The notes below the pieces were generated by a model. It worked only from the letters and a program-made list of their open reading frames with translations. It had not been told where the DNA came from and made no database searches. Below, in pieces: positions 1 through 64,000 of a stretch of DNA of 64,000 nt. Position numbers and translations under genes: made by a program. Origin of the DNA: Thiohalobacter sp. IOR34 (GTDB lineage: Bacteria; Pseudomonadota; Gammaproteobacteria; Thiohalobacterales; Thiohalobacteraceae); NCBI RefSeq assembly GCF_030406045.1, contig NZ_CP128988.1, forward strand, positions 2,143,438 to 2,207,437, given 5' to 3'. The stretch's first letter is position 1. Every line of letters begins with the position of its first letter.

Positions 1-1965
1 GCCGCGCAACTGCTTGAGCTGCTCGTAGGGCGACAGACCGTCGCGCTTCTCGCGCTCGAGGATACCGGTGAGGTCGGCGTCGGAACCGGCCGAGGCACGG
101 ATCAGGTCGCGTAACACCTCCTCGGCGTCGTAGAAACCGTCCGCCTTGCGCTTGTAGGGGAGGATCTTCTCCATGTCCAGGCCCAGCAGGGTGCCGATCT
201 CCTTGGCCTTGTCGATCACCATGTCCATGTCGGGACGGCAGCCCGGAGGCGGCTCGGCGGCCTTCTCGCAGATGTTGATGCGCCGCTCGGAGCTGATGTA
301 CACGCCCTGTACCTCGCCCCAGGTGGCCGCCGGGAAGATCACGTCGGCATACAGGTTGTTGGGGGCGTGGCGATAGATCTCCTGCACCACATTGAAGGTC
401 TTGCTCAATGCCGGGCGCACCAGATTGTACTGATCGGGCAGATCGATATGCGTCGCGTAGACCAGGAACATGGCCTTCACGTCACCCTTCAGGGCGCGCT
501 CCATCATGCCCACGGCCATGCCCGGATTCTGCGAGTTCATGGCATTGATCAGGTTCTGCTCCGGCACCCGCCAGGCCTTGGCGATGCGCGCCCGGTGGGT
601 GCTGTTCTTCAACGGCTCGTTGAACGGCAGGCGCCCGGTCAGGCCACCGGTGAAGCGCTCGCCCATGGCATTCGGCTGGCCGGTCATGGAGAAGGGACCG
701 CAGCCGGGCTTGGCCACGTTGCCGGTCAGGGCCAGCAGGTTGACGATGGAGATGACGTTGTGCTGGCCATGCAGGTGCTGATTGTAGCCGATGCCCCACA
801 TGATGATGACACCGCCCTGCTCCTTGCCCTGCTTGCCGCGGGCGAGGCGCTTGCGGGTGGCGTCGGCGAACATGCCGGCGACACGGCGGATCAGTGCCGG
901 GGAGACGTCGTGGTTCGGCCCGCCCATGCGGTCCTGGACCTGCTCCGGGCTGTAGTCCTTGAGCACGCCGTCGACGTATTCCTTCCAGCCGGCGACATGC
1001 TGCTTGAGGAAGTCCCAGGCGATGACGTCGTCGTGTTCCTTGAGCAGCACATGGGCGATGGCGTTGAGGAAGCTGATGTCGCCGTTGAGGATCGGCACAT
1101 GCACGGTGTTGTCCGGATTGATGTCCTCGTAGCCCATCACCGTGCCGGTCCGCCGTGGATCGACGACCACGGTGGGAATATTGCTGCGCTTCTTGTAGTC
1201 GGCGATGCGCCAGAACACGATCGGGTGCGACTCACGGGCGTTGTGGCCGAAGTGCATGACCATGTCGGCCAGCTCCAGATCCTCGTAGGCCAGCGGCGGG
1301 GTGTCGGAACCGAGGGTGGCGAAATAGCCGGTCACCGCCGAGGTCATGCACATGCGGGCATTGGCCTCGATGGTATTGGAGCCAAGGATGCCCTTGAGGA
1401 ACAGGTTCTCCAGGTACTGCCCCTCCACCGTCAGCTGGCCGGAACCATAGAGGGCAATGGAATTGCCGCCGTATTTCTTGGCGAAGTGGGCAATCTTGTG
1501 CGCCACCATGACGGAGGCCTTTTCGTAGGGCACGCGCACGAAATGCTCGTCGTCGAAGGAACCCTTGGTCTGGCTGGTGTACTCGATGTCACCGTGGCCG
1601 GGCTTGTTCCACTCGGCCCAGACGTCCTTGCGCACATAGGCATCGCCTTCCATGCGGTCGACGTACATGGGTTCGGCGGCGGTCAGGCCCTTGATGCACT
1701 GCAAGCCCTTGTTGGTGGGGTGGTCCTTGTCCGGGCGCATGGAGACGATCTTGCCGTTCTCTACCTGGATGACGGTACCGCAGCCAACGCCGCAATAGGG
1801 ACACTGGGCCAGGGCGGTGCTGCGCTTGGGCGTTTCCGCCTGGCTGGCCGGCGCTGCCTCCAGTTCCGGATTGTCGGCCACGAACAGGCCGGCACCCGCG
1901 GCGGTACCCGTGATGAATGCACTCCCCTTGAGAAACTTGCGGCGAGTTGTCTTGATGCGTTTCAT
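1..1965 (-). CDS. Periplasmic NapA-like molybdopterin oxidoreductase (C-terminus beyond window)
   Basis: Probable catalytic subunit of an anaerobic reductase of the Mo-bisMGD family; 655 residues are visible and the C-terminus lies outside the window. A twin-arginine signal (RRKFLKG, residues 8-14) implies folded export to the periplasm. A [4Fe-4S] site is visible as CPYCGVGC (Cys55, 58, 62) plus Cys90 in QCIKG. NARMCMTSAV places a cysteine (about 206) where NapA-type enzymes use Cys to bind Mo. The region from about 100 to 145 is longer than I expect for NapA, and GHNARESHPI differs from the usual WGSNMAEMHP. No napB, napC or napD is seen nearby. The start follows AGGGGGAAG and lies 13 bases after the cytochrome gene. 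The substrate is unproven; nitrate is the first guess. Confidence 0.8.
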   Translation of the reverse strand, partial: MKRIKTTRRKFLKGSAFITGTAAGAGLFVADNPELEAAPASQAETPKRSTALAQCPYCGVGCGTVIQVENGKIVSMRPDKDHPTNKGLQCIKGLTAAEPMYVDRMEGDAYVRKDVWAEWNKPGHGDIEYTSQTKGSFDDEHFVRVPYEKASVMVAHKIAHFAKKYGGNSIALYGSGQLTVEGQYLENLFLKGILGSNTIEANARMCMTSAVTGYFATLGSDTPPLAYEDLELADMVMHFGHNARESHPIVFWRIADYKKRSNIPTVVVDPRRTGTVMGYEDINPDNTVHVPILNGDISFLNAIAHVLLKEHDDVIAWDFLKQHVAGWKEYVDGVLKDYSPEQVQDRMGGPNHDVSPALIRRVAGMFADATRKRLARGKQGKEQGGVIIMWGIGYNQHLHGQHNVISIVNLLALTGNVAKPGCGPFSMTGQPNAMGERFTGGLTGRLPFNEPLKNSTHRARIAKAWRVPEQNLINAMNSQNPGMAVGMMERALKGDVKAMFLVYATHIDLPDQYNLVRPALSKTFNVVQEIYRHAPNNLYADVIFPAATWGEVQGVYISSERRINICEKAAEPPPGCRPDMDMVIDKAKEIGTLLGLDMEKILPYKRKADGFYDAEEVLRDLIRASAGSDADLTGILEREKRDGLSPYEQLKQLRG

Positions 1966-1978
1966 GCTCTACTTCCCC

Positions 1979-2632
1979 CTATTTGTTCAGCGTCCGCAGA
2001 TAGACGATGATGTCGTCGATCTCGCGGTCGGACAGATTCGCCAGCCCGTTGGAACCAGTGAAACCATGCATGGGGGTATTGGAACGCCCCTCCTTGATGG
2101 TCGTGCGGATGAAGCCGTCCGAGACCTTGCCGAGGAATCCCGGCTTGCCGATTGCCGTCCCCGAACCGCCCGCGGCATAGCCCTCGCCGTTCACGCCGTG
2201 ACAGGTGGAGCAGATCTCCTTGAAACGCTGTTTGCCAAGTTTCACGTCACCCTTGGCTGCCGGCTGCGCATCGACCTCGGCTGCCCGGCTCGGCCGCTTT
2301 GCGAAGCTGCGCAGATAGGCAATGATGGCCTGGATCTTGTCCTTGCTCAGGTGGGCAAAGGGCGGCATGGCGGTACCGACGCGCCCGTCATGGATGGTGC
2401 GCTCGAAGAAGCTGTCCGAAGCGATGCTCAGCAGCTCCGGATTGGTCAGCGAGGGGGCAAGGCCGGGCTTGCCGACCCCATCCTCCTGGTGGCAGAAGAT
2501 GCAGTTCTGCCTGAACAACTGCTCCCCCTGCTTGGCCAAGGCTGCATTGGCCGCCCCGGCCAACCCCGTATAACTCATTGTCAGCGCTACCACGCAGGCG
2601 GCGCTTGACGCAAAGCGTCTGCGTCCCGACAT
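1979..2632 (-). CDS. Diheme c-type cytochrome, likely electron donor to the molybdoenzyme
   Basis: Exported diheme cytochrome c of 217 residues. A signal peptide (MSGRRRFASS... to about ANA, residue 30) is followed by two class I cytochrome domains, with CIFCH and CSTCH heme sites. Each has a downstream Met (AMPPF; TPMHGF) as the likely axial ligand. It precedes the molybdoenzyme gene by 13 bases, so the two are probably one operon and the cytochrome is the likely redox partner (inference). An in-frame ATG two codons upstream at 2638 directly abuts the AGGAGG ribosome site. The ATG at 2632 sits six bases beyond that site, so I chose it. A perfect FNR box lies about 180 bases upstream. Confidence 0.88.
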   Translation of the reverse strand: MSGRRRFASSAACVVALTMSYTGLAGAANAALAKQGEQLFRQNCIFCHQEDGVGKPGLAPSLTNPELLSIASDSFFERTIHDGRVGTAMPPFAHLSKDKIQAIIAYLRSFAKRPSRAAEVDAQPAAKGDVKLGKQRFKEICSTCHGVNGEGYAAGGSGTAIGKPGFLGKVSDGFIRTTIKEGRSNTPMHGFTGSNGLANLSDREIDDIIVYLRTLNK

Positions 2633-2779
2633 AACCATCCTCCTAAGATTTGCGTTTATTCAACGAGCGACAAAACCCGGCTGGGGGAGTCCCGGAATCC
2701 GGCACAGCCTCAGCAGCAAAGGTCGCGGTCCGGCACTGATCCGCGACCAAATCCCCCTCTCATTCAAAGGTTGTGGCCC

Positions 2780-2821
2780 AAGATAGGGGATGACTTTTTC
2801 TGCCGCATTGATGCAGATCAA
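2780..2821 (-). promoter_or_regulatory. Class II FNR/ANR-type promoter for the cytochrome c-molybdoenzyme operon
   Basis: Bases 2808-2821 read TTGATGCAGATCAA, a perfect match to the FNR/ANR consensus TTGAT-N4-ATCAA. On the minus strand, 22 bases further, lies TATCTT (2780-2785), a 4/6 match to the -10 hexamer. This puts the box centre at about -41.5, the classical class II activator position. Predicted transcription starts near 2773, giving a leader of about 140 bases before the cytochrome start. Anaerobic activation is inferred from the motif only. Confidence 0.7.
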
Positions 2822-2901
2822 GCCAAATGCCACGACCACTGTGTCAAATGGCGCGTCCTGCCGCGGGCCGCCGACCGCTCCACACAGGGTGCCAAGGAGA
2901 A

Positions 2902-5835
2902 TCAGGACAGGGGGTCGGCGGGACAACACTGCTGACCAACGGTGTGCAACAGCCGTTCGAAGTCGGCATAGGGCAGCGGCCGACTGAACAGGTAGCCCTG
3001 GTAGGCGTCACAACCGTTGCGCCGCAGGAAATCGAGCTGCGACTCGTCTTCCACGCCCTCCGCGCTCACGTATTTGCCCAGATGCTGGGCCATGGCCAGG
3101 ATCGCCTCGACGATCACCGCATCGTTCACGTCCTGGCTGACATCGCGGACAAAGGAACGGTCGACCTTGAGGACATCGATCGGCAATCGCTTGAGATAGG
3201 CCAGGGACGAATAGCCGGTGCCGAAATCGTCCACCGACAGTCGCACACCCAGTGCGCTCAGGGCGCCCAGCTTGTGACTGACATCATTGAAGTCATGAAT
3301 CAGAATGCCCTCGGTGAGTTCCAGTTCCAGGCAACCGGGATCGACGCCGGTCTCGGCAATGATCCGCTCCACCTGGCTCACGAAATCGGGCTGCTGGAAC
3401 TGCCGCGGACTGACATTCACCGCCATGCTGCACGGCCCTCGGGAACCTTCGCCAAAACAACCCATGCGCACCGCCTGCTGGCAGGCCGTGCGCAACACCC
3501 ATTCCCCGATGGGAACGATCAGACCGCTCTCTTCCGCCAATGGAATGAAGCTGTCCGGTGCGATGATGCCCCGCTCCGGATGCCGCCAGCGCAGCAGCGC
3601 CTCGGCCCCGATAATCCGGTTGCTGGCGATCTCCACCTTCGGCTGGAAGTGCAGCTCGAACTGTCCCTGCTGGACAGCCTGGCGCAGGGCTTCCTCCAGC
3701 ACCAGGCGTTCCATGGCGGCCACATTCATCTGTGGCGAGAAGAACTGGTAACCGCCGGCCCCTGTGGTCTTGGCCTGATACATGGCGATATCGGCATGCT
3801 TCAGGAGTTCGTCTGCCGTCTCCCCGTCCTCGGGATAGAAGGCGATGCCGATCGAGGCCCGCAGATGGAACTCATGACCGTCCACCCACAGAGGCTGCCC
3901 CAGCCGATGCAGAATCTTGTGCGCCACCCGCGCCGCCTGTTCGATCTGGTTCATGCCTTCCAGTATCAAAGTAAACTCGTCACCGCCGAGGCGGGCCACG
4001 GTATCGCTCTCCCGGACCTGTTCCAGCAGGCGCCCGGCAACGAACTGCAGTACCTTGTCCCCGGTCTGATGCCCGAGGCTGTCATTGATGTGCTTGAATT
4101 TGTCCAGGTCGATGAACAGCAGGGCGAACCCCTTGCGGGCATGATCTGCCACGGCCATGGCGTGACCCAGGCGATCCTGGAACAGGGCCCGGTTGGGCAG
4201 GTTGGTCAGGGGGTCACGCTCCGCCATGTGCTGGAGGCGGGCCAGCATGGCCTTGCGTTCGGTAATATCCACCACCAGGGCGGTAAACAGCCGCCGACCG
4301 CTGATCAGCGTCTCGCTGACCTTGATGGAGACCGGCACCTCGCTGCCATCCTTGCGCCGCATGCACAACTCGCGCTCATTCCCCAGGACATGGCGAAAAA
4401 GGCCGCCCTTCAGGTACTCGTGCAGGTAGCCGTCGTGACGGTGACCGTGGGCCTCTGGCATCAGCCTGCCCAGGCTCTGCCCGATCACTTCCTCGCTGCG
4501 GTAACCAAGCAACCGTTCGGCGGCGACGTTGAAGGTCTCGATACATCCACCCTCGTCGATGGTGATGATGGCCTCTGCGGTATTGTCGAGGATGTTGGCC
4601 AGGCGTTGCTGCCGGCTGTTGACCTGCTCGCGCATCTCGCTGAAGGCCTCGCACAGATCCCGTGTCTCACGGGCTCCCGGCTGGAAACTGACCTCCCCGC
4701 CCCCTCCATGCGCCTCGCTGCGCAGCGCGGTGGCAACATCTCCGATCGGTTTGAGCACGGCACGATCGAAGAACAGGTAACCCAGAAAGGTCGTCACAAT
4801 GCCGCCCACCAGCAGCCACCAGAGGAAGTCGAGCAGCTGCTGGGCAATCCGTCCCATGTCCCGCATGGATTCCACCCAGGATGCCTCGAGCTGGTCGTAG
4901 AGTCCGGTGAGGCTCGACTCCAGGCTGGCGAAGAGTGGCCGCAGCCGCTGCTCCAGAGCCGTCAGATCCGCCCGCCAGGCCGGGGAGCGCAACATCTCGA
5001 TACTCTGCAGATAACGGCTGCGTCCCGCTGCATGGGCCTGGCGCATCTGCGCCAGGGCCTCGCTGACCTCGAACTCGAGCCGCCCTGCCTCCTCCAGTTC
5101 GGCAAGCCGCAGCAGGCCGGTGGCCACCTGCTGCAGGAACATCTCGATGTTCTCCACCCGCAGATCGAAGGCATGGCGTGAATCACCGGTGAAGACGCCG
5201 AAACGTATCGCCACCAGCAGTCGGAAATCCGCGATCACCCGCACCCAGTTGTAACGGCATTCCTCCAGCAGCCGCCGGACCTCCCGCCCGGCCGCATCCG
5301 TCGCTCCGTCCTCCAGGGCGGCCGCCACAGCACCGAGGAAGCCGGCATTGATGTCGGCGAGTTCGATCATCACCGTGGTGAAGGGGAAGGTCTTCTCGGG
5401 ATCCGAGCGGAGCTGCATCAGTGAGCGGATCTCCACCCGCAGTTGCCGGCTGTCCCGCTCGAGATCCTGCAACAGATCACGAAACCCCCCACGCTGTTGC
5501 AGCCAGTCCATCTGCGCCAGGGATGCTATGCTCCCGGCCAGCTCCTGGTCGGCAGCCTGCAACGCCTGGCGCGGCTGCTCTTCCGGCAGGATGATGAAAT
5601 CCAGCAGGGATGTCTTGAGAGCGGACACGCGCAGCATCAGGTCGTGCACCAGATCGGCGACCCGCACCTGCTGCTGCATCTTCTGGTGGTGGCTGTGCAG
5701 GGTCTGCTGCACGAAGAAGTGCCCGAGCAGTACCCCGCTGCCCAGCAGGGCGAACAGCAGGGTGGCGATCAGGATATAGCGGCCGCGCAGGCTATCGAGG
5801 CCCATATATCTGACAACACCGCTGGACAAACCCAT
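2902..5835 (-). CDS. Membrane sensor with PAS, GGDEF and EAL domains (cyclic-di-GMP turnover)
   Basis: A 977-residue inner-membrane signalling protein. A first membrane helix (about 15-40: ILIATLLFALLGSGVLL) and a second (about 330-355: WWLLVGGIVTTFLGYLFF) bracket a periplasmic helical sensor region. A HAMP-like linker and a PAS domain (ILDNTAEAIITIDEGG, near 410-470) follow. The GGDEF domain has an intact RLGGDEF (about 617), and the EAL domain has AEALLRWRHPE (about 745). Both catalytic signatures are present, so it may make or break cyclic-di-GMP, or be bifunctional. It is transcribed alone. The start is uncertain: ATGs at 5937, 5850, 5835 and 5805 are all in frame without a strong ribosome site. 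I chose 5835, ahead of the first helix. Confidence 0.88.
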   Translation of the reverse strand: MGLSSGVVRYMGLDSLRGRYILIATLLFALLGSGVLLGHFFVQQTLHSHHQKMQQQVRVADLVHDLMLRVSALKTSLLDFIILPEEQPRQALQAADQELAGSIASLAQMDWLQQRGGFRDLLQDLERDSRQLRVEIRSLMQLRSDPEKTFPFTTVMIELADINAGFLGAVAAALEDGATDAAGREVRRLLEECRYNWVRVIADFRLLVAIRFGVFTGDSRHAFDLRVENIEMFLQQVATGLLRLAELEEAGRLEFEVSEALAQMRQAHAAGRSRYLQSIEMLRSPAWRADLTALEQRLRPLFASLESSLTGLYDQLEASWVESMRDMGRIAQQLLDFLWWLLVGGIVTTFLGYLFFDRAVLKPIGDVATALRSEAHGGGGEVSFQPGARETRDLCEAFSEMREQVNSRQQRLANILDNTAEAIITIDEGGCIETFNVAAERLLGYRSEEVIGQSLGRLMPEAHGHRHDGYLHEYLKGGLFRHVLGNERELCMRRKDGSEVPVSIKVSETLISGRRLFTALVVDITERKAMLARLQHMAERDPLTNLPNRALFQDRLGHAMAVADHARKGFALLFIDLDKFKHINDSLGHQTGDKVLQFVAGRLLEQVRESDTVARLGGDEFTLILEGMNQIEQAARVAHKILHRLGQPLWVDGHEFHLRASIGIAFYPEDGETADELLKHADIAMYQAKTTGAGGYQFFSPQMNVAAMERLVLEEALRQAVQQGQFELHFQPKVEIASNRIIGAEALLRWRHPERGIIAPDSFIPLAEESGLIVPIGEWVLRTACQQAVRMGCFGEGSRGPCSMAVNVSPRQFQQPDFVSQVERIIAETGVDPGCLELELTEGILIHDFNDVSHKLGALSALGVRLSVDDFGTGYSSLAYLKRLPIDVLKVDRSFVRDVSQDVNDAVIVEAILAMAQHLGKYVSAEGVEDESQLDFLRRNGCDAYQGYLFSRPLPYADFERLLHTVGQQCCPADPLS

Positions 5836-6000
5836 AGCGAAACCCCGCATCCCGAAGGCGGTTCTTCTGTGTCCGGGCCCGCGGCATCCCTGCTGGGTGC
5901 CGGTGATCTGTGCCGGCCACCCGCTTCCTGTCGACAACTGGCAACTTCCACAACCGCAACAGGTCTATCGTCCCCGGAGGAAATGCCTTGAATCAACGCC

Positions 6001-6222
6001 TAGCCCGGATACTGCACCACGGATTCGATGGTCAGGGCGAGGCTGGCAAAGCAGATTGGGTGATCGTCCGATGAGTCATGGCCGTTGCTATGGCTTGAGG
6101 AGGATCACCCAAGATGCGCCGATCGCCCATGAACCATGGCTACGGCCATGCTTCGGCGGGCATTCGAACAAACTGCTTGGCCAGATTCACCCTGAGCACG
6201 GCATATTTAGTTGCCGGGTTAA
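6001..6222. repeat. Diverged copy of the TARCCCGG-terminus element
   Basis: Starts TAGCCCGGATACTGCACCAC and ends GCCGGGTTAA. The inside (cggcaaagcagattgggtg-like, ending in cccaagatgcgcc) resembles the element at 26606-26857. Its right end abuts a cut-off IS200 transposase fragment at 6223. No gene is seen in it. Confidence 0.6.
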
Positions 6223-6430
6223 TAGTTGTCCGTACAACGTCTTGCGACGACACTTCGGGATAAATACCACGTGGTATTTACACTCCCAGCGGGAGTGGCT
6301 TAGGCTCTCACTCTCGTCCATCGGATTGCTCCTTTGTCGTTTGCTTGGCGGCTCACGACGGGGAGTTTTTCCGATGGCCCCCCGTATATGTCAAACTCCT
6401 GCTGTCTCCCCGGCAAAGCCGGGGAATTTC
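6223..6430 (-). mobile_element. tnpA: Left-end remnant of an IS200/IS605-type insertion sequence (truncated tnpA)
   Basis: On the minus strand, an ATG at 6321 with a good AAAGGAG ribosome site opens 33 codons. They begin MDESESLSHSRWECKYHVVF and continue to LYGQL at 6223, the N-terminus expected of IS200-type HUH (Y1) transposases. The reading then runs into the repeat ending at 6222 and stops soon after, so the HUH motif and the catalytic tyrosine are missing. Upstream of the start, a perfect hairpin CCCCGGC-AAA-GCCGGGG (6408-6424) fits the subterminal hairpin of an IS200 left end. The outer boundary is approximate. Confidence 0.75.
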
Positions 6431-6441
6431 CCACTATTGTT

Positions 6442-6585
6442 TAACCCCGATATTGCATCAGGACCCCGGATCACGGCGTGGCTGGCCCCGCCAGGGATCG
6501 CGGCCTGGAGGCCGCTCCTACAAGACATGGCGGCACCATGGTAGGAGCGGCCTCCAGGCCGCGATCAGCGTGGTGTTAACAGGCT
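6442..6585. repeat. Composite repeat with REP doublet (REPIN)
   Basis: A TAACCCCGATATTGCATCAGG end (6442) is followed by an inverted pair of 25-bp REPs: ATCGCGGCCTGGAGGCCGCT... (6497-6521) and its reverse complement (6541-6565), with a 19-base loop. It sits just past the 3' end of rsmJ. The same layout recurs at 61487-61636, 63221-63364 and 63525-63668. Confidence 0.85.
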
Positions 6586-6586
6586 G

Positions 6587-7351
6587 CTAGGTGACATAGA
6601 CATCGTAGCGAGTCTTGGGGCTTTCAATGCTGGCCGCCGGCTTCAGATCGTGCAGCCAGCCGGCGCGTCGGGGGCGTTTGACCACCACCCGCCGCCGTGC
6701 CACCCGCAGGGCGACCTCCAGCAGCCGCAAGGAATCGCGGTCCGGCCCGATCAGCTCCTGCAGGGCACGCATCCCCTTCTTCACCTGCACCCCGGGCTTG
6801 CCCGGCGGATACATGGGGTCGAGGTAGACGGTATCTGGCCGCTCCGCCACGGGCAACACGGCCAGCCGCTCGGCGGCATCACCGAAGCACAGCTGCATGC
6901 GCGCCGTCAGCCAGGGGGCGAGTTCCGGATCGGCCGCGGCCCGCCGCAGGCCGTCCTCGAGCAGCGCCGCCAGCCAAGGCGAGCGCTCGCAGAGCGTGAC
7001 CCGACAGCCGAGGCTGGCGCACACGAAGGCATCCCGTCCGAGCCCGGCGGTGGCATCCCAGATCCAGGGATCGAAGCCCGGCCGCATGCCCACCGCCCGC
7101 GCCAGCGGCTGGCCGCGACCGCCGCCGAAACGCCGCCGATGGGCCAGGGCGCCACCGGCAAAGTCGACCCGCACCGCCCCCGGGGGTCTCGGTCCTGCAC
7201 GGTGCAGAGCCAGACCCTCGGCATCGAGTCGCAGGTAGTAACCCGCCTCCGGCGGCTCGGCGACCACGGACAGGGCATAACGCGCCACGAGCTGCGCCTC
7301 CCAGGCGGGATCCCGGCTGCCGCGCAGCAGCGGCGGAGAGGAGAGGCTCAT
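6587..7351 (-). CDS. rsmJ: 16S rRNA (guanine-1516-N2)-methyltransferase RsmJ
   Basis: A 254-residue SAM-dependent methyltransferase that by family modifies G1516 of 16S rRNA. The SAM-binding loop is visible as DATAGLGRDAF. The catalytic/target motif is DPMYPP, followed by KPGVQVKKGMRAL, typical of RsmJ. The start at 7351 overlaps the stop of the upstream unknown gene in an ATGA junction, so the two are translationally coupled. The stop TAG begins CTAGCAGCCTG, the same string that forms the end of the MITE-like repeat at 29574. Confidence 0.9.
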   Translation of the reverse strand: MSLSSPPLLRGSRDPAWEAQLVARYALSVVAEPPEAGYYLRLDAEGLALHRAGPRPPGAVRVDFAGGALAHRRRFGGGRGQPLARAVGMRPGFDPWIWDATAGLGRDAFVCASLGCRVTLCERSPWLAALLEDGLRRAAADPELAPWLTARMQLCFGDAAERLAVLPVAERPDTVYLDPMYPPGKPGVQVKKGMRALQELIGPDRDSLRLLEVALRVARRRVVVKRPRRAGWLHDLKPAASIESPKTRYDVYVT

Positions 7352-7755
7352 GCCCCGCCGGCACCCGCCAGCGGGGCCAGCACCTCGGCCAGTTGCGCCT
7401 CGTCCAGCGGATAGGCCAGACAGGCATGCAGTGCAAAGCGTTCGCCCAGACGCTGCAGGTAGGACCATTCATCACGCTGGGCGAGGACGATCACCCGGCA
7501 CTGGGCCGCATAGCGCTGCAGGCTGGCGAGCAGCACATCGAGGTTGCCAAGGTTGGCGCCGGCATAGTTGTTGCCATAGCCGTAGAGGAAATCGGCGACC
7601 ATCACCGCCGGCGGCTGGCGCTTCAGCCGGCGGATGGCCTCGCGCTGGGAGGCCGGCCGCAGCACGGTGAAACCGAGCCGCTGGTAGAGGGCCGTGAAGT
7701 CGGGATGCAGGGGCGACTCGACGATGGAGTAGAGAATCTTGCCGGAGGCTGCCAT
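7348..7755 (-). CDS. Conserved protein of unknown function, coupled to rsmJ
   Basis: A 135-residue soluble protein beginning MAASGKILYSIVESPLHPDF. It has an alternating hydrophobic and charged pattern and a central VMVADFLYGYGNNYAGANLG. The general look (beta strand, ADF, then VIVLAQRD) is reminiscent of a receiver or Rossmann-like fold, but I see no phospho-acceptor motif and do not recognise the family. Its stop overlaps the rsmJ start by four bases. The start at 7755 lacks a strong ribosome site; an upstream ATG at 7776 is possible. Confidence 0.65.
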   Translation of the reverse strand: MAASGKILYSIVESPLHPDFTALYQRLGFTVLRPASQREAIRRLKRQPPAVMVADFLYGYGNNYAGANLGNLDVLLASLQRYAAQCRVIVLAQRDEWSYLQRLGERFALHACLAYPLDEAQLAEVLAPLAGAGGA

Positions 7756-7915
7756 GGATCCATTTTCGCACAGCATCCGGCGGCAGGGAAAAGGCAGGCC
7801 CCGTCCATCCCCTCGCCGGAAATCCCGCGGGAGATGGCCACGGAACACAGGAAAAATCCATGTCAGGGACACGCGCTTCGCGCGCAACGATATATCGCCT
7901 GTGTACGCCGTGGCT

Positions 7916-7948
7916 ATAAAAAAACGGCGACCACGAAGGCCGCCGTTT
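7916..7948 (-). terminator. Intrinsic terminator downstream of adk
   Basis: Read on the minus strand, AAACGGCG (7941-7948 complement) pairs with CGCCGTTT (7922-7929 complement), followed by a run of seven to eight T (complement of 7917-7924). It lies 23 bases past the adk stop. Confidence 0.8.
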
Positions 7949-7970
7949 CCTGTGGCTTACTGACGTTGAC

Positions 7971-8618
7971 TCAGCCGGCCAGCTTCTGCTTGATGGCGTC
8001 GATCACCGCCTCGGAGGAGGTGGCCTGGACGGTCAGCAGCAGACCCTCCTTGTCGTAGAAGTCGACCAGCGGCGCGGTCTTCTCCTGGTAGGTCTCCAGC
8101 CGGTGGCTGATGGCCTCCTCGGTCTCGTCCTCGCGCTGCACCACCGGGCTGCCGCACTTGTCGCACACGCCCTCGACCTTGGGCGGATTGCTCTTGACGT
8201 TGTAGATGGCCTGACACTCCGGGTTGGAGCAGGTGCGGCGGGTCGTCAGACGGTCGAGGATCACCTCACGCGGCACGTCGATGTTGACCGCCATGTCCAG
8301 CTTGATACCCAGTCGGTCGAGCAGTTCCTTGAGCGCCTCGGCCTGGGGGATGGTGCGCGGGAAACCGTCCAGCAGGAAGCCCTTCTCGCAGTCGGGCTCC
8401 TGCAGGCGCTTTTCCATGATGCCCATGATCAGTTCGTCCGGCACCAGATCACCGGCCTTCATGTAGGCCTCGGCCTGCTTGCCCAGCTCGGTTCCGGCCT
8501 GCACGGCGCCGCGCAGGATGTCGCCGGTGGAGATCTGCACTGAGCCGTCCAGCTCGGTCAGCATCTTGGCGACGGTGCCCTTGCCAGCACCCGGCGCACC
8601 CAACAGAATCAGCTTCAT
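7971..8618 (-). CDS. adk: Adenylate kinase
   Basis: Converts ATP + AMP to 2 ADP in the cytoplasm; 215 residues, the usual long form. The P-loop GAPGAGKGT is at 8-16, the NMP-binding part is ISTGDILRGA, and DGFPRT is present. The lid carries four cysteines (CSNPEC ... CDKC, about 130-153), implying a zinc-binding lid, unlike the E. coli enzyme. A GAGGAAA ribosome site precedes the start and an intrinsic terminator follows. It is a single-gene unit divergent from the SulP gene. Confidence 0.97.
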   Translation of the reverse strand: MKLILLGAPGAGKGTVAKMLTELDGSVQISTGDILRGAVQAGTELGKQAEAYMKAGDLVPDELIMGIMEKRLQEPDCEKGFLLDGFPRTIPQAEALKELLDRLGIKLDMAVNIDVPREVILDRLTTRRTCSNPECQAIYNVKSNPPKVEGVCDKCGSPVVQREDETEEAISHRLETYQEKTAPLVDFYDKEGLLLTVQATSSEAVIDAIKQKLAG

Positions 8619-8773
8619 AAGAGATTTCCTCGTTTCAATGTGGATGGTCAAACACGAAAAGCCCGGCGATCCGGCAGCTGCGCGGGCCCGGCAGAAAATA
8701 CAGCGCGCATTTTGCGGGCGACCGCCAAGCCAGATCAATAGCGGACGGAAAAAAATCCCGGGCAGCGGCGCCT

Positions 8774-8802
8774 TTGTCCAGCCCCGCAGAATATGCTAAT
8801 AT
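8774..8802 (+). promoter_or_regulatory. Candidate sigma-70 promoter for the SulP transporter gene
   Basis: TTGTCC (8774-8779), a 17-base spacer and TAATAT (8797-8802), in a locally AT-rich stretch of the adk/SulP divergent gap. TATGCT at 8792 is an alternative -10. Prediction by eye only. Confidence 0.4.
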
Positions 8803-8868
8803 ATCACACTTTGCATTCCCCGCTCCTGTCAGGCACCGGCGAGCGGTCTCCCCTGAGGTAGTCTCCGT

Positions 8869-10404
8869 TTGGCCTTCTTCAACTTTGAGTGCAGCGATCG
8901 CGGCTGCCCGAAAAACGACATCCTCTCCGGCCTGACCGTGGCCCTGGCCCTGGTGCCGGAGGCGGTGGCCTTTGCCTTCGTCGCCGGGGTGGAGCCGCTG
9001 GTCGGCCTGTACGCGACCTTCATGGTGGGGCTGATCACCGCCGCCATCGGCGGACGACCGGGGATGATCTCCGGCGCCACCGGCGCCCTGGCGGTGGTCA
9101 TGGTCAGCCTGGTGGCCCAACATGGCATCGAATACCTGTTCGCCACCGTGGTGCTGATGGGGCTGATTCAGATCCTGGTCGGCCTGCTGCGCCTGGGCAA
9201 GTTCATCCGCATGGTGCCCCACCCGGTGATGCTGGGCTTCGTCAACGGCCTGGCCATCGTCATCTTTCTCGCCCAGCTCAACAGCTTCAAGATCAAGGAC
9301 GCCGACGGCCAGTTGCAATGGCTGCAGGGCGAGGCCCTGTGGAGCATGCTCGGCCTGGTCGCCCTGACCATGGCCATCATCCATTTCCTGCCCCGGCTGA
9401 CCCGGGCGATCCCCTCCTCGCTGGCGGCCATCCTGGTGGTCAGCCTGATCGTCATCGGCCTGGGCATGGACAGCCGCACCGTGGGCGATCTGGCCTCCAT
9501 CGCCGGCGGCCTGCCCGAATTTCACATTCCCATGGTGCCACTCGACTGGGAGACCCTGCGCATCATACTGCCTTACGCCGTGATCCTCGCCGCCATCGGC
9601 CTGATCGAGTCCCTGCTGACCCTGAGCCTGATTGACGAAATCACCGACACCCGCGGCCGCGGCAACAAGGAATGTATCGGCCAGGGCGTGGCCAACACGG
9701 TCACCGGCCTGTTCGGCGGCATGGGTGGCTGCGCCATGATCGGCCAGAGCATGATCAACGTGAACTCCGGCGGCCGCGGTCGTCTGTCCGGGATCAGCGC
9801 CGCCCTGTTCCTGCTCGCCTTCATCCTGTTCGCCTCCGGGCTGATCGAGAAGATCCCGCTGGCCGCCCTCACCGGGGTGATGTTCATGGTGGTCATCGGC
9901 ACCTTCGAGTGGTCCAGCTTCCGCATCATGGGCAAGATCCCGCGCAGCGACGCCTTCGTACTGGTGCTGGTCTCGGCGGTCACCGTGGCCACCGACCTGG
10001 CCATCGCCGTGGTCGTGGGCGTGATCGTCTCCGCCCTGGTCTTCGCCTGGGAGCACGCCAAGCACATCCGCGTCAACAGTTACTTCAACGACATGGGCGG
10101 CAAGGTCTACGAACTGGAAGGACCGCTGTTCTTCGCCTCGGTGAAGAACTTCCAGGATCTGTTCGATCCGAAGAACGATCCCGACGACGTGGTGGTAGAG
10201 TTCCAGCGCTCGCGGGTCTACGACCACTCGGCCATCGAGGCCATCGACACCCTTGCCGAACGCTATCTCAATGCCGGCAAGCGCCTGCACCTGCGCCATC
10301 TCAGCCCCGAGTGCGCCAAGCTGCTGAAGAAGGCCGGCGACCTGGTCGAGGTGAACGTGATCGAGGACCCCCGCTACCACATCGCCGCCGACCAGCTGGC
10401 CTGA
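8869..10404 (+). CDS. SulP-family anion transporter with C-terminal STAS domain
   Basis: A 511-residue inner-membrane transporter of the SLC26/SulP family, which moves sulfate, bicarbonate or other anions; the substrate cannot be read from sequence. About 10-12 hydrophobic segments run from residue 15 to about 400 (for example [24 protein letters not shown]). A STAS domain follows (about 415-505: [15 protein letters not shown] ... [20 protein letters not shown]). The start is a TTG at 8869 preceded by GAGG at a suitable distance; no ATG occurs before the conserved N-terminus. It is divergent from adk. Confidence 0.88.
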
Positions 10405-10531
10405 CGACGACCCCGGGACATCCCATCAACCCCTGCCGACATTCATCCCAGACACCGGCCGGCCACGGCCCGCCGCCCGCACGCCCCTGCCCTGCAGGAT
10501 CAGCCCCTTTCCGGACCCCAGGTATAACCAC

Positions 10532-12328
10532 ATGACAGACAGTACATCCCCCGCCGCTCTCAGCTTCCAGGACATGGACCTCCCCCCGCCACTGCTGCGC
10601 GCCCTGGCCGAGGTCGGCTACGAGGCCCCCTCCCCCATCCAGGCGGCGAGCATCCCACCGCTGCTGGCCGGCCGCGATCTGCTCGGCCAGGCCCAGACCG
10701 GCACCGGCAAGACCGCAGCCTTCGCATTGCCACTGCTGGCGCGCATCGACAGCCGACTGCGCCAGCCGCAGCTGCTGGTTCTGGCCCCGACCCGCGAGCT
10801 GGCCATCCAGGTAGCAGAGGCCTTCCAGCGCTATGCCCGCTATCTACCCGACTTCCACGTGCTGCCCATCTACGGCGGCCAGAGCTACGACATCCAGCTG
10901 CGCCAGTTGAAACGTGGCGTGCAGGTCGTGGTCGGCACCCCCGGACGGGTCATGGACCACATGCGGCGCGGCACCCTGAAGCTGGATGCACTCAAGGCTC
11001 TGGTACTGGACGAGGCCGACGAGATGCTGCGCATGGGCTTCATCGACGACGTCAACTGGGTGCTGGAGCAGACCCCCGCCGGACGACAGGTGGCCCTGTT
11101 CTCGGCCACCATGCCACGCGAGATCCGCAAGGTCGCCCAGCAGCACCTCAACGAGCCGGTGGAGGTCAAGATCGACAAGCGGGTGGCCACCGCCGAGACC
11201 ATCCGCCAGCGCTACTGGCCGGTCAGCGGCCTGCACAAGCTGGATGCCCTGACCCGGCTGCTGGAGGTCGAGCCCTATGACGCCATGCTGGTCTTCGTGC
11301 GCACCAAGACCGCCACCGTGGAACTGGCCGAGAAGCTGGAAGCGCGTGGCCATGCCGCCGAGGCGCTGAACGGCGACATCCCGCAGAAACTGCGCGAGCG
11401 CACCGTGGAGCGGTTGAAGAACGGCCAGCTGGACATCCTGGTCGCCACCGACGTGGTCGCCCGCGGCCTGGACGTGGCGCGGATCAGTCACGTGATCAAC
11501 TACGACATCCCTCATGACGTCGAGGCCTACATCCACCGCATCGGCCGCACCGGACGCGCCGGCCGCAGCGGCGAGGCCATCCTCTTCGTCGCCTCCCGCG
11601 AACGGCGCCTGCTGCGTGCCATCGAGAAGACCATCGGTCAGCCGATCGAGCCGATGCAAATGCCGACCGCGGCCGACATCAACCAGCAGCGTCTGCAGCG
11701 CTTCAAGCAGAAGGTGCGCGATGCCCTGGCCGAGGACAGCAACGAGGCCTTCTATCCCCTGCTCACCGAACTGCAGGAAGAGGACGGCGTGGAGCCGCTG
11801 GAGATAGCGGCGGCCCTGGCCCGCCTGCTGCAAGGCAAGGAGCCGCTGCTGCTGGCCGAGCGGCGCGAGCCGGCGGCGCGGGCCGAGAAAAGATCGCGCC
11901 GCAGCGACAAGCGGCCGCGGCCGCCGTCCAGCCAGGCCCTGCCGCTGAAGGGCCACCCGGAAGTGGAGATGGAACGCTACCGAGTGGAGGTCGGCCATGC
12001 GCACGGCGTCAAGCCGGGCAACCTCGTCGGCGCCATCGCCAACGAGGCCGACCTGGAGAGCGCCTACATCGGCCATATCGAGATCTACGATGATTTCAGC
12101 ACCGTGGACCTGCCGGCCGGCATGCCGAAGGAGACCTTCCGTGCCCTGCAGCGGGCCTGGGTCTGCCAGCAGCGGCTGAACATCTCCCGCCTCGGCGCCG
12201 GTCCCAGGCCGGCTGGACCGAAACCGGCCGGACCCAAGACCGGGAAGAAGGCAAAGAAGAAGGCCAGGGAAAAAACCGTCAAGGGCAAACCGGGCACTGC
12301 CGGCAAGACCCGGCGGGCGACGCCCTGA
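10532..12328 (+). CDS. deaD: ATP-dependent RNA helicase DeaD/CsdA (DEAD-box)
   Basis: A 598-residue cytoplasmic RNA helicase for ribosome assembly and RNA turnover. Motifs in order: Q-motif region (YEAPSPIQAASIPPLL), AQTGTGKT, PTRELA, TPGRVMDH, LDEADEML, SATMP, DVVARGLDV and HRIGRTGRAG. After a linker come a DbpA-like RNA-binding domain (about 475-550: GVKPGNLVGAIANEADLES) and a basic Lys/Pro/Gly tail (PAGPKPAGPKTGKKAKKK). Length and layout fit DeaD rather than RhlE or SrmB. Confidence 0.94.
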   Translation: MTDSTSPAALSFQDMDLPPPLLRALAEVGYEAPSPIQAASIPPLLAGRDLLGQAQTGTGKTAAFALPLLARIDSRLRQPQLLVLAPTRELAIQVAEAFQRYARYLPDFHVLPIYGGQSYDIQLRQLKRGVQVVVGTPGRVMDHMRRGTLKLDALKALVLDEADEMLRMGFIDDVNWVLEQTPAGRQVALFSATMPREIRKVAQQHLNEPVEVKIDKRVATAETIRQRYWPVSGLHKLDALTRLLEVEPYDAMLVFVRTKTATVELAEKLEARGHAAEALNGDIPQKLRERTVERLKNGQLDILVATDVVARGLDVARISHVINYDIPHDVEAYIHRIGRTGRAGRSGEAILFVASRERRLLRAIEKTIGQPIEPMQMPTAADINQQRLQRFKQKVRDALAEDSNEAFYPLLTELQEEDGVEPLEIAAALARLLQGKEPLLLAERREPAARAEKRSRRSDKRPRPPSSQALPLKGHPEVEMERYRVEVGHAHGVKPGNLVGAIANEADLESAYIGHIEIYDDFSTVDLPAGMPKETFRALQRAWVCQQRLNISRLGAGPRPAGPKPAGPKTGKKAKKKAREKTVKGKPGTAGKTRRATP

Positions 12329-12397
12329 GGTGGGTGCACAAGGGACGCCGATGGCCGCATAATAGGCCGAAGCGACCGCCCGATCCCTGATGCAGAC

Positions 12398-12979
12398 ATG
12401 CCGCGACGCCTGATCCAGACCACAACCCTGGCCCTGCTCCTGCCCCCTCTGGCAGCAGCGACCGAACCGACCCTGGAGGGCAGCGACCCGGCCACCGGCC
12501 TGCGCTACTGGGAGTGGCGGGCCGAGGGGGTGCAGCTGCGCCTCACCCAGCGCCTGCCCGACCAGACCCGGGCCTTCTTCCTGGCCCGCGGTTTCGATGC
12601 CGCCAGCGCCGAGCGCTATGCCACCGCCTGCGTCTTCCAGTCGCTGTTCAGGAACGACGGCGAGGAAGCGATCAGTTTCGCGCTCGCCGACTGGCAGGTG
12701 GTGACGGCCGAGGGCCAGCATCCCCCCCTGAGCCGGGAACACTGGTCGACGATCTGGCAACAGGCGGGGCTGCCGAAGGCGGCGCGGATCGCCTTCGAAT
12801 GGTCACAGCTGCCGAGCCGGCAGCACTATCAACCCGGCGACTACAACTGGGGAATGAGCAGCTACGGCCTGGCACCCGGCAGCCGCTTCGACCTGATCTT
12901 CAGCTGGCAGCGCAACGGACAGCGCCAGAGCGGCCGGCTGAACGGCCTGGTCTGCGCCCCCGACATCCATCCCGACTGA
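12398..12979 (+). CDS. Exported protein of unknown function
   Basis: A 193-residue protein with a short signal peptide (MPRRLIQTTTLALLLPPLAA, cleavage after about residue 21), so probably periplasmic. It has two cysteines (ATACVF; LVCAPD), which could form a disulfide, and many aromatic residues (RYWEWRAEG, WNWGMSSYGL-type segments). I do not recognise the family. It ends 13 bases before a TlpA-like thioredoxin gene, so a shared transcript and a redox link are plausible but unproven. Confidence 0.72.
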   Translation: MPRRLIQTTTLALLLPPLAAATEPTLEGSDPATGLRYWEWRAEGVQLRLTQRLPDQTRAFFLARGFDAASAERYATACVFQSLFRNDGEEAISFALADWQVVTAEGQHPPLSREHWSTIWQQAGLPKAARIAFEWSQLPSRQHYQPGDYNWGMSSYGLAPGSRFDLIFSWQRNGQRQSGRLNGLVCAPDIHPD

Positions 12980-12992
12980 CGCGGAGGCCCCC

Positions 12993-13517
12993 ATGCGCCA
13001 CCCTGGCATCCTTCTGTCGATCCTGCTCCTGTTGCTGTCTCTCGGCCTTCAGGCTGCACCCCCCGGCCGCCAGACCCTCACCCCGCTGGAGGACCGGCCA
13101 CCGGCCCCGGACTTCGAACTCACCGACCTGGACGGCCGTGTCCACCGCCTGTCGGACTATCGGGGCAAGGTGGTAATCGTGAATTTCTGGGCCACCTGGT
13201 GCCCGCCCTGCCGCGAGGAGATGCCCTCCATGCAGCGCGCCTGGAACTGGCTGCAGAAAAACGACATGCAGCTGCTGGCGATCAACGTCGGTGAGAACGA
13301 GGATCAGGTGTTCGAGTTCACCGCCAATTACCCGGTGGACTTCCCGCTGCTGCTGGACGAGGATTCCTCGGTCATCGAGCGCTGGCCGGTGCGCGGCCTG
13401 CCGACCACCTTCATCGTCGACACCCGCGGCCGGCTGGCCTACCGTGCCATCGGCGGCCGCGCCTGGGACAGCCCGGAGCTGCTGATCCCGGCCCGGGCGC
13501 TGCAGCTGGAGCGCTGA
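12993..13517 (+). CDS. TlpA-like periplasmic thiol-disulfide oxidoreductase
   Basis: A 174-residue thioredoxin-fold protein with an N-terminal signal or anchor (LLSILLLLLSLGLQA). The redox motif is WATWCPPCREEMP, and the cis-Pro loop is GLPTTFIVD. This fits the TlpA/ResA/DsbE family, which reduces periplasmic disulfides, often for cytochrome c maturation. No ccm genes are nearby, so the client is unknown. A GGAGG ribosome site precedes the start. Convergent with purA. Confidence 0.85.
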   Translation: MRHPGILLSILLLLLSLGLQAAPPGRQTLTPLEDRPPAPDFELTDLDGRVHRLSDYRGKVVIVNFWATWCPPCREEMPSMQRAWNWLQKNDMQLLAINVGENEDQVFEFTANYPVDFPLLLDEDSSVIERWPVRGLPTTFIVDTRGRLAYRAIGGRAWDSPELLIPARALQLER

Positions 13518-13573
13518 AACCCCGCCCGGCAAGGAGCGGATCAGGCCAGGCCATCCCCGGCAGCGGCTGCCGC

Positions 13574-14905
<1,332 letters not shown>

Positions 14906-14960
14906 TCATGCAGTGAAAGTGGGGCCGGCACAGGCACGCCCTGCGCCGGACCGGGTTGAT

Positions 14961-16142
14961 TCAGATCGGCAGCACCCGCCAGGCACCATCCTCGTACACC
15001 AGTTGGCGATCGCAGGCCATGGCCGCCGCATCACCGCACTGGCCAGGCAGGGCCTGCACCACGCGCTCGCCGGCGGCACGCAGTTCGGCCACCGCCCGAT
15101 CCAGGCCCGCCTCGCCCTGTGCCGGGGCGAAGATGCCGGCGGTCATGGCGCCCGGCACCTCGCCGAGGGCGATCAGGGTCTTGAGATCGGCTGAAAAGCC
15201 GGTGGCGGGGCGGGCCCGGCCGAACACCTCGCCGATCTGGTCGTAGCGGCCGCCACGCGCCACCTCCTGGCCACAACCCGGCACGAAGGCCGCGAACACC
15301 ACGCCGGTCTGGTAGGCGTAGCCACGCAGTTCGGCCAGGTCGTAGCTGACCGGCAGCGCCGGCCAGCGCCGCTCGACCTCGGCACCAATCTGGCTCAGAT
15401 TATCCAGCGCCGCCAGCACCCCGGAATCGCTGCCGGCCAGCACCTGCCGGGCCCGCTCCAGCACCTCCCGCTCGCCATGCAGGCCGGCCAGGGCCACCAG
15501 CCGGCTGCGCTGCTCGGCGGGGATGTCGAAGCCGGCCACCAGGGCCTCGATCTCGGGCATGGCCTTGCGCTGCAGCACGTCGAACAGGTCGGCCTCGGCC
15601 TCGTCCGCCAGGCCTGCCTCGCGGGCCAGGCCACGGAAGATACCGACATGACCGAGGTCGAGATGCACGCCGTCGATGCCGGTGACCCGCAGCGTCTCCA
15701 GCATCAGGCCGATAATCTCCAGATCGCTCTCGATGCCCAGGTGGCCGAACAGCTCGGCACCCACCTGCAGCGGGCTGCGGCTACCGGCGAAGCCCTCGGG
15801 ACGGGTGCGCAGCACGGTGCCGAGGTAGCAGAGGCGGGTCGGCGCCTCGCGCTTCAGGGCATGGGCGTCGATGCGCGCCGCCTGCGGCGTCATGTCGGCG
15901 CGCACCCCCATCAGCCGGCCGCTGAGCTGGTCGGTGAGCTTGAAGGTCTGCAGATCGAGATCATTGCCGGTGCCGGTGAGCAGGGATTCGAGATATTCGA
16001 TCATCGGCGGGATGATCAGCTCGTAGCCCCAGCTCCGATACATGTCCAGCAGCCGCCGGCGCAGGCCCTCGGCCCGCCAGGCCGCCTCGGGCAGCATCTC
16101 CTCGATGCCTTCCGGCAATAACCAGTGATCAATCGCTGCCAT
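14961..16142 (-). CDS. hisZ: ATP phosphoribosyltransferase regulatory subunit HisZ
   Basis: A 393-residue histidyl-tRNA synthetase paralogue without aminoacylation activity. By family it forms a hetero-octamer with short-form HisG and carries the histidine feedback response. It shows class II synthetase-like segments (MIEYLESLLTGTGNDLDLQ; RADMTPQAARIDAHAL; LCYLGTVLRT). The window also holds a 213-residue short HisG at 44336-44977, which requires this partner. The gene sits between yjeT and purA rather than in the his cluster. Confidence 0.93.
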   Translation of the reverse strand: MAAIDHWLLPEGIEEMLPEAAWRAEGLRRRLLDMYRSWGYELIIPPMIEYLESLLTGTGNDLDLQTFKLTDQLSGRLMGVRADMTPQAARIDAHALKREAPTRLCYLGTVLRTRPEGFAGSRSPLQVGAELFGHLGIESDLEIIGLMLETLRVTGIDGVHLDLGHVGIFRGLAREAGLADEAEADLFDVLQRKAMPEIEALVAGFDIPAEQRSRLVALAGLHGEREVLERARQVLAGSDSGVLAALDNLSQIGAEVERRWPALPVSYDLAELRGYAYQTGVVFAAFVPGCGQEVARGGRYDQIGEVFGRARPATGFSADLKTLIALGEVPGAMTAGIFAPAQGEAGLDRAVAELRAAGERVVQALPGQCGDAAAMACDRQLVYEDGAWRVLPI

Positions 16143-16193
16143 GGTTCCCGTCGCCCGTCTCGTCTGTCCCGCAAATAGTGCCGCGCCGTCCTC

Positions 16194-16379
16194 TCAGCGC
16201 ACCAGATAAAGCAGGCCGATACCGGCCAGCATGCTCAGCAGCCCGGCGATGCGCAGACTGCGGTCGTCGAGCTGCGCCATCTGCAGCCAGGCACGGCGCA
16301 TGGCGGCCGGATTCAGAAAGGGCAGCATGCCCTCGATGACCAGCACCAGCGCCAGCGCGGCACCTAGTTCCTGCCACAT
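16194..16379 (-). CDS. yjeT: Small membrane protein, YjeT/DUF2065 family
   Basis: A 61-residue protein with two hydrophobic helices (LGAALALVLVIEGMLPFL and LRIAGLLSMLAGIGLLYLV) around a basic loop (AAMRRAWLQMAQLDDRS), typical of DUF2065. The function is unknown in the family. The start MWQELG at 16379 is chosen because an upstream in-frame ATG would overlap the hflC terminator. Its position between hflC and purA matches E. coli. Confidence 0.82.
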   Translation of the reverse strand: MWQELGAALALVLVIEGMLPFLNPAAMRRAWLQMAQLDDRSLRIAGLLSMLAGIGLLYLVR

Positions 16380-16388
16380 GCCATCATC

Positions 16389-16415
16389 CAAAAAAAAGCC
16401 GGGCACGCGCCCGGC
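16389..16415 (-). terminator. Intrinsic terminator downstream of hflC
   Basis: On the minus strand, a perfect 7-bp stem GCCGGGC/GCCCGGC (16398-16404 with 16409-16415) and a 4-base loop are followed by eight T (complement of 16390-16397). It separates the hfq-hflXKC unit from yjeT-hisZ-purA. Confidence 0.9.
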
Positions 16416-16456
16416 GTGGACATCGCATCGCCTTCACGCCGGCTTCCCGGGGCGGT

Positions 16457-17329
16457 TCAACGTCGGCCCTGGTCGTCGGCGAAGAAGCGGAAGAACTCGT
16501 TGTCCGGTTCCAGCACCATCACGTCCTGCTTGCTGCTGAAGGCCGTGCGATAGGCCTCCATGCTGCGATAGAAGCCGTAGAAGGCGGGATCCCGGCCATA
16601 GGCCTCGGCATAGATCTCGGTCGCCTGGGCATCGCCGGCACCGCGGATCTCGTCCGCCTTGCGCCGCGCCGCGGCGAGGATCTCGGTACGCAGCCGGTCG
16701 GCGCGGGCACGGATGATCAGCGATTCCTTCTCACCGCGGGCCCGGTGCTCCTTGGCGACCCGCTCGCGCTCGGCACGCATGCGCTGGAACACCGCCCCCG
16801 CCACCTTGCTCGGCAGCTCGATCTGCTTGATGCGGAAGTCGATGATCTCGATGCCGAAATCGCTGACCTTGCTACCGGCGCGGCGCGCCACGCTGGCCAT
16901 GATCTCCTTGCGCTCACCGGAGACGACCTCCTTGATGGTGCGGTTGCCGAGTTCCGCCTGCAGGCCGTCCTTGATGGTCTGGGCCAGGGTCGAGGCGGCG
17001 TCGATCTCACGGCCACCGAAGGAACGGTAGAAGGACTCCACGTCGCTGATCCGCCACTTGACGAAATAGTCGACCAGCACGTTCTTCTTCTCGCCGGTCA
17101 GCACCTGTTCCGGCTTGGCGTCCAGGGTCAGGATGCGGCGGTCGAACTTCTTCACGTTGTTGTAGATCGGCACCATGAAGTGCAGGCCGGGCTCGTAGTC
17201 GGAACGCACGATCTCGCCGAGATGGAAGAGGATGGCCCGTTCACGTTCGTCGACCACGAACATCGACATCCAGGCACCGACTGCCGCCAGCAGCAACAGG
17301 ATCAGGGAGGGCAGGCGCAGGGCGTTCAT
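16457..17329 (-). CDS. hflC: FtsH modulator HflC (SPFH/band 7 membrane protein)
   Basis: A 290-residue protein with one N-terminal membrane anchor (LILLLLAAVGAWMSMFVV) and a periplasmic SPFH domain (ERAILFHLGEIVRSDYEPGLHF onward). A long charged coiled region follows (RMRAERERVAKEHRARGEKE). With HflK it forms a large membrane complex around the protease FtsH and tunes its substrate choice. The start directly follows the hflK stop, with no gap. Confidence 0.95.
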   Translation of the reverse strand: MNALRLPSLILLLLAAVGAWMSMFVVDERERAILFHLGEIVRSDYEPGLHFMVPIYNNVKKFDRRILTLDAKPEQVLTGEKKNVLVDYFVKWRISDVESFYRSFGGREIDAASTLAQTIKDGLQAELGNRTIKEVVSGERKEIMASVARRAGSKVSDFGIEIIDFRIKQIELPSKVAGAVFQRMRAERERVAKEHRARGEKESLIIRARADRLRTEILAAARRKADEIRGAGDAQATEIYAEAYGRDPAFYGFYRSMEAYRTAFSSKQDVMVLEPDNEFFRFFADDQGRR

Positions 17330-18475
17330 CTAGCGACCCTCCCGCAGCGGGCGCGGCTGCGTGCGTGGCCGGCTGCGCGGTGCCGGCGCAGTGTTGCCGG
17401 AATAACCCTGGACTGAAGGCGCGGCAAGGGCATTGCCGTTCCGGCGCATGAACTGGTCGAGTGGCAGATACATGATGTTGTTCCCCTGATCGGTCTTGAT
17501 CAGGACCTTGCTGACATTGTTCAACACCGTCTCCATGGTCTCCAGGTAGAGACGCTTGCGGGTGATCTCCGGTGCCTTCTGGTATTCGGTCAGGGTCTGC
17601 AGGAAACGGCTGGTCTCACCCTTGGCGAGCTCGACGACCTGCTGCTTGTAGGCCTCGGCCTCCTGTACCAGGCGCTGGGCGTCACCCTCGGCCTTGGGAA
17701 TGATGTCCCGCTCGTAGGCCTCGGCCTGCTTCTTGAAGCGGTCCTCGTCCTCGCGTGCCTTGATGGCATCGTCGAAGGCCGACTGCACCTCTTCCGGCGG
17801 CTGGGCACTCTCCAGGTTGACCTTCACCACCCGCAGGCCGGTGCGGTAGATGTCGAGCAGTTCCTGGATGTTCTTCTCGGTCTCGTTGACCACCACCTCG
17901 CGGCCACCGCTCTTGCTGAAGATGTCGTCCAGGGTCTTGGAGCCGACCACCTCGCGCAACGCGCTCTCGGTGGCCTCCTTCAGGGTGTAGTCCGGGTTGC
18001 GCACCCTGAACAGATAGTCCTGCGCATCCTTCACCTGGTACTGCACCGACATGGCGATCGCGATCAGGTTCTCGTCCTGGGTCAGCATCTGCGCCCGGTG
18101 CCGGGCCTGACGCACCTGGTCGACGTTGACCTTCTCCACCTGCTCGACCGGATAAGGGATGTGCCAGTGCAGACCCTCGCCGACCGTCTCCTGGTACTTG
18201 CCGAGGCGGAGGATGACACCGCGCTCAGCCGGATCGACGATGTAGAAGCCGGAGAACAGCCACAGGCCCAGCGCCAGGACGATGATGAACCCCAGGCCCA
18301 GGGCACTGCCGCCGCCGAAACCGCCGCTGCGCCCGCCACCGCCGCGCTTGCCGAACAGGCCACCCAGCTTGTCCTGCATCTTGCGCACCACCTCGTCCAG
18401 GTCCGGCGGACCCTGGTCGTTGCCACCGCCGCCCCAGGGGTCACGGTTGTTTCCACCCGGCTCATTCCAAGCCAT
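17330..18475 (-). CDS. hflK: FtsH modulator HflK (SPFH/band 7 membrane protein)
   Basis: A 381-residue partner of HflC. It has a Gly-rich cytoplasmic N-terminus (MAWNEPGGNNRDPWGGGG), a membrane anchor (about 65-85: LGLGFIIVLALGLWLFSGFY), and an SPFH domain (DPAERGVILRLGKYQETV). A coiled region (AYERDIIPKAEGDAQRLVQE) and a Pro/Arg-rich tail follow. Two ATGs are possible; GTGGAG lies one base from the first (18481) and seven from the second, so I chose 18475. Confidence 0.95.
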   Translation of the reverse strand: MAWNEPGGNNRDPWGGGGNDQGPPDLDEVVRKMQDKLGGLFGKRGGGGRSGGFGGGSALGLGFIIVLALGLWLFSGFYIVDPAERGVILRLGKYQETVGEGLHWHIPYPVEQVEKVNVDQVRQARHRAQMLTQDENLIAIAMSVQYQVKDAQDYLFRVRNPDYTLKEATESALREVVGSKTLDDIFSKSGGREVVVNETEKNIQELLDIYRTGLRVVKVNLESAQPPEEVQSAFDDAIKAREDEDRFKKQAEAYERDIIPKAEGDAQRLVQEAEAYKQQVVELAKGETSRFLQTLTEYQKAPEITRKRLYLETMETVLNNVSKVLIKTDQGNNIMYLPLDQFMRRNGNALAAPSVQGYSGNTAPAPRSRPRTQPRPLREGR

Positions 18476-18609
18476 CTGCATGCTCCACTGTGACAGGAGG
18501 GATCCGGCACCGTCTCGGGCCGTCGCTCCTGCTGATTGTCTGGGTCTTCGCTCTGTCGGCCCGAGACGGGCCTTGGACCGACCCGTCCGCATTCTCAAAA
18601 GGGCCGATT

Positions 18610-19929
<1,320 letters not shown>

Positions 19930-19952
19930 GACGCGCCCCCGAGCGTGCTCGC

Positions 19953-20213
19953 TTACATGTTCCCGGGTTCTGGGAGATCATCACTACCACTGTTGCCGTG
20001 CGGGATGCGCACGTTTCTGGCGGGCACCACGGTGGAGATGGCGTGCTTGTACACCATCTGGCTGACGCTGTTCTTGAGCAGCACCACGAACTGGTCGAAG
20101 GATTCGATCTGACCCTGCAGCTTGATTCCGTTCACCAGGTAGATCGACACAGGAATCCGCTCCTTCCGAAGGGTGTTGAGGAAGGGTTCCTGCAAGGATT
20201 GTCCACGTGCCAT
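19953..20213 (-). CDS. hfq: RNA chaperone Hfq
   Basis: An 86-residue Sm-like hexameric RNA chaperone that pairs small RNAs with mRNAs. Sm1 is visible as [20 protein letters not shown] and Sm2 as [10 protein letters not shown]; the N-terminus [13 protein letters not shown] holds proximal-face residues. The C-terminal tail is short (about 15 residues, [14 protein letters not shown]) compared with E. coli. GAGAAAC precedes the start. First gene of hfq-hflX-hflK-hflC. Confidence 0.97.
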
Positions 20214-20345
20214 TATCGTTTCTCCTTTTTCTAGTTATGCTCGTCAACGCCTACTCCCGGCAGCCGCCGCTCGCGGCCTGTCGCGGGGGATCGTTCTGCT
20301 TGCATACTCTTCAAAGGTATCTCTGTAAGCCGAAGTGTAGCATAG

Positions 20346-21293
20346 TCATTCACCCGGTTGCGCCCGATCGTCCAGCAGCGCCTCGACACTGCGCTGCAGC
20401 TGATCCCAGAGATCACCGGAGAAGGGATCGAACCAGCGGGTCCCACTCTCGGCCCGCAGCCAGGTGTACTGCCGCTTGGCATACTGGCGGGTCGCCGTCA
20501 GCACCCGCTGACACATGGTCGCGTAGTCCGACTCGCCATCCAGATACTGCCACACCTGGCGATAGCCGACGGCGCGCATCGACGGCAGATCGGCATGCAG
20601 GTCGTCCCGGGCGCGCAGACGCTCGACCTCCTCGACCAGTCCCTGCTCCAGCATCTGGCCGAGACGCTGCTCGATGCGCGGGTGCAGCTGGGCACGTTGT
20701 GGCGGCGCGATGACCAGCTTGTACAGCGGCTGGCGGCGGGCCGCCGGCGTCTCCCGGCACAGCTCGCTGAGACTGCGGCCGCTGAGGCGGCAGACCTCCA
20801 GGGCACGCAGGATGCGCTGGGCGTCGTTGGGGTGGATGCGGGCCGCCGCCTGCGGATCGATCGCCGCCAGCTGCCGGTGCAGGGCGGCCAGGCCCAGCCG
20901 CTGGCGCTCGGCCTCGAGTTCGGCGCGCAGCGCCGCGTCGGCCGCCGGCAGTTCGGCCAGGCCCTGTTCCAGGGCGCGGAAATACAGGCCGGTCCCCCCC
21001 ACCAACAGCGGCTGCCGGCCGGCGGCACGGATCGCCTCGATCTCGCGCTGCGCATCGGCGGCAAAGCGCGCCGCCGAGTAGCTCTCGCCGGGGTCGAGAA
21101 TGTCGATCAGCCGGTGCGGCGCCACCGCCAGCACGGCCGGCTCCGGCTTGGCCGTGCCGATGTCCATGCCACGGTAGACCATCGCCGAATCGACGCTGAC
21201 GATCTCGAAGGGATAGGCCTCGACCAGGCGCAGCGCGAGCGCGGTCTTGCCCGCGGCAGTCGGCCCCATCAGGCAGAGCACGGCCGGCGGCAT
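20346..21293 (-). CDS. miaA: tRNA dimethylallyltransferase
   Basis: Adds a dimethylallyl group to A37 of tRNAs reading U-starting codons. From ATG 21293 the protein has 315 residues. P-loop [12 protein letters not shown], catalytic [18 protein letters not shown], and [11 protein letters not shown] are visible, with a conserved [11 protein letters not shown] near the end. An in-frame GTG at 21326 overlaps the mutL stop as GTGA and would add 11 residues; either start is possible. It sits between mutL and hfq as in E. coli. Confidence 0.95.
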
Positions 21294-21322
21294 GGAACGG
21301 GGGGATTCAGCCAACTCGCGCC

Positions 21323-23104
21323 TCACTGGCCACGCATGAACAGCTGGTCCAGCTCGTCGAGGCCGAACTGCAGCCAGGTGGGGCGGCCGTGGTTGCACTG
21401 GCCGCTGCGCTCGGTGCGTTCCATGTCGCGCAACAGGGCGTTCATCTCGGCCAGGCTCAGCTGACGGTTGGCCCGTACCGAACCATGACAGGCCATGGTC
21501 GAGAGCACCGCATTGAGCGCCGTCTCCAGCCGCTGACTGACGCCGTGGGTCAGCAGGTCACAGAGCACGTCCCGCACCAGGGCGGCGACATCGGCCTCGC
21601 GCAGCAGGGCCGGGATCTGCCGCACCGCCAGCTGTTCCGGCCCAATGCGGTCGACCTCGAAGCCCAGTTCGCGGAACACCCCGGGCTGCGCCTCGGCCAG
21701 CGCCGCCTCGCGCTCGCTGACCCTCAGTGTGAGCGGCACCAGCAGCGGCTGGGAGCGGATCCCCTCCCCGGCCAGGGAGCGCTTCAGCCCCTCGTAGGTG
21801 ATGCGCTCGTGGGCGGCGTGCATATCGACCAGCACCAGCCCGGCGGCGTTCTGGGCAAGGATGTAGATGCCGTGCAGCTGGGCCAGCGCGAAACCCAGCG
21901 GCGGCACCTCATCCGCATCCGGCTCGGCCTCGGCCAGGCCCTCTGCTGTCGGGGCCGTCGTCTCGGCCACCGGCGGGGGATGCAGTGCGGCATAGCCGGC
22001 GAGCTGCTCCTGGACCCGCAGCGGCATGGCCTGCTGGCTGGGCGGGGCAGCGGCTGGCGGCGCGGCCGGGGGTGCAGCACGGGACGGGGCATCGCTCTCG
22101 CCGGGCCGCAGCGCGGCGATGGCCTGGTGCAGGGTACGGTAGATGACGTCGTGCACCAAGCGGCTGTCGCGGAAACGGACCTCCGACTTGGCCGGGTGCA
22201 CGTTGACGTCGACCGTCGCCGGATCGAGATCCAGATAGAGCACGAAGGCGGGATGGCGGCCGTGATAGAGCACGTCCTGGTAGGCCTGGCGCACGGCATG
22301 GGCGATCAGCCGGTCGCGGACCATGCGGCCGTTGACGAAGAAATACTGCAGATCCGCCTGGCTGCGCGAGAAGGTCGGCAGTCCCAGCCAACCGCGCAGT
22401 TCCAGGCCGGCCGCCTGCTGTTCGACATACAGGCTCTGCTCGACGAAGGGCGCGCCACAGAGCCGGGCCAGGCGCCGCTCCTGCTCGGCACGCCCGCTGG
22501 CCGGTGGCAGGCGCCACAGCGACCGGCGGTTGTGACGCAACTGGATCTCGACACCGAAACGGCTCAGGGCGATGCGGCGCACCACGTCCTCGACATGCCG
22601 GAACTCGGTGGCCTCGGTACGCAGGAACTTGCGCCGCGCCGGGGTATTGAAGAACAGGTCGCGCACCTCCACCGTGGTGCCCGGGGGATGCGCTGCCGGG
22701 CAGGGCGGCTCGACCCGGTCGCTGCCGTCGCCGCAGACCCGCCATCCGCTGTCGGCCCCGTCCACCCGCGAGGTCAGGGTCAGCCGCGACACCGAGGCGA
22801 TGCTGGGCAGGGCCTCGCCGCGAAAGCCAAGGCTGGCGACCCGTTCCAGGTCGTCGAGACTCTCGATCTTGCTGGTGGCATGCCGCGCCAGGGCCAGGGC
22901 CAGTTCCTGCCGGGGAATGCCGCAGCCGTCGTCGCGTACCTGGATGCGCCGCACCCCGCCCTGTTCGATGTCGATCTCCAGCCGCCGGGCGCCGGCGTCG
23001 AGGCTGTTCTCCAGCAGTTCCTTGAGCACCGAGGCCGGGCGCTCCACCACCTCGCCGGCGGCGATCTGATTGATCAGCTGCGGGGGAAGCTGGCGAATCG
23101 GCAT
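21323..23104 (-). CDS. mutL: DNA mismatch repair protein MutL
   Basis: A 593-residue GHKL ATPase that links MutS mismatch recognition to downstream nicking and excision. N-terminal motifs are present: [30 protein letters not shown] and [21 protein letters not shown] Pro/Ala-rich linker (about 345-400) leads to the C-terminal dimerisation domain. I see no DQHAxxE(X)4E endonuclease motif; the matching place reads [12 protein letters not shown]. The C-terminus ends near [11 protein letters not shown]. Confidence 0.96.
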
Positions 23105-23170
23105 CGGCTGATTGTAGCAGACAGAAATGGCTGCAGACCGTTCATGACCGAGTCTGCTGGAGCAGGGGAA

Positions 23171-24487
23171 TCAGCTTCCCCGCTGGGGGATCTGCAACAC
23201 GTCGCCGATACGCAGCCGGTCGCCGGTCAGGCGGTTGGCGACCTTCAGCTCGCGCAGGCTGACGTCATAGCGCCTGGCGATCTCCGACAGGGTGTCGCCG
23301 CTGCGGATCACGTGCTGCCGCGGCTGGCTGCGCATCGCCAGCAGGGTGCCGGGCGGCGGGTTGTTGCGGAAGTAGGCGCGGATCCCGCGCAGCATGGCCT
23401 CGGCCAGACGCTGCTGGTGACGGCCATCACGCAGCTTGCGCTCCTCGGCGGGATTGGAGATGAAGGCGGTCTCGACCAGGATGGAGGGGATGTCCGGTGA
23501 CTTGAGCACCACGAAGCCGGCCTTCTGCACATGCGCCTTGTGTACCTTGCCGATGCGCTTCAGCTCGGCCAGCACCTGCGAGGCCACCTCGGCGCTGGCC
23601 TCGATGCTCGCCGCCTGGGACAGGTCCAGCAGCACCGTCTTCAGCAGATCGTCCTTGTCGTTCAGCGACACGCCCCCGACCAGATCGGAGTCGTTCTCGT
23701 GCTTGGCCAGCAGCCGCGCCATCTCCGAACTGGCGCCGCGCCGCGAGAGGACGAATACCGAGGAGCCATGCACCCGGCGGTCGTTGAAGGCATCGGCATG
23801 GATGGAGACGAACAGATCGGCGCGGTGCTTGCGCGCCTTGCGGATCCGCTCGCGCAGGCGCAGGAAACGGTCGTCGTCACGCACCAGCAGGGCGCGCATG
23901 CCGGGCTCGCGGTCGATCAGCCGCGCCAGGCGGCGGGCTATCGCCAGCACCACGTCCTTCTCACGCGTGCCGCGCCGGCCGTGGGCGCCCGGATCCTTGC
24001 CGCCGTGGCCGGCGTCGATGGCAATCACCAGGTCGCGTGGACGTGCCGGCAGCCGGTCGGCGCGCTTCACCGGCTGCGGGGAGGCAGCGGCCGCGGCCGC
24101 CGGCGGAAGGAGATCGATCACCAGCCGGTGGCCGGCCTGGGAGTCGGGCGGCAGCAGGAAGCTCTTCAGCTTGGCAGGGCCCTTGAGGTCCAGCACCAGA
24201 CGCAGATCGTGCTGGTTGCGCACCCCCTTGCGCAGATTCCTGACCAGACCCTGGCCGAAATCCAGCTTGCGGAGCGAGGCGCGGAAGCGGGTATCGCGCA
24301 GATCGATCACCACGCGCTGCGGATCCGCCAGGGTGAACAGGCTGTGCTCCGCCTTGCCGCTCAGGTCGAGCACGATGCGCGTGCTCTGCGGCGAGGCCCA
24401 GAGCCGGACCTCCTGCAACTCGACGGTGTCCGCCCCGGAAACGGCGGCCAGCAGCAGCATCAGGATGGCGGCGAGGGCTCGCAGCAT
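23171..24487 (-). CDS. amiB: N-acetylmuramoyl-L-alanine amidase, AmiB/AmiC type, with LysM domain
   Basis: A 438-residue exported peptidoglycan amidase for daughter-cell separation. Signal peptide MLRALAAILMLLLAAVSGA; AMIN domain (about 22-125); Amidase_3 domain with zinc ligands visible in DAGHGGKDPGAHG, ...VSIHADAF, and a C-terminal VETAFISNPAEE. A LysM domain ends the protein (HVIRSGDTLSEIARRYDVSL). The start at 24487 follows GGGGGGAG. It lies between tsaE and mutL, the place of amiB in E. coli. Confidence 0.94.
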   Translation of the reverse strand: MLRALAAILMLLLAAVSGADTVELQEVRLWASPQSTRIVLDLSGKAEHSLFTLADPQRVVIDLRDTRFRASLRKLDFGQGLVRNLRKGVRNQHDLRLVLDLKGPAKLKSFLLPPDSQAGHRLVIDLLPPAAAAAASPQPVKRADRLPARPRDLVIAIDAGHGGKDPGAHGRRGTREKDVVLAIARRLARLIDREPGMRALLVRDDDRFLRLRERIRKARKHRADLFVSIHADAFNDRRVHGSSVFVLSRRGASSEMARLLAKHENDSDLVGGVSLNDKDDLLKTVLLDLSQAASIEASAEVASQVLAELKRIGKVHKAHVQKAGFVVLKSPDIPSILVETAFISNPAEERKLRDGRHQQRLAEAMLRGIRAYFRNNPPPGTLLAMRSQPRQHVIRSGDTLSEIARRYDVSLRELKVANRLTGDRLRIGDVLQIPQRGS

Positions 24488-24604
24488 GGTCTCTCCCCCC
24501 TCCTTTCGGCAAGACCCTGCGGCCATCTAGCCACAGATGGAGCGAGAATTCAAGACGGTTTTCTTTGCTTATCCGCCAGATAGGCGAAAGAGCTGGCAGA
24601 CTTT

Positions 24605-25111
24605 CTACGATTCCCGGGGGTACCCGGCCGCCAGCGCCCGGAGCAGCTCCACACCGCGCGCACTGCCCGCAGCCAGCCGCAGCCGGCGGGCCTCGCCGGC
24701 GTGCCGGATCTCGATATGCAGATCAGCCGGCGGCAGCACCCCGGCACCGCGCTCCGGCCACTCGATGAGGCAGAGGGCATCGTCCGCGAACAGCTCGCGG
24801 ATACCGATCCATTCCAGCTCCTCGGGATCACTGAGACGATAGAGGTCGAGGTGGTAGACCGGCCGGCCGTCGATCTCGTAGGGTTCGACCAGGGCATAGG
24901 TCGGGCTCTTCACCCGTCCCCGGTACCCCAGCCCCCTGAGCAGTCCGCGCACCAGGGTGGTCTTGCCGGCACCCAGCTCCCCGGCCAGGTAGACGCGGCT
25001 GCCCGGCGGCAGGACAGCCGCCAGCCGGGCACCGAAGGCCTCCATCGCCGCCTCGCCACGGATCTCCCGTTCCAGCACCGCCCCCCCGGCGGCCGCCTCA
25101 GGCGGGTTCAT
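24605..25111 (-). CDS. tsaE: tRNA threonylcarbamoyladenosine biosynthesis ATPase TsaE
   Basis: A 168-residue ATPase that, with TsaB and TsaD, makes t6A at position 37 of ANN-decoding tRNAs. Walker A is GELGAGKTTLVRGLL (about 45-59). Conserved SPTYALVEPYE and HLDLYRLSDPEELEWIG follow, then LIEWPERGAG. The first 14 bases overlap the 3' end of nnr, consistent with coupled translation. Confidence 0.95.
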   Translation of the reverse strand: MNPPEAAAGGAVLEREIRGEAAMEAFGARLAAVLPPGSRVYLAGELGAGKTTLVRGLLRGLGYRGRVKSPTYALVEPYEIDGRPVYHLDLYRLSDPEELEWIGIRELFADDALCLIEWPERGAGVLPPADLHIEIRHAGEARRLRLAAGSARGVELLRALAAGYPRES

Positions 25112-26582
25112 TCAGCACCCCGCGCAGAGCCTCGATCAGATCGCCGGCCAGCAGGCCGCGTTCACCACCGCGCGCCGCCCGGTCACCGGCGGCGCCGTGC
25201 AGCCAGGCCCCGGCCGTGGCGGCCACGGCCGGGGCCTGCCCCTGGGCGGCCAGAGCAGCGATCAGGCCGGTCAGGGCGTCACCCATGCCGCCGCTGGCCA
25301 TGCCGGGGTTGCCGCTGGTGGACAGCCACACCCCCTCGGCCGCCGCGATCAGGGTGCCGGCCCCCTTGAGCAGCACCACCCCGCCATAGCGTGCCTGCAG
25401 CTCGCGCACCGCTGCCAGCCGGTCGGCCTGCACGGCGGCGGCGCCGCAACCCAGCAGCCGCCCGGCCTCCCCCGGGTGGGGGGTGAGTATCCAGTCATCC
25501 CGGCGCAGCGGTTCGGCGGCCAGCAGGTTGAGGGCATCGGCATCGACCACCAGCGGCCGGCCGCTACCCAGTGCCGCGGCCCACAGCGTCCGTCCCCACG
25601 CCCCCTGACCGAGCCCCGGCCCCAGCGCCAGCCAGTCGGCCGCCTGGCACAGCGGGCGCAGCGCCATCGTCCCCTCGACGCCATGCACCATCAGTTCCGG
25701 TCTGGCGGCGAGCAGCGCGGCGGCATGTGCTGGGGCGGTGGCGACGCTGACCAGGCCGGCCCCGCCACGCGCCGCCGCGCTGCCCGCCAGGAGGGCCGCG
25801 CCGCCCATCCCGGGCTGGCCACCGACCACCAGCACCCGCCCGCACTGTCCCTTGTGCGCCGTGCGCGGCCGTGGCGGCAAACGGTCCCGCACCCAGCGCT
25901 TGCCGATCAGACTGGCCAGGGGCACGATCTCCCGGTACACCTCGGACGGCACAGCGAGGCCGTCGAACAGCACCCGTCCGGCATGCTCCGGCCCCTCGCC
26001 GGTGTACAGACCCAGCTTGCGGGCGATGAAGGTGACGGTCAGCTCGGCCCGTACCGCGCAGCCCAGCACCCGCCCGGTGTCGGCCTGCAGGCCGCTGGGG
26101 ATGTCGATCGCCAGCACCGGCGTCGCAGCCGCGTTCAGCGCCTCCACCGCGGCCCGCCACTCGCCCGCCAGCTCGCGCTGCAGGCCGGTGCCGAGCAGGG
26201 CGTCGACCTGCACCTCGCCCGCCGGCAGCCGGCCCCGCCAGGGCTGGACCTCGAGGCCGGCGTCGCGCGCCGCCTGCCAGGCGCGGCGCGCGTCACCCGC
26301 CAGCCGCCCGGGATCGACCAGACTGCACAACGCCACCTGATAGCCGGCCTCGGCCGCCAGCCGCGCTAGGACATAGCCGTCGCCGGCATTGTTGCCGGCC
26401 CCGCAGAGGACGCCGATACGCCGTGCGTCCGGCCAGTGCCGGCGCAGGGCGGCGAAGGCGGCACCGCCGGCGTGGTTCATCAAGCGGTAACCGGGGATGC
26501 CGTGCTGCTCGATGGCTCGCCGGTCGAGTTCACGGCTCTGCGCCGCGCTGTATAACGGCAGCTCTGCGTCGGAGGGGGGCAT
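25098..26582 (-). CDS. nnr: Bifunctional NAD(P)H-hydrate epimerase / ADP-dependent dehydratase
   Basis: A 494-residue fusion enzyme repairing damaged NAD(P)H hydrates. The N-terminal YjeF_N epimerase domain contains CGAGNNAGDGYVLARL and ALLGTGLQRELAG. The C-terminal ribokinase-like dehydratase domain contains GHCGRV-like (KGQCGRVLVVGG), LALGPGLGQG, DADALNLLA, LTPHPGEAGRLLG and GNPGMASGGMGDALTGL. The start at 26582 (MPPSDAELPLY) is favoured, but an ATG four codons upstream is possible. First gene of nnr-tsaE-amiB-mutL-miaA. Confidence 0.95.
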   Translation of the reverse strand: MPPSDAELPLYSAAQSRELDRRAIEQHGIPGYRLMNHAGGAAFAALRRHWPDARRIGVLCGAGNNAGDGYVLARLAAEAGYQVALCSLVDPGRLAGDARRAWQAARDAGLEVQPWRGRLPAGEVQVDALLGTGLQRELAGEWRAAVEALNAAATPVLAIDIPSGLQADTGRVLGCAVRAELTVTFIARKLGLYTGEGPEHAGRVLFDGLAVPSEVYREIVPLASLIGKRWVRDRLPPRPRTAHKGQCGRVLVVGGQPGMGGAALLAGSAAARGGAGLVSVATAPAHAAALLAARPELMVHGVEGTMALRPLCQAADWLALGPGLGQGAWGRTLWAAALGSGRPLVVDADALNLLAAEPLRRDDWILTPHPGEAGRLLGCGAAAVQADRLAAVRELQARYGGVVLLKGAGTLIAAAEGVWLSTSGNPGMASGGMGDALTGLIAALAAQGQAPAVAATAGAWLHGAAGDRAARGGERGLLAGDLIEALRGVLNEPA

Positions 26583-26605
26583 GCTGCATCTCACTCGGCT
26601 TGGGT

Positions 26606-26857
26606 TAACCCGGATATTGCACCAAGGATTCGATTCTCAGGGCGAAGCCGGCAAAGCAGGTTGGGCGACCGTCCGAAAAACCATAGCCGTCGCTAGGGTT
26701 CGAGGGGGATCGGCCAAGATGCGCAGCCGGATTCGGTCTGAAATCGAATAGGCACAAACCGTCATCCGCCCATCCGGGCCTGTCACTGCCTTGTAGTACT
26801 TGGATCATGGCTCGAACCTCTCTCGTGGGGGGCGCCTTGGCGCAATATCCGGGTTAA
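26606..26857. repeat. MITE-like element with TARCCCGG terminal inverted repeats
   Basis: A 252-bp element filling the nnr/queG divergent gap. The left end TAACCCGGATATTGCACCAA (26606 on) is mirrored at the right end (26835-26857), with one or two mismatches over about 22 bases. TTAA is present at both outer edges, as part of the repeat or as a target duplication. No coding sequence is seen inside. Related copies lie at 6001-6222 and 63686-63749. Confidence 0.75.
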
Positions 26858-26892
26858 ACTGGTGCGAGGATTCTATACCCGCCGGCCCCCGC

Positions 26893-28020
26893 ATGTCCCA
26901 ACCCGCCCCAGATGCCATCGACTACGCCGACCTGGCCCGCCGCATCAAGGCCTGGGGCCGCGAACTCGGCTTCCAGCAGATCGGCATCACCGACGTCGAT
27001 CTGGCCGACGCCGAACGCCGCCTGCTCGACTGGCTGGCCGCCGGCTATCATGGCGAGATGGACTACATGGCGCGCCACGGCAGCCGGCGCAGCCGACCGG
27101 CCGAGCTTGAGCCGGGCACCCTGCGGGTGATTTCGGTACGGCTCGACTACTGGCCCGAGCCGGCGGCGGACAGCCGCGCCGTGCTCGAAGACCCGATCCG
27201 CGCCTTCATCTCCCGCTATGCCCTCGGCCGCGACTACCACAAGCTGCTGCGCAAACGGCTGCAAAAGCTGGCCGCGCGCATCGAGCAGGCCATCGGCCCC
27301 TTCGGCTACCGCGCCTTCACCGACAGCGCGCCGGTACTGGAGAAACCGCTGGCCCAGCGCGCCGGGCTCGGCTGGATCGGCAAGCACACCAACCTGATCA
27401 ACGCCCGCGCGGGTTCCTGGTTCTTCCTCGGCGAACTCTATACCGACTTGCCGCTGCCGGTGGACAATCCGGCCGACAACCATTGCGGCGACTGCCGTGC
27501 CTGCATCGACGTCTGCCCCACCGGGGCCATCATCGCCCCCTACACCCTCGACGCCCGACGCTGCATCTCCTATCTGACCATCGAACTGCACGGCCCCATC
27601 CCCGAAGCGCTGCGGCCGCTGCTCGGCAATCACATCTACGGCTGCGACGACTGTCAGCTGGTCTGTCCCTGGAACCGCTTCAGCCAGCCGACGCCGGAAA
27701 CCGACTTCCTGCCCCGCCATGGCCTGGACGCCGCGGCCCTGATCGAACTGTTCGGCTGGGACGAGGCAACCTTCCTCAGACGCACCGAGGGCTCGCCCAT
27801 CCGCCGCATCGGCCACCAGCGCTGGCTGCGCAATCTCGCCGTGGCACTGGGCAATGCCCCCCCTGAAGCCGCGATCACCGAGGCCCTGGCGGCGCGACTG
27901 GAGCACCCCTCGCCGCTGGTGCGGGAGCATGTCGAGTGGGCGCTGGAAAATTTAGGAGTTAGCCCGGAGGCGGCCCGCATGACCGGCGTGCAGGCCGGTA
28001 AATGGGCCAGGAACTCGTAA
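26893..28020 (+). CDS. queG: Epoxyqueuosine reductase QueG
   Basis: A cobalamin- and iron-sulfur-dependent enzyme doing the last step of queuosine synthesis on tRNA; 375 residues. N-terminal domain with ALGRDYHKLLRKRL and AERAGLGWIGKHTNL-like (QRAGLGWIGKHTNL). Two [4Fe-4S] motifs: CGDCRACIDVCPTGA and CISYL...CDDCQLVCPWN. HEAT-like C-terminus. The start MSQPAPDAIDY at 26893 is chosen over an upstream in-frame ATG that lies inside the repeat. The last 20 or so codons (from about 27959) look derived from the TTAGCCCGG repeat, and the stop is the TAA of TAACCCGG. Confidence 0.94.
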   Translation: MSQPAPDAIDYADLARRIKAWGRELGFQQIGITDVDLADAERRLLDWLAAGYHGEMDYMARHGSRRSRPAELEPGTLRVISVRLDYWPEPAADSRAVLEDPIRAFISRYALGRDYHKLLRKRLQKLAARIEQAIGPFGYRAFTDSAPVLEKPLAQRAGLGWIGKHTNLINARAGSWFFLGELYTDLPLPVDNPADNHCGDCRACIDVCPTGAIIAPYTLDARRCISYLTIELHGPIPEALRPLLGNHIYGCDDCQLVCPWNRFSQPTPETDFLPRHGLDAAALIELFGWDEATFLRRTEGSPIRRIGHQRWLRNLAVALGNAPPEAAITEALAARLEHPSPLVREHVEWALENLGVSPEAARMTGVQAGKWARNS

Positions 28021-28074
28021 CCCGGCTTTGGCCTGTTCGATTGGCCCCGGGCATTGCCCGCCGTGGATCCCCCG

Positions 28075-28150
28075 ATCGCGGCCTGGAGACCGCTCCTACG
28101 ACAACACATTGTGCCGCCATGCCCCGTAGGAGCGGCCTCCAGGCCGCGAT
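28075..28150. repeat. REP doublet (REPIN)
   Basis: An inverted pair of 25-bp REPs: ATCGCGGCCTGGAGACCGCT... (28075-28099) and GTAGGAGCGGCCTCCAGGCC... (28126-28150), with a 26-base loop, located 55 bases past the queG stop. Confidence 0.88.
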
Positions 28151-28200
28151 CGAGGCGCAAGGGGTACCGCGCCATCCTGCCACCCGCTCCACGGAGCCTG

Positions 28201-28222
28201 CCTTGGTGCAATATCCGGGTTA
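28201..28222. repeat. Solitary inverted TARCCCGG terminus
   Basis: CCTTGGTGCAATATCCGGGTTA in reverse orientation, matching the right end of the element at 26606-26857. Degenerate AG-rich text (gaagttggaagctgggattcag) related to the heptamer satellites follows directly. Confidence 0.7.
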
Positions 28223-28261
28223 GAAGTTGGAAGCTGGGATTCAGAATTCAGCAGGTGGGGA

Positions 28262-28270
28262 TGATATACT
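28262..28270 (+). promoter_or_regulatory. Extended -10 promoter candidate for trhP
   Basis: TGATATACT carries the TGN extension and a 5/6 match to TATAAT, 29 bases before the trhP start. No good -35 is seen, as is common with extended -10 promoters. If real, transcription starts about 22 bases before the gene, downstream of all the repeats. Confidence 0.45.
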
Positions 28271-28298
28271 TCGGGTTTTCCGTGCCGAACCGCCCCCC

Positions 28299-29576
28299 AT
28301 GAAGACCCCGGAGCTGCTGGCACCCGCCGGCACCCTGCGCAACCTGCGCTACGCCCTGGCCTATGGCGCCGATGCCGTCTATGCCGGCATGCCGCGCTAT
28401 TCGCTGCGGGTGCGCAACAACGACTTCAGCACCCTGGAACGCCTGGCTGAAGGTATCGCCCTGACCCACGCGCAGGGCAAGCGTTTCTTCCTGACCAGCA
28501 ACCTGCTGCCGCACAACGCCAAGCTGAAGACCTTCCTCACCGACCTCGAACCGGTGCTGGAGCTCGGCCCGGACGCCCTGATCATGGCCGACCCCGGCCT
28601 GATCATGCTGGTGCGCGAACGCTGGCCGGAGCTGCCGGTGCATCTGTCGGTGCAGGCCAACACCATGAATCATGCCGCTGTGCGCTTCTGGGAACGACTC
28701 GGCATCCGACGCATCATCCTCTCGCGCGAGCTGTCCCTGGACGAGGTCGAGGAGATCCGCAACCAGTGCCCGGAGGTGGAGCTGGAGGTGTTCGTGCACG
28801 GCGCGCTGTGCATCGCCTACTCCGGTCGCTGCCTGCTGTCCGGCTACTTCAACCATCGCGACGCCAACCAGGGCAGCTGCACCAACGCCTGCCGCTGGAG
28901 CTACCAGGTGCACGAGGCGCGGCCCGACGAAAGCGGCGACCTGCAGCCGGCGACCCGGATTTCGCTGCTGGAGGAGGCCGAGCGTCCAGGCGAGCTGATG
29001 CCGGTGGAGGAGGACGAGCACGGCACCTACATCATGAACTCCAGGGACCTGCGTGCCGTGGAGCACGTCGAACGGCTGGTGCGGATCGGCGTCGACAGCC
29101 TGAAGATCGAGGGCCGCACCAAGTCCCACTACTACGTGGCGCGCACCACCCAGGTCTATCGCCGGGCCATCGATGACGCCCTGGCCGGGCGGCCCTTCGA
29201 TCCGCGGCTGCTGGGCAGCCTGGACAACCTCGCCAACCGTGGCTATACCGACGGCTTCTTCCAGCGACATCACCACCAGGCCTATCAGAACTACCTGGCG
29301 AGCCGCTCGGAGAGCGTGCGCCAGCGCTTCGTCGGCGAGCTGAGCGGCTACGATGCGGACAGCGGCCTGGCCCAGGTCGAGGTGAAGAACAAGTTCGCGA
29401 CCGGTGACGAGCTGGAGCTGATCCTGCCTGGAGGCAACCGGCGCTTCCGTCTGCAGACCCTGCTCGACCGCCAGGGCCGGCCGCTGGCCGAGGCGCCGGG
29501 CGGCGGCCACCAGGTGTGCATCCCCCTGCCTCCCGGCGACTACGCCATGGGCCTGCTGGCCCGCACCCTGCCCTAG
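28299..29576 (+). CDS. trhP: tRNA uridine-34 hydroxylase TrhP (YegQ-type U32 peptidase family)
   Basis: A 425-residue member of the U32 family, close in sequence to E. coli YegQ/TrhP, which makes 5-hydroxyuridine at tRNA wobble position 34 in a prephenate-dependent way. The N-terminus PELLAPAGTLRNLRYALAYG and the family core with ALCIAYSGRCLLSGY and SCTNACRW (iron-sulfur cysteines) are clear; GTYIMNSRDLRA and LKIEGRTKSHYY follow. About 28 residues shorter than YegQ, mostly by a missing loop after residue 225. Its stop TAG is inside the CTAG of the next repeat. With queG this makes two neighbouring tRNA wobble-modification genes. Confidence 0.9.
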   Translation: MKTPELLAPAGTLRNLRYALAYGADAVYAGMPRYSLRVRNNDFSTLERLAEGIALTHAQGKRFFLTSNLLPHNAKLKTFLTDLEPVLELGPDALIMADPGLIMLVRERWPELPVHLSVQANTMNHAAVRFWERLGIRRIILSRELSLDEVEEIRNQCPEVELEVFVHGALCIAYSGRCLLSGYFNHRDANQGSCTNACRWSYQVHEARPDESGDLQPATRISLLEEAERPGELMPVEEDEHGTYIMNSRDLRAVEHVERLVRIGVDSLKIEGRTKSHYYVARTTQVYRRAIDDALAGRPFDPRLLGSLDNLANRGYTDGFFQRHHHQAYQNYLASRSESVRQRFVGELSGYDADSGLAQVEVKNKFATGDELELILPGGNRRFRLQTLLDRQGRPLAEAPGGGHQVCIPLPPGDYAMGLLARTLP

Positions 29577-29740
29577 CAGCCTGTCGGACTCAGGACTGAT
29601 CTACTGCGCGGCTGGGAGAGCGGCCCGAATCTCCCCGATTTCTCGTTGCGTAGTGCCCACTATGCGCCTCGAAATCGTGAAGATTCGTTCTCGTTCTCCC
29701 ACCCTGCTCGCTACGATCGCCCAAGTCCGACAGGCTGCTA
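29574..29740. mobile_element. MITE-like element with perfect terminal inverted repeats and CTAG flanks
   Basis: A 167-bp segment whose ends are perfect 17-bp inverted repeats: TAGCAGCCTGTCGGACT (29574-29590) and its complement (29724-29740). CTAG stands at both edges and would fit a 4-bp YTAR target duplication of IS5-type elements. No coding capacity. A diverged copy in opposite orientation lies at 63365-63527. The left edge supplies the trhP stop codon. Confidence 0.75.
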
Positions 29741-30459
29741 GCCCGGATATTGCACCAGGGCGGCGCGCATGAAGGGGGTTCATGCTGTAATACAGGGACA
29801 ATATGGCCATGAAAGGCCCCTTGGGCGGGTTACGGTGCCTGTACGATCGACTCCGAGCATCGCGGCCTGGAGGCCGCTCCTACGGGGCGTGGCGGCACAA
29901 TATGTTGTAGGAGCGGTCTCCAGGCCGCGATTGGAGTGGTGTTAAAGCCCGGATATTGCACCAAGGCGGCGCGCATGAAGGGGGTTCGTGCTGTAATACA
30001 GGGACAATATGGCCATGAAAGGCCCCTTGGGCGGGTTACAGTTTGTACCTGTACGATCGACTCCGAGCATCGCGGCCTGGAGGCCGCTCCTACGGGGCGT
30101 GGCGGCACAATATGTTGTAGGAGCGGTCTCCAGGCCGCGATTGGAGTGGTGTTAAAGCCCGGATATTGCACCAAGGCGGCGCGCATGAAGGGGGTTCGTG
30201 CTGTAATACAGGGACAATATGGCCACGAAAGGCCCCTTGGGCGGGTTACGGTTTGTGCCTGTACGATCGACTCCGAGCATCGCGGCCTGGAGGCCGCTCC
30301 TACGGGGCGTGGCGGCACAATATGTTGTAGGAGCGGTCTCCAGGCCGCGATTGGAGTGGTGTTAAAGCCCGGATATTGCACCAAGGCGGCGCGCATGAAG
30401 GGGGGCCATGCTGGAATACAGGGACGATATGACCATGAAAGATCCCCCTGCCGGGTTAA
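29738..30459. repeat. Tandem array of about 210-bp composite units, each with a REP doublet
   Basis: Units start (GCCCGGATATTGCACCA) at 29741, 29947, 30157 and 30367, giving periods of 206, 210 and 210. The first three are full and nearly identical; the fourth is diverged and ends CCGGGTTAA (30451-30459). Each full unit holds a REP pair: 29859-29883/29907-29931, 30069-30093/30117-30141 and 30279-30303/30327-30351, around an ACAATATGTT-containing loop. It fills the trhP/rsmI convergent gap. The array is open in some frames only because 210 is a multiple of three; I do not regard it as coding. Confidence 0.92.
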
Positions 30460-30482
30460 TAAATATGCCGTGTTCAGCCGCC

Positions 30483-31340
30483 TCAGGGCCTCTCCCCTTC
30501 CGACGCGCCTTCGGCCGTCATCTCCAGTGCCAGCTGGTAGAGGCGGTTCTTGCGCTGGCCAGTGAGGCGGGCCGCCAACGCGGCGGCCTTCTTCAGCGGC
30601 ATCTCCTCCAGCAGCACGCCCAGCACCCGCCGCGCCTCGTCCTCGTCCTCCGCGGCCGGCGGCGCCCCGTGCACCAGTACCACGAACTCGCCGCGGCGGC
30701 GATTGGGGTCGGCCTGCAACCAGTCGAGCAGTTCTTCCAGGGTGCCGGACTGGATCTCCTCGAAGGCCTTGCTCAGTTCCCGCGCCACCGCCGCGGGCCG
30801 CCCGGCACCGAACAACTCGCGCATGTCGGCCAGGCTGTCGGCGATGCGATGGCTGGACTCGTAGAACACCAGGGTGCGGGGCTCTTCCGCCAGCGCCGCC
30901 AGCCGCTCGCGGCGCGCTGCGGGCCGCGACGGCAGGAAACCCTCGAACACGAAACGGTCGGTGGGCAGTCCGGCCGCGGAGAGGGCAGCGATCAGGGCAC
31001 TGGGACCGGGCACCGGTACCACCGTCACCCCGGCGGCACGCGCGGCACGCACCAGGTTGAATCCGGGGTCGCTGATCAGCGGTGTACCGGCATCCGAGAT
31101 CAGGGCGATGGACTCCCCCGCCTTGAGGCGCGCGACCAGGGCCTCGGCCTGCTGCCGCTCGTTGTGCTCGTGCAGTGCCTGCAAGGGGGTGCGGACGCCG
31201 TAGTGCTTGAGCAGCGGCCGGCTGTGGCGGGTGTCCTCCGCGGCGATCAGGTCCACGGCGGACAACACCTCGATGGCCCGGGCACTGATGTCGGCCCGGT
31301 TGCCGATGGGGGTCGCGACCACATAGAGGGTGCCGGACAC
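30483..31340 (-). CDS. rsmI: 16S rRNA (cytidine-1402-2'-O)-methyltransferase RsmI
   Basis: A 285-residue SAM-dependent methyltransferase of the tetrapyrrole-methylase fold that modifies C1402 of 16S rRNA. Visible motifs: TLYVVATPIGNRADIS, AAEDTRHSRPLL, LISDAGTPLISDPG, VPGPSALIAALSAAG and FYESSHRI. The GTG start at 31340 has AGAGGA upstream. An in-frame ATG at 31391 would lie in front of the predicted promoter, so I prefer the GTG. Divergent from lpoA, as in E. coli. Confidence 0.93.
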   Translation of the reverse strand: MSGTLYVVATPIGNRADISARAIEVLSAVDLIAAEDTRHSRPLLKHYGVRTPLQALHEHNERQQAEALVARLKAGESIALISDAGTPLISDPGFNLVRAARAAGVTVVPVPGPSALIAALSAAGLPTDRFVFEGFLPSRPAARRERLAALAEEPRTLVFYESSHRIADSLADMRELFGAGRPAAVARELSKAFEEIQSGTLEELLDWLQADPNRRRGEFVVLVHGAPPAAEDEDEARRVLGVLLEEMPLKKAAALAARLTGQRKNRLYQLALEMTAEGASEGERP

Positions 31341-31363
31341 GGGGATTCGATCCTCTGACTTGG

Positions 31364-31391
31364 CGTATAAAACCGGTACAATACCCTGCAA
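31364..31391 (-). promoter_or_regulatory. Candidate sigma-70 promoter for rsmI
   Basis: On the minus strand, TTGCAG (31386-31391 complement), a 16-base spacer and TATACG (31364-31369 complement). It places the transcript start just before the GTG start at 31340, in the rsmI/lpoA divergent gap. Confidence 0.4.
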
Positions 31392-33346
31392 TGAAAACTT
31401 TGCCCAACCGCTCGTGACCGGGTCGCGGCCCCGCAGCGCCTCCCGCCTCTCCGGCCCCGTCTGCCTTCTGGCCTGCCTGCTGCTGTTCGGCTGCAGCGGC
31501 CAGGTGCCGGTCCGCCCGCCGGTCGAGAGCCGCTCGCCGCTGATCGGCCAGGCCGAACAGCGGCTGGCCGAGGGCGCCCCGCTTGCCGCCGCCGCTCTCT
31601 TCCAGCAGGCGGCGGAGGAACTGCAGGGGGAGGCACGCAGCAGGCTGCTGCTGCGCGCTGCCGAGGCCTACCGCCAGGCCGCTCGCCCCGCCGAGGCGCT
31701 GGCCCTGCTGGAAACCCTCGACGGCACCCGCCTGACAGCGCCCCGGCAGCTCGAGGCCGGCCTGCTGCGCGCCGCGGCCGAGCTGGATCTGAACCGGCCT
31801 CAACAGGCACTGGACAGCCTCGCCATCCTGCAGGACAGGCTGCCCCCGGAGACCGAGGTGGCCTTCCACCGGCTGCGCGCCCGGGCCTACGACCAGCTCG
31901 GCAACCCGCTGGAGGCGGCCCGCGAGCGGGTCTGGCTGGATGCCCTGCTGGACGATCCCGAGCAGCGCCGGGCCAATCACCGGCTGATCTGGCAGTCCCT
32001 CAACCGACTCAGCGACACGGCCCTGATCCAGCTGCGCGGCATGCCGCCGGACGTCCTCGCCGGCTGGATGGAACGGGTACTGCTAGAACGCAGCCTCCCG
32101 GCGGGAAGCGAGCAACGCCAACAGGCGCTGGCGGCCTGGCAGCAGCGCTATCCGGGCCACCCGGCCCTCGAGGAGACGACGGTCGAGCTGCTGGCCTCGC
32201 CCGAAGCCGGCCCTGCGCCCCGCCACCTCGGCGTGCTGCTGCCGCTCAGCGGTGAACTGGCCGGCGCCGCAGCGGCCATCCGCGACGGTCTGCTGGCCGC
32301 CCACTACGACGCCCGGCGCGATGGCGAAACCCTGCAATTCTACGATACCGCCGGCGATCCGCAGCGGGTCTGGGGCCTGTACCGCCAGGCGATCGAGGAC
32401 GGTGCCGAGTTCGTCATCGGCCCGCTGGCGAAGGAGGCGGTGGCCGAGCTTGCGCGGACCGGCGAGCTGGAAGTGCCGGTGCTGGCACTCAACCGCATCC
32501 CCCTCCAGGACAACCTGCCGCAGGGGCTCTACCAGTTCGCCCTGGCCCCGGAGGACGAGGCCCGCCAGGTCGCCGAACGCGCCGCCGCCGACGGCCGGCA
32601 GCGGGCCCTGGCCCTGGTGCCGGAGGGCGCCTGGGGAGATCGGGTACTGCACGCCTTCCTGGAGCACTGGGAGGCGCTGGGTGGCCAGCTGCTGGAGGTC
32701 CAGCACTATTCACAGGATCGCAAGGCGCTCTCCGGCCAGGTCCGCGAGCTTCTCAACCTCGATGCCAGTGAACGCCGCCGCCAACAGCTCAGCCGGCTGC
32801 TCGGCCAGCGACTGGAATTCGAACCACGCCGCCGGCGCGACGCCGACTTCGTCTTCGTGCTTGCCCGGCCGGCCACCGCGCGCCTGCTGCGCCCGCTGCT
32901 GCGTTTCCACCACGCTGCCGAGCTGCCGGTGTATGCCACCTCGCACCCCTTCAGCGGCAACCTCGACCCCGAGCGCGACCGCGACATGAACGGCCTGCGT
33001 TTCTGCGACATGCCCTGGGTGCTGGAACCGCAGGCCAGCCGCCCGCACCTCGATCAGCTCATCACCAGCCTCTGGCCGGAACGCCTGCGCCACTACCGCC
33101 GGCTGTTCGCCTTTGGCATCGATGCCCACGATGTCCTCCCGCAACTGCAGCAGACGGCCGTCGGCCAGACCTTCGAGGGCCTCAGCGGCCGCCTCTGGCT
33201 GGATGCCCGGGGCCGACTGCACCGCCAGCTGCTGTGGGCGGAATTCGCCGACGGCCGGCCACGCCGGCTGGAGGCGGTCTACCCGCTGCCGCCCCTGTCG
33301 CCGGCGACAGCGACCACTCTCGATGACCACGTCAAGGATGACCGTC

Positions 33347-34346
<1,000 letters not shown>

Positions 34347-34350
34347 CACC

Positions 34351-34941
34351 ATGCCCCGCTGGATCACCCCATTACTCGCCATCCTGCTGACCGCCACCGG
34401 CCTGGCCGGCTGCACCCCCGCAGTGGTTGGCACCACCGCCGCCACCGGCGCCACCGTGGCCCATGACCGCCGCACCGCCGGCACCTTCATCGAAGATCAG
34501 TCCATAGAACTCAAGGCGTTGATCGCCCTGCGCAAGGACCCCCAGCTGCGCGATCAGGCCCATCTCAACGTCACCAGCTACAACATGATCGTGCTGCTCT
34601 CCGGCGAGGCACCGAGCGAAACACTGCGCCAGCGGGCCGCCGACATCGTGCGCGGCATCGACCGGGTGCGCAAGGTGCACAACGAGCTGAAGGTCGCCGC
34701 TCCCAGTTCGATGATGAGCCGTTCCAGTGACACCCTGATCACCGCCAAGGTGAAGGTCGGCCTGTTCAGCATCAAGGACGTGCCGGGCTTCGATCCGACC
34801 CGGGTCAAGGTGGTCACCGAGAATGGCACCGTCTACCTGATGGGCCTGGTGCGGCGCGTCGAGGGTGACGCCGCGGCCGAGGCGGCACGCCGGGTGAGCG
34901 GCGTGCAGCGGGTGGTGAAGCTGTTCGAATATCTGGATTAG
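34351..34941 (+). CDS. dolP: BON-domain outer-membrane lipoprotein DolP (YraP)
   Basis: A 196-residue lipoprotein with lipobox LTATGLAGC (Cys about 21) and two BON domains (about 50-117 and 127-196). The repeated pattern LNVTSYNMIVLLSGEAPSE ... KVVTENGTVYLMGLVRR is typical. By family it localises to division sites and supports outer-membrane integrity. Four bases after diaA. Confidence 0.92.
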   Translation: MPRWITPLLAILLTATGLAGCTPAVVGTTAATGATVAHDRRTAGTFIEDQSIELKALIALRKDPQLRDQAHLNVTSYNMIVLLSGEAPSETLRQRAADIVRGIDRVRKVHNELKVAAPSSMMSRSSDTLITAKVKVGLFSIKDVPGFDPTRVKVVTENGTVYLMGLVRRVEGDAAAEAARRVSGVQRVVKLFEYLD

Positions 34942-34976
34942 AAGCCGAAATTGGAGGTTGGGCGGGCGTAGCACGC

Positions 34977-35031
34977 CCAGCTTCTGGCTTCGAACTTCTG
35001 GCTTTGAACTTCTAGCTCCGAACTTCTAGCT
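34977..35031. repeat. Degenerate short tandem repeat (cttctggcttcgaa-like)
   Basis: About four imperfect copies of a 14-15 base unit (CTTCTGGCTTCGAA, CTTCTGGCTTTGAA, CTTCTAGCTCCGAA), related to the heptamer satellite at 61641-61800. It overlaps the last codons of the macro-domain gene and encodes its ELEVRS tail. Just before it is a short hairpin GGGCGT-AGC-ACGCCC. Confidence 0.7.
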
Positions 35032-35509
35032 CCCTGCGATAGATCTCCGCGTCTTGCCCGGAGAAACAGCAGGCAATGATTTCCTCGAAGCGGTCCTCGA
35101 ATTCACGCATCACCCGCAGCGCAATGCGTGCCGCCGCCAGTTTGGGGAAGCCGTAGACACCGGTACTGATCGCCGGAAAGGCGATGCTGCGCACGCCATG
35201 TTCCAGCGCCAGCTGCAGGCTGTTGCGGTAACAGGCCTCGAGCAGTGCCGCCTCGCCCTGCTCGCCACCTCGCCACACCGGGCCGACGGTGGAGATCACC
35301 CAGCTGGCGGGCAAATCGAAACCGGGACTGATCCGCGCTTCGCCGGTCGGGCAGCCGCCGAGCCGGCGGTTGTACGCCAGCAACCGCGGACCCGCCGCCC
35401 GATGGATGGCGCCGTCCACCCCGCCACCACCGAGCAGCGACTCGTTGGCGGCATTGACGATGGCATCCACCTGCAATTCGGTGATGTCGCCCTGCACGAC
35501 GCGGATCAT
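35012..35509 (-). CDS. ymdB: Macro-domain ADP-ribose hydrolase, YmdB-like
   Basis: A 165-residue macro domain, likely removing O-acetyl-ADP-ribose or ADP-ribose from substrates. Signature segments: [48 protein letters not shown] and [13 protein letters not shown]. The start MIRVVQGDI is at 35509. The last six codons (ELEVRS and stop) come from the short repeat at 34977-35031. It stands alone, convergent with dolP. Confidence 0.9.
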
Positions 35510-35638
35510 CCTGTCACCATTGCCGGATGCCGACCACGCCCCGCCGAACTCCACGGAAATGCCTTGGGATTGCGGCGCCGCGTGAAGCACGGAGCGCAGG
35601 AATGGATCCGGTCACGGGTTTCGTGGCGGTCATCCCCG

Positions 35639-36022
35639 TTACTTGACGACCTTCAGCGAGGGGCGGCCGCCGCGCGGAGGCTGGCCGTCGTCGGAGGGCG
35701 GCGGTTCATTGCCCTCCTCCTCGCTGAACATCATGCCGCGGCCGTTCTCCTGGGCATAGATGGCCAGCACCGCCTCGATGGGGATATGGATCTGCCAGGG
35801 TTTGCCCTGGAAGCGGGCGTTGAAGCTCAGCGCCTCGTTGCCGAGGTGCAGATCCTGCACCGCCTGGGGATTGATGTTGAGCACGATCTTGCCGTTCTCG
35901 ACGAACTGCCGCGGCACCTCCACCCCCGGCTGCTCGGCATCGACCAGCAGATAGGGGGTGAGCTGGTTGTCGAGGATCCATTCATTGATGGCGCGCAGCA
36001 GATAGGGTCGGCTCGGCGTCAT
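35639..36022 (-). CDS. sspB: ClpXP protease specificity-enhancing factor SspB
   Basis: A 127-residue adaptor that delivers ssrA-tagged proteins to ClpXP. The N-terminal fold (MTPSRPYLLRAINEWILDNQ ... LNINPQAVQDLHLGNEALSF) is clear. A flexible acidic/Pro linker (EEEGNEPPPSDDGQPP) and a C-terminal ClpX-binding tail (RPSLKVVK) follow. Downstream of sspA, as in E. coli. Confidence 0.95.
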   Translation of the reverse strand: MTPSRPYLLRAINEWILDNQLTPYLLVDAEQPGVEVPRQFVENGKIVLNINPQAVQDLHLGNEALSFNARFQGKPWQIHIPIEAVLAIYAQENGRGMMFSEEEGNEPPPSDDGQPPRGGRPSLKVVK

Positions 36023-36077
36023 GGGCGTCGGGGTACGGCTCGGCGGCTAACAAGGAAGAGCGGGTGGGCTGAGCCCC

Positions 36078-36704
36078 CTACTCACGCATCTCGCGCTCGG
36101 TCTCGGTCAGGCTTTCCTGAAAGGACTCACGCGAGAAGATACGCTCTGCATAGTCCAGCACCGGCTTGGCCTGTTTCGGCAAGTCGATGCGGTAGTGGGG
36201 CAGACGCCACAGCAGCGGTGCGACATAACAGTCCACCAGGCTGAACTCCTCGCTCAGGAAGAAGGGCATGGCGGCAAACACCTCGGCACTGGAGGCGATG
36301 CTGTCACGCAACATCTTGCGCGCCTTGGCCGCCGCCTTCTCGCCCTTGGTCTCGATCTCGGTGAGCAGGCTGTACCAGTCCTTGTCGATCCGATACATGG
36401 CCAGCCGCGAGCGGGCACGCGACACCGGATCGACCGGCATCAGCGGCGGATGCGGGAAGCGCTCATCGAGGTATTCCATGATCACCCGCGAGTCGTAGAG
36501 CACCAGCTCGCGATCGACCAGGGTGGGGACGGTTTGATAGGGATTGAGGTCGATCAGGTCCTCGGGCTTGTTGTCGAGATCGATGTTGACGATCTCCACC
36601 GTGATGCCCTTTTCGGCCAGCACGATACGCACCCGGTGGCTGTACGGACATGCCGCTTCCGAAAACAGCGTCATGACCGATCGACGATTGGCGACTACAG
36701 CCAT
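36078..36704 (-). CDS. sspA: Stringent starvation protein A (RNA polymerase-associated, GST fold)
   Basis: A 208-residue GST-like protein that binds RNA polymerase and alters stress transcription. Thioredoxin-like N-domain with SEAACPYSHRVRIVLAEKG and NPYQTVPTLVDRELVLYDSR; helical C-domain with LSEEFSLVDCYVAPLLWRL. AGGAGAGG precedes the start at 36704. It lies 55 bases before sspB and beyond a terminator from petC. Confidence 0.94.
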   Translation of the reverse strand: MAVVANRRSVMTLFSEAACPYSHRVRIVLAEKGITVEIVNIDLDNKPEDLIDLNPYQTVPTLVDRELVLYDSRVIMEYLDERFPHPPLMPVDPVSRARSRLAMYRIDKDWYSLLTEIETKGEKAAAKARKMLRDSIASSAEVFAAMPFFLSEEFSLVDCYVAPLLWRLPHYRIDLPKQAKPVLDYAERIFSRESFQESLTETEREMRE

Positions 36705-36748
36705 ACCAGCCTCTCCTGCTCTAGAAATTTTGTCTGACTGAGAAACGC

Positions 36749-36784
36749 GAAAAGGCGAGGCGGCCTGAGACACCGCCCCGCCTT
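36749..36784 (-). terminator. Probable intrinsic terminator between petC and sspA
   Basis: On the minus strand, AAGGCGGGGCGG pairs with CCGCCTCGCCTT (36773-36784 with 36752-36763, one mismatch) across a nine-base loop, then TTTT. Only a short T-run, so termination may be partial. Confidence 0.6.
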
Positions 36785-36799
36785 GATCCGCAAGGCGAA

Positions 36800-37540
36800 T
36801 TAATGGACGTCCTTCCAGTATTCCTTCTTCAGCATGTAGGCCACGACGAAGAAGATCGCCAGGTAGAGCATCACCCAGATGCCGAGACGCTGACGTTCCA
36901 ACTGGACGGGCTCGGCCATGTAGGACATGAAGGCCACCAGGTCGCGCATCGCCTGATCGTACTCGGTCGGCGACATCTTGCCTTCCTTGACCGTCTCGAA
37001 GTGGTCGAACACCTGGTGCTCGTTGCCCTCGTGGTCGGTCTCGGTGCGGAACACGGCCTTCTGCAGACCCTGCAGCTCCCAGAGCACGTGCGGCATGCCG
37101 ACGCTCTCGAACACCAGGTTGTTGACACCGAACGGCCGCGACTCGTCGATGTAGAAGGTGCGCAGATAGGTGTACAGCCAGTCCACACCACGGGCGCGGG
37201 CCACCAGGGTCAGATCCGGCGGCGGTGCACCGAACCATTCCTCGGCCTGTGCCGGCGGCATGGCGATGGTCATCAGCTCACCGACCTTCTCGCCAGCGAA
37301 CATCAGGTTGTCGATCACCTGCTGATCGGTGAGGCCGAGATCGCGGGCCATGCGGTTGTAGCGCTGATACTGGGCCGAATGGCAGCTCAGGCAGTAGTTG
37401 ACGAACAGCCGGGCACCGCGCTGCAGCGACTGCTGGTTGCTGACGTCGATATCCGCCTCGTCGAGGTGGATGCCGCCGCCACTGGCCATGCCCAAGGCAG
37501 GCATCAGTGCAAGAACGAATGTCAGGATTGCCTTTTTCAT
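36800..37540 (-). CDS. petC: Cytochrome c1 of the bc1 complex
   Basis: A 246-residue membrane-anchored heme c subunit. Signal peptide (AILTFVLALMPALGMASG), heme site CLSCHSAQYQRYNR, a Met-containing IAMPPAQAEEW, and a C-terminal anchor (LGIWVMLYLAIFFVVAYML). It passes electrons from the Rieske protein to soluble cytochromes. Start and petB stop overlap in TGATG. Confidence 0.96.
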   Translation of the reverse strand: MKKAILTFVLALMPALGMASGGGIHLDEADIDVSNQQSLQRGARLFVNYCLSCHSAQYQRYNRMARDLGLTDQQVIDNLMFAGEKVGELMTIAMPPAQAEEWFGAPPPDLTLVARARGVDWLYTYLRTFYIDESRPFGVNNLVFESVGMPHVLWELQGLQKAVFRTETDHEGNEHQVFDHFETVKEGKMSPTEYDQAMRDLVAFMSYMAEPVQLERQRLGIWVMLYLAIFFVVAYMLKKEYWKDVH

Positions 37541-38790
37541 CAGTGCGTCACCCTCTCTGGTACCGGCTTCGTAGAGTCCATCTTGGTATAGATGGGCATC
37601 AGCAGGAAGAACACGAAGTAGTAGACGGTGCAGATACGTGCCAGCAGCGTCTTGCCCGGCGTCGCCGGCTGGGTACCGAGATAGCCGAGGATCACGAAGG
37701 CAACCACGAACAGGGCCAGCATGGTCTTGAAGATCGGCCCCTTGTAGCGGATCGACTTGACCGGGCTGCGATCAAGCCAGGGCAGGAAGAACAGGATCAC
37801 CACTGCGGCGCCCATCGCAGCCACGCCGGGGAAGGCGGAACCGCCCATGCTGGGCACGGCACGGAGGATGGCGTAGAAGGGCGTGAAGTACCACACCGGA
37901 GCGATGTGCTCGGGGGTCTTCAGCGGATTGGCCGGCACGAAGTTGGGGTGTTCCAGGAAGTAGCCGCCCATCTCCGGCGCGAAGAAGACCACCGCCGAGA
38001 AGAACATCAGGAACACCACCACGCCGACGATATCCTTCACCGTGTAGTAGGGGTGGAAGGGAATACCGTCCAGCGGGATGCCGTTCTCGTCCTTGTTCTT
38101 CTTGATCTCGATGCCGTCCGGGTTGTTGGAACCGACCTCGTGCAGCGCCATGATGTGCGCCACCACCAGGCCGATCAGCACCAGCGGCACGGCGATCACG
38201 TGGAAGGCGAAGAAGCGGTTCAGGGTGGCATCCGCGATCACGTAGTCGCCGCGGATCCACAATGCCAGGTCGTCGCCGATCACCGGAATGGCGGCGAACA
38301 GCGAGACGATCACCTGGGCGCCCCAGTAGGACATCTGCCCCCAGGGCAGCAGGTAACCGAAGAAGGCCTCGGCCATCAGGCACAGGTAGATCAGCACACC
38401 GAAGATCCAGATCAGCTCACGCGGCTTGCGGTAGGAACCGTAGAGCAGACCGCGGAACATGTGCAGGTAGACCACGATGAAGAAGGCCGAGGCGCCGGTG
38501 GAGTGGATGTAGCGGATCAGCCAGCCCCAGTCCACGTCGCGCATGATGTACTCGACGGCACCGAAGGCCTTTTCGGCGTCCGGCTTGTAGTTCATGGTCA
38601 GGAAGATGCCGGAGACGATCTGGATGACCAGCACCAGCATCGCCAGCGAGCCGAAGAAATACCAGAAATTGAAGTTCTTCGGCGCATAGTAGCGCGCCAG
38701 ATGGTCATACCAGAGAGAACTCAGCGGAAAGCGGGCATCGATCCAGCCGAGGACGCCGCCCTGCCATTTTTCACTGCTTGCACCAGCCAT
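37540..38790 (-). CDS. petB: Cytochrome b of the bc1 complex
   Basis: A 416-residue quinol-oxidising membrane subunit with eight or so helices. Conserved parts: NFWYFFGSLAMLVLVIQIVSG-type helix A, HSTGASAFFIVVYLHMFRGL and HVIAVPLVLIGLVVAHIMALH carrying heme-b histidines, WGAQVIVSLFAAIPVIG, and a Qo-site PEMGGYF variant near PEHIAPVWYFTPFYAILR. Coupled to petA and petC by one-base overlaps. Confidence 0.96.
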   Translation of the reverse strand: MAGASSEKWQGGVLGWIDARFPLSSLWYDHLARYYAPKNFNFWYFFGSLAMLVLVIQIVSGIFLTMNYKPDAEKAFGAVEYIMRDVDWGWLIRYIHSTGASAFFIVVYLHMFRGLLYGSYRKPRELIWIFGVLIYLCLMAEAFFGYLLPWGQMSYWGAQVIVSLFAAIPVIGDDLALWIRGDYVIADATLNRFFAFHVIAVPLVLIGLVVAHIMALHEVGSNNPDGIEIKKNKDENGIPLDGIPFHPYYTVKDIVGVVVFLMFFSAVVFFAPEMGGYFLEHPNFVPANPLKTPEHIAPVWYFTPFYAILRAVPSMGGSAFPGVAAMGAAVVILFFLPWLDRSPVKSIRYKGPIFKTMLALFVVAFVILGYLGTQPATPGKTLLARICTVYYFVFFLLMPIYTKMDSTKPVPERVTH

Positions 38791-39380
38791 TATGCAACTC
38801 CTTGATCTTCGCCAACCAGGATGACGGATTCACCGACATAACGATGCGGCGGCACCACCAGATTCAGGGGTGCGGGCTGGCCCTTGTAGACGCGACCGGC
38901 CAGATCGTAGCGGGAACCGTGACAGGGACAGAAGAAACCGCCCTTCCACTCCGGGCCGAGATCGGCCGGGGCCACCTCGGGACGGAAGGTCGGCGAGCAG
39001 CCGAGATGGGTACAGATGCCGATCAGCACCAGGATCTCGGGCTTGATGGAACGATGCGGGTTCTTGGCATAGTCCGGCTGCTGCGGCATGTCGGAGTCGG
39101 GATCGCTGAGGGTCCCCTCCAGCTCCGGGAGGGTGGCGAGCATCTCCTCGGTCCGCTTCACGATCCAGACGGGCTTGCCACGCCATTCGACACGGATCAT
39201 CTGACCTGCCTCGAGTTTGCTGATGTCCGCTTCGACCGGAGCCCCCGCCGCCTTGGCCTTGGCGCTGGGCAGCATGGACTCGACGAAGGGAACCAAAGCG
39301 AACCCGGCACCCACGCCACCGACAACCACGGTCGCGGCCGTCAGCAAGCGGCGCCTGCTGGTGTCTACGCCATCACTCAT
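38790..39380 (-). CDS. petA: Rieske iron-sulfur subunit of the bc1 complex
   Basis: A 196-residue [2Fe-2S] protein. A twin-arginine-like N-terminus ([15 protein letters not shown]) both targets and anchors it. Cluster ligands lie in CTHLGCS (about 137) and CPCHGSRYD (about 160). ATG 39380 is preceded by GGGAG; the TTG just before it is less likely. First gene of petABC, with an FNR-type box about 100 bases upstream. Confidence 0.96.
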
Positions 39381-39447
39381 CAAAGGTTCTCCCGGTTTAC
39401 GTGTGAAATTCGTTCGTTATCGATTTCAGGGTCGAACAAAGCGCGCT

Positions 39448-39490
39448 ATTTTAGCAGGATTCCGAAGCTCCCCGATTTGATCTTGATCAG
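39448..39490 (-). promoter_or_regulatory. Class II FNR/ANR-type promoter for petABC
   Basis: TTGATCTTGATCAG (39477-39490) matches TTGAT-N4-ATCAA at nine of ten positions. On the minus strand, 23 bases further, is TAAAAT (39448-39453), a 5/6 match to the -10 hexamer. The geometry is almost the same as at the promoter at 2780-2821. The predicted start is near 39441, with a leader of about 60 bases. Confidence 0.7.
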
Positions 39491-39578
39491 GTGGACCATG
39501 ATCCGGGTCTGCCAAATCCGCCCCGAGAAGGCCGGGAATTGTCCTCCAACTGACCGGGCAGGTCAAACGACGGGGGGC

Positions 39579-40337
39579 TCAGACCGGCACGTAGAGATCG
39601 ATAAACTCGTGTTCCAGCTTGAACTTCTCTGCGAGGTGCACGCCCAGTGCCTGGACCCCGTAGCGCTCGGTGGCATGATGCCCGGCCGCAAAATAATGGA
39701 TACCCAACTCGCGCGCCAGGTGGGCCGTGGGCTCCGAGACCTCGCCGGAAACGAAGGCATCCAGCCCCAGGCCGGCGGCAGCCTCCAGCCAGGACTGGGC
39801 GGCGCCGGTGCACCAGCCGATGCGCTCGATGACCTCCCCGCCGCCGGGAAGATGCAGTGCGGGATGCCCGAGGACCTCCGTCAGCCGGGCGGCCAGCCCT
39901 GCCGGCGTCAGTGCCGCCGGCAGCCGTCCCCAGAGCGCCAGATCCGGCCCCTCGCCGCGGCCGAAACGCCCGGCCGCCTCCCAGCCCAGCAGCTCGCCGA
40001 GCCGGACGTTGTTGCCGAGCCGAGGATGGGCATCGAGCGGCAGATGGTAGGCGAGCAGGCTGATGTCGTGGGCCAGCAGGGTGGCCAGCCGCTGACGGCG
40101 GATACCGATCACCCGGGGATCCTCGCCCTTCCAGAACCAGCCATGGTGGACCAGCAGGGCGTCGGCACCGGCGGCCACGGCAGCATCGATCAGTGCCTGG
40201 CTGGCGGTCACCCCGCTGATCAGGCGGCGCACCTCACCGCGCCCCGCCACCTGCAGGCCGTTGGGGCAGTAATCCCGGAAATCCTCCACCTGCAGCAAGG
40301 AATCTGTGTACGCAACGAGTTCGTCAATTGCTACCAT
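39579..40337 (-). CDS. ybgI: Nif3-like dinuclear metal centre protein (YbgI family)
   Basis: A 252-residue protein of the Nif3/YbgI family, proposed to have GTP cyclohydrolase- or hydrolase-like activity; the true role is uncertain. Metal ligands are visible in LLVHHGWFWKG, YHLPLDAHPRLGNN and HYFAAGHHATERYG. N-terminal DYCPNGLQVAG is typical. Divergent from algW. Confidence 0.92.
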   Translation of the reverse strand: MVAIDELVAYTDSLLQVEDFRDYCPNGLQVAGRGEVRRLISGVTASQALIDAAVAAGADALLVHHGWFWKGEDPRVIGIRRQRLATLLAHDISLLAYHLPLDAHPRLGNNVRLGELLGWEAAGRFGRGEGPDLALWGRLPAALTPAGLAARLTEVLGHPALHLPGGGEVIERIGWCTGAAQSWLEAAAGLGLDAFVSGEVSEPTAHLARELGIHYFAAGHHATERYGVQALGVHLAEKFKLEHEFIDLYVPV

Positions 40338-40456
40338 GTGTCGCTCCCGGTGACCGGACGGTGCGCGGCATCATACCCACTGGCCGGCGGGAATGATATG
40401 GCGCGCCCGCCACTTGCGGCCCGCCTCCCCCCTTCCAGACCAGGGCGAAAATCACC

Positions 40457-41614
<1,158 letters not shown>

Positions 41615-41680
41615 CCGGGCGGCTCGCAAACGGGCCCTCGCAGCGGGGCCCAGCTTGTGCCCGTACGATTGACTCCGGGC

Positions 41681-41876
41681 ATCGCGGCCTGGAGGCCGCT
41701 CCTACGAGGCGCGACGGCACAATATGTTGTAGGAGCGGCCTCCAGGCCACGATTGGTGTGGTGTTAACCCGGATATTGCACCAAGGCGGCCGGCATGATC
41801 GGCATTCAGGCTGTATACAAGGCCGAAGCGGCCATGAGGAGAGAGCCGCCTGGAGGGGGTTACACTTTCTGCCTGT
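41681..41876. repeat. Composite repeat: REP doublet plus TAACCCGG unit
   Basis: REP pair at 41681-41705 and 41729-41753 around an ACAATATGTT loop, then TAACCCGGATATTGCACCAA (41765 on) and a body ending near CTTTCTGCCTG, which resembles the 29738-30459 units. It fills the algW/hisC convergent gap. Confidence 0.85.
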
Positions 41877-41881
41877 CGATC

Positions 41882-42973
41882 TCAGGCCGCCAGCAAGCCG
41901 GCCAGGGCGTCGAGGAAGGCGCGGTTCTCCTCCGGGGTGCCGACCGTGACCCGCAGGCAGTCGGCGAGCGCGCCGCCCGCCCCGCTCAGGTACTTGATCA
42001 GGATGCCACGCTCACGCAGTCCCTCGAAGAGGGCAGCGGCGCGTCCCGGCGGGGTGCGGAAGAGGATGAAATTGGCCTCGCTGGGATAGACCTGCAGGCC
42101 GGGCAGCGCGGCCAGGGCCTGGAACAGGCTCTCCCGATCGCGGCGAATGGCAGCGGTCTGCTCATCGAGCACCGCCCGGTGGGCCAGGGCGAACTCGGCG
42201 CTGGCCTGGGTCAGCACGTTGATGTTGTAGGGCAGGCGGGTCTTGTCGATCTCCTCCAGCCAGGCGGGCGCTCCAGCCAGCAGGCCGAGGCGCAACCCGG
42301 CCAGGCCCATCTTCGACACCGTGCGCAGCACCAGCAGGTTGTCATGCTCGGCCAGCGCCTCCATGAAGCTGTCGCGGGCGAAGGCGGCATAGGCCTCGTC
42401 GACCACCACCAGGCCGGGACTGGCCTCGATCACCGCCCGCATCGCCGTGGCGTCGAACAGGTTGCCGGTGGGATTGTTGGGGTAGGCGAGAAACACCAGC
42501 GCCGGCTGGTGGCTCGCAATCGCCGCCAGCATCGCCTCGCTATCGAGGGCAAAATCCGCCTGCAGCGGCACCCCGACGTAGCGTAGCCCGGCCACTGCGG
42601 CGATCAGACGGTACATGACGAAGCTCGGCTCGGGGGCGAGGATCACCCGTTCCGGTCCGGCCACCGCCAGGGCCAGCATCTGGATCAGCTCGTCCGAGCC
42701 ATTGCCGAGCAGCAGTTCCATTCCCTCCGGCACCCCCATCGCCTCCTGCAGTGCCGCCTTGAGGCGCCGCGCGGCCGGGTCCGGGTAGCGGTTGAGACTG
42801 ACCCGACGCAACACGTCCAGCCACTCGTCGACCAGCGCCTCCGGCCAGGGATAGGGGTTCTCCATGGCGTCCAGCTTGATGGCGTCGCCGGGATCCGGCA
42901 CATGATAGGCCGTCAGGGCCCGCACCTCGGGGCGGATCCAGCGTCTGACCTTGTCGTCGGGGGATCGGCTCAT
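41882..42973 (-). CDS. hisC: Histidinol-phosphate aminotransferase
   Basis: A 363-residue PLP enzyme that transaminates imidazole-acetol phosphate to histidinol phosphate. LDAMENPYPWP (substrate), GNGSDELIQ, YPNNPTGN, DEAYAAF and the PLP lysine in RTVSKMGLAGLRLG are seen. Last of hisG-hisD-hisC, 28 bases after hisD. It could also serve as an aromatic aminotransferase in some species. Confidence 0.93.
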   Translation of the reverse strand: MSRSPDDKVRRWIRPEVRALTAYHVPDPGDAIKLDAMENPYPWPEALVDEWLDVLRRVSLNRYPDPAARRLKAALQEAMGVPEGMELLLGNGSDELIQMLALAVAGPERVILAPEPSFVMYRLIAAVAGLRYVGVPLQADFALDSEAMLAAIASHQPALVFLAYPNNPTGNLFDATAMRAVIEASPGLVVVDEAYAAFARDSFMEALAEHDNLLVLRTVSKMGLAGLRLGLLAGAPAWLEEIDKTRLPYNINVLTQASAEFALAHRAVLDEQTAAIRRDRESLFQALAALPGLQVYPSEANFILFRTPPGRAAALFEGLRERGILIKYLSGAGGALADCLRVTVGTPEENRAFLDALAGLLAA

Positions 42974-43001
42974 GACAGGGGCTTCGCCGCAGCTACGGCG
43001 C

Positions 43002-44306
43002 TCAGGACTTCCTGATCCGGTATTCCGCCGAGCGGGCATGGGCGGTCAGGCCCTCGCCACGCGCCAGCACCGAGGCGGTGCGACCGAGCTCCGCTGCGCC
43101 CTGCGGCGAGCAGTTGATCAGGCTGGTCCGCTTCTGGAAGTCGTAGACACCGAGCGGCGATGAGAAACGCGCCGTGCGCGAGGTCGGCAGCACGTGGTTG
43201 GGCCCGGCACAGTAGTCGCCGAGGGCCTCGGCCGTGTAGCGGCCCATGAAGATGGCGCCGGCATGGCGGATCTGCGGCAGCAGGGCCTCGGGCCGGGCCA
43301 CCGACAGTTCCAGGTGCTCGGGGGCGATGAAATTGGCCACCTCGACGGCCTGCTCCAGATCGCCCACCCGGATCAGGGCTCCGCGCCCGCCCAGCGAGGT
43401 GCGGATGATCCCCTGGCGTTCCATGGTCGGCAACAGCCTGTCGATACTCGCCGCGACGCGCTCCAGGAAACCCTCGTCCGGCGAGACCAGGATGGCCTGG
43501 GCATCCTCGTCATGCTCGGCCTGCGAGAAGAGGTCCATGGCGATCCAGTCCGGGTCGGTGTCACCGTCGCAGATCACCAGGATCTCCGAAGGGCCGGCGA
43601 TCATGTCGATACCGACGCTGCCGAACACCATGCCCTTGGCGGTAGCCACGTAGATGTTGCCGGGACCGACGATCTTGTCCACCGCCGGCACCGTCTCGGT
43701 GCCATAGGCCAGCGCCGCCACCGCCTGGGCGCCACCGATGGCGAACACCCGGTCGACGCCGGCGATGGCCGCCGCTGCCAGCACCAGCTCGTTGAGCTCG
43801 CCGTCCGGAGTGGGCACCACCATGATCAGTTCGCCGACCCCGGCCACCTTGGCCGGCACGGCGTTCATCAGTACCGAGGAGGGATAGGCCGCCTTGCCGC
43901 CCGGCACGTAGAGACCGACCCGGTCCAGGGGGGTCACCTGCTGGCCGAGCAGGGTGCCGTCGGGCTCGGTGTAGGACCAGGACTCCAGCTTCTGCCGCTC
44001 GGCATAGGCGCGGATCCGTGCCGCCGCGCCTTCCAGCGCCTCGCGCTGCTCGGCGGGGATCCGCTGCAGGGCCTGCTGCAGGCGGGCGAGGGGGATCTCC
44101 AGCTCGGCCATGGCCGACGCCTGCAGGCGGTCGAAGCGGTTGCTGTACTCGACCAGGGCGGCATCGCCGCGCGCCCGAACCGCGGCGAGGATCTCGCGCA
44201 CCGTCGCCTCGACCGCCTCGTTGGCGCCCCCCTCCCAGGCGAGCAGCGATTCCAGCTGCGACCAGAAATCGGGGGCCTCGGCCGTGAGTTGCTTGATCTC
44301 CAGCAT
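43002..44306 (-). CDS. hisD: Histidinol dehydrogenase
   Basis: Oxidises histidinol twice to histidine with NAD and a zinc ion; 434 residues. [52 protein letters not shown] and [13 protein letters not shown] are the family signature, and [10 protein letters not shown] carries zinc/catalytic residues. ATG 44306 follows GAGG by eight bases. 29 bases after hisG. Confidence 0.97.
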
Positions 44307-44335
44307 CTTGACTACCTCGTCTCGGGGTGCCGCCC

Positions 44336-44977
44336 TCAGTCTGCCTGGGCCACCGCCTCGGCCAGGCGGTCCACGAAGCGGCCGATGGCGGAATGTTTCA
44401 TCTTCATCGCAGCCTTGTTCACCACCAGCCGCGAGCTGATGTCGGCGATGTGTTCCAGGGGCACCAGGCCATTGGCCTTGAGCGTGTTGCCGGTATCGAC
44501 CAGATCGACGATCAGATCGGCCAGGTCGACCAGCGGCGCCAGCTCCATGGAACCGTACAGCTTGATGATCTCCACCTGCCGCCCCTGGGCCGCGTAGTGG
44601 CGGCGGGCGCTCTGCACGTACTTGGTGGCGATGCGTAGCCGGCGCCCCGGCTCGACACCGCCCGGGCGGCCTGCGACCATCAGCCGGCAGCGGGCGATCT
44701 TCAGGTCCAGCGGCTCGTACAGCCCGGCGCCGCCATGCTCCAGCAGCACGTCCTTGCCGGCGATGCCGAGATCCGCAGCCCCGTATTGCACGTAGGTCGG
44801 CACATCGGTGGCGCGGATGATCACCAGCTTCACCCGTTCCTGGTTGGTGTCGAGGATCAGCTTGCGGCTGGTCGCGGGATCGTCGACCGGCTCGATGCCG
44901 GCATGCGCCAGCAGCGGCAGCGCATCCTTGAAGATGCGCCCCTTGGAGACTGCGATGGTGAGGGCCTCTGAGCTCAT
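44336..44977 (-). CDS. hisG: ATP phosphoribosyltransferase catalytic subunit, short form
   Basis: First enzyme of histidine synthesis (ATP + PRPP); 213 residues, so the short HisG_S form lacking the C-terminal regulatory domain. [37 protein letters not shown] and the PRPP-binding [17 protein letters not shown] are seen. It needs HisZ, which is encoded at 14961-16142. Downstream of murA by 35 bases. Confidence 0.96.
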
Positions 44978-45012
44978 GTCTGTTTCCCTGTCTCCTCGCC
45001 GGCTGCGGCCGT

Positions 45013-46523
<1,511 letters not shown>

Positions 46524-46632
46524 GCTGTCTCGCGGCTGTGTGGGGCTCCCGCCGCCGGGCGGCAGGGCATCGAAAAGAGGATCATGATAAAGGAAAACCG
46601 CCGGACTGGGCCAGCCCGCCGTGCGACCGGCC

Positions 46633-46938
46633 TCAGTCGCGCACCAGGGGCAGGATCTGGTCCAGGCTGCTGACCCGGGCGATGGCCAGCATCTGCCGCG
46701 GGGTGTTGAGGAAGCGCACCGGCTTGTCGTGGCGCCGGGCCTCGCGCATCCATTCCACCAGCAGGGCCAGCCCGGCACTGTCGGAACGTTCCACCCCGGA
46801 GAGGTCGATGTCGAGCCGCGGCGCGGCCTCGAACAGCGTCAGCGAGCTGCGCAGGAGAGCGGGAACGGTGGCGAAGCTGAGTTCGCCACGCACGGCGAAA
46901 CGCCCCTCGCCCTGCAACTCGATGCGGGCCTCGCTCAT
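46633..46938 (-). CDS. mlaB: STAS-domain phospholipid transport protein MlaB
   Basis: A 101-residue cytoplasmic STAS protein that stabilises the MlaFE transporter. [21 protein letters not shown] holds the conserved Ser/Thr loop. The start overlaps the mlaC stop by four bases (ATGA). Confidence 0.92.
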
Positions 46939-47579
46939 GCCCCTGCCGCATCCCCCGGGCTGTGCTCTGCCGCCTTGCGGTTCATCTCCTCCAGCCGGGC
47001 GATCAGGCCGTCGAGGCCATGCTGGCGGATCTCGGCGGCGAAGGTGCTGCGGTAGTTGCTGACCAGGCTGATACCGTCGATGCTGATGTCGTCCACCTTC
47101 CAGCCGTTGGCGGCGAGATACATGCTGTAGTTGATGGGGATCGGCTGGCCACCGGGGCGCAGTACCTCGGTGCGCACCGTTACCCGGGTATCGTCGGGTG
47201 CCATGCGGAACGGCAGGTAACGGATGGTCTCGTCACGGTATTCGAGCAGCGCCGTGCCATAGGTGCGCACCAGCAGGTTGCGGAACGCCTCGACGAAGCG
47301 CTGGCGCTGCGCCGGCGTGGCCCGCCGCCAGTACTTGCCCAGCACCCAGCGCCCCATGCGCTCGAAATCGAAATGGGGCAGAACGATGTCCTCGACCAGG
47401 CCGTAGAGCCGCTCCGGCTCCCGGCGCAGCAGCTCACGCTCGGCACGCAGCACGGTAAGCATTCGGTCCGAGGTCTGCTTCACCAGTTGCAGCGGTGCCG
47501 GATCCTCCACGGCCAGCACGGCGCCAGTGGTCAGCAGCAGCCAGATCAGCAGCATCCAGCGACCGAGGCGGGCTATCAC
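46935..47579 (-). CDS. mlaC: Periplasmic phospholipid-binding protein MlaC
   Basis: A 214-residue shuttle that carries phospholipid between the outer-membrane MlaA complex and MlaFEDB. Signal peptide (WMLLIWLLLTTGAVLA), then VLPHFDFERMGRWVLGKYWR and NGWKVDDISIDGISLVSNYRS, both conserved. The start is GTG at 47579, overlapping the mlaD stop as GTGA. Confidence 0.95.
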   Translation of the reverse strand: MIARLGRWMLLIWLLLTTGAVLAVEDPAPLQLVKQTSDRMLTVLRAERELLRREPERLYGLVEDIVLPHFDFERMGRWVLGKYWRRATPAQRQRFVEAFRNLLVRTYGTALLEYRDETIRYLPFRMAPDDTRVTVRTEVLRPGGQPIPINYSMYLAANGWKVDDISIDGISLVSNYRSTFAAEIRQHGLDGLIARLEEMNRKAAEHSPGDAAGA

Positions 47580-48049
47580 TTGCCTCCCTCCTGGGCCTTG
47601 CTGTAAAGGAACTGGCCGATGATCTGCTCCAGCACCAGGGCCGACTGGGTGAGGCGGATCTCGTCACCGTCCTTCAGCACCCGCTCCTCACCGCCCGGCT
47701 CCAGGCCGACATACTGCTCGCCAAGCAGCCCGGCGGTGAAGATCTGCGCCGAGGTATCGGCCGGAAAGTGATCGTACTTGCGGGCGATGGCCAGCCTGAC
47801 CACGGCCTCGAAGGTGTCGTTGTCGAAATCGATGGCTGCCACCCGGCCGATGCGCACCCCGGCCACGGACACCGGGGAACGGACCTTGAGACCGCCGATG
47901 TTGTCGAAGCGCGCGGTCAGGGTATAGGTGTCCTTCTCGTCGGTGAAGCTGCTCAGGTTGCTGACCTTCATGGCCAGCACGAAGAGCGCGGCCAGCCCGG
48001 CGGCCACGAACAGGCCGACCATGATTTCCATTGTCTTGATCCGATCCAT
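47576..48049 (-). CDS. mlaD: MCE-domain phospholipid transport protein MlaD
   Basis: A 157-residue inner-membrane protein with one N-terminal helix (MEIMVGLFVAAGLAALFVLA) and one MCE domain (YTLTARFDNIGGLKVRSPVSV-like; IFTAGLLGEQYVGLEPGG). It forms the hexameric periplasmic ring of the Mla transporter. 12 bases after mlaE. Confidence 0.96.
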   Translation of the reverse strand: MDRIKTMEIMVGLFVAAGLAALFVLAMKVSNLSSFTDEKDTYTLTARFDNIGGLKVRSPVSVAGVRIGRVAAIDFDNDTFEAVVRLAIARKYDHFPADTSAQIFTAGLLGEQYVGLEPGGEERVLKDGDEIRLTQSALVLEQIIGQFLYSKAQEGGK

Positions 48050-48061
48050 CCGCCAATACCC

Positions 48062-48844
48062 CTAAACTTCCCCGAACATCAGCGCCGTCAGCACGAAATC
48101 CAGCCCCAGCACCGCGAGGGCCGCATGCACCACGGTGCGCGTGGTGGCACGGCTCACCCCTTCCGAGGTGGGCACCGCATCGTAGCCCTCGAAGACCGCG
48201 ATCCAGGTCACCACGAAACCGAACACCAGGCTCTTGATGACGCCATTATAAACATCCTCGTGAAGGTCGACCTTGGCCTGCATCTGCGACCAGAAGGCGC
48301 CATCGTCGACGCCGAGCAGGCCGACACCGACGAAGTAGCCGCCATAGACGCCGACCGCGCTGAACATGGCGGCCAGCAGTGGCATGGAGACGAAGCCGGC
48401 CAGGAAACGCGGCGCCACCACCCGCTTCACCGGATCGACGGCCATCATCTCCATCCCGGAGAGCTGCTCGGTGGCCTTCATCAGGCCGATCTCCGCGGTC
48501 AGCGCCGAACCGGCGCGGCCGGCGAACAGCAGCGCCGCCACCACCGGCCCCAGCTCGCGCACCAGCGACAGGGCAACCATCACGCCCAGCGACTCCTCGG
48601 CACCGAAATCGACCAGGGTGTTGTAGCCCTGCAGGCCCAGCACCATGCCCACGAACAGGCCGGAGACGAGGATGATCAGCAGCGACAGCACGCCGACGGC
48701 ATACAGCTGCTGCACCACCAGCCGTGGCCGCGGCAGCAGCGAGGGCAGGCCGAGCAGCACATGCAGCAGGAACAGGTGTCCCCTGCCCAGGCGTTCGAAG
48801 AACGCCAGGCCGATCTGGCCCAGCCGCTGCAGGCCGCGGATCAC
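48062..48844 (-). CDS. mlaE: Phospholipid ABC transporter permease MlaE
   Basis: A 260-residue permease with about five to six helices; [37 protein letters not shown] and [13 protein letters not shown] are the family core. The start is GTG 48844 overlapping the mlaF stop as GTGA. Confidence 0.96.
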
Positions 48845-49674
48845 GCGCCGCCCTCCCCCAGCAGATCGTCGAGATAGGGCGGCGCCCGGTAGTGGAAGGG
48901 CACCGGCCCATCGGGCAGGCCGTGCATGAACTGCATCACCCAGGGCGACTCGGACTGGTTGAGGGCCTCCGGCGTGCCGTGATCGACCACCTTGCCCTCG
49001 GACAGCACATAGATGTAGTCGGCGATGGCCGCGGTCTCCTGCACGTCGTGGGAGACCACGATGGAGGTCAGTCCGAGGGCGTCGTTGAGCAAGCGGATCA
49101 GCTGCACCAGGGCGCCCATGGAGATCGGGTCCTGGCCGGTGAAGGGCTCGTCGTACATGATCATCATCGGATCCAGGGCGATGGCACGGGCCAGCGCCAC
49201 GCGCCGCGCCATCCCCCCCGACAGTTCGCTGGGCATCAGCCCGCGCGCGCCGCGCAGGCCCACCGCCTGCAGCTTCATCAGCACCAGGTCGCGGATCATG
49301 ATCTCCGGCAGATCGGTGTGTTCGCGCAGCGGAAAGGCGACGTTGTCGTAGACGTTGAGATCGGTCAGCAGGGCGCCGCTCTGGAACAGCATGCCGATGC
49401 GCTGGCGCAGCCGGTAAAGCTCGCGGAGGCGCAGGCTCGGCACCTCCTCGCCGTCCACCCAGAGGCTGCCCGCATGCGGCTTGAGCTGGCCACCGATCAG
49501 CCGCAGCAGGGTGGTCTTGCCGGTGCCGCTCGGCCCCATGATGGCCGTCACCTTGCCGCGCGGAATGTCGAGATCGACGCCGTCGAAGATCCAGCGGCTG
49601 CCGCGCGCGAAACGCAGCCCACGCACCTTGACCAGCACATCCCCGGATGCATCCGTTTGTTGTTCCTTGTTCAT
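48841..49674 (-). CDS. mlaF: Phospholipid ABC transporter ATPase MlaF
   Basis: A 277-residue ATPase of the Mla system. Walker [20 protein letters not shown] signature [16 protein letters not shown], Walker [11 protein letters not shown] and the switch His in VVSHD are intact. ATG 49674 follows CAGGA. First gene of the ten-gene minus-strand run mlaFEDCB-ibaG-murA-hisGDC. Confidence 0.97.
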
Positions 49675-49855
49675 TCCGTGTTCCTGAAGGACGGGCCGGC
49701 AAGCGAGACGCGTCAGAGAGGAGGCGCCAGTCTTCCCAAGCCGGGCGCCGCCGTCAACCGCTTCGTTGCGATTCAGACAGTGACTGTCACAAAAAAACGA
49801 CACCGATCCAGGGTTTTCATCGGCAGCAGCGGCCCGCTCTTGATCCCGGGACACT

Positions 49856-49884
49856 TTGGGCCGGCCGGCCGGACGGGGTATGAT
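49856..49884 (+). promoter_or_regulatory. Candidate sigma-70 promoter for the yrbG-kds-lpt cluster
   Basis: TTGGGC (49856-49861), exactly 17 bases, then TATGAT (49879-49884, 5/6 to TATAAT). It lies 27 bases before the first small gene, in the mla/yrb divergent gap. Confidence 0.55.
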
Positions 49885-49911
49885 GGCCGGCGTTTTTGAC
49901 GAGATCTCCGG

Positions 49912-50097
49912 ATGAGCAACGTCCTCCCCTTCAAACGGCCCAGCGCCAGCCAGCGCCACAAGGGCAACACCCTCTGCCGCCGCGGCTTCCACAAGTGGCA
50001 GGCGGAAAAAGCGACGCCGTTCGACGTCAAGTCCGGAAAGCTGGTCACCCGCTACCGCTGCGCGCGCTGCGGCGCCACCAAAGTCGATGCCCGCTGA
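49912..50097 (+). CDS. Small zinc-ribbon-like protein
   Basis: A 61-residue basic protein. TLCRRGFHKWQ and YRCARCGATKV together give a C-x4-H ... C-x2-C set of likely metal ligands, resembling small DUF1660-type proteins. Role unknown. It overlaps the yrbG start by 11 bases, so the two are probably translated together. Confidence 0.7.
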   Translation: MSNVLPFKRPSASQRHKGNTLCRRGFHKWQAEKATPFDVKSGKLVTRYRCARCGATKVDAR

Positions 50098-51085
50098 CGT
50101 CATGTTGCTGTCCCTCGGCGCCATCGGCGGCGGCTTCGCGCTGCTGGTCTGGGGGGCCGACCGCTTCGTGGTCGGTGCCGCCGCCCTGGCCCGCAACCTC
50201 GGCGTGTCGCCGCTGATCATCGGCCTGACCATTGTCGGCCTGGGCACCTCGGCACCCGAGATCCTGGTCTCCGCGGTCGCCGCCTGGGAGGGCAATCCGG
50301 GGCTGGCGATCGGCAACGCCCTCGGCTCCAACATCACCAACATCGCCCTGATCCTCGGCACCACGGCCCTGGTGGTGCCCCTGCAGGTCGGCTCCGCGAC
50401 CCTCAGGCGCGAGCTGCCGGTGCTGCTGGGGGTGATGCTGCTCGGCCTGCTGCTGATCCTCGACCAACGGCTCGGCCGCGTCGACGGCCTGATCCTGCTC
50501 GGCGGGCTGGGACTGATGCTGCTGTGGATGACCCGCCTCGGCGTGAACAGCCGCCGCGAGCGGGCCGACCCCCTGGCAGAGGAATTCTCCGAGGAGATCC
50601 CCACCGACGTCGGCATGTCCGCGGCGCTGTTCTGGCTGCTGGTCGGCCTGCTGGTGCTGCTGTTCAGCTCGCGGCTGCTGGTCTGGGGAGCGGTCAACGT
50701 GGCCGAGGCCCTCGGCGTCTCCGACCTGATCATCGGCCTGACCATCGTCGCCCTGGGCACCAGCCTGCCGGAGCTGGCCGCCTCGGTGATGAGCGCCCTC
50801 AAGCAGGAACCGGACATCGCCATTGGCAACGTCATCGGCTCCAACCTGTTCAACCTGCTGGCGGTGTTCGGCCTGCCGGGACTGATCGCCCCCGGACCGG
50901 TCGCGCTGGAGGTGCTGCAGCGCGACTTCCCGGTGATGATCGGCCTGACCCTCGGCCTGTTCGTGATGGCCTACGGCTTCCGCGGGCCGGGCCGCATCAA
51001 CCGGCCGGAGGGGGCCCTGCTGCTGCTCGGCTACCTGGGCTATCAGGCCTTGTTATACTTCTCCATCCACAACCCTACCGGCTGA
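50087..51085 (+). CDS. yrbG: Calcium/sodium antiporter family protein YrbG
   Basis: A 332-residue inner-membrane K/Na-Ca exchanger family protein with two inverted repeats. The alpha motifs are visible as GLGTSAPEILVSAVAA...GNALGSNITNI and ALGTSLPELAASVMSA...GNVIGSNLFNL. About ten helices. An ATG at 50102 is an alternative start. The function in vivo is uncertain. Facing mlaF as in E. coli. Confidence 0.93.
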   Translation: MPADVMLLSLGAIGGGFALLVWGADRFVVGAAALARNLGVSPLIIGLTIVGLGTSAPEILVSAVAAWEGNPGLAIGNALGSNITNIALILGTTALVVPLQVGSATLRRELPVLLGVMLLGLLLILDQRLGRVDGLILLGGLGLMLLWMTRLGVNSRRERADPLAEEFSEEIPTDVGMSAALFWLLVGLLVLLFSSRLLVWGAVNVAEALGVSDLIIGLTIVALGTSLPELAASVMSALKQEPDIAIGNVIGSNLFNLLAVFGLPGLIAPGPVALEVLQRDFPVMIGLTLGLFVMAYGFRGPGRINRPEGALLLLGYLGYQALLYFSIHNPTG

Positions 51086-51103
51086 CCACGGGAATCGAAC
51101 ACC

Positions 51104-51301
51104 ATGCAGGAACAATTCAAGGTACAGAACGTCAAGTGCGGCGGTTGCGCCAAGACCATCCAGGACGGGCTCGGCGGCCTGCCCGGCGTGGAAGGCGTCG
51201 AGGTCGAGGTCGACAGCGGCACAGTGACCGTCAGCGGCAACACGCTGGAGCGCGCCGCCCTGGCCGCCAAGCTGGCCGAGCTGGGGTATCCGGAAGCCTG
51301 A
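51104..51301 (+). CDS. Heavy-metal-associated (HMA) domain protein, CopZ-like
   Basis: A 65-residue ferredoxin-like metal chaperone. The metal site is KCGGCAKTI (normally MxCxxC; the Met is replaced by VKC), and the domain ends GYPEA. It binds Cu(I) or another soft metal by family. Inserted between yrbG and kdsD, which touch directly in E. coli; its stop overlaps the kdsD start (TGATG). Confidence 0.85.
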   Translation: MQEQFKVQNVKCGGCAKTIQDGLGGLPGVEGVEVEVDSGTVTVSGNTLERAALAAKLAELGYPEA

Positions 51302-52272
51302 TGGACGTCGCCAAGCTGCGCGAACTCGGCCTGGCGGTGATCCGCACCGAGGCCGCCGCCGTCAGTGCCCTGGCGGAACGCATCGACGAGCACTTCGTGC
51401 GCGCCTGCCGGTACATGCTCGACTGCCAGGGGCGGGTGGTGGTGCTCGGCATGGGCAAGTCCGGCCACATCGGCGGCAAGCTGGCGGCCACCCTGGCCAG
51501 CACCGGCACCCCGGCCTTCTTCGTCCATCCTGGCGAGGCCAGCCATGGCGACCTGGGGATGATCACCGGCAAGGACGTGGTGCTGGCCCTGTCCAATTCC
51601 GGCGAGACCAGCGAGCTGCTCACCATCCTGCCGATCATCAAGCGCCTCGGCGTGCCGCTGATCGCCATGACCGGCAAGCCGGATTCCACCCTGGCGCGGG
51701 CGGCGGAGGTCAACATCGACGTCGGCGTGGAGAGGGAGGCCTGCCCGCTGGGCCTGGCCCCCACCTCCAGCACCACCGCCGCCCTGGTGATGGGCGACGC
51801 CCTGGCCATCGCCTTGCTCGAGGCACGCGGCTTCACCGCCAAGGACTTCGCCCTCTCCCACCCGGGCGGCAGCCTCGGCCGGCGCTTGCTGCTGCACATC
51901 GACGACATCATGCATACCGGCGACCAGGTCCCCTGCGTCGGCGAACAGGCCTCTCTCGCCGAGGCCCTGCACGAGATGACCCGCAAGGGGCTGGGCATGA
52001 CCGCGGTGCTGGATGCCGAGGGCCGGGTCAGCGGCATCTTCACCGATGGCGACCTGCGCCGCGCGGTGGACCGCAACGTCGACCTGCACGCCACCACCCT
52101 GGCCGAGCTGATGACCCGCAACGCCAAGACCGCCTCGCCCGGGATGCTCGCCGCCGAGGCCCTGGCAGTGATGGAGGCCAACAAGATCAACGGCCTGCTG
52201 GTGGTGGACGACGACGGCCGGCTGCTCGGCGCCCTCGGCATGCACGACCTGCTGCGCGCCGGCGTGGTCTGA
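51301..52272 (+). CDS. kdsD: D-arabinose 5-phosphate isomerase KdsD
   Basis: A 323-residue enzyme converting ribulose 5-phosphate to arabinose 5-phosphate for Kdo, the inner-core sugar of LPS. The SIS domain (VVVLGMGKSGHIGGKLAATL; LALSNSGETSELL; CPLGLAPTSSTTAAL) is followed by two CBS domains (about 205-320). Confidence 0.95.
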   Translation: MDVAKLRELGLAVIRTEAAAVSALAERIDEHFVRACRYMLDCQGRVVVLGMGKSGHIGGKLAATLASTGTPAFFVHPGEASHGDLGMITGKDVVLALSNSGETSELLTILPIIKRLGVPLIAMTGKPDSTLARAAEVNIDVGVEREACPLGLAPTSSTTAALVMGDALAIALLEARGFTAKDFALSHPGGSLGRRLLLHIDDIMHTGDQVPCVGEQASLAEALHEMTRKGLGMTAVLDAEGRVSGIFTDGDLRRAVDRNVDLHATTLAELMTRNAKTASPGMLAAEALAVMEANKINGLLVVDDDGRLLGALGMHDLLRAGVV

Positions 52273-52347
52273 GCCCTTTTGCGCGCGGACCGCTTTGCGG
52301 CGAAAATGGCGTCCCATCCCCCACCCCACCCGAGAGGTAAGGCATCC

Positions 52348-52869
52348 ATGCAAGACATCCTGGCCAAGGCCGCCCGCATCCAGCTGGTCGTCTTCGACGT
52401 CGACGGCGTGCTCACCGACGGCTCGCTGTTCTACGGTGACGACGGCCAGGAATACAAGGCCTTCAATTCGCGCGACGGCCACGGCATGAAGATGCTGAAG
52501 AAGCATGGCGTCGAGATCGGCATCATCACCGGCCGCACCTCTCAGGTGGTCGAGCACCGGGTCCGCAACCTGGGCATCGAGCACGTCTACCAGGGGCAGC
52601 TGGACAAGCGGCCGGCCTTCGAGGAGCTGATCGCCACCCTCGGCCTGGAGCCGGCCCAGGCCGCCTATGTCGGCGACGACGTCGTCGACCTGCCGATCAT
52701 GACCCGCGCCGGCCTGGCCATCGCCGTGCAGGATGCCCACCCCTTCGTCAAGCGCCACGCCCACTGGATCACCCCCAGCGGCGGCGGCCGTGGTGCGGCA
52801 CGCGAGGTCTGCGAACTGCTGATGGAGGCCCGCGGCGTGCTCGACGCCGAGCTGGAAAGCTACCTTTGA
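52348..52869 (+). CDS. kdsC: 3-deoxy-D-manno-octulosonate 8-phosphate phosphatase KdsC
   Basis: A 173-residue HAD phosphatase releasing Kdo from its phosphate. The nucleophile motif is FDVDGVLTDG, then GIITGRTS and YVGDDVVDLPIM. ATG 52348 follows AAGG. Its stop overlaps the TTG start of lptC. Confidence 0.95.
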   Translation: MQDILAKAARIQLVVFDVDGVLTDGSLFYGDDGQEYKAFNSRDGHGMKMLKKHGVEIGIITGRTSQVVEHRVRNLGIEHVYQGQLDKRPAFEELIATLGLEPAQAAYVGDDVVDLPIMTRAGLAIAVQDAHPFVKRHAHWITPSGGGRGAAREVCELLMEARGVLDAELESYL

Positions 52870-53444
52870 TCCCGGCCCGCAATGCCCTGCAGCTCGGCCT
52901 GCTGAGCGCCGCCGCCCTGCTCAGCTGGTGGATCTACCAGCAGGCCAGCCGCCCGCCCCAGCAAGCCGCGGGGGACGAGCGGCATGTCCCGGACGCCTTC
53001 ATGGAAGACTTCACCGCCAGCACCCTGGACGCCGAGGGCCGGCTGCAGCACCGGCTGTGGGCCGAGCGCTCGGTGCACTATGCCGATGACGACAGCAGCG
53101 AACTGAGCCGGCCAAGGCTGGAACTCTATCGCCCGGACGGCCCGCCCTGGCGGGTCCGCTCCCGGCAGGGCTGGCTGTCCGGCGGCGGCCGCGAGGTGCG
53201 GCTCGATGGCCAGGTGGTGATCCGCCGCGCCGCCCCGCCCGGCGGACGGCCGGTCGAGGCCCGCACCGAGCGGCTGCTGCTGTGGCCGGAACGCGACTAT
53301 GCCGAGAGCCCGGTCGCGGTCAGCTATCTCACCACCGGTCTGCGGGTCGAGGCGGTCGGCATGCGTGCCTATCTCGACCAGGAGCGGTTAGAATTGCTGT
53401 CCCGGGTCCGGGCCCGCTATCAGCCAGGAAAACGCACACCATGA
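52866..53444 (+). CDS. lptC: LPS export protein LptC
   Basis: A 192-residue bitopic protein: one N-terminal helix (LQLGLLSAAALLSWWIYQQ) and a periplasmic beta-jellyroll that takes LPS from LptBFG to LptA. YMEDFTASTLDAEG-type MEDFTASTLD and RQGWLSGGGREVRLDGQV fit the family. The start is TTG overlapping the kdsC stop (TTGA). Confidence 0.9.
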   Translation: MIPARNALQLGLLSAAALLSWWIYQQASRPPQQAAGDERHVPDAFMEDFTASTLDAEGRLQHRLWAERSVHYADDDSSELSRPRLELYRPDGPPWRVRSRQGWLSGGGREVRLDGQVVIRRAAPPGGRPVEARTERLLLWPERDYAESPVAVSYLTTGLRVEAVGMRAYLDQERLELLSRVRARYQPGKRTP

Positions 53445-53935
53445 CCAGCCTTCTCCGCCACGCCTTGCCCGCCCTCCTCGGCCTGCTGCCGCTCGCTGCC
53501 GTCGCCCTGAGCAGCGACCGCCAGCAGCCGATGTACGTCGAGGCGGACAGCGCCGAGATCAACGACCAGACCGGGATCAGCATCTACCGCGGCCATGTGC
53601 GCATCACCCAGGGCACGCTGGAGATCAACGCCCGCCAGGTCACCCTCTACAGCCGCGACGGCGAGGTGCGGAAGGCCGTCGCCGTGGGCAAGCCGGCCAC
53701 CTACCGCCAGCTGCCGGACGGCAAGACCGAGCCGGTGCGGGCCGAGGCCCTGCGCATGGAATACCTGCCGCCGGAAGACCGCCTGCTGCTGTTCGAGCAG
53801 GCCCGGGTCTGGCAGAACGGCGACGACTTCCGCAGCGAACGCATCGTCTACGACATCGGCCTCGACCAGGTCAACGCCGGCGCTGGCAACGGCGACCGGG
53901 TGCGCATCACCATCCAGCCACGCGCCAAGCCCTGA
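53441..53935 (+). CDS. lptA: Periplasmic LPS bridge protein LptA
   Basis: A 164-residue protein with a signal peptide (LPALLGLLPLAAVA). The OstA jellyroll has VEADSAEINDQTGISIYRG and QGTLEINARQVTLYSRDG. It forms the bridge between LptC and LptD. ATGA overlap with lptC. Confidence 0.94.
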   Translation: MTSLLRHALPALLGLLPLAAVALSSDRQQPMYVEADSAEINDQTGISIYRGHVRITQGTLEINARQVTLYSRDGEVRKAVAVGKPATYRQLPDGKTEPVRAEALRMEYLPPEDRLLLFEQARVWQNGDDFRSERIVYDIGLDQVNAGAGNGDRVRITIQPRAKP

Positions 53936-53941
53936 CCGCGG

Positions 53942-54667
53942 ATGGCCACCCTCCAGGCAACGGAACTCGTCAAGCGTTTCCCGGCGCGACGCGTGGTGGA
54001 CGGCGTCTCGCTCAGCGTCGACAGCGGCGAGGTGGTCGGTCTGCTCGGCCCCAACGGTGCCGGCAAGACCACCTGCTTCTACCTGATCGTCGGCCTGCTG
54101 GCCTGCGACGGCGGCCGGATCCGGCTCGACGAACACGACCTGACCAGCGCCCCGATGCACGTCCGCGCACGCCGCGGCCTCGGCTACCTGCCCCAGGAAC
54201 CCTCGGTGTTCCGCAAGCTGAACGTGCGCCAGAACATCCTCGCCATCCTCGAACTGCGCCGCGACCTCGACCACCGCCAGCGCCAGCTGCGGCTGGACGA
54301 ACTGCTCGACGAGCTGCACATCGCCCATCTCGCCGAGCAGCCCGGGATCAGCCTCTCCGGCGGCGAGCGGCGGCGGGTGGAGATCGCCCGCGCCCTGGCC
54401 ACCGAGCCACGCTTCATCCTTCTCGACGAGCCCTTCGCCGGCGTCGACCCCATCTCGGTGGGCGACATCCGCAGCATCGTCCAGCACCTCTGCGACCGCG
54501 ACATCGGGGTGCTGATCACCGACCACAACGTGCGTGAGACTTTAGGAATCTGCGATCGGGCCTATATTCTCAATGAGGGGCGGGTGATCGCCGCCGGCGA
54601 GCCGGCCGAGATTCTCGTCGACCCCCATGTGCGGGAGGTCTACCTGGGCCAGGACTTCCGCATGTGA
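53942..54667 (+). CDS. lptB: LPS export ABC ATPase LptB
   Basis: A 241-residue ATPase powering LPS extraction. Walker [10 protein letters not shown], signature [16 protein letters not shown], Walker [14 protein letters not shown], switch His TDHNVRETL. Six bases after lptA. No lptF/G in the window. Confidence 0.96.
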
Positions 54668-54683
54668 GCCCCCCAGAAAAGAC

Positions 54684-54699
54684 TGGCACAGTAAATGCT
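54684..54699 (+). promoter_or_regulatory. Candidate sigma-54 promoter upstream of rpoN
   Basis: TGGCACAGTAAATGCT resembles the sigma-54 consensus TGGCACG-N4-TTGCA, with GG and GC at the required spacing. It lies 51 bases before rpoN in an AT-rich 80-base gap. The -12 element reads ATGCT, so it is not perfect. Would imply autoregulation if active. Confidence 0.35.
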
Positions 54700-54750
54700 T
54701 AGGGAGTAAATTAGAACTCGGCCACGGTCCCCCGTGCAATCCGGACAGCT

Positions 54751-56271
54751 ATGAAACAATCACTTCATCTCCGCATCGGCCAGCATCTGACGATGACGCC
54801 GCAGCTGCAGCAGGCCATCCGTCTGCTGCAGCTGTCGACCATCGAGTTGCAGATGGAAATCCAGCAGGCGCTGGAATCCAACCTGATGCTGGAGACCGCC
54901 GAGGCGGACACCAGCGAGGCACCCGCCGAGAGTGACAGCGGCGACCAATCGGAAACGGCCGAGGCCGAGGTGGCGGCGGCCGAGACCAGCGACCCCGCCG
55001 AGACCGAGATCGCCGCCAGCACCGAGGCGGAAGCCGACTTCTCCAACGGCGACGACAACATCCCGGAGGAACTGGCCGTAGACAGCGGCTGGGACGACAT
55101 CTACGACTCCGGCGCCACCAGCTTCAGTGCCGGCGCGGAAGGCGACGACCGCGACTTCTTCGAGACCCATAACGCCGACAACCAGACCCTCCACGACCAC
55201 CTGATCTGGCAGATGGAGCTGACCCCGTTCAGCGAGACCGACCAGGCCATCGCCGCCGCCATCATCGACGCCATCAACGAGGACGGTTACCTGAGTCTGC
55301 CCCTGGAGGAGATCCAGCAGGGCTTGCAGCAGAGCCTGCCGGAGATCGAGCTGGACGAGATGGAGGCCGTGCTGCACCGCATCCAGCAGTTCGATCCGAT
55401 CGGCGTCGGCGCGCGCGATCCCGGCGAGTGCCTGCAGATCCAGCTGCGGCAGCTGGATCCGGAGACCCCCTGGCGCAACGAGGCCCTGCGCCTGGTGGAT
55501 GCGCATCTGGACCTGCTTGGCAACCGCGACTTCAACCAGCTGATGCGGCGCCTGAAGCTGACCCAGGACGAGCTGCGCAAGGTCGTGGAGCTGATCCAGT
55601 CGATGAACCCGCGGCCCGGCTCGCAGATTGCCGGCAACACCGCGCAGTACATCGTCCCCGACGTCTTCGTCACCCGCCACAACGGCATCTGGCGAGTGGA
55701 ACTCAACCCCGAGGCGGCGCCCCGGCTGCGCATCAACGCCCAGTACGCCAGTCTGGTGAAGCGTGCCGACAACAGCGCCGACAACAACTACCTGCGCAAC
55801 CACCTGCAGGAGGCGCGCTGGTTCCTGAAGAGCCTGCAGAGCCGCAACGAGACCTTGCTCAAGGTGGCGCGCTGTATCGTCGACCGCCAGCGCGCCTTCT
55901 TCGACTACGGCGAGGAGGCGATGAAACCGCTGGTGCTGCGCGATGTCGCCGAAACGGTGGACATGCACGAGTCGACCATCTCCCGGGTCACCACCCAGAA
56001 ATACATGCACACCCCCCGCGGCATCTACGAATTCAAGTACTTCTTCTCCAGTCACGTCGGTACCGCCGACGGTGGGGAATGCTCGGCGACCGCGATCCGC
56101 GCCATGATCAAGTAACTGGTCGGTGCCGAGGATCCGGGCAAGCCGCTGAGCGACAGCAAGATTGCCGAACTGCTCGCCGAGCAGGGCATCAAGGTCGCGC
56201 GCCGGACCATTGCCAAGTACCGGGAGGCGATGGCCATCCCTCCCTCCAACGAGCGCAAGCGCCTGGCCTGA
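54751..56271 (+). pseudogene. rpoN: RNA polymerase sigma-54 factor, interrupted by an in-frame TAA
   Basis: The frame encodes a 506-codon sigma-54. Region I is [20 protein letters not shown], rich in Leu and Gln; an acidic region II spans about 50-130; then come the core-binding and HTH domains ([20 protein letters not shown]). After ATAIRAMIK, codon 455 is TAA (56113-56115), where relatives have KK followed by L. Beyond it, in the same frame, 51 codons run [20 protein letters not shown] ... to the RpoN box [10 protein letters not shown] and [10 protein letters not shown], then TGA at 56271. Without readthrough the product is 454 residues and lacks the -24 recognition motif. Recent mutation, base error or readthrough are all possible. 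Confidence 0.85.
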
Positions 56272-56318
56272 CGGGACATCCATGAACACACATCGCATCT
56301 GTACAGAGGAGTGGCGAC

Positions 56319-56645
56319 ATGCAAATCATCCTTACCGGACATCACGTTGATATCACCGACCCGCTGCGTGACTACGTCACCAGCAAGATGGAACGGCTGG
56401 AACGCCATTTCGATCACGTCACCGATACCCACGTCGTCCTGAGTGTGGAGAAGAACCGCCATACCGCCGAGGCCACCATGCACATCAGCGGTGGCAACCT
56501 GTTCGCCGACAACACCGAAGAGGACATGTATGCCGCCATCGACGGCCTGGTCGACAAACTCGACCGGCAGGTGAAGAAGCACAAGGAGAAGATCAAGGAC
56601 CACCATCGCAACGAAGGCACGACGCTCAAGAACCAGAGCGTCTAG
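56319..56645 (+). CDS. hpf: Ribosome hibernation-promoting factor, short form
   Basis: A 108-residue HPF/YhbH protein that binds the 30S A/P-site region and supports 100S dimers in stationary phase. MQIILTGHHVDITDPLRDYV, a basic RHTAEATMHISG, and DMYAAIDGLVDKLDRQVKKHKEK are typical. GAGGAG precedes the start. Downstream of rpoN. Confidence 0.95.
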   Translation: MQIILTGHHVDITDPLRDYVTSKMERLERHFDHVTDTHVVLSVEKNRHTAEATMHISGGNLFADNTEEDMYAAIDGLVDKLDRQVKKHKEKIKDHHRNEGTTLKNQSV

Positions 56646-56669
56646 CGAGCCATCGGGTGTAACACCGCC

Positions 56670-57140
56670 ATGAACCTGGCCGAGCTCATACAACCGGAAC
56701 GCGTGCGCTGCGGCATCGAGACCAGCAGCAAGAAGCGGGCCCTGGAACGGCTCAGCGAGCTGCTGGCCAGCATCGCGCCGGACATCACGGCGGAAGAGAT
56801 CTTCGAGAGCCTGATCGGCCGGGAACGGCTGGGCAGCACCGGGCTGGGGCATGGCGTCGCCATCCCCCACGGCCGGCTGGAGAATCTCAGGCAGCCGGCC
56901 GCGGCCTTCATCACCCTCAAGCGGGGCGTCGATTTCGATGCCCCGGACAACCAGCCGGTCGACCTGTTGTTCGCCCTGCTGGTGCCGGCCGAATCGACCC
57001 AGGACCACCTGGATCTGCTGGCCCAGCTGGCCCAGATGTTCAGCGACGCGCAGTTTCGCCAGCAACTGCGCGAGTGCTCGAACAACGAGGACCTGCAACA
57101 GAGACTTGCCCACTGGCGGCCACATCGCGCCTCGGCATGA
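56670..57140 (+). CDS. ptsN: Nitrogen PTS EIIA component PtsN
   Basis: A 156-residue EIIA-Ntr. The phospho-accepting histidine is His67 in GHGVAIPHGRL; DLLFALLVPAESTQDHL is conserved. It regulates potassium and nitrogen-linked functions by protein binding. Overlaps hprK as ATGA. Confidence 0.95.
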   Translation: MNLAELIQPERVRCGIETSSKKRALERLSELLASIAPDITAEEIFESLIGRERLGSTGLGHGVAIPHGRLENLRQPAAAFITLKRGVDFDAPDNQPVDLLFALLVPAESTQDHLDLLAQLAQMFSDAQFRQQLRECSNNEDLQQRLAHWRPHRASA

Positions 57141-58084
57141 ATGCCACACTCACCGTCGCCGGCCTGTTCGAGGCGCTCAGGGACAAGCTTGAGCTGAGCT
57201 GGCTCGCCGGGCGTGAGGGTGGCGAGCGGGAGATCCTGTTCCGGCCCAACGACGATCCGGGCTCCAGCTCCCTGGTCGGCCATCTGAACTTCATCCACAC
57301 CCATCGCATCCAGGTGCTGGGCAGCATCGAGCTGGCCTACCTGGACGGCCTCGATCCGGACTACCGGCGCGAGGCCATCAATATGCTGTTCTCGGGCCAG
57401 ACCGACATGGTACTGGTCTCCGAGGGGCTGGATGTGCCGGAGGACATCCAGCAGCACGCCCGGGAGGCGAAGACGCCGCTGTTCCGCTCCACCCTGCCCA
57501 GCCACGAACTGATCAGTCACCTGCAGCACTTCTACGCCCACAGCTACTCGGAACGGATCATCCTGCACGGCGTGTACATGGAGGTCATGGGCATCGGGGT
57601 GCTGATCACCGGCGAGGCCTCGATCGGCAAGAGCGAGCTGGCCCTGGAACTGGTCAGCCGCGGCCAGCGGCTGATCGCCGACGACACCCCGGAGTTCGCG
57701 CGGGTCGCGCCGGACCTGGTCAGCGGCTCCTGTCCCTCGCTGCTGCGCGACTTCCTCGAGGTCCGCGGCCTGGGCATCCTCAACATCCGCGCCATGTTCG
57801 GCGACAGCGCCATCAAGCGCAGCAAGTACCTGCGGCTGATCATCCATCTCGCCAAGTTCAGCGATCAGGAGCTGAACCGCATCGACCGGCTCAAGGGCAG
57901 CCAGGACACCCACAACGTGCTCGGCGTCGAGATTCCGCGCGTCACCCTGCCGGTGGCCCCCGGTCGCAACCTGGCGGTGCTGGTCGAGGCGGCGGCCCGC
58001 AACCACATCCTGCGCATCCGCGGCTATGATGCCGGCGAGGCATTCATGGAACGTCAACACCGCCACATCGAACAGGACCAGTGA
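57137..58084 (+). CDS. hprK: HPr kinase/phosphorylase
   Basis: A 315-residue bifunctional enzyme that phosphorylates HPr on Ser46 and removes the phosphate. Catalytic His144 (LHGVYMEV), Walker A GEASIGKS (159-166), DD182-183 (LIADDTPEFARV) and LEVRGLGILNIRAMFG are present. The P-loop lacks the Gly of the common GDSGxGKS but keeps GxxxxGKS. Enterics lack hprK; its presence next to ptsN marks the non-enteric arrangement. Confidence 0.94.
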   Translation: MNATLTVAGLFEALRDKLELSWLAGREGGEREILFRPNDDPGSSSLVGHLNFIHTHRIQVLGSIELAYLDGLDPDYRREAINMLFSGQTDMVLVSEGLDVPEDIQQHAREAKTPLFRSTLPSHELISHLQHFYAHSYSERIILHGVYMEVMGIGVLITGEASIGKSELALELVSRGQRLIADDTPEFARVAPDLVSGSCPSLLRDFLEVRGLGILNIRAMFGDSAIKRSKYLRLIIHLAKFSDQELNRIDRLKGSQDTHNVLGVEIPRVTLPVAPGRNLAVLVEAAARNHILRIRGYDAGEAFMERQHRHIEQDQ

Positions 58085-58941
58085 TGCAGCTGGTCATCGT
58101 CAGCGGACTGTCCGGCTCCGGCAAGAGTGTGGCCCTGCACACCCTGGAGGACCTCGGCTATTACTGTGTCGACAATCTGCCGCTGGGCCTGCTCGAGCCC
58201 CTCGCCCGCCAGCTCACCAGCGCCCTGCATCCCAGCCAGCAGCGCGCCGCGGTGGGCATCGACGCGCGTAACCACCCGGAAGACCTGCAGCGCTTCCATG
58301 ACATCCTGCAGCAGCTGGCCGAGCAGGACATCACTATCAACATCATCTTCCTCCAGGCCGACGACGCCACCCTGCTCAAGCGCTTCAGCGAGACCCGCCG
58401 CCGCCATCCGCTGAGTAGTGACGAGACCTCGCTGGCCGATGCCATCCACCGGGAACGCGACCTGCTGGAACCGATCTCGGCCAGCGCCGCCCTGCATATC
58501 GACACCACCCACACCAACATCCACCAGCTCCGCGACCTGATCCAGGAACGGGTCGCCGGCGAATCCGCCGCCAAGCTGTCGCTACTGTTCAAGTCCTTCG
58601 GCTTCAAGCATGGCGTGCCGGTGGATGCCGATTTCGTGTTCGACCTACGCTGCCTGCCCAATCCCCACTGGCAGAACAACCTGCGGCCGCTCACCGGCCG
58701 TGACCCTGCGGTGGCCGAGTTCCTCGCCGGCCAGCCCGGGGTGGAGCGCATGTTCGAGCAGATCAGCCGGTTTCTCGATGAATGGATCCCGCAGTTCGAG
58801 AAGGAGAAGCGCCGTTACCTGACCGTCGCCCTGGGTTGCACCGGCGGCCAGCACCGTTCGGTCTACCTGGCGGAACGGCTGGGCAAGCACTTCAGCAGCC
58901 GCTATCCTTCGGTACTGGTCAGGCACCGGGAACTGTCATGA
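58084..58941 (+). CDS. rapZ: RNase adapter protein RapZ
   Basis: A 285-residue GTP/ATP-binding RNA-binding protein. Walker A is GLSGSGKS (8-15), Walker B-like YYCVDNLP, and the C-terminal RNA-binding half has GCTGGQHRSVYLAERL. In enterics it directs GlmZ decay by RNase E; in hprK-containing genomes the target is unknown. TGATG overlap with hprK. Confidence 0.95.
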   Translation: MQLVIVSGLSGSGKSVALHTLEDLGYYCVDNLPLGLLEPLARQLTSALHPSQQRAAVGIDARNHPEDLQRFHDILQQLAEQDITINIIFLQADDATLLKRFSETRRRHPLSSDETSLADAIHRERDLLEPISASAALHIDTTHTNIHQLRDLIQERVAGESAAKLSLLFKSFGFKHGVPVDADFVFDLRCLPNPHWQNNLRPLTGRDPAVAEFLAGQPGVERMFEQISRFLDEWIPQFEKEKRRYLTVALGCTGGQHRSVYLAERLGKHFSSRYPSVLVRHRELS

Positions 58942-59342
58942 GCATCGGCCTCCTCATCATCACCCATGGCCGCATCGGCGACGACCTGCTGCATACCGCG
59001 ACCCAGATGCTCGGCCTCTGCCCGCTGGCCACCCGCACCCTGCCGGTCGGCTTCGATTGCGACCCGGACCTCACCCTGCAGGAGGCGATACAGGCGGTCC
59101 AGGCACTGGACGACGGCGAGGGGGTGCTGGTGCTGACCGACATGTACGGTTCGACCCCCAGCAACATCGCCAACCGCATCCACTGCCATGCGGCGGTGGC
59201 CGTGGTGGCCGGCATCAACCTGCCGATGCTGGTCCGGGTGCTCAACTATCCGCGGCTCAGCCTGGAAGACATGGTCGAGAAGGCACTCAGCGGCGGCCGC
59301 GACGGGGTGGTGCTCTGCTGTCCACCGGCGGGCCACGACTGA
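58938..59342 (+). CDS. PTS EIIA component of the mannose family
   Basis: A 134-residue EIIA-Man-like protein. The phospho-accepting His10 lies in IITHGRIG; LTDMYGSTPSNIANR is the conserved turn. No EIIB/C/D transporter is present nearby, so a regulatory PTS is likely (family context). ATGA overlap with rapZ. Confidence 0.92.
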   Translation: MSIGLLIITHGRIGDDLLHTATQMLGLCPLATRTLPVGFDCDPDLTLQEAIQAVQALDDGEGVLVLTDMYGSTPSNIANRIHCHAAVAVVAGINLPMLVRVLNYPRLSLEDMVEKALSGGRDGVVLCCPPAGHD

Positions 59343-59382
59343 GGAGCGGAAGGAAAGGCGGCAGAGCACGCCAGGAACGACG

Positions 59383-59652
59383 ATGCAACAGAAAGACATC
59401 ACCATCATCAACAAGCTTGGACTGCATGCCCGTGCGGCCGCCAAGTTCGTCACCCTCGCCTCGCAGTTCGAGAGCGAGGTCCAGGTGACGCGCAACGGCC
59501 AGCAGGTCAACGGCAAGAGCATCATGGGGATCATGATGCTCGCCGCCTCGCAGGGCAGCACCATCAGCATCACGACCAACGGCCCGGACGAGGCCGAGGC
59601 ACTCGAACAACTACAACAACTGATCGAGGACCGCTTCCAGGAAGCGGAATAG
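59383..59652 (+). CDS. ptsH: HPr phosphocarrier protein
   Basis: An 89-residue HPr. His15 (GLHARAAAK) takes phosphate from EI, and Ser46 (GKSIMGIMML) is the HPr-kinase site, so both modes are open in this organism. Also called npr/ptsO in related genomes. 40 bases after the EIIA gene. Confidence 0.95.
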   Translation: MQQKDITIINKLGLHARAAAKFVTLASQFESEVQVTRNGQQVNGKSIMGIMMLAASQGSTISITTNGPDEAEALEQLQQLIEDRFQEAE

Positions 59653-59755
59653 GGACCGCCGCTGCGTGCGGGGCGCATGCCCCCGCGCCCCTCCCCACGC
59701 GGTTCCTGGGCCGGCGCGAAGCCAGCCGGCCGGGGGATGGAGGACGAGGAAGGCC

Positions 59756-61486
59756 ATGAGCGTACAGATCACCGGTATCGGCGTCTCCCGCGGCATCGCC
59801 ATCGGCAGGGCCCACATCCTGCAGCGTGGCGAGCTGGAGGTGCTGGAGTATGCCATACCGGACCAGTACCTCGACCAGGAGATCGCCCGTTTCCGCCGGG
59901 CCCTGGACGCTGCCCGCAGCCAGCTGCGCGCCATCCGCAACCGTATCCCGGCCGGCACCCGGGCCGACATCGTCGAGTTCATCGACACCCATCTGCTGAT
60001 GCTCGAGGACTCGACCCTGACCGTGGCCCCCGAGCACCTGATCGCCAAGCAGCGCATCAATGCCGAGTGGGCACTGAAACTGCAGCGCGACGCGCTGGTG
60101 GCGGTGTTCGAGGAGATGGACGACGCCTATCTGCGCACCCGCAAGGACGACATCGACCACGTCGTCACCCGCATCCAGCGCATCCTGCTGCACGACGAGG
60201 ACGACCACGAGCAGACGGCGGACATGCGCCTGGCCGGCAGCATCCTGCTGGCCGACGAGCTGACTCCCGCCGACGCGGTACTGATGCAGCATCAGGGGAT
60301 CAGCGCCTTCGTCACCGAATACGGCGGCCCCCTGTCGCATACCGCGATCATCGCCCGCAGCCTGCGCATCCCGGCACTGGTCGGCATGCACAACGTGCGC
60401 CGCTACATCCGCGACAACGAGCTGATCATCGTCGACGGCCAGCGCGGGGTACTGATCGCCGGTCCCGACCAGGCGATGCTCGACTACTACCGCCAGCGCC
60501 AGCAGGAGGAAATCCGCTACCGCAGCGAGCTGGGTCGACTCAAGGGGCGTCCGGCACGCAGCCGCGACCAGGTAGCCATCGACCTGCTAGGCAACATCGA
60601 GCTGCCTGAGGACGTGGCGGCGATCAAGGAGGTGGGTGCCGCCGGCGTCGGCCTGTATCGCACCGAGTTCCTGTACATGAACCGCGACGATCTGCCGGAC
60701 GAGGAGGAACAGCTGGAGACCTACGCCCGGGTGATCCGCGAGCTGGGCGGACTGCCGCTGACCATCCGCACCCTGGATCTGGGCGCCGACAAACACCTCG
60801 ACGACACGGAACGCACCTGCACCAACCCGGCCCTCGGCCTGCGCGCGGTGCGTCTCTGCCTGCGCGACCCCTCGCTGTTCCGCCCCCAGCTGCGCGCCAT
60901 CCTCCGCGCCGCCGCCCTGGGTCCGGTGCGGATGATGCTCCCCATGCTCTCCAGCAGTCACGAACTGCAGCAGGTTCAGGCCCTGCTGCACGAGGTGCGC
61001 AACGAGCTGGCCGCCCAGGGCCTGGCCTTCGACCCGGCGATGCCAGTCGGCGGCATGATCGAAGTACCGGCGGCGGCCCTGACGGCGGACTTCTTCGCCC
61101 ACCACCTGGACTTCCTGTCCATCGGCACCAACGACCTGGTGCAGTACACCCTGGCCATCGACCGCATCGACGACGAGGTCAACTACCTCTACGATCCGGT
61201 CCACCCGGCGGTGCTGGAGCTGATCCACCGCGTCATCCACGCCGGCCAGCGCGCCTCCACGCCGGTGTCGATGTGCGGCGAGATGGCCGGCGATCCCCTC
61301 TACACCCCGCTGCTGCTCGGCCTCGGCCTGCGCCAGTTCAGCATGCAGGCCTCCTCGCTGCTGGAAGTCAAGGACGTCATCAACCGCAGCGACACCCGCG
61401 AGCTGCAACCCCTGGCCGAACGCCTGCTGCAATGCTATGAACCGGAGCAACGCCAAGCGCTGCTGCACGAACTGCTCCGCTCCTAG
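59756..61486 (+). CDS. ptsI: Phosphoenolpyruvate-protein phosphotransferase (Enzyme I)
   Basis: A 576-residue EI that moves phosphate from PEP to HPr. The phospho-histidine is His195 (GGPLSHTAIIARSLRIPALVG). The PEP domain has GVGLYRTEFLYM, SIGTNDLVQYTLAIDR and Cys507 in SMCGEMAGD. It lacks the GAF domain of PtsP, so it is the ptsI type. ATG 59756 follows GAGGAAGG. Its stop is the TAG of TAGCCCGG. Confidence 0.96.
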   Translation: MSVQITGIGVSRGIAIGRAHILQRGELEVLEYAIPDQYLDQEIARFRRALDAARSQLRAIRNRIPAGTRADIVEFIDTHLLMLEDSTLTVAPEHLIAKQRINAEWALKLQRDALVAVFEEMDDAYLRTRKDDIDHVVTRIQRILLHDEDDHEQTADMRLAGSILLADELTPADAVLMQHQGISAFVTEYGGPLSHTAIIARSLRIPALVGMHNVRRYIRDNELIIVDGQRGVLIAGPDQAMLDYYRQRQQEEIRYRSELGRLKGRPARSRDQVAIDLLGNIELPEDVAAIKEVGAAGVGLYRTEFLYMNRDDLPDEEEQLETYARVIRELGGLPLTIRTLDLGADKHLDDTERTCTNPALGLRAVRLCLRDPSLFRPQLRAILRAAALGPVRMMLPMLSSSHELQQVQALLHEVRNELAAQGLAFDPAMPVGGMIEVPAAALTADFFAHHLDFLSIGTNDLVQYTLAIDRIDDEVNYLYDPVHPAVLELIHRVIHAGQRASTPVSMCGEMAGDPLYTPLLLGLGLRQFSMQASSLLEVKDVINRSDTRELQPLAERLLQCYEPEQRQALLHELLRS

Positions 61487-61636
61487 CCCGGCGGATACCA
61501 GGGCCTGTTAAACCACGCCAATCGCGGCCTGGAGGCCGCTCCTACCAGGGTGCCGCATGCCCCGTAGGAGCGGTCGCCAGGCCGCGATCCCCGGCAGGTC
61601 CAGCCACGCCATCATCCGGGATCCTGATGCATGGCT
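61487..61636. repeat. Composite repeat with REP doublet, reverse orientation
   Basis: REP pair at 61522-61546 and 61564-61588 with a 17-base loop. The right flank (gtccagccacgccatcatcc) is the reverse of the flank in the 63221 copy, so this unit is inverted relative to it. Lies directly after ptsI. Confidence 0.85.
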
Positions 61637-61640
61637 GCCC

Positions 61641-61800
61641 AGCTCCCAGCTCCCAGCTCCCAGCTCCTACCTTCTGACTTCTGACTTCTGACTTCTGACT
61701 TCTGACTTCTGACTTCTGACTTCTGACTTCTGACTTCTGACTTCTGACTTCTGACTCCTGACTTCTGGATTCTGGATTCTGACTCCTGGCTTCTGCCTTC
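61641..61800. repeat. Heptamer satellite, 12 perfect CTTCTGA copies
   Basis: Three AGCTCCC heptamers and a variant (61641-61668) are followed by 12 uninterrupted CTTCTGA copies (61671-61754), then about six degenerate heptamers (CTCCTGA, CTTCTGG, ATTCTGG). It occupies the ptsI/mgtE gap, ending about 60 bases before mgtE. Strongly pyrimidine-rich on the plus strand. Confidence 0.95.
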
Positions 61801-61861
61801 CCCACCCTGTTAAACTGCACCCGGACCGGAGCCGCCGATTCCGGCCGCACGGGATCTGCGC

Positions 61862-63223
61862 ATGACCGATACAGCCACCGACCAGAACGCCACCCAGCAA
61901 CGCCTCAAGACCCTGTCCGACGCACTGGCCTCCGGTGCCGCCGGGCAGGTGCGGCGCCTGATCCACAACCTGCATCCGGCCGAGATCGCCCATCTGCTGG
62001 AATCCCTGCCCAAGGGGCCGCGCATCATCCTCTGGGAACTGGTCGACCCCGAGGACCGCGGCGAGATCCTGCTGCACGTCAACGACGAGGTGCGCTCCGG
62101 CCTGATCGACGAGATGGAGACCGGCGAGCTGGTGGCCGCCACCGAAGGTCTGGACACCGACGACCTGGCCGACCTGCTACAGGACCTGCCCGGCACCGTG
62201 ATCCACGAGGTGCTGCGCTCCATGGACCTGCAGAACAGGCATCGCCTGGAGGCCGTGCTCTCCTATCCGGAGGACACCGCCGGCGGCCTGATGAACCTCG
62301 ACACGGTGACGGTGCGCGCCGACGTGTCGCTGGACGTGGTGTTGCGCTACCTGCGCCTTCGCGGCAGCATCCCGGACCTCACCGACAGCCTGATGGTGGT
62401 CGACCGCTACGACAAGTACCTCGGCCTGCTGCCACTCTCCACCCTGCTCACCCAGGATCCCGACCTCAGCGTGGCCGAGGTCATGGAGCGCGACATCGAG
62501 GGCATCCCCGCCGACATGCCGGCGGTGGAAGTCGCCAAGCTGTTCGAGGACCGCGACCTGGTATCCGCCCCGGTGGTGGACGAGAACGGCAAGCTGCTCG
62601 GCCGCATCACCATCGACGACGTGGTGGACGTGATTCGCGACGAGGCCGATCACAACATCATGAGCATGGCCGGCCTCGACGAGGAGGACGACATCTTCGC
62701 CCCGGTGGTACCCAGTGCCCGCCGCCGGGCGCTGTGGCTGGGCATCAACCTGCTCACTGCCTTCGTCGCCTCCTGGGTGATCGGCCGCTTCGAGAGCACC
62801 CTGGAGCAGGTGGTGGCGCTGGCGGTGCTGATGCCGATCGTCGCCAGCATGGGCGGCATCGCCGGCAGCCAGACCCTGACCATCGTCATCCGCGGTCTGG
62901 CGCTCGGCCAGATCGGCAAGTCCAACGCCCGCTGGCTGATGTACAAGGAACTGGCGGTCGGGATGCTGAACGGCATCCTCTGGGCCCTGGTGGTGGCCTT
63001 CATCGCCATGGCCTGGTTCCAGAACAGCAACATCGGCATGGTCATTGGGGCCGCGCTGATCATCAACCTGATCATCGCCGCCCTGGCCGGCTTCAGCATC
63101 CCCCTGCTGCTGCGCCGCCTGGGCATCGACCCCGCCCTGGCCGGCAGCGTACTGTTGACCACGGTCACCGACGTGGTCGGCTTCATGACCTTCCTCGGCC
63201 TGGGGACGCTGTATCTGCTCTAG
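61862..63223 (+). CDS. mgtE: Magnesium transporter MgtE
   Basis: A 453-residue Mg2+ channel. The N domain (about 15-130: IHNLHPAEIAHLLESLP) and two CBS domains (about 135-260, with VVDENGKLLGRITIDDVVDV) sense cytoplasmic Mg2+. Five helices follow, with ARRRALWLGINLLTAFVASW, MGGIAGSQTLT and a pore segment near DPALAGSVLLTTVTDVVGF. Its stop is the TAG of TAGCCCGC. Confidence 0.95.
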   Translation: MTDTATDQNATQQRLKTLSDALASGAAGQVRRLIHNLHPAEIAHLLESLPKGPRIILWELVDPEDRGEILLHVNDEVRSGLIDEMETGELVAATEGLDTDDLADLLQDLPGTVIHEVLRSMDLQNRHRLEAVLSYPEDTAGGLMNLDTVTVRADVSLDVVLRYLRLRGSIPDLTDSLMVVDRYDKYLGLLPLSTLLTQDPDLSVAEVMERDIEGIPADMPAVEVAKLFEDRDLVSAPVVDENGKLLGRITIDDVVDVIRDEADHNIMSMAGLDEEDDIFAPVVPSARRRALWLGINLLTAFVASWVIGRFESTLEQVVALAVLMPIVASMGGIAGSQTLTIVIRGLALGQIGKSNARWLMYKELAVGMLNGILWALVVAFIAMAWFQNSNIGMVIGAALIINLIIAALAGFSIPLLLRRLGIDPALAGSVLLTTVTDVVGFMTFLGLGTLYLL

Positions 63224-63364
63224 CCCGCATATTGCATCAGGCCCCCGGATGATGGCGTGGCTGGACCCGCCGGGGATCGCGGCCTGGAGGCCGCTCCTAC
63301 GGGGCATGGCGCCACCCTGGCAGGAGCGGCCTCCAGGCCGCGATTGGCGCGCTGTCAACAGGCC
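63221..63364. repeat. Composite repeat with REP doublet
   Basis: TAGCCCGCATATTGCATCAG, a ATGATGGCGTGGCTGGACCC body, then a REP pair at 63276-63300 and 63320-63344 (19-base loop) and ...TCAACAGGCC. The first three bases are the mgtE stop codon. Nearly identical to 63525-63668. Confidence 0.88.
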
Positions 63365-63527
63365 CAGGCTGTCGGATTCAGGCAAGCGTAGCGAGTGGCG
63401 GGAGAGCGTGCACAAATTTTCACGATTTCGAGGCACAGAGTGGGCCTGCGCAACAAGGAATCGGGGGAGATTCGGGCCGCCCTCCCATCAGCGCAGTAGA
63501 TGGGTCCTGAGTCCGACAGACTCCTAG
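63365..63527. mobile_element. Diverged copy of the CTAG-flanked MITE-like element, inverted
   Basis: Read on the minus strand it follows the 29574-29740 element throughout (GTCGGACTCAGGAC..., GCGGCCCGAATCTCCCC, CCTCGAAATCGTGAA). The terminal repeats are degraded (CAGGCTGTCGGATTC; GAGTCCGACAGACTC). CTAG remains at the right edge (63524-63527). Confidence 0.75.
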
Positions 63528-63668
63528 CCCGCCTATTGCATCAGGACCCGGATGATGGCGTGGCTGGACCCGCCGGGGATCGCGGCCTGGAGACCGCTCC
63601 TACGGGGCATGGCGGCACCCTGGCAGGAGCGGCCTCCAGGCCGCGATTGGCGCGGTGTTGACAGGCCC
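63525..63668. repeat. Composite repeat with REP doublet
   Basis: TAGCCCGCCTATTGCATCAG and the same body as the 63221 copy; REP pair at 63579-63603 and 63623-63647. It shares TAG with the end of the preceding MITE-like copy, giving a direct duplication of the unit around that element. Confidence 0.88.
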
Positions 63669-63685
63669 CGGGAATCTGTTGGGTT

Positions 63686-63749
63686 TAGCCCGGATATTGC
63701 ACCAAGGATTCGCCCTGAAACTCGAATCCTTGGTGCAATATCCGGGCTA
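63686..63749. repeat. Perfect palindrome with 27-bp arms (minimal TARCCCGG element)
   Basis: TAGCCCGGATATTGCACCAA... (63686-63712) and its exact complement (63723-63749) around a ten-base loop ccctgaaact. It is the 26606 element reduced to its two ends. It could form a strong hairpin in the leader of the downstream antiporter gene. Confidence 0.92.
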
Positions 63750-63815
63750 GGGGGCGCTGAAGTCTGACCGCAGGCTGCCGACAACAGGGATGGCTAGCCA
63801 CGAGAGGGACGCCGC

Positions 63816-64000
63816 ATGTACATCCAGCGCCATGGACCATCCTGTCTAACCCTGCTGACCCTGGGCCTGCTGCTGCCGTTCACCACCCAGGCCTCGACCG
63901 GCATCCAGCCGCTCGACTTCACCGGCCACTGGGCCGGCTGGCTGGCGGTCGGCATCTTCGTCGCCGCCTATGCCCTGGTGATCGCCGAGGAGGCCATCCA
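63816..64000 (+). CDS. nhaD: NhaD-like sodium/proton antiporter (start only)
   Basis: Only 61 codons are inside the window. A hydrophobic signal-like N-terminus (LTLLTLGLLLPFTTQA) is followed by LDFTGHWAGWLAVGIFVAAY and ALVIAEEAI, which fits the first membrane segment of NhaD-type antiporters. GAGAGGGAC precedes the ATG at 63816. The family call rests on this short stretch. Confidence 0.65.
   Translation, partial: MYIQRHGPSCLTLLTLGLLLPFTTQASTGIQPLDFTGHWAGWLAVGIFVAAYALVIAEEAI

Follow-up and report, generated by a model that had tools for sequence, protein, structure and literature searches.

In Escherichia coli, 19 of the 23 promoters that FNR activates directly and whose start is known have their site at −41.5 ± 4 (PMC3688515). 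Class II promoters of this kind include narGHJI, dmsABC, nirBDC and nrf, and several of the targets are molybdoenzymes or nitrogen-respiration enzymes (PMC3688515). In the Anr/Dnr system of pseudomonads and the FnrL/Dnr system of Dinoroseobacter shibae, one type of box can be read by several Crp/Fnr regulators, and denitrification genes belong to the regulon (PMC5398030).

A site in Thiohalobacter sp. IOR34 resembles these systems in several respects. Its predicted position, calculated from the −10 hexamer, is also −41.5, its predicted target is likewise a molybdoenzyme operon, and exact copies of its box lie upstream of denitrification genes in the same genome. Unlike the targets in the Anr/Dnr and FnrL/Dnr systems, however, the target here is a NapA-like operon and not canonical nap or nir. 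Given the exact box, the 22-nucleotide (nt) spacing, the recurrence of both in relatives and the Fnr genes beside the operon in some of the genomes that carry it, a class II FNR-type promoter is very probable here. The promoter itself is ordinary, a switch of a known kind; the operon behind it is uncharacterised, and its enzyme is matched to no characterised one.

The probable promoter site and the operon behind it

The sequence-only reading of the window (the whole 64-kb stretch of DNA that was analysed) had claimed a perfect TTGAT-N4-ATCAA box followed, 22 bases on, by a TATCTT hexamer that would put the box at −41.5. Both the box and the spacing were confirmed by direct reading, and −41.5 follows from the −10 hexamer. 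The proposed target, a cytochrome–molybdoenzyme operon, also stands as described, and the box and its 22-nt spacing recur in many, not all, relatives. The features are as follows.

2808–2821, minus strand: FNR-type box TTGATCTGCATCAA, a perfect inverted repeat; exact motif match that recurs upstream of the operon in relatives
2786–2807, minus strand: 22-nt spacer from the box to the −10 hexamer, read from the sequence
2780–2785, minus strand: −10-like hexamer TATCTT, separated from the box by 22 nt; TAnnnT is enriched at the same offset in relatives
2639–2773, minus strand: predicted 5′ leader of about 135 nt, for a predicted start near 2773
1979–2638, minus strand: diheme cytochrome c gene, 219 amino acids from the first ATG; translation more likely starts at 2632
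1–1965, minus strand, running past the window (G000:C1:2142715-2145402): gene for a NapA-like molybdopterin oxidoreductase of 895 amino acids

With the hexamer taken as −12 to −7, the centre of the box, between 2814 and 2815, falls at −41.5 relative to a +1 predicted at about 2773. The hexamer matches TATAAT at four of six positions and fits TAnnnT. The box is intergenic, lying 80 nt from the stop of a GGDEF/EAL gene (2902) and 169 nt from the first possible ATG of the cytochrome (2638); an AGGAGG precedes the ATG at 2632 by 6 nt.

Exact TTGAT-N4-ATCAA occurs once in the 64-kb window against 0.01 expected from dinucleotide shuffles. With up to two mismatches, 21 sites were found against 7.47 expected, and within the window we treated only the exact box as meaningful, not sites with mismatches. 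The combination of box, 22 nt and TAnnnT, again with up to two mismatches, was found twice against 0.08 expected, both matches being one palindrome that is exact on the minus strand and has one mismatch on the plus strand. Elsewhere in the window, a one-mismatch box, TTGATCTTGATCAG, lies at 39477–39490.

Between 2560 and 2960 we found neither a usual σ70 promoter with a −35 and −10 pair nor a terminator-like site between the GGDEF/EAL gene and the operon, and a search of 2500–3000 for a structured leader gave no Rfam match up to E = 1. The GGDEF/EAL gene (2902–5937, minus strand) is directly upstream and co-directional, and read-through from it into the operon is possible. We also considered use of the box towards the plus strand, where TCAAAT (2844–2849) lies 22 nt away, one mismatch from TAnnnT. 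There is no likely plus-strand gene, and we rejected this use because the long plus-strand frame (2827–5181) is antisense to the GGDEF/EAL gene.

The operon reads diheme cytochrome c, NapA-like molybdoenzyme, NapG-like, NapH-like and a second NapG-like protein. Two more proteins are encoded further downstream: one of 199 residues, for which NCBIfam and Pfam gave no match at E ≤ 0.001, and one of 510 residues, whose NapH-like matches are weak. Nearly all related loci keep the order cytochrome c–molybdoenzyme–G–H, as far as the contigs reach. Many relatives' operons begin with a gene for a NapC-like multiheme cytochrome (for example, L035:4571-5275), which the operon in the window does not have.

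Recurrence of the box and spacing in related loci

The operon is widespread. In a class-level search, the first 300 residues of the molybdoenzyme found matches in 23 of 369 genomes at E ≤ 1e-80. A family-level search at E ≤ 1e-30 gave matches in 4 of 11 genomes, with a close relative of the enzyme only in Thiohalobacter sp. IOR34 and G007 (83% identity) and the other two at 36%. For related loci, we used the best 80 of 219 matching stretches, which are 78–86% identical (a range that describes the best 80 only). The 104 loci collected yielded 83 non-redundant upstream regions, after removal of 5 without the cytochrome gene or its start, 6 in which the contig ended within a leading NapC-like gene, 1 with less than 150 nt upstream and 9 near-duplicates.

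The box was present with no more than one mismatch in 41 of these 83 upstream regions, which are not fully independent (19 exact, 22 with one mismatch), or in 40 of 82 when the source genome is set aside; the other 42 were without it at this threshold. The backwards pattern was found in none of the 83, and a box with zero or one mismatch occurred in 56 of 2,055 pieces of 400 nt taken from elsewhere in the same loci. Among all 1,024 half-sites arranged as an inverted repeat with a 4-nt gap, TTGAT ranked first (41 regions), followed by its neighbour TTGAC (26) and then by a half-site with 11. Divided by leading gene, the box precedes 30 of 54 cytochrome-led and 11 of 29 NapC-like-led operons, the two groups being separated by a simple rule; L038 and L061, in which an exact box lies further upstream, were probably misgrouped, which lowers the box counts.

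Taken by itself, TATCTT says little, as the relatives show TAnnnT at a background rate near 2% for each offset (a mean of 0.77 in 40). At 22 nt from the box on the gene side, however, TAnnnT occurs in 13 of 40 loci (12 of 39 without the source genome), compared with 6 at 21 nt, 4 at 23 nt and a maximum of 3 at any of the remaining offsets from 5 to 59, over which that mean was taken. On the far side of the box, the count at 22 nt is 0 of 39, and no offset exceeds 4. The orientation and offset of TAnnnT match what a class II promoter would predict. Some observations count against it: the mean match to TATAAT is slightly higher at offset 21 (2.50) than at offset 22 (2.40), the Shewanella loci L085, L094 and L100 carry no −10-like hexamer at 22 nt, and L026, the nearest relative, lacks TAnnnT at that distance and has a box with one mismatch.

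Candidate regulators and competing readings

The 2.96-Mb genome contains nine exact boxes and none of the backwards pattern. Exact boxes precede moaA (L010), a cytochrome cd1 gene (L011), a presumed norC-like gene (L012) and nnrS (L013), and another (L006) overlaps the fnr frame at its first listed codon, upstream of the likely ATG starts. Fnr, MoaA, NnrS and the cytochrome D1 domain were named by profile matches. Three further exact boxes are near less usual targets for an anaerobic regulator: one between genes that we take by eye to be fabA and cyaY (L007, at 5018), one about 0.4 kb upstream of what is presumably rpsP (L008, at 5014) and one between a presumed radical-SAM gene and a gene that we read as pdxS (L009, at 5078). 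At a distance of exactly 22 nt towards the gene, TAnnnT is missing from all eight boxes other than the one in the window; in three it occurs at 21 nt (L009 and L013) or 23 nt (L010).

Four Crp/Fnr-family proteins in the genome scored above the cut-off: Fnr, CRP, L015 and L017. Fnr is assigned by score (302.6 bits against a cut-off of 228), with a cysteine cluster, CESCSLHQLC, and the recognition motif VETVSR, and CRP too was named by a profile match. The other two, L015 (REVVSR) and L017 (PETFSR), are without a cysteine cluster. L017 is presumed to be DNR-like, on the basis of its motif.

The most serious competitor to control by Fnr is that the box is read mainly by L017, so that the operon would answer to nitric oxide and not directly to oxygen, as nir and nor genes of denitrifiers do. 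We regard this as unlikely on balance. It draws on the PETFSR motif and missing cysteine cluster of L017, on the identical exact boxes before the cytochrome cd1, norC-like and nnrS genes, and on relatives of L017 in G141 (50% identity) and G258 (42%), both of which carry the operon with a box. Against it, the box is present in the genomes of L080 (exact) and L085 (one mismatch), in which a family search at E ≤ 1e-6 found only Fnr and CRP; in the genome of L094 (exact box) the same family has two further members, in neither of which we found the E..SR motif. Moreover, of 24 genomes examined, 7 encode a cysteine-type Fnr no more than about 5 kb upstream of the operon (G011, G121, G141, G237, G253, G335 and G348), and all seven family regulators found this close to the operon have the cysteine cluster. 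When the genome's own Fnr was compared with the 104 loci, eight had a match at E ≤ 1e-20, partly in the same genomes, with that of L051 in the opposite direction. The label of L017 is itself tentative: it comes from the motif, and FtrB, the best curated model for the protein, reaches a score of 91 where 211 is the cut-off.

Judged from sequence, control by oxygen through Fnr is the likeliest. The balance favours Fnr while the DNR-like protein stays in play because Fnr and Dnr boxes are indistinguishable (PMC5398030). Both regulators may act, so the two readings are not mutually exclusive and our confidence in one overlaps with our confidence in the other.

For the box itself, we consider it likely that this is where the activator binds in a class II FNR-type promoter that drives the cytochrome c–NapA-like–NapG-like–NapH-like–NapG-like operon. 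As oxygen falls, Fnr would hold an iron–sulfur cluster and dimerise; bound to TTGATCTGCATCAA at −41.5, the dimer would substitute for a −35 element and, by contacting RNA polymerase, bring about transcription from about 2773. Expression of the operon would give the cell a periplasmic reductase, with quinol electrons predicted to reach it by way of the NapG/NapH-type proteins and the diheme cytochrome c.

It is improbable that the box is instead bound but repressing, or activates another start, with TATCTT there by accident. The weakness of the −10, the 169 nt from the box to the first ATG and the relatives without a −10 at 22 nt would all suit such an arrangement, but the TAnnnT peak at 22 nt across relatives, confined to the gene side, and the lack of any other σ70-like promoter in the region argue for activation from the predicted start. 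A chance match without function is very improbable: the 42 of 83 upstream regions without a box would suit it, but the 0.01 expected in the window, the nine boxes to none in the genome and a recurrence in relatives far over background all speak against it.

The NapA-like enzyme and the nitrate reductases of its hosts

All 25 NCBIfam models that matched the molybdoenzyme scored under their cut-offs. The best was formate dehydrogenase alpha (334.6 against 666.25 bits), and the NapA models NF010055 and TIGR01706 reached 329 against 904 and 308.9 against 930.55 bits, respectively. We considered filing the enzyme as NapA and rejected this on score (309 against 931 bits). It is 32% identical to the genome's own NapA over residues 4–589, and the solved structures that it matches best are periplasmic nitrate reductases. 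In NapA, the cysteine ligand at the molybdenum site is followed by a Met; here, NARMCM aligns to NARHCM of the genome's NapA.

The enzyme and its operon share with Nap the 4Fe–4S cysteines, the Cys-Met at the molybdenum site, a twin-arginine-like N terminus (judged by eye) and NapG- and NapH-like genes. Unlike in Nap, the first gene of the operon encodes a diheme cytochrome c, and neither napB nor napD was recognised among the genes read. Plasmid records gave no match at E ≤ 1e-100. Among the titles and abstract openings listed, we recognised no paper that describes the operon, a result that does not imply that it is unpublished.

We searched 24 of the 31 operon-bearing genomes, some of them drafts, for known nitrate reductases, leaving out G100, G195, G196, G242, G246, G278 and G293, mostly as less complete. 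NapA was over its curated cut-off in 10 of the 24 and NarG in 2, with partial NarG matches (E ≤ 1e-100) in 2 more. At the thresholds used, 12 of the 24 had neither curated NapA nor NarG and no partial NarG (G007, G045, G090, G093, G121, G141, G237, G253, G258, G335, G342 and G348). Genes with a cytochrome d1 domain are present in 8 of the 24, five of them among these 12 (G007, G090, G141, G258 and G348). These counts would fit a nitrate reductase, with reservations: NapA-related proteins of about 730 residues, possibly assimilatory, occur in nine of the 12 (the exceptions are G121, G237 and G335), further distant NapA-related proteins of about 900 residues occur in others of the genomes, drafts are among the genomes searched, and some denitrifiers start from nitrite.

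The absence of curated NapA or NarG from half of the operon-bearing genomes searched is the reason to think that the enzyme may be an unrecognised respiratory nitrate reductase, with which these absences are compatible. Tentatively, and with the odds somewhat against it, the operon could encode an unrecognised periplasmic respiratory nitrate reductase, in which a diheme cytochrome c takes the place of NapB and electrons enter through NapG/NapH-type, often also NapC-type, proteins. Such an enzyme, strongly conserved in distant proteobacteria and often under FNR-type control, would be the missing nitrate reductase of cd1 denitrifiers without NapA or NarG.

With 12 of 24 operon-bearing genomes lacking curated NapA and NarG at these thresholds, surveys that score napA and narG alone may undercount nitrate reducers. 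The promoter described here places a widespread, uncharacterised NapA-like reductase among the genes predicted to be controlled anaerobically, and this predicted control indicates the conditions in which the activity of the enzyme should be sought.
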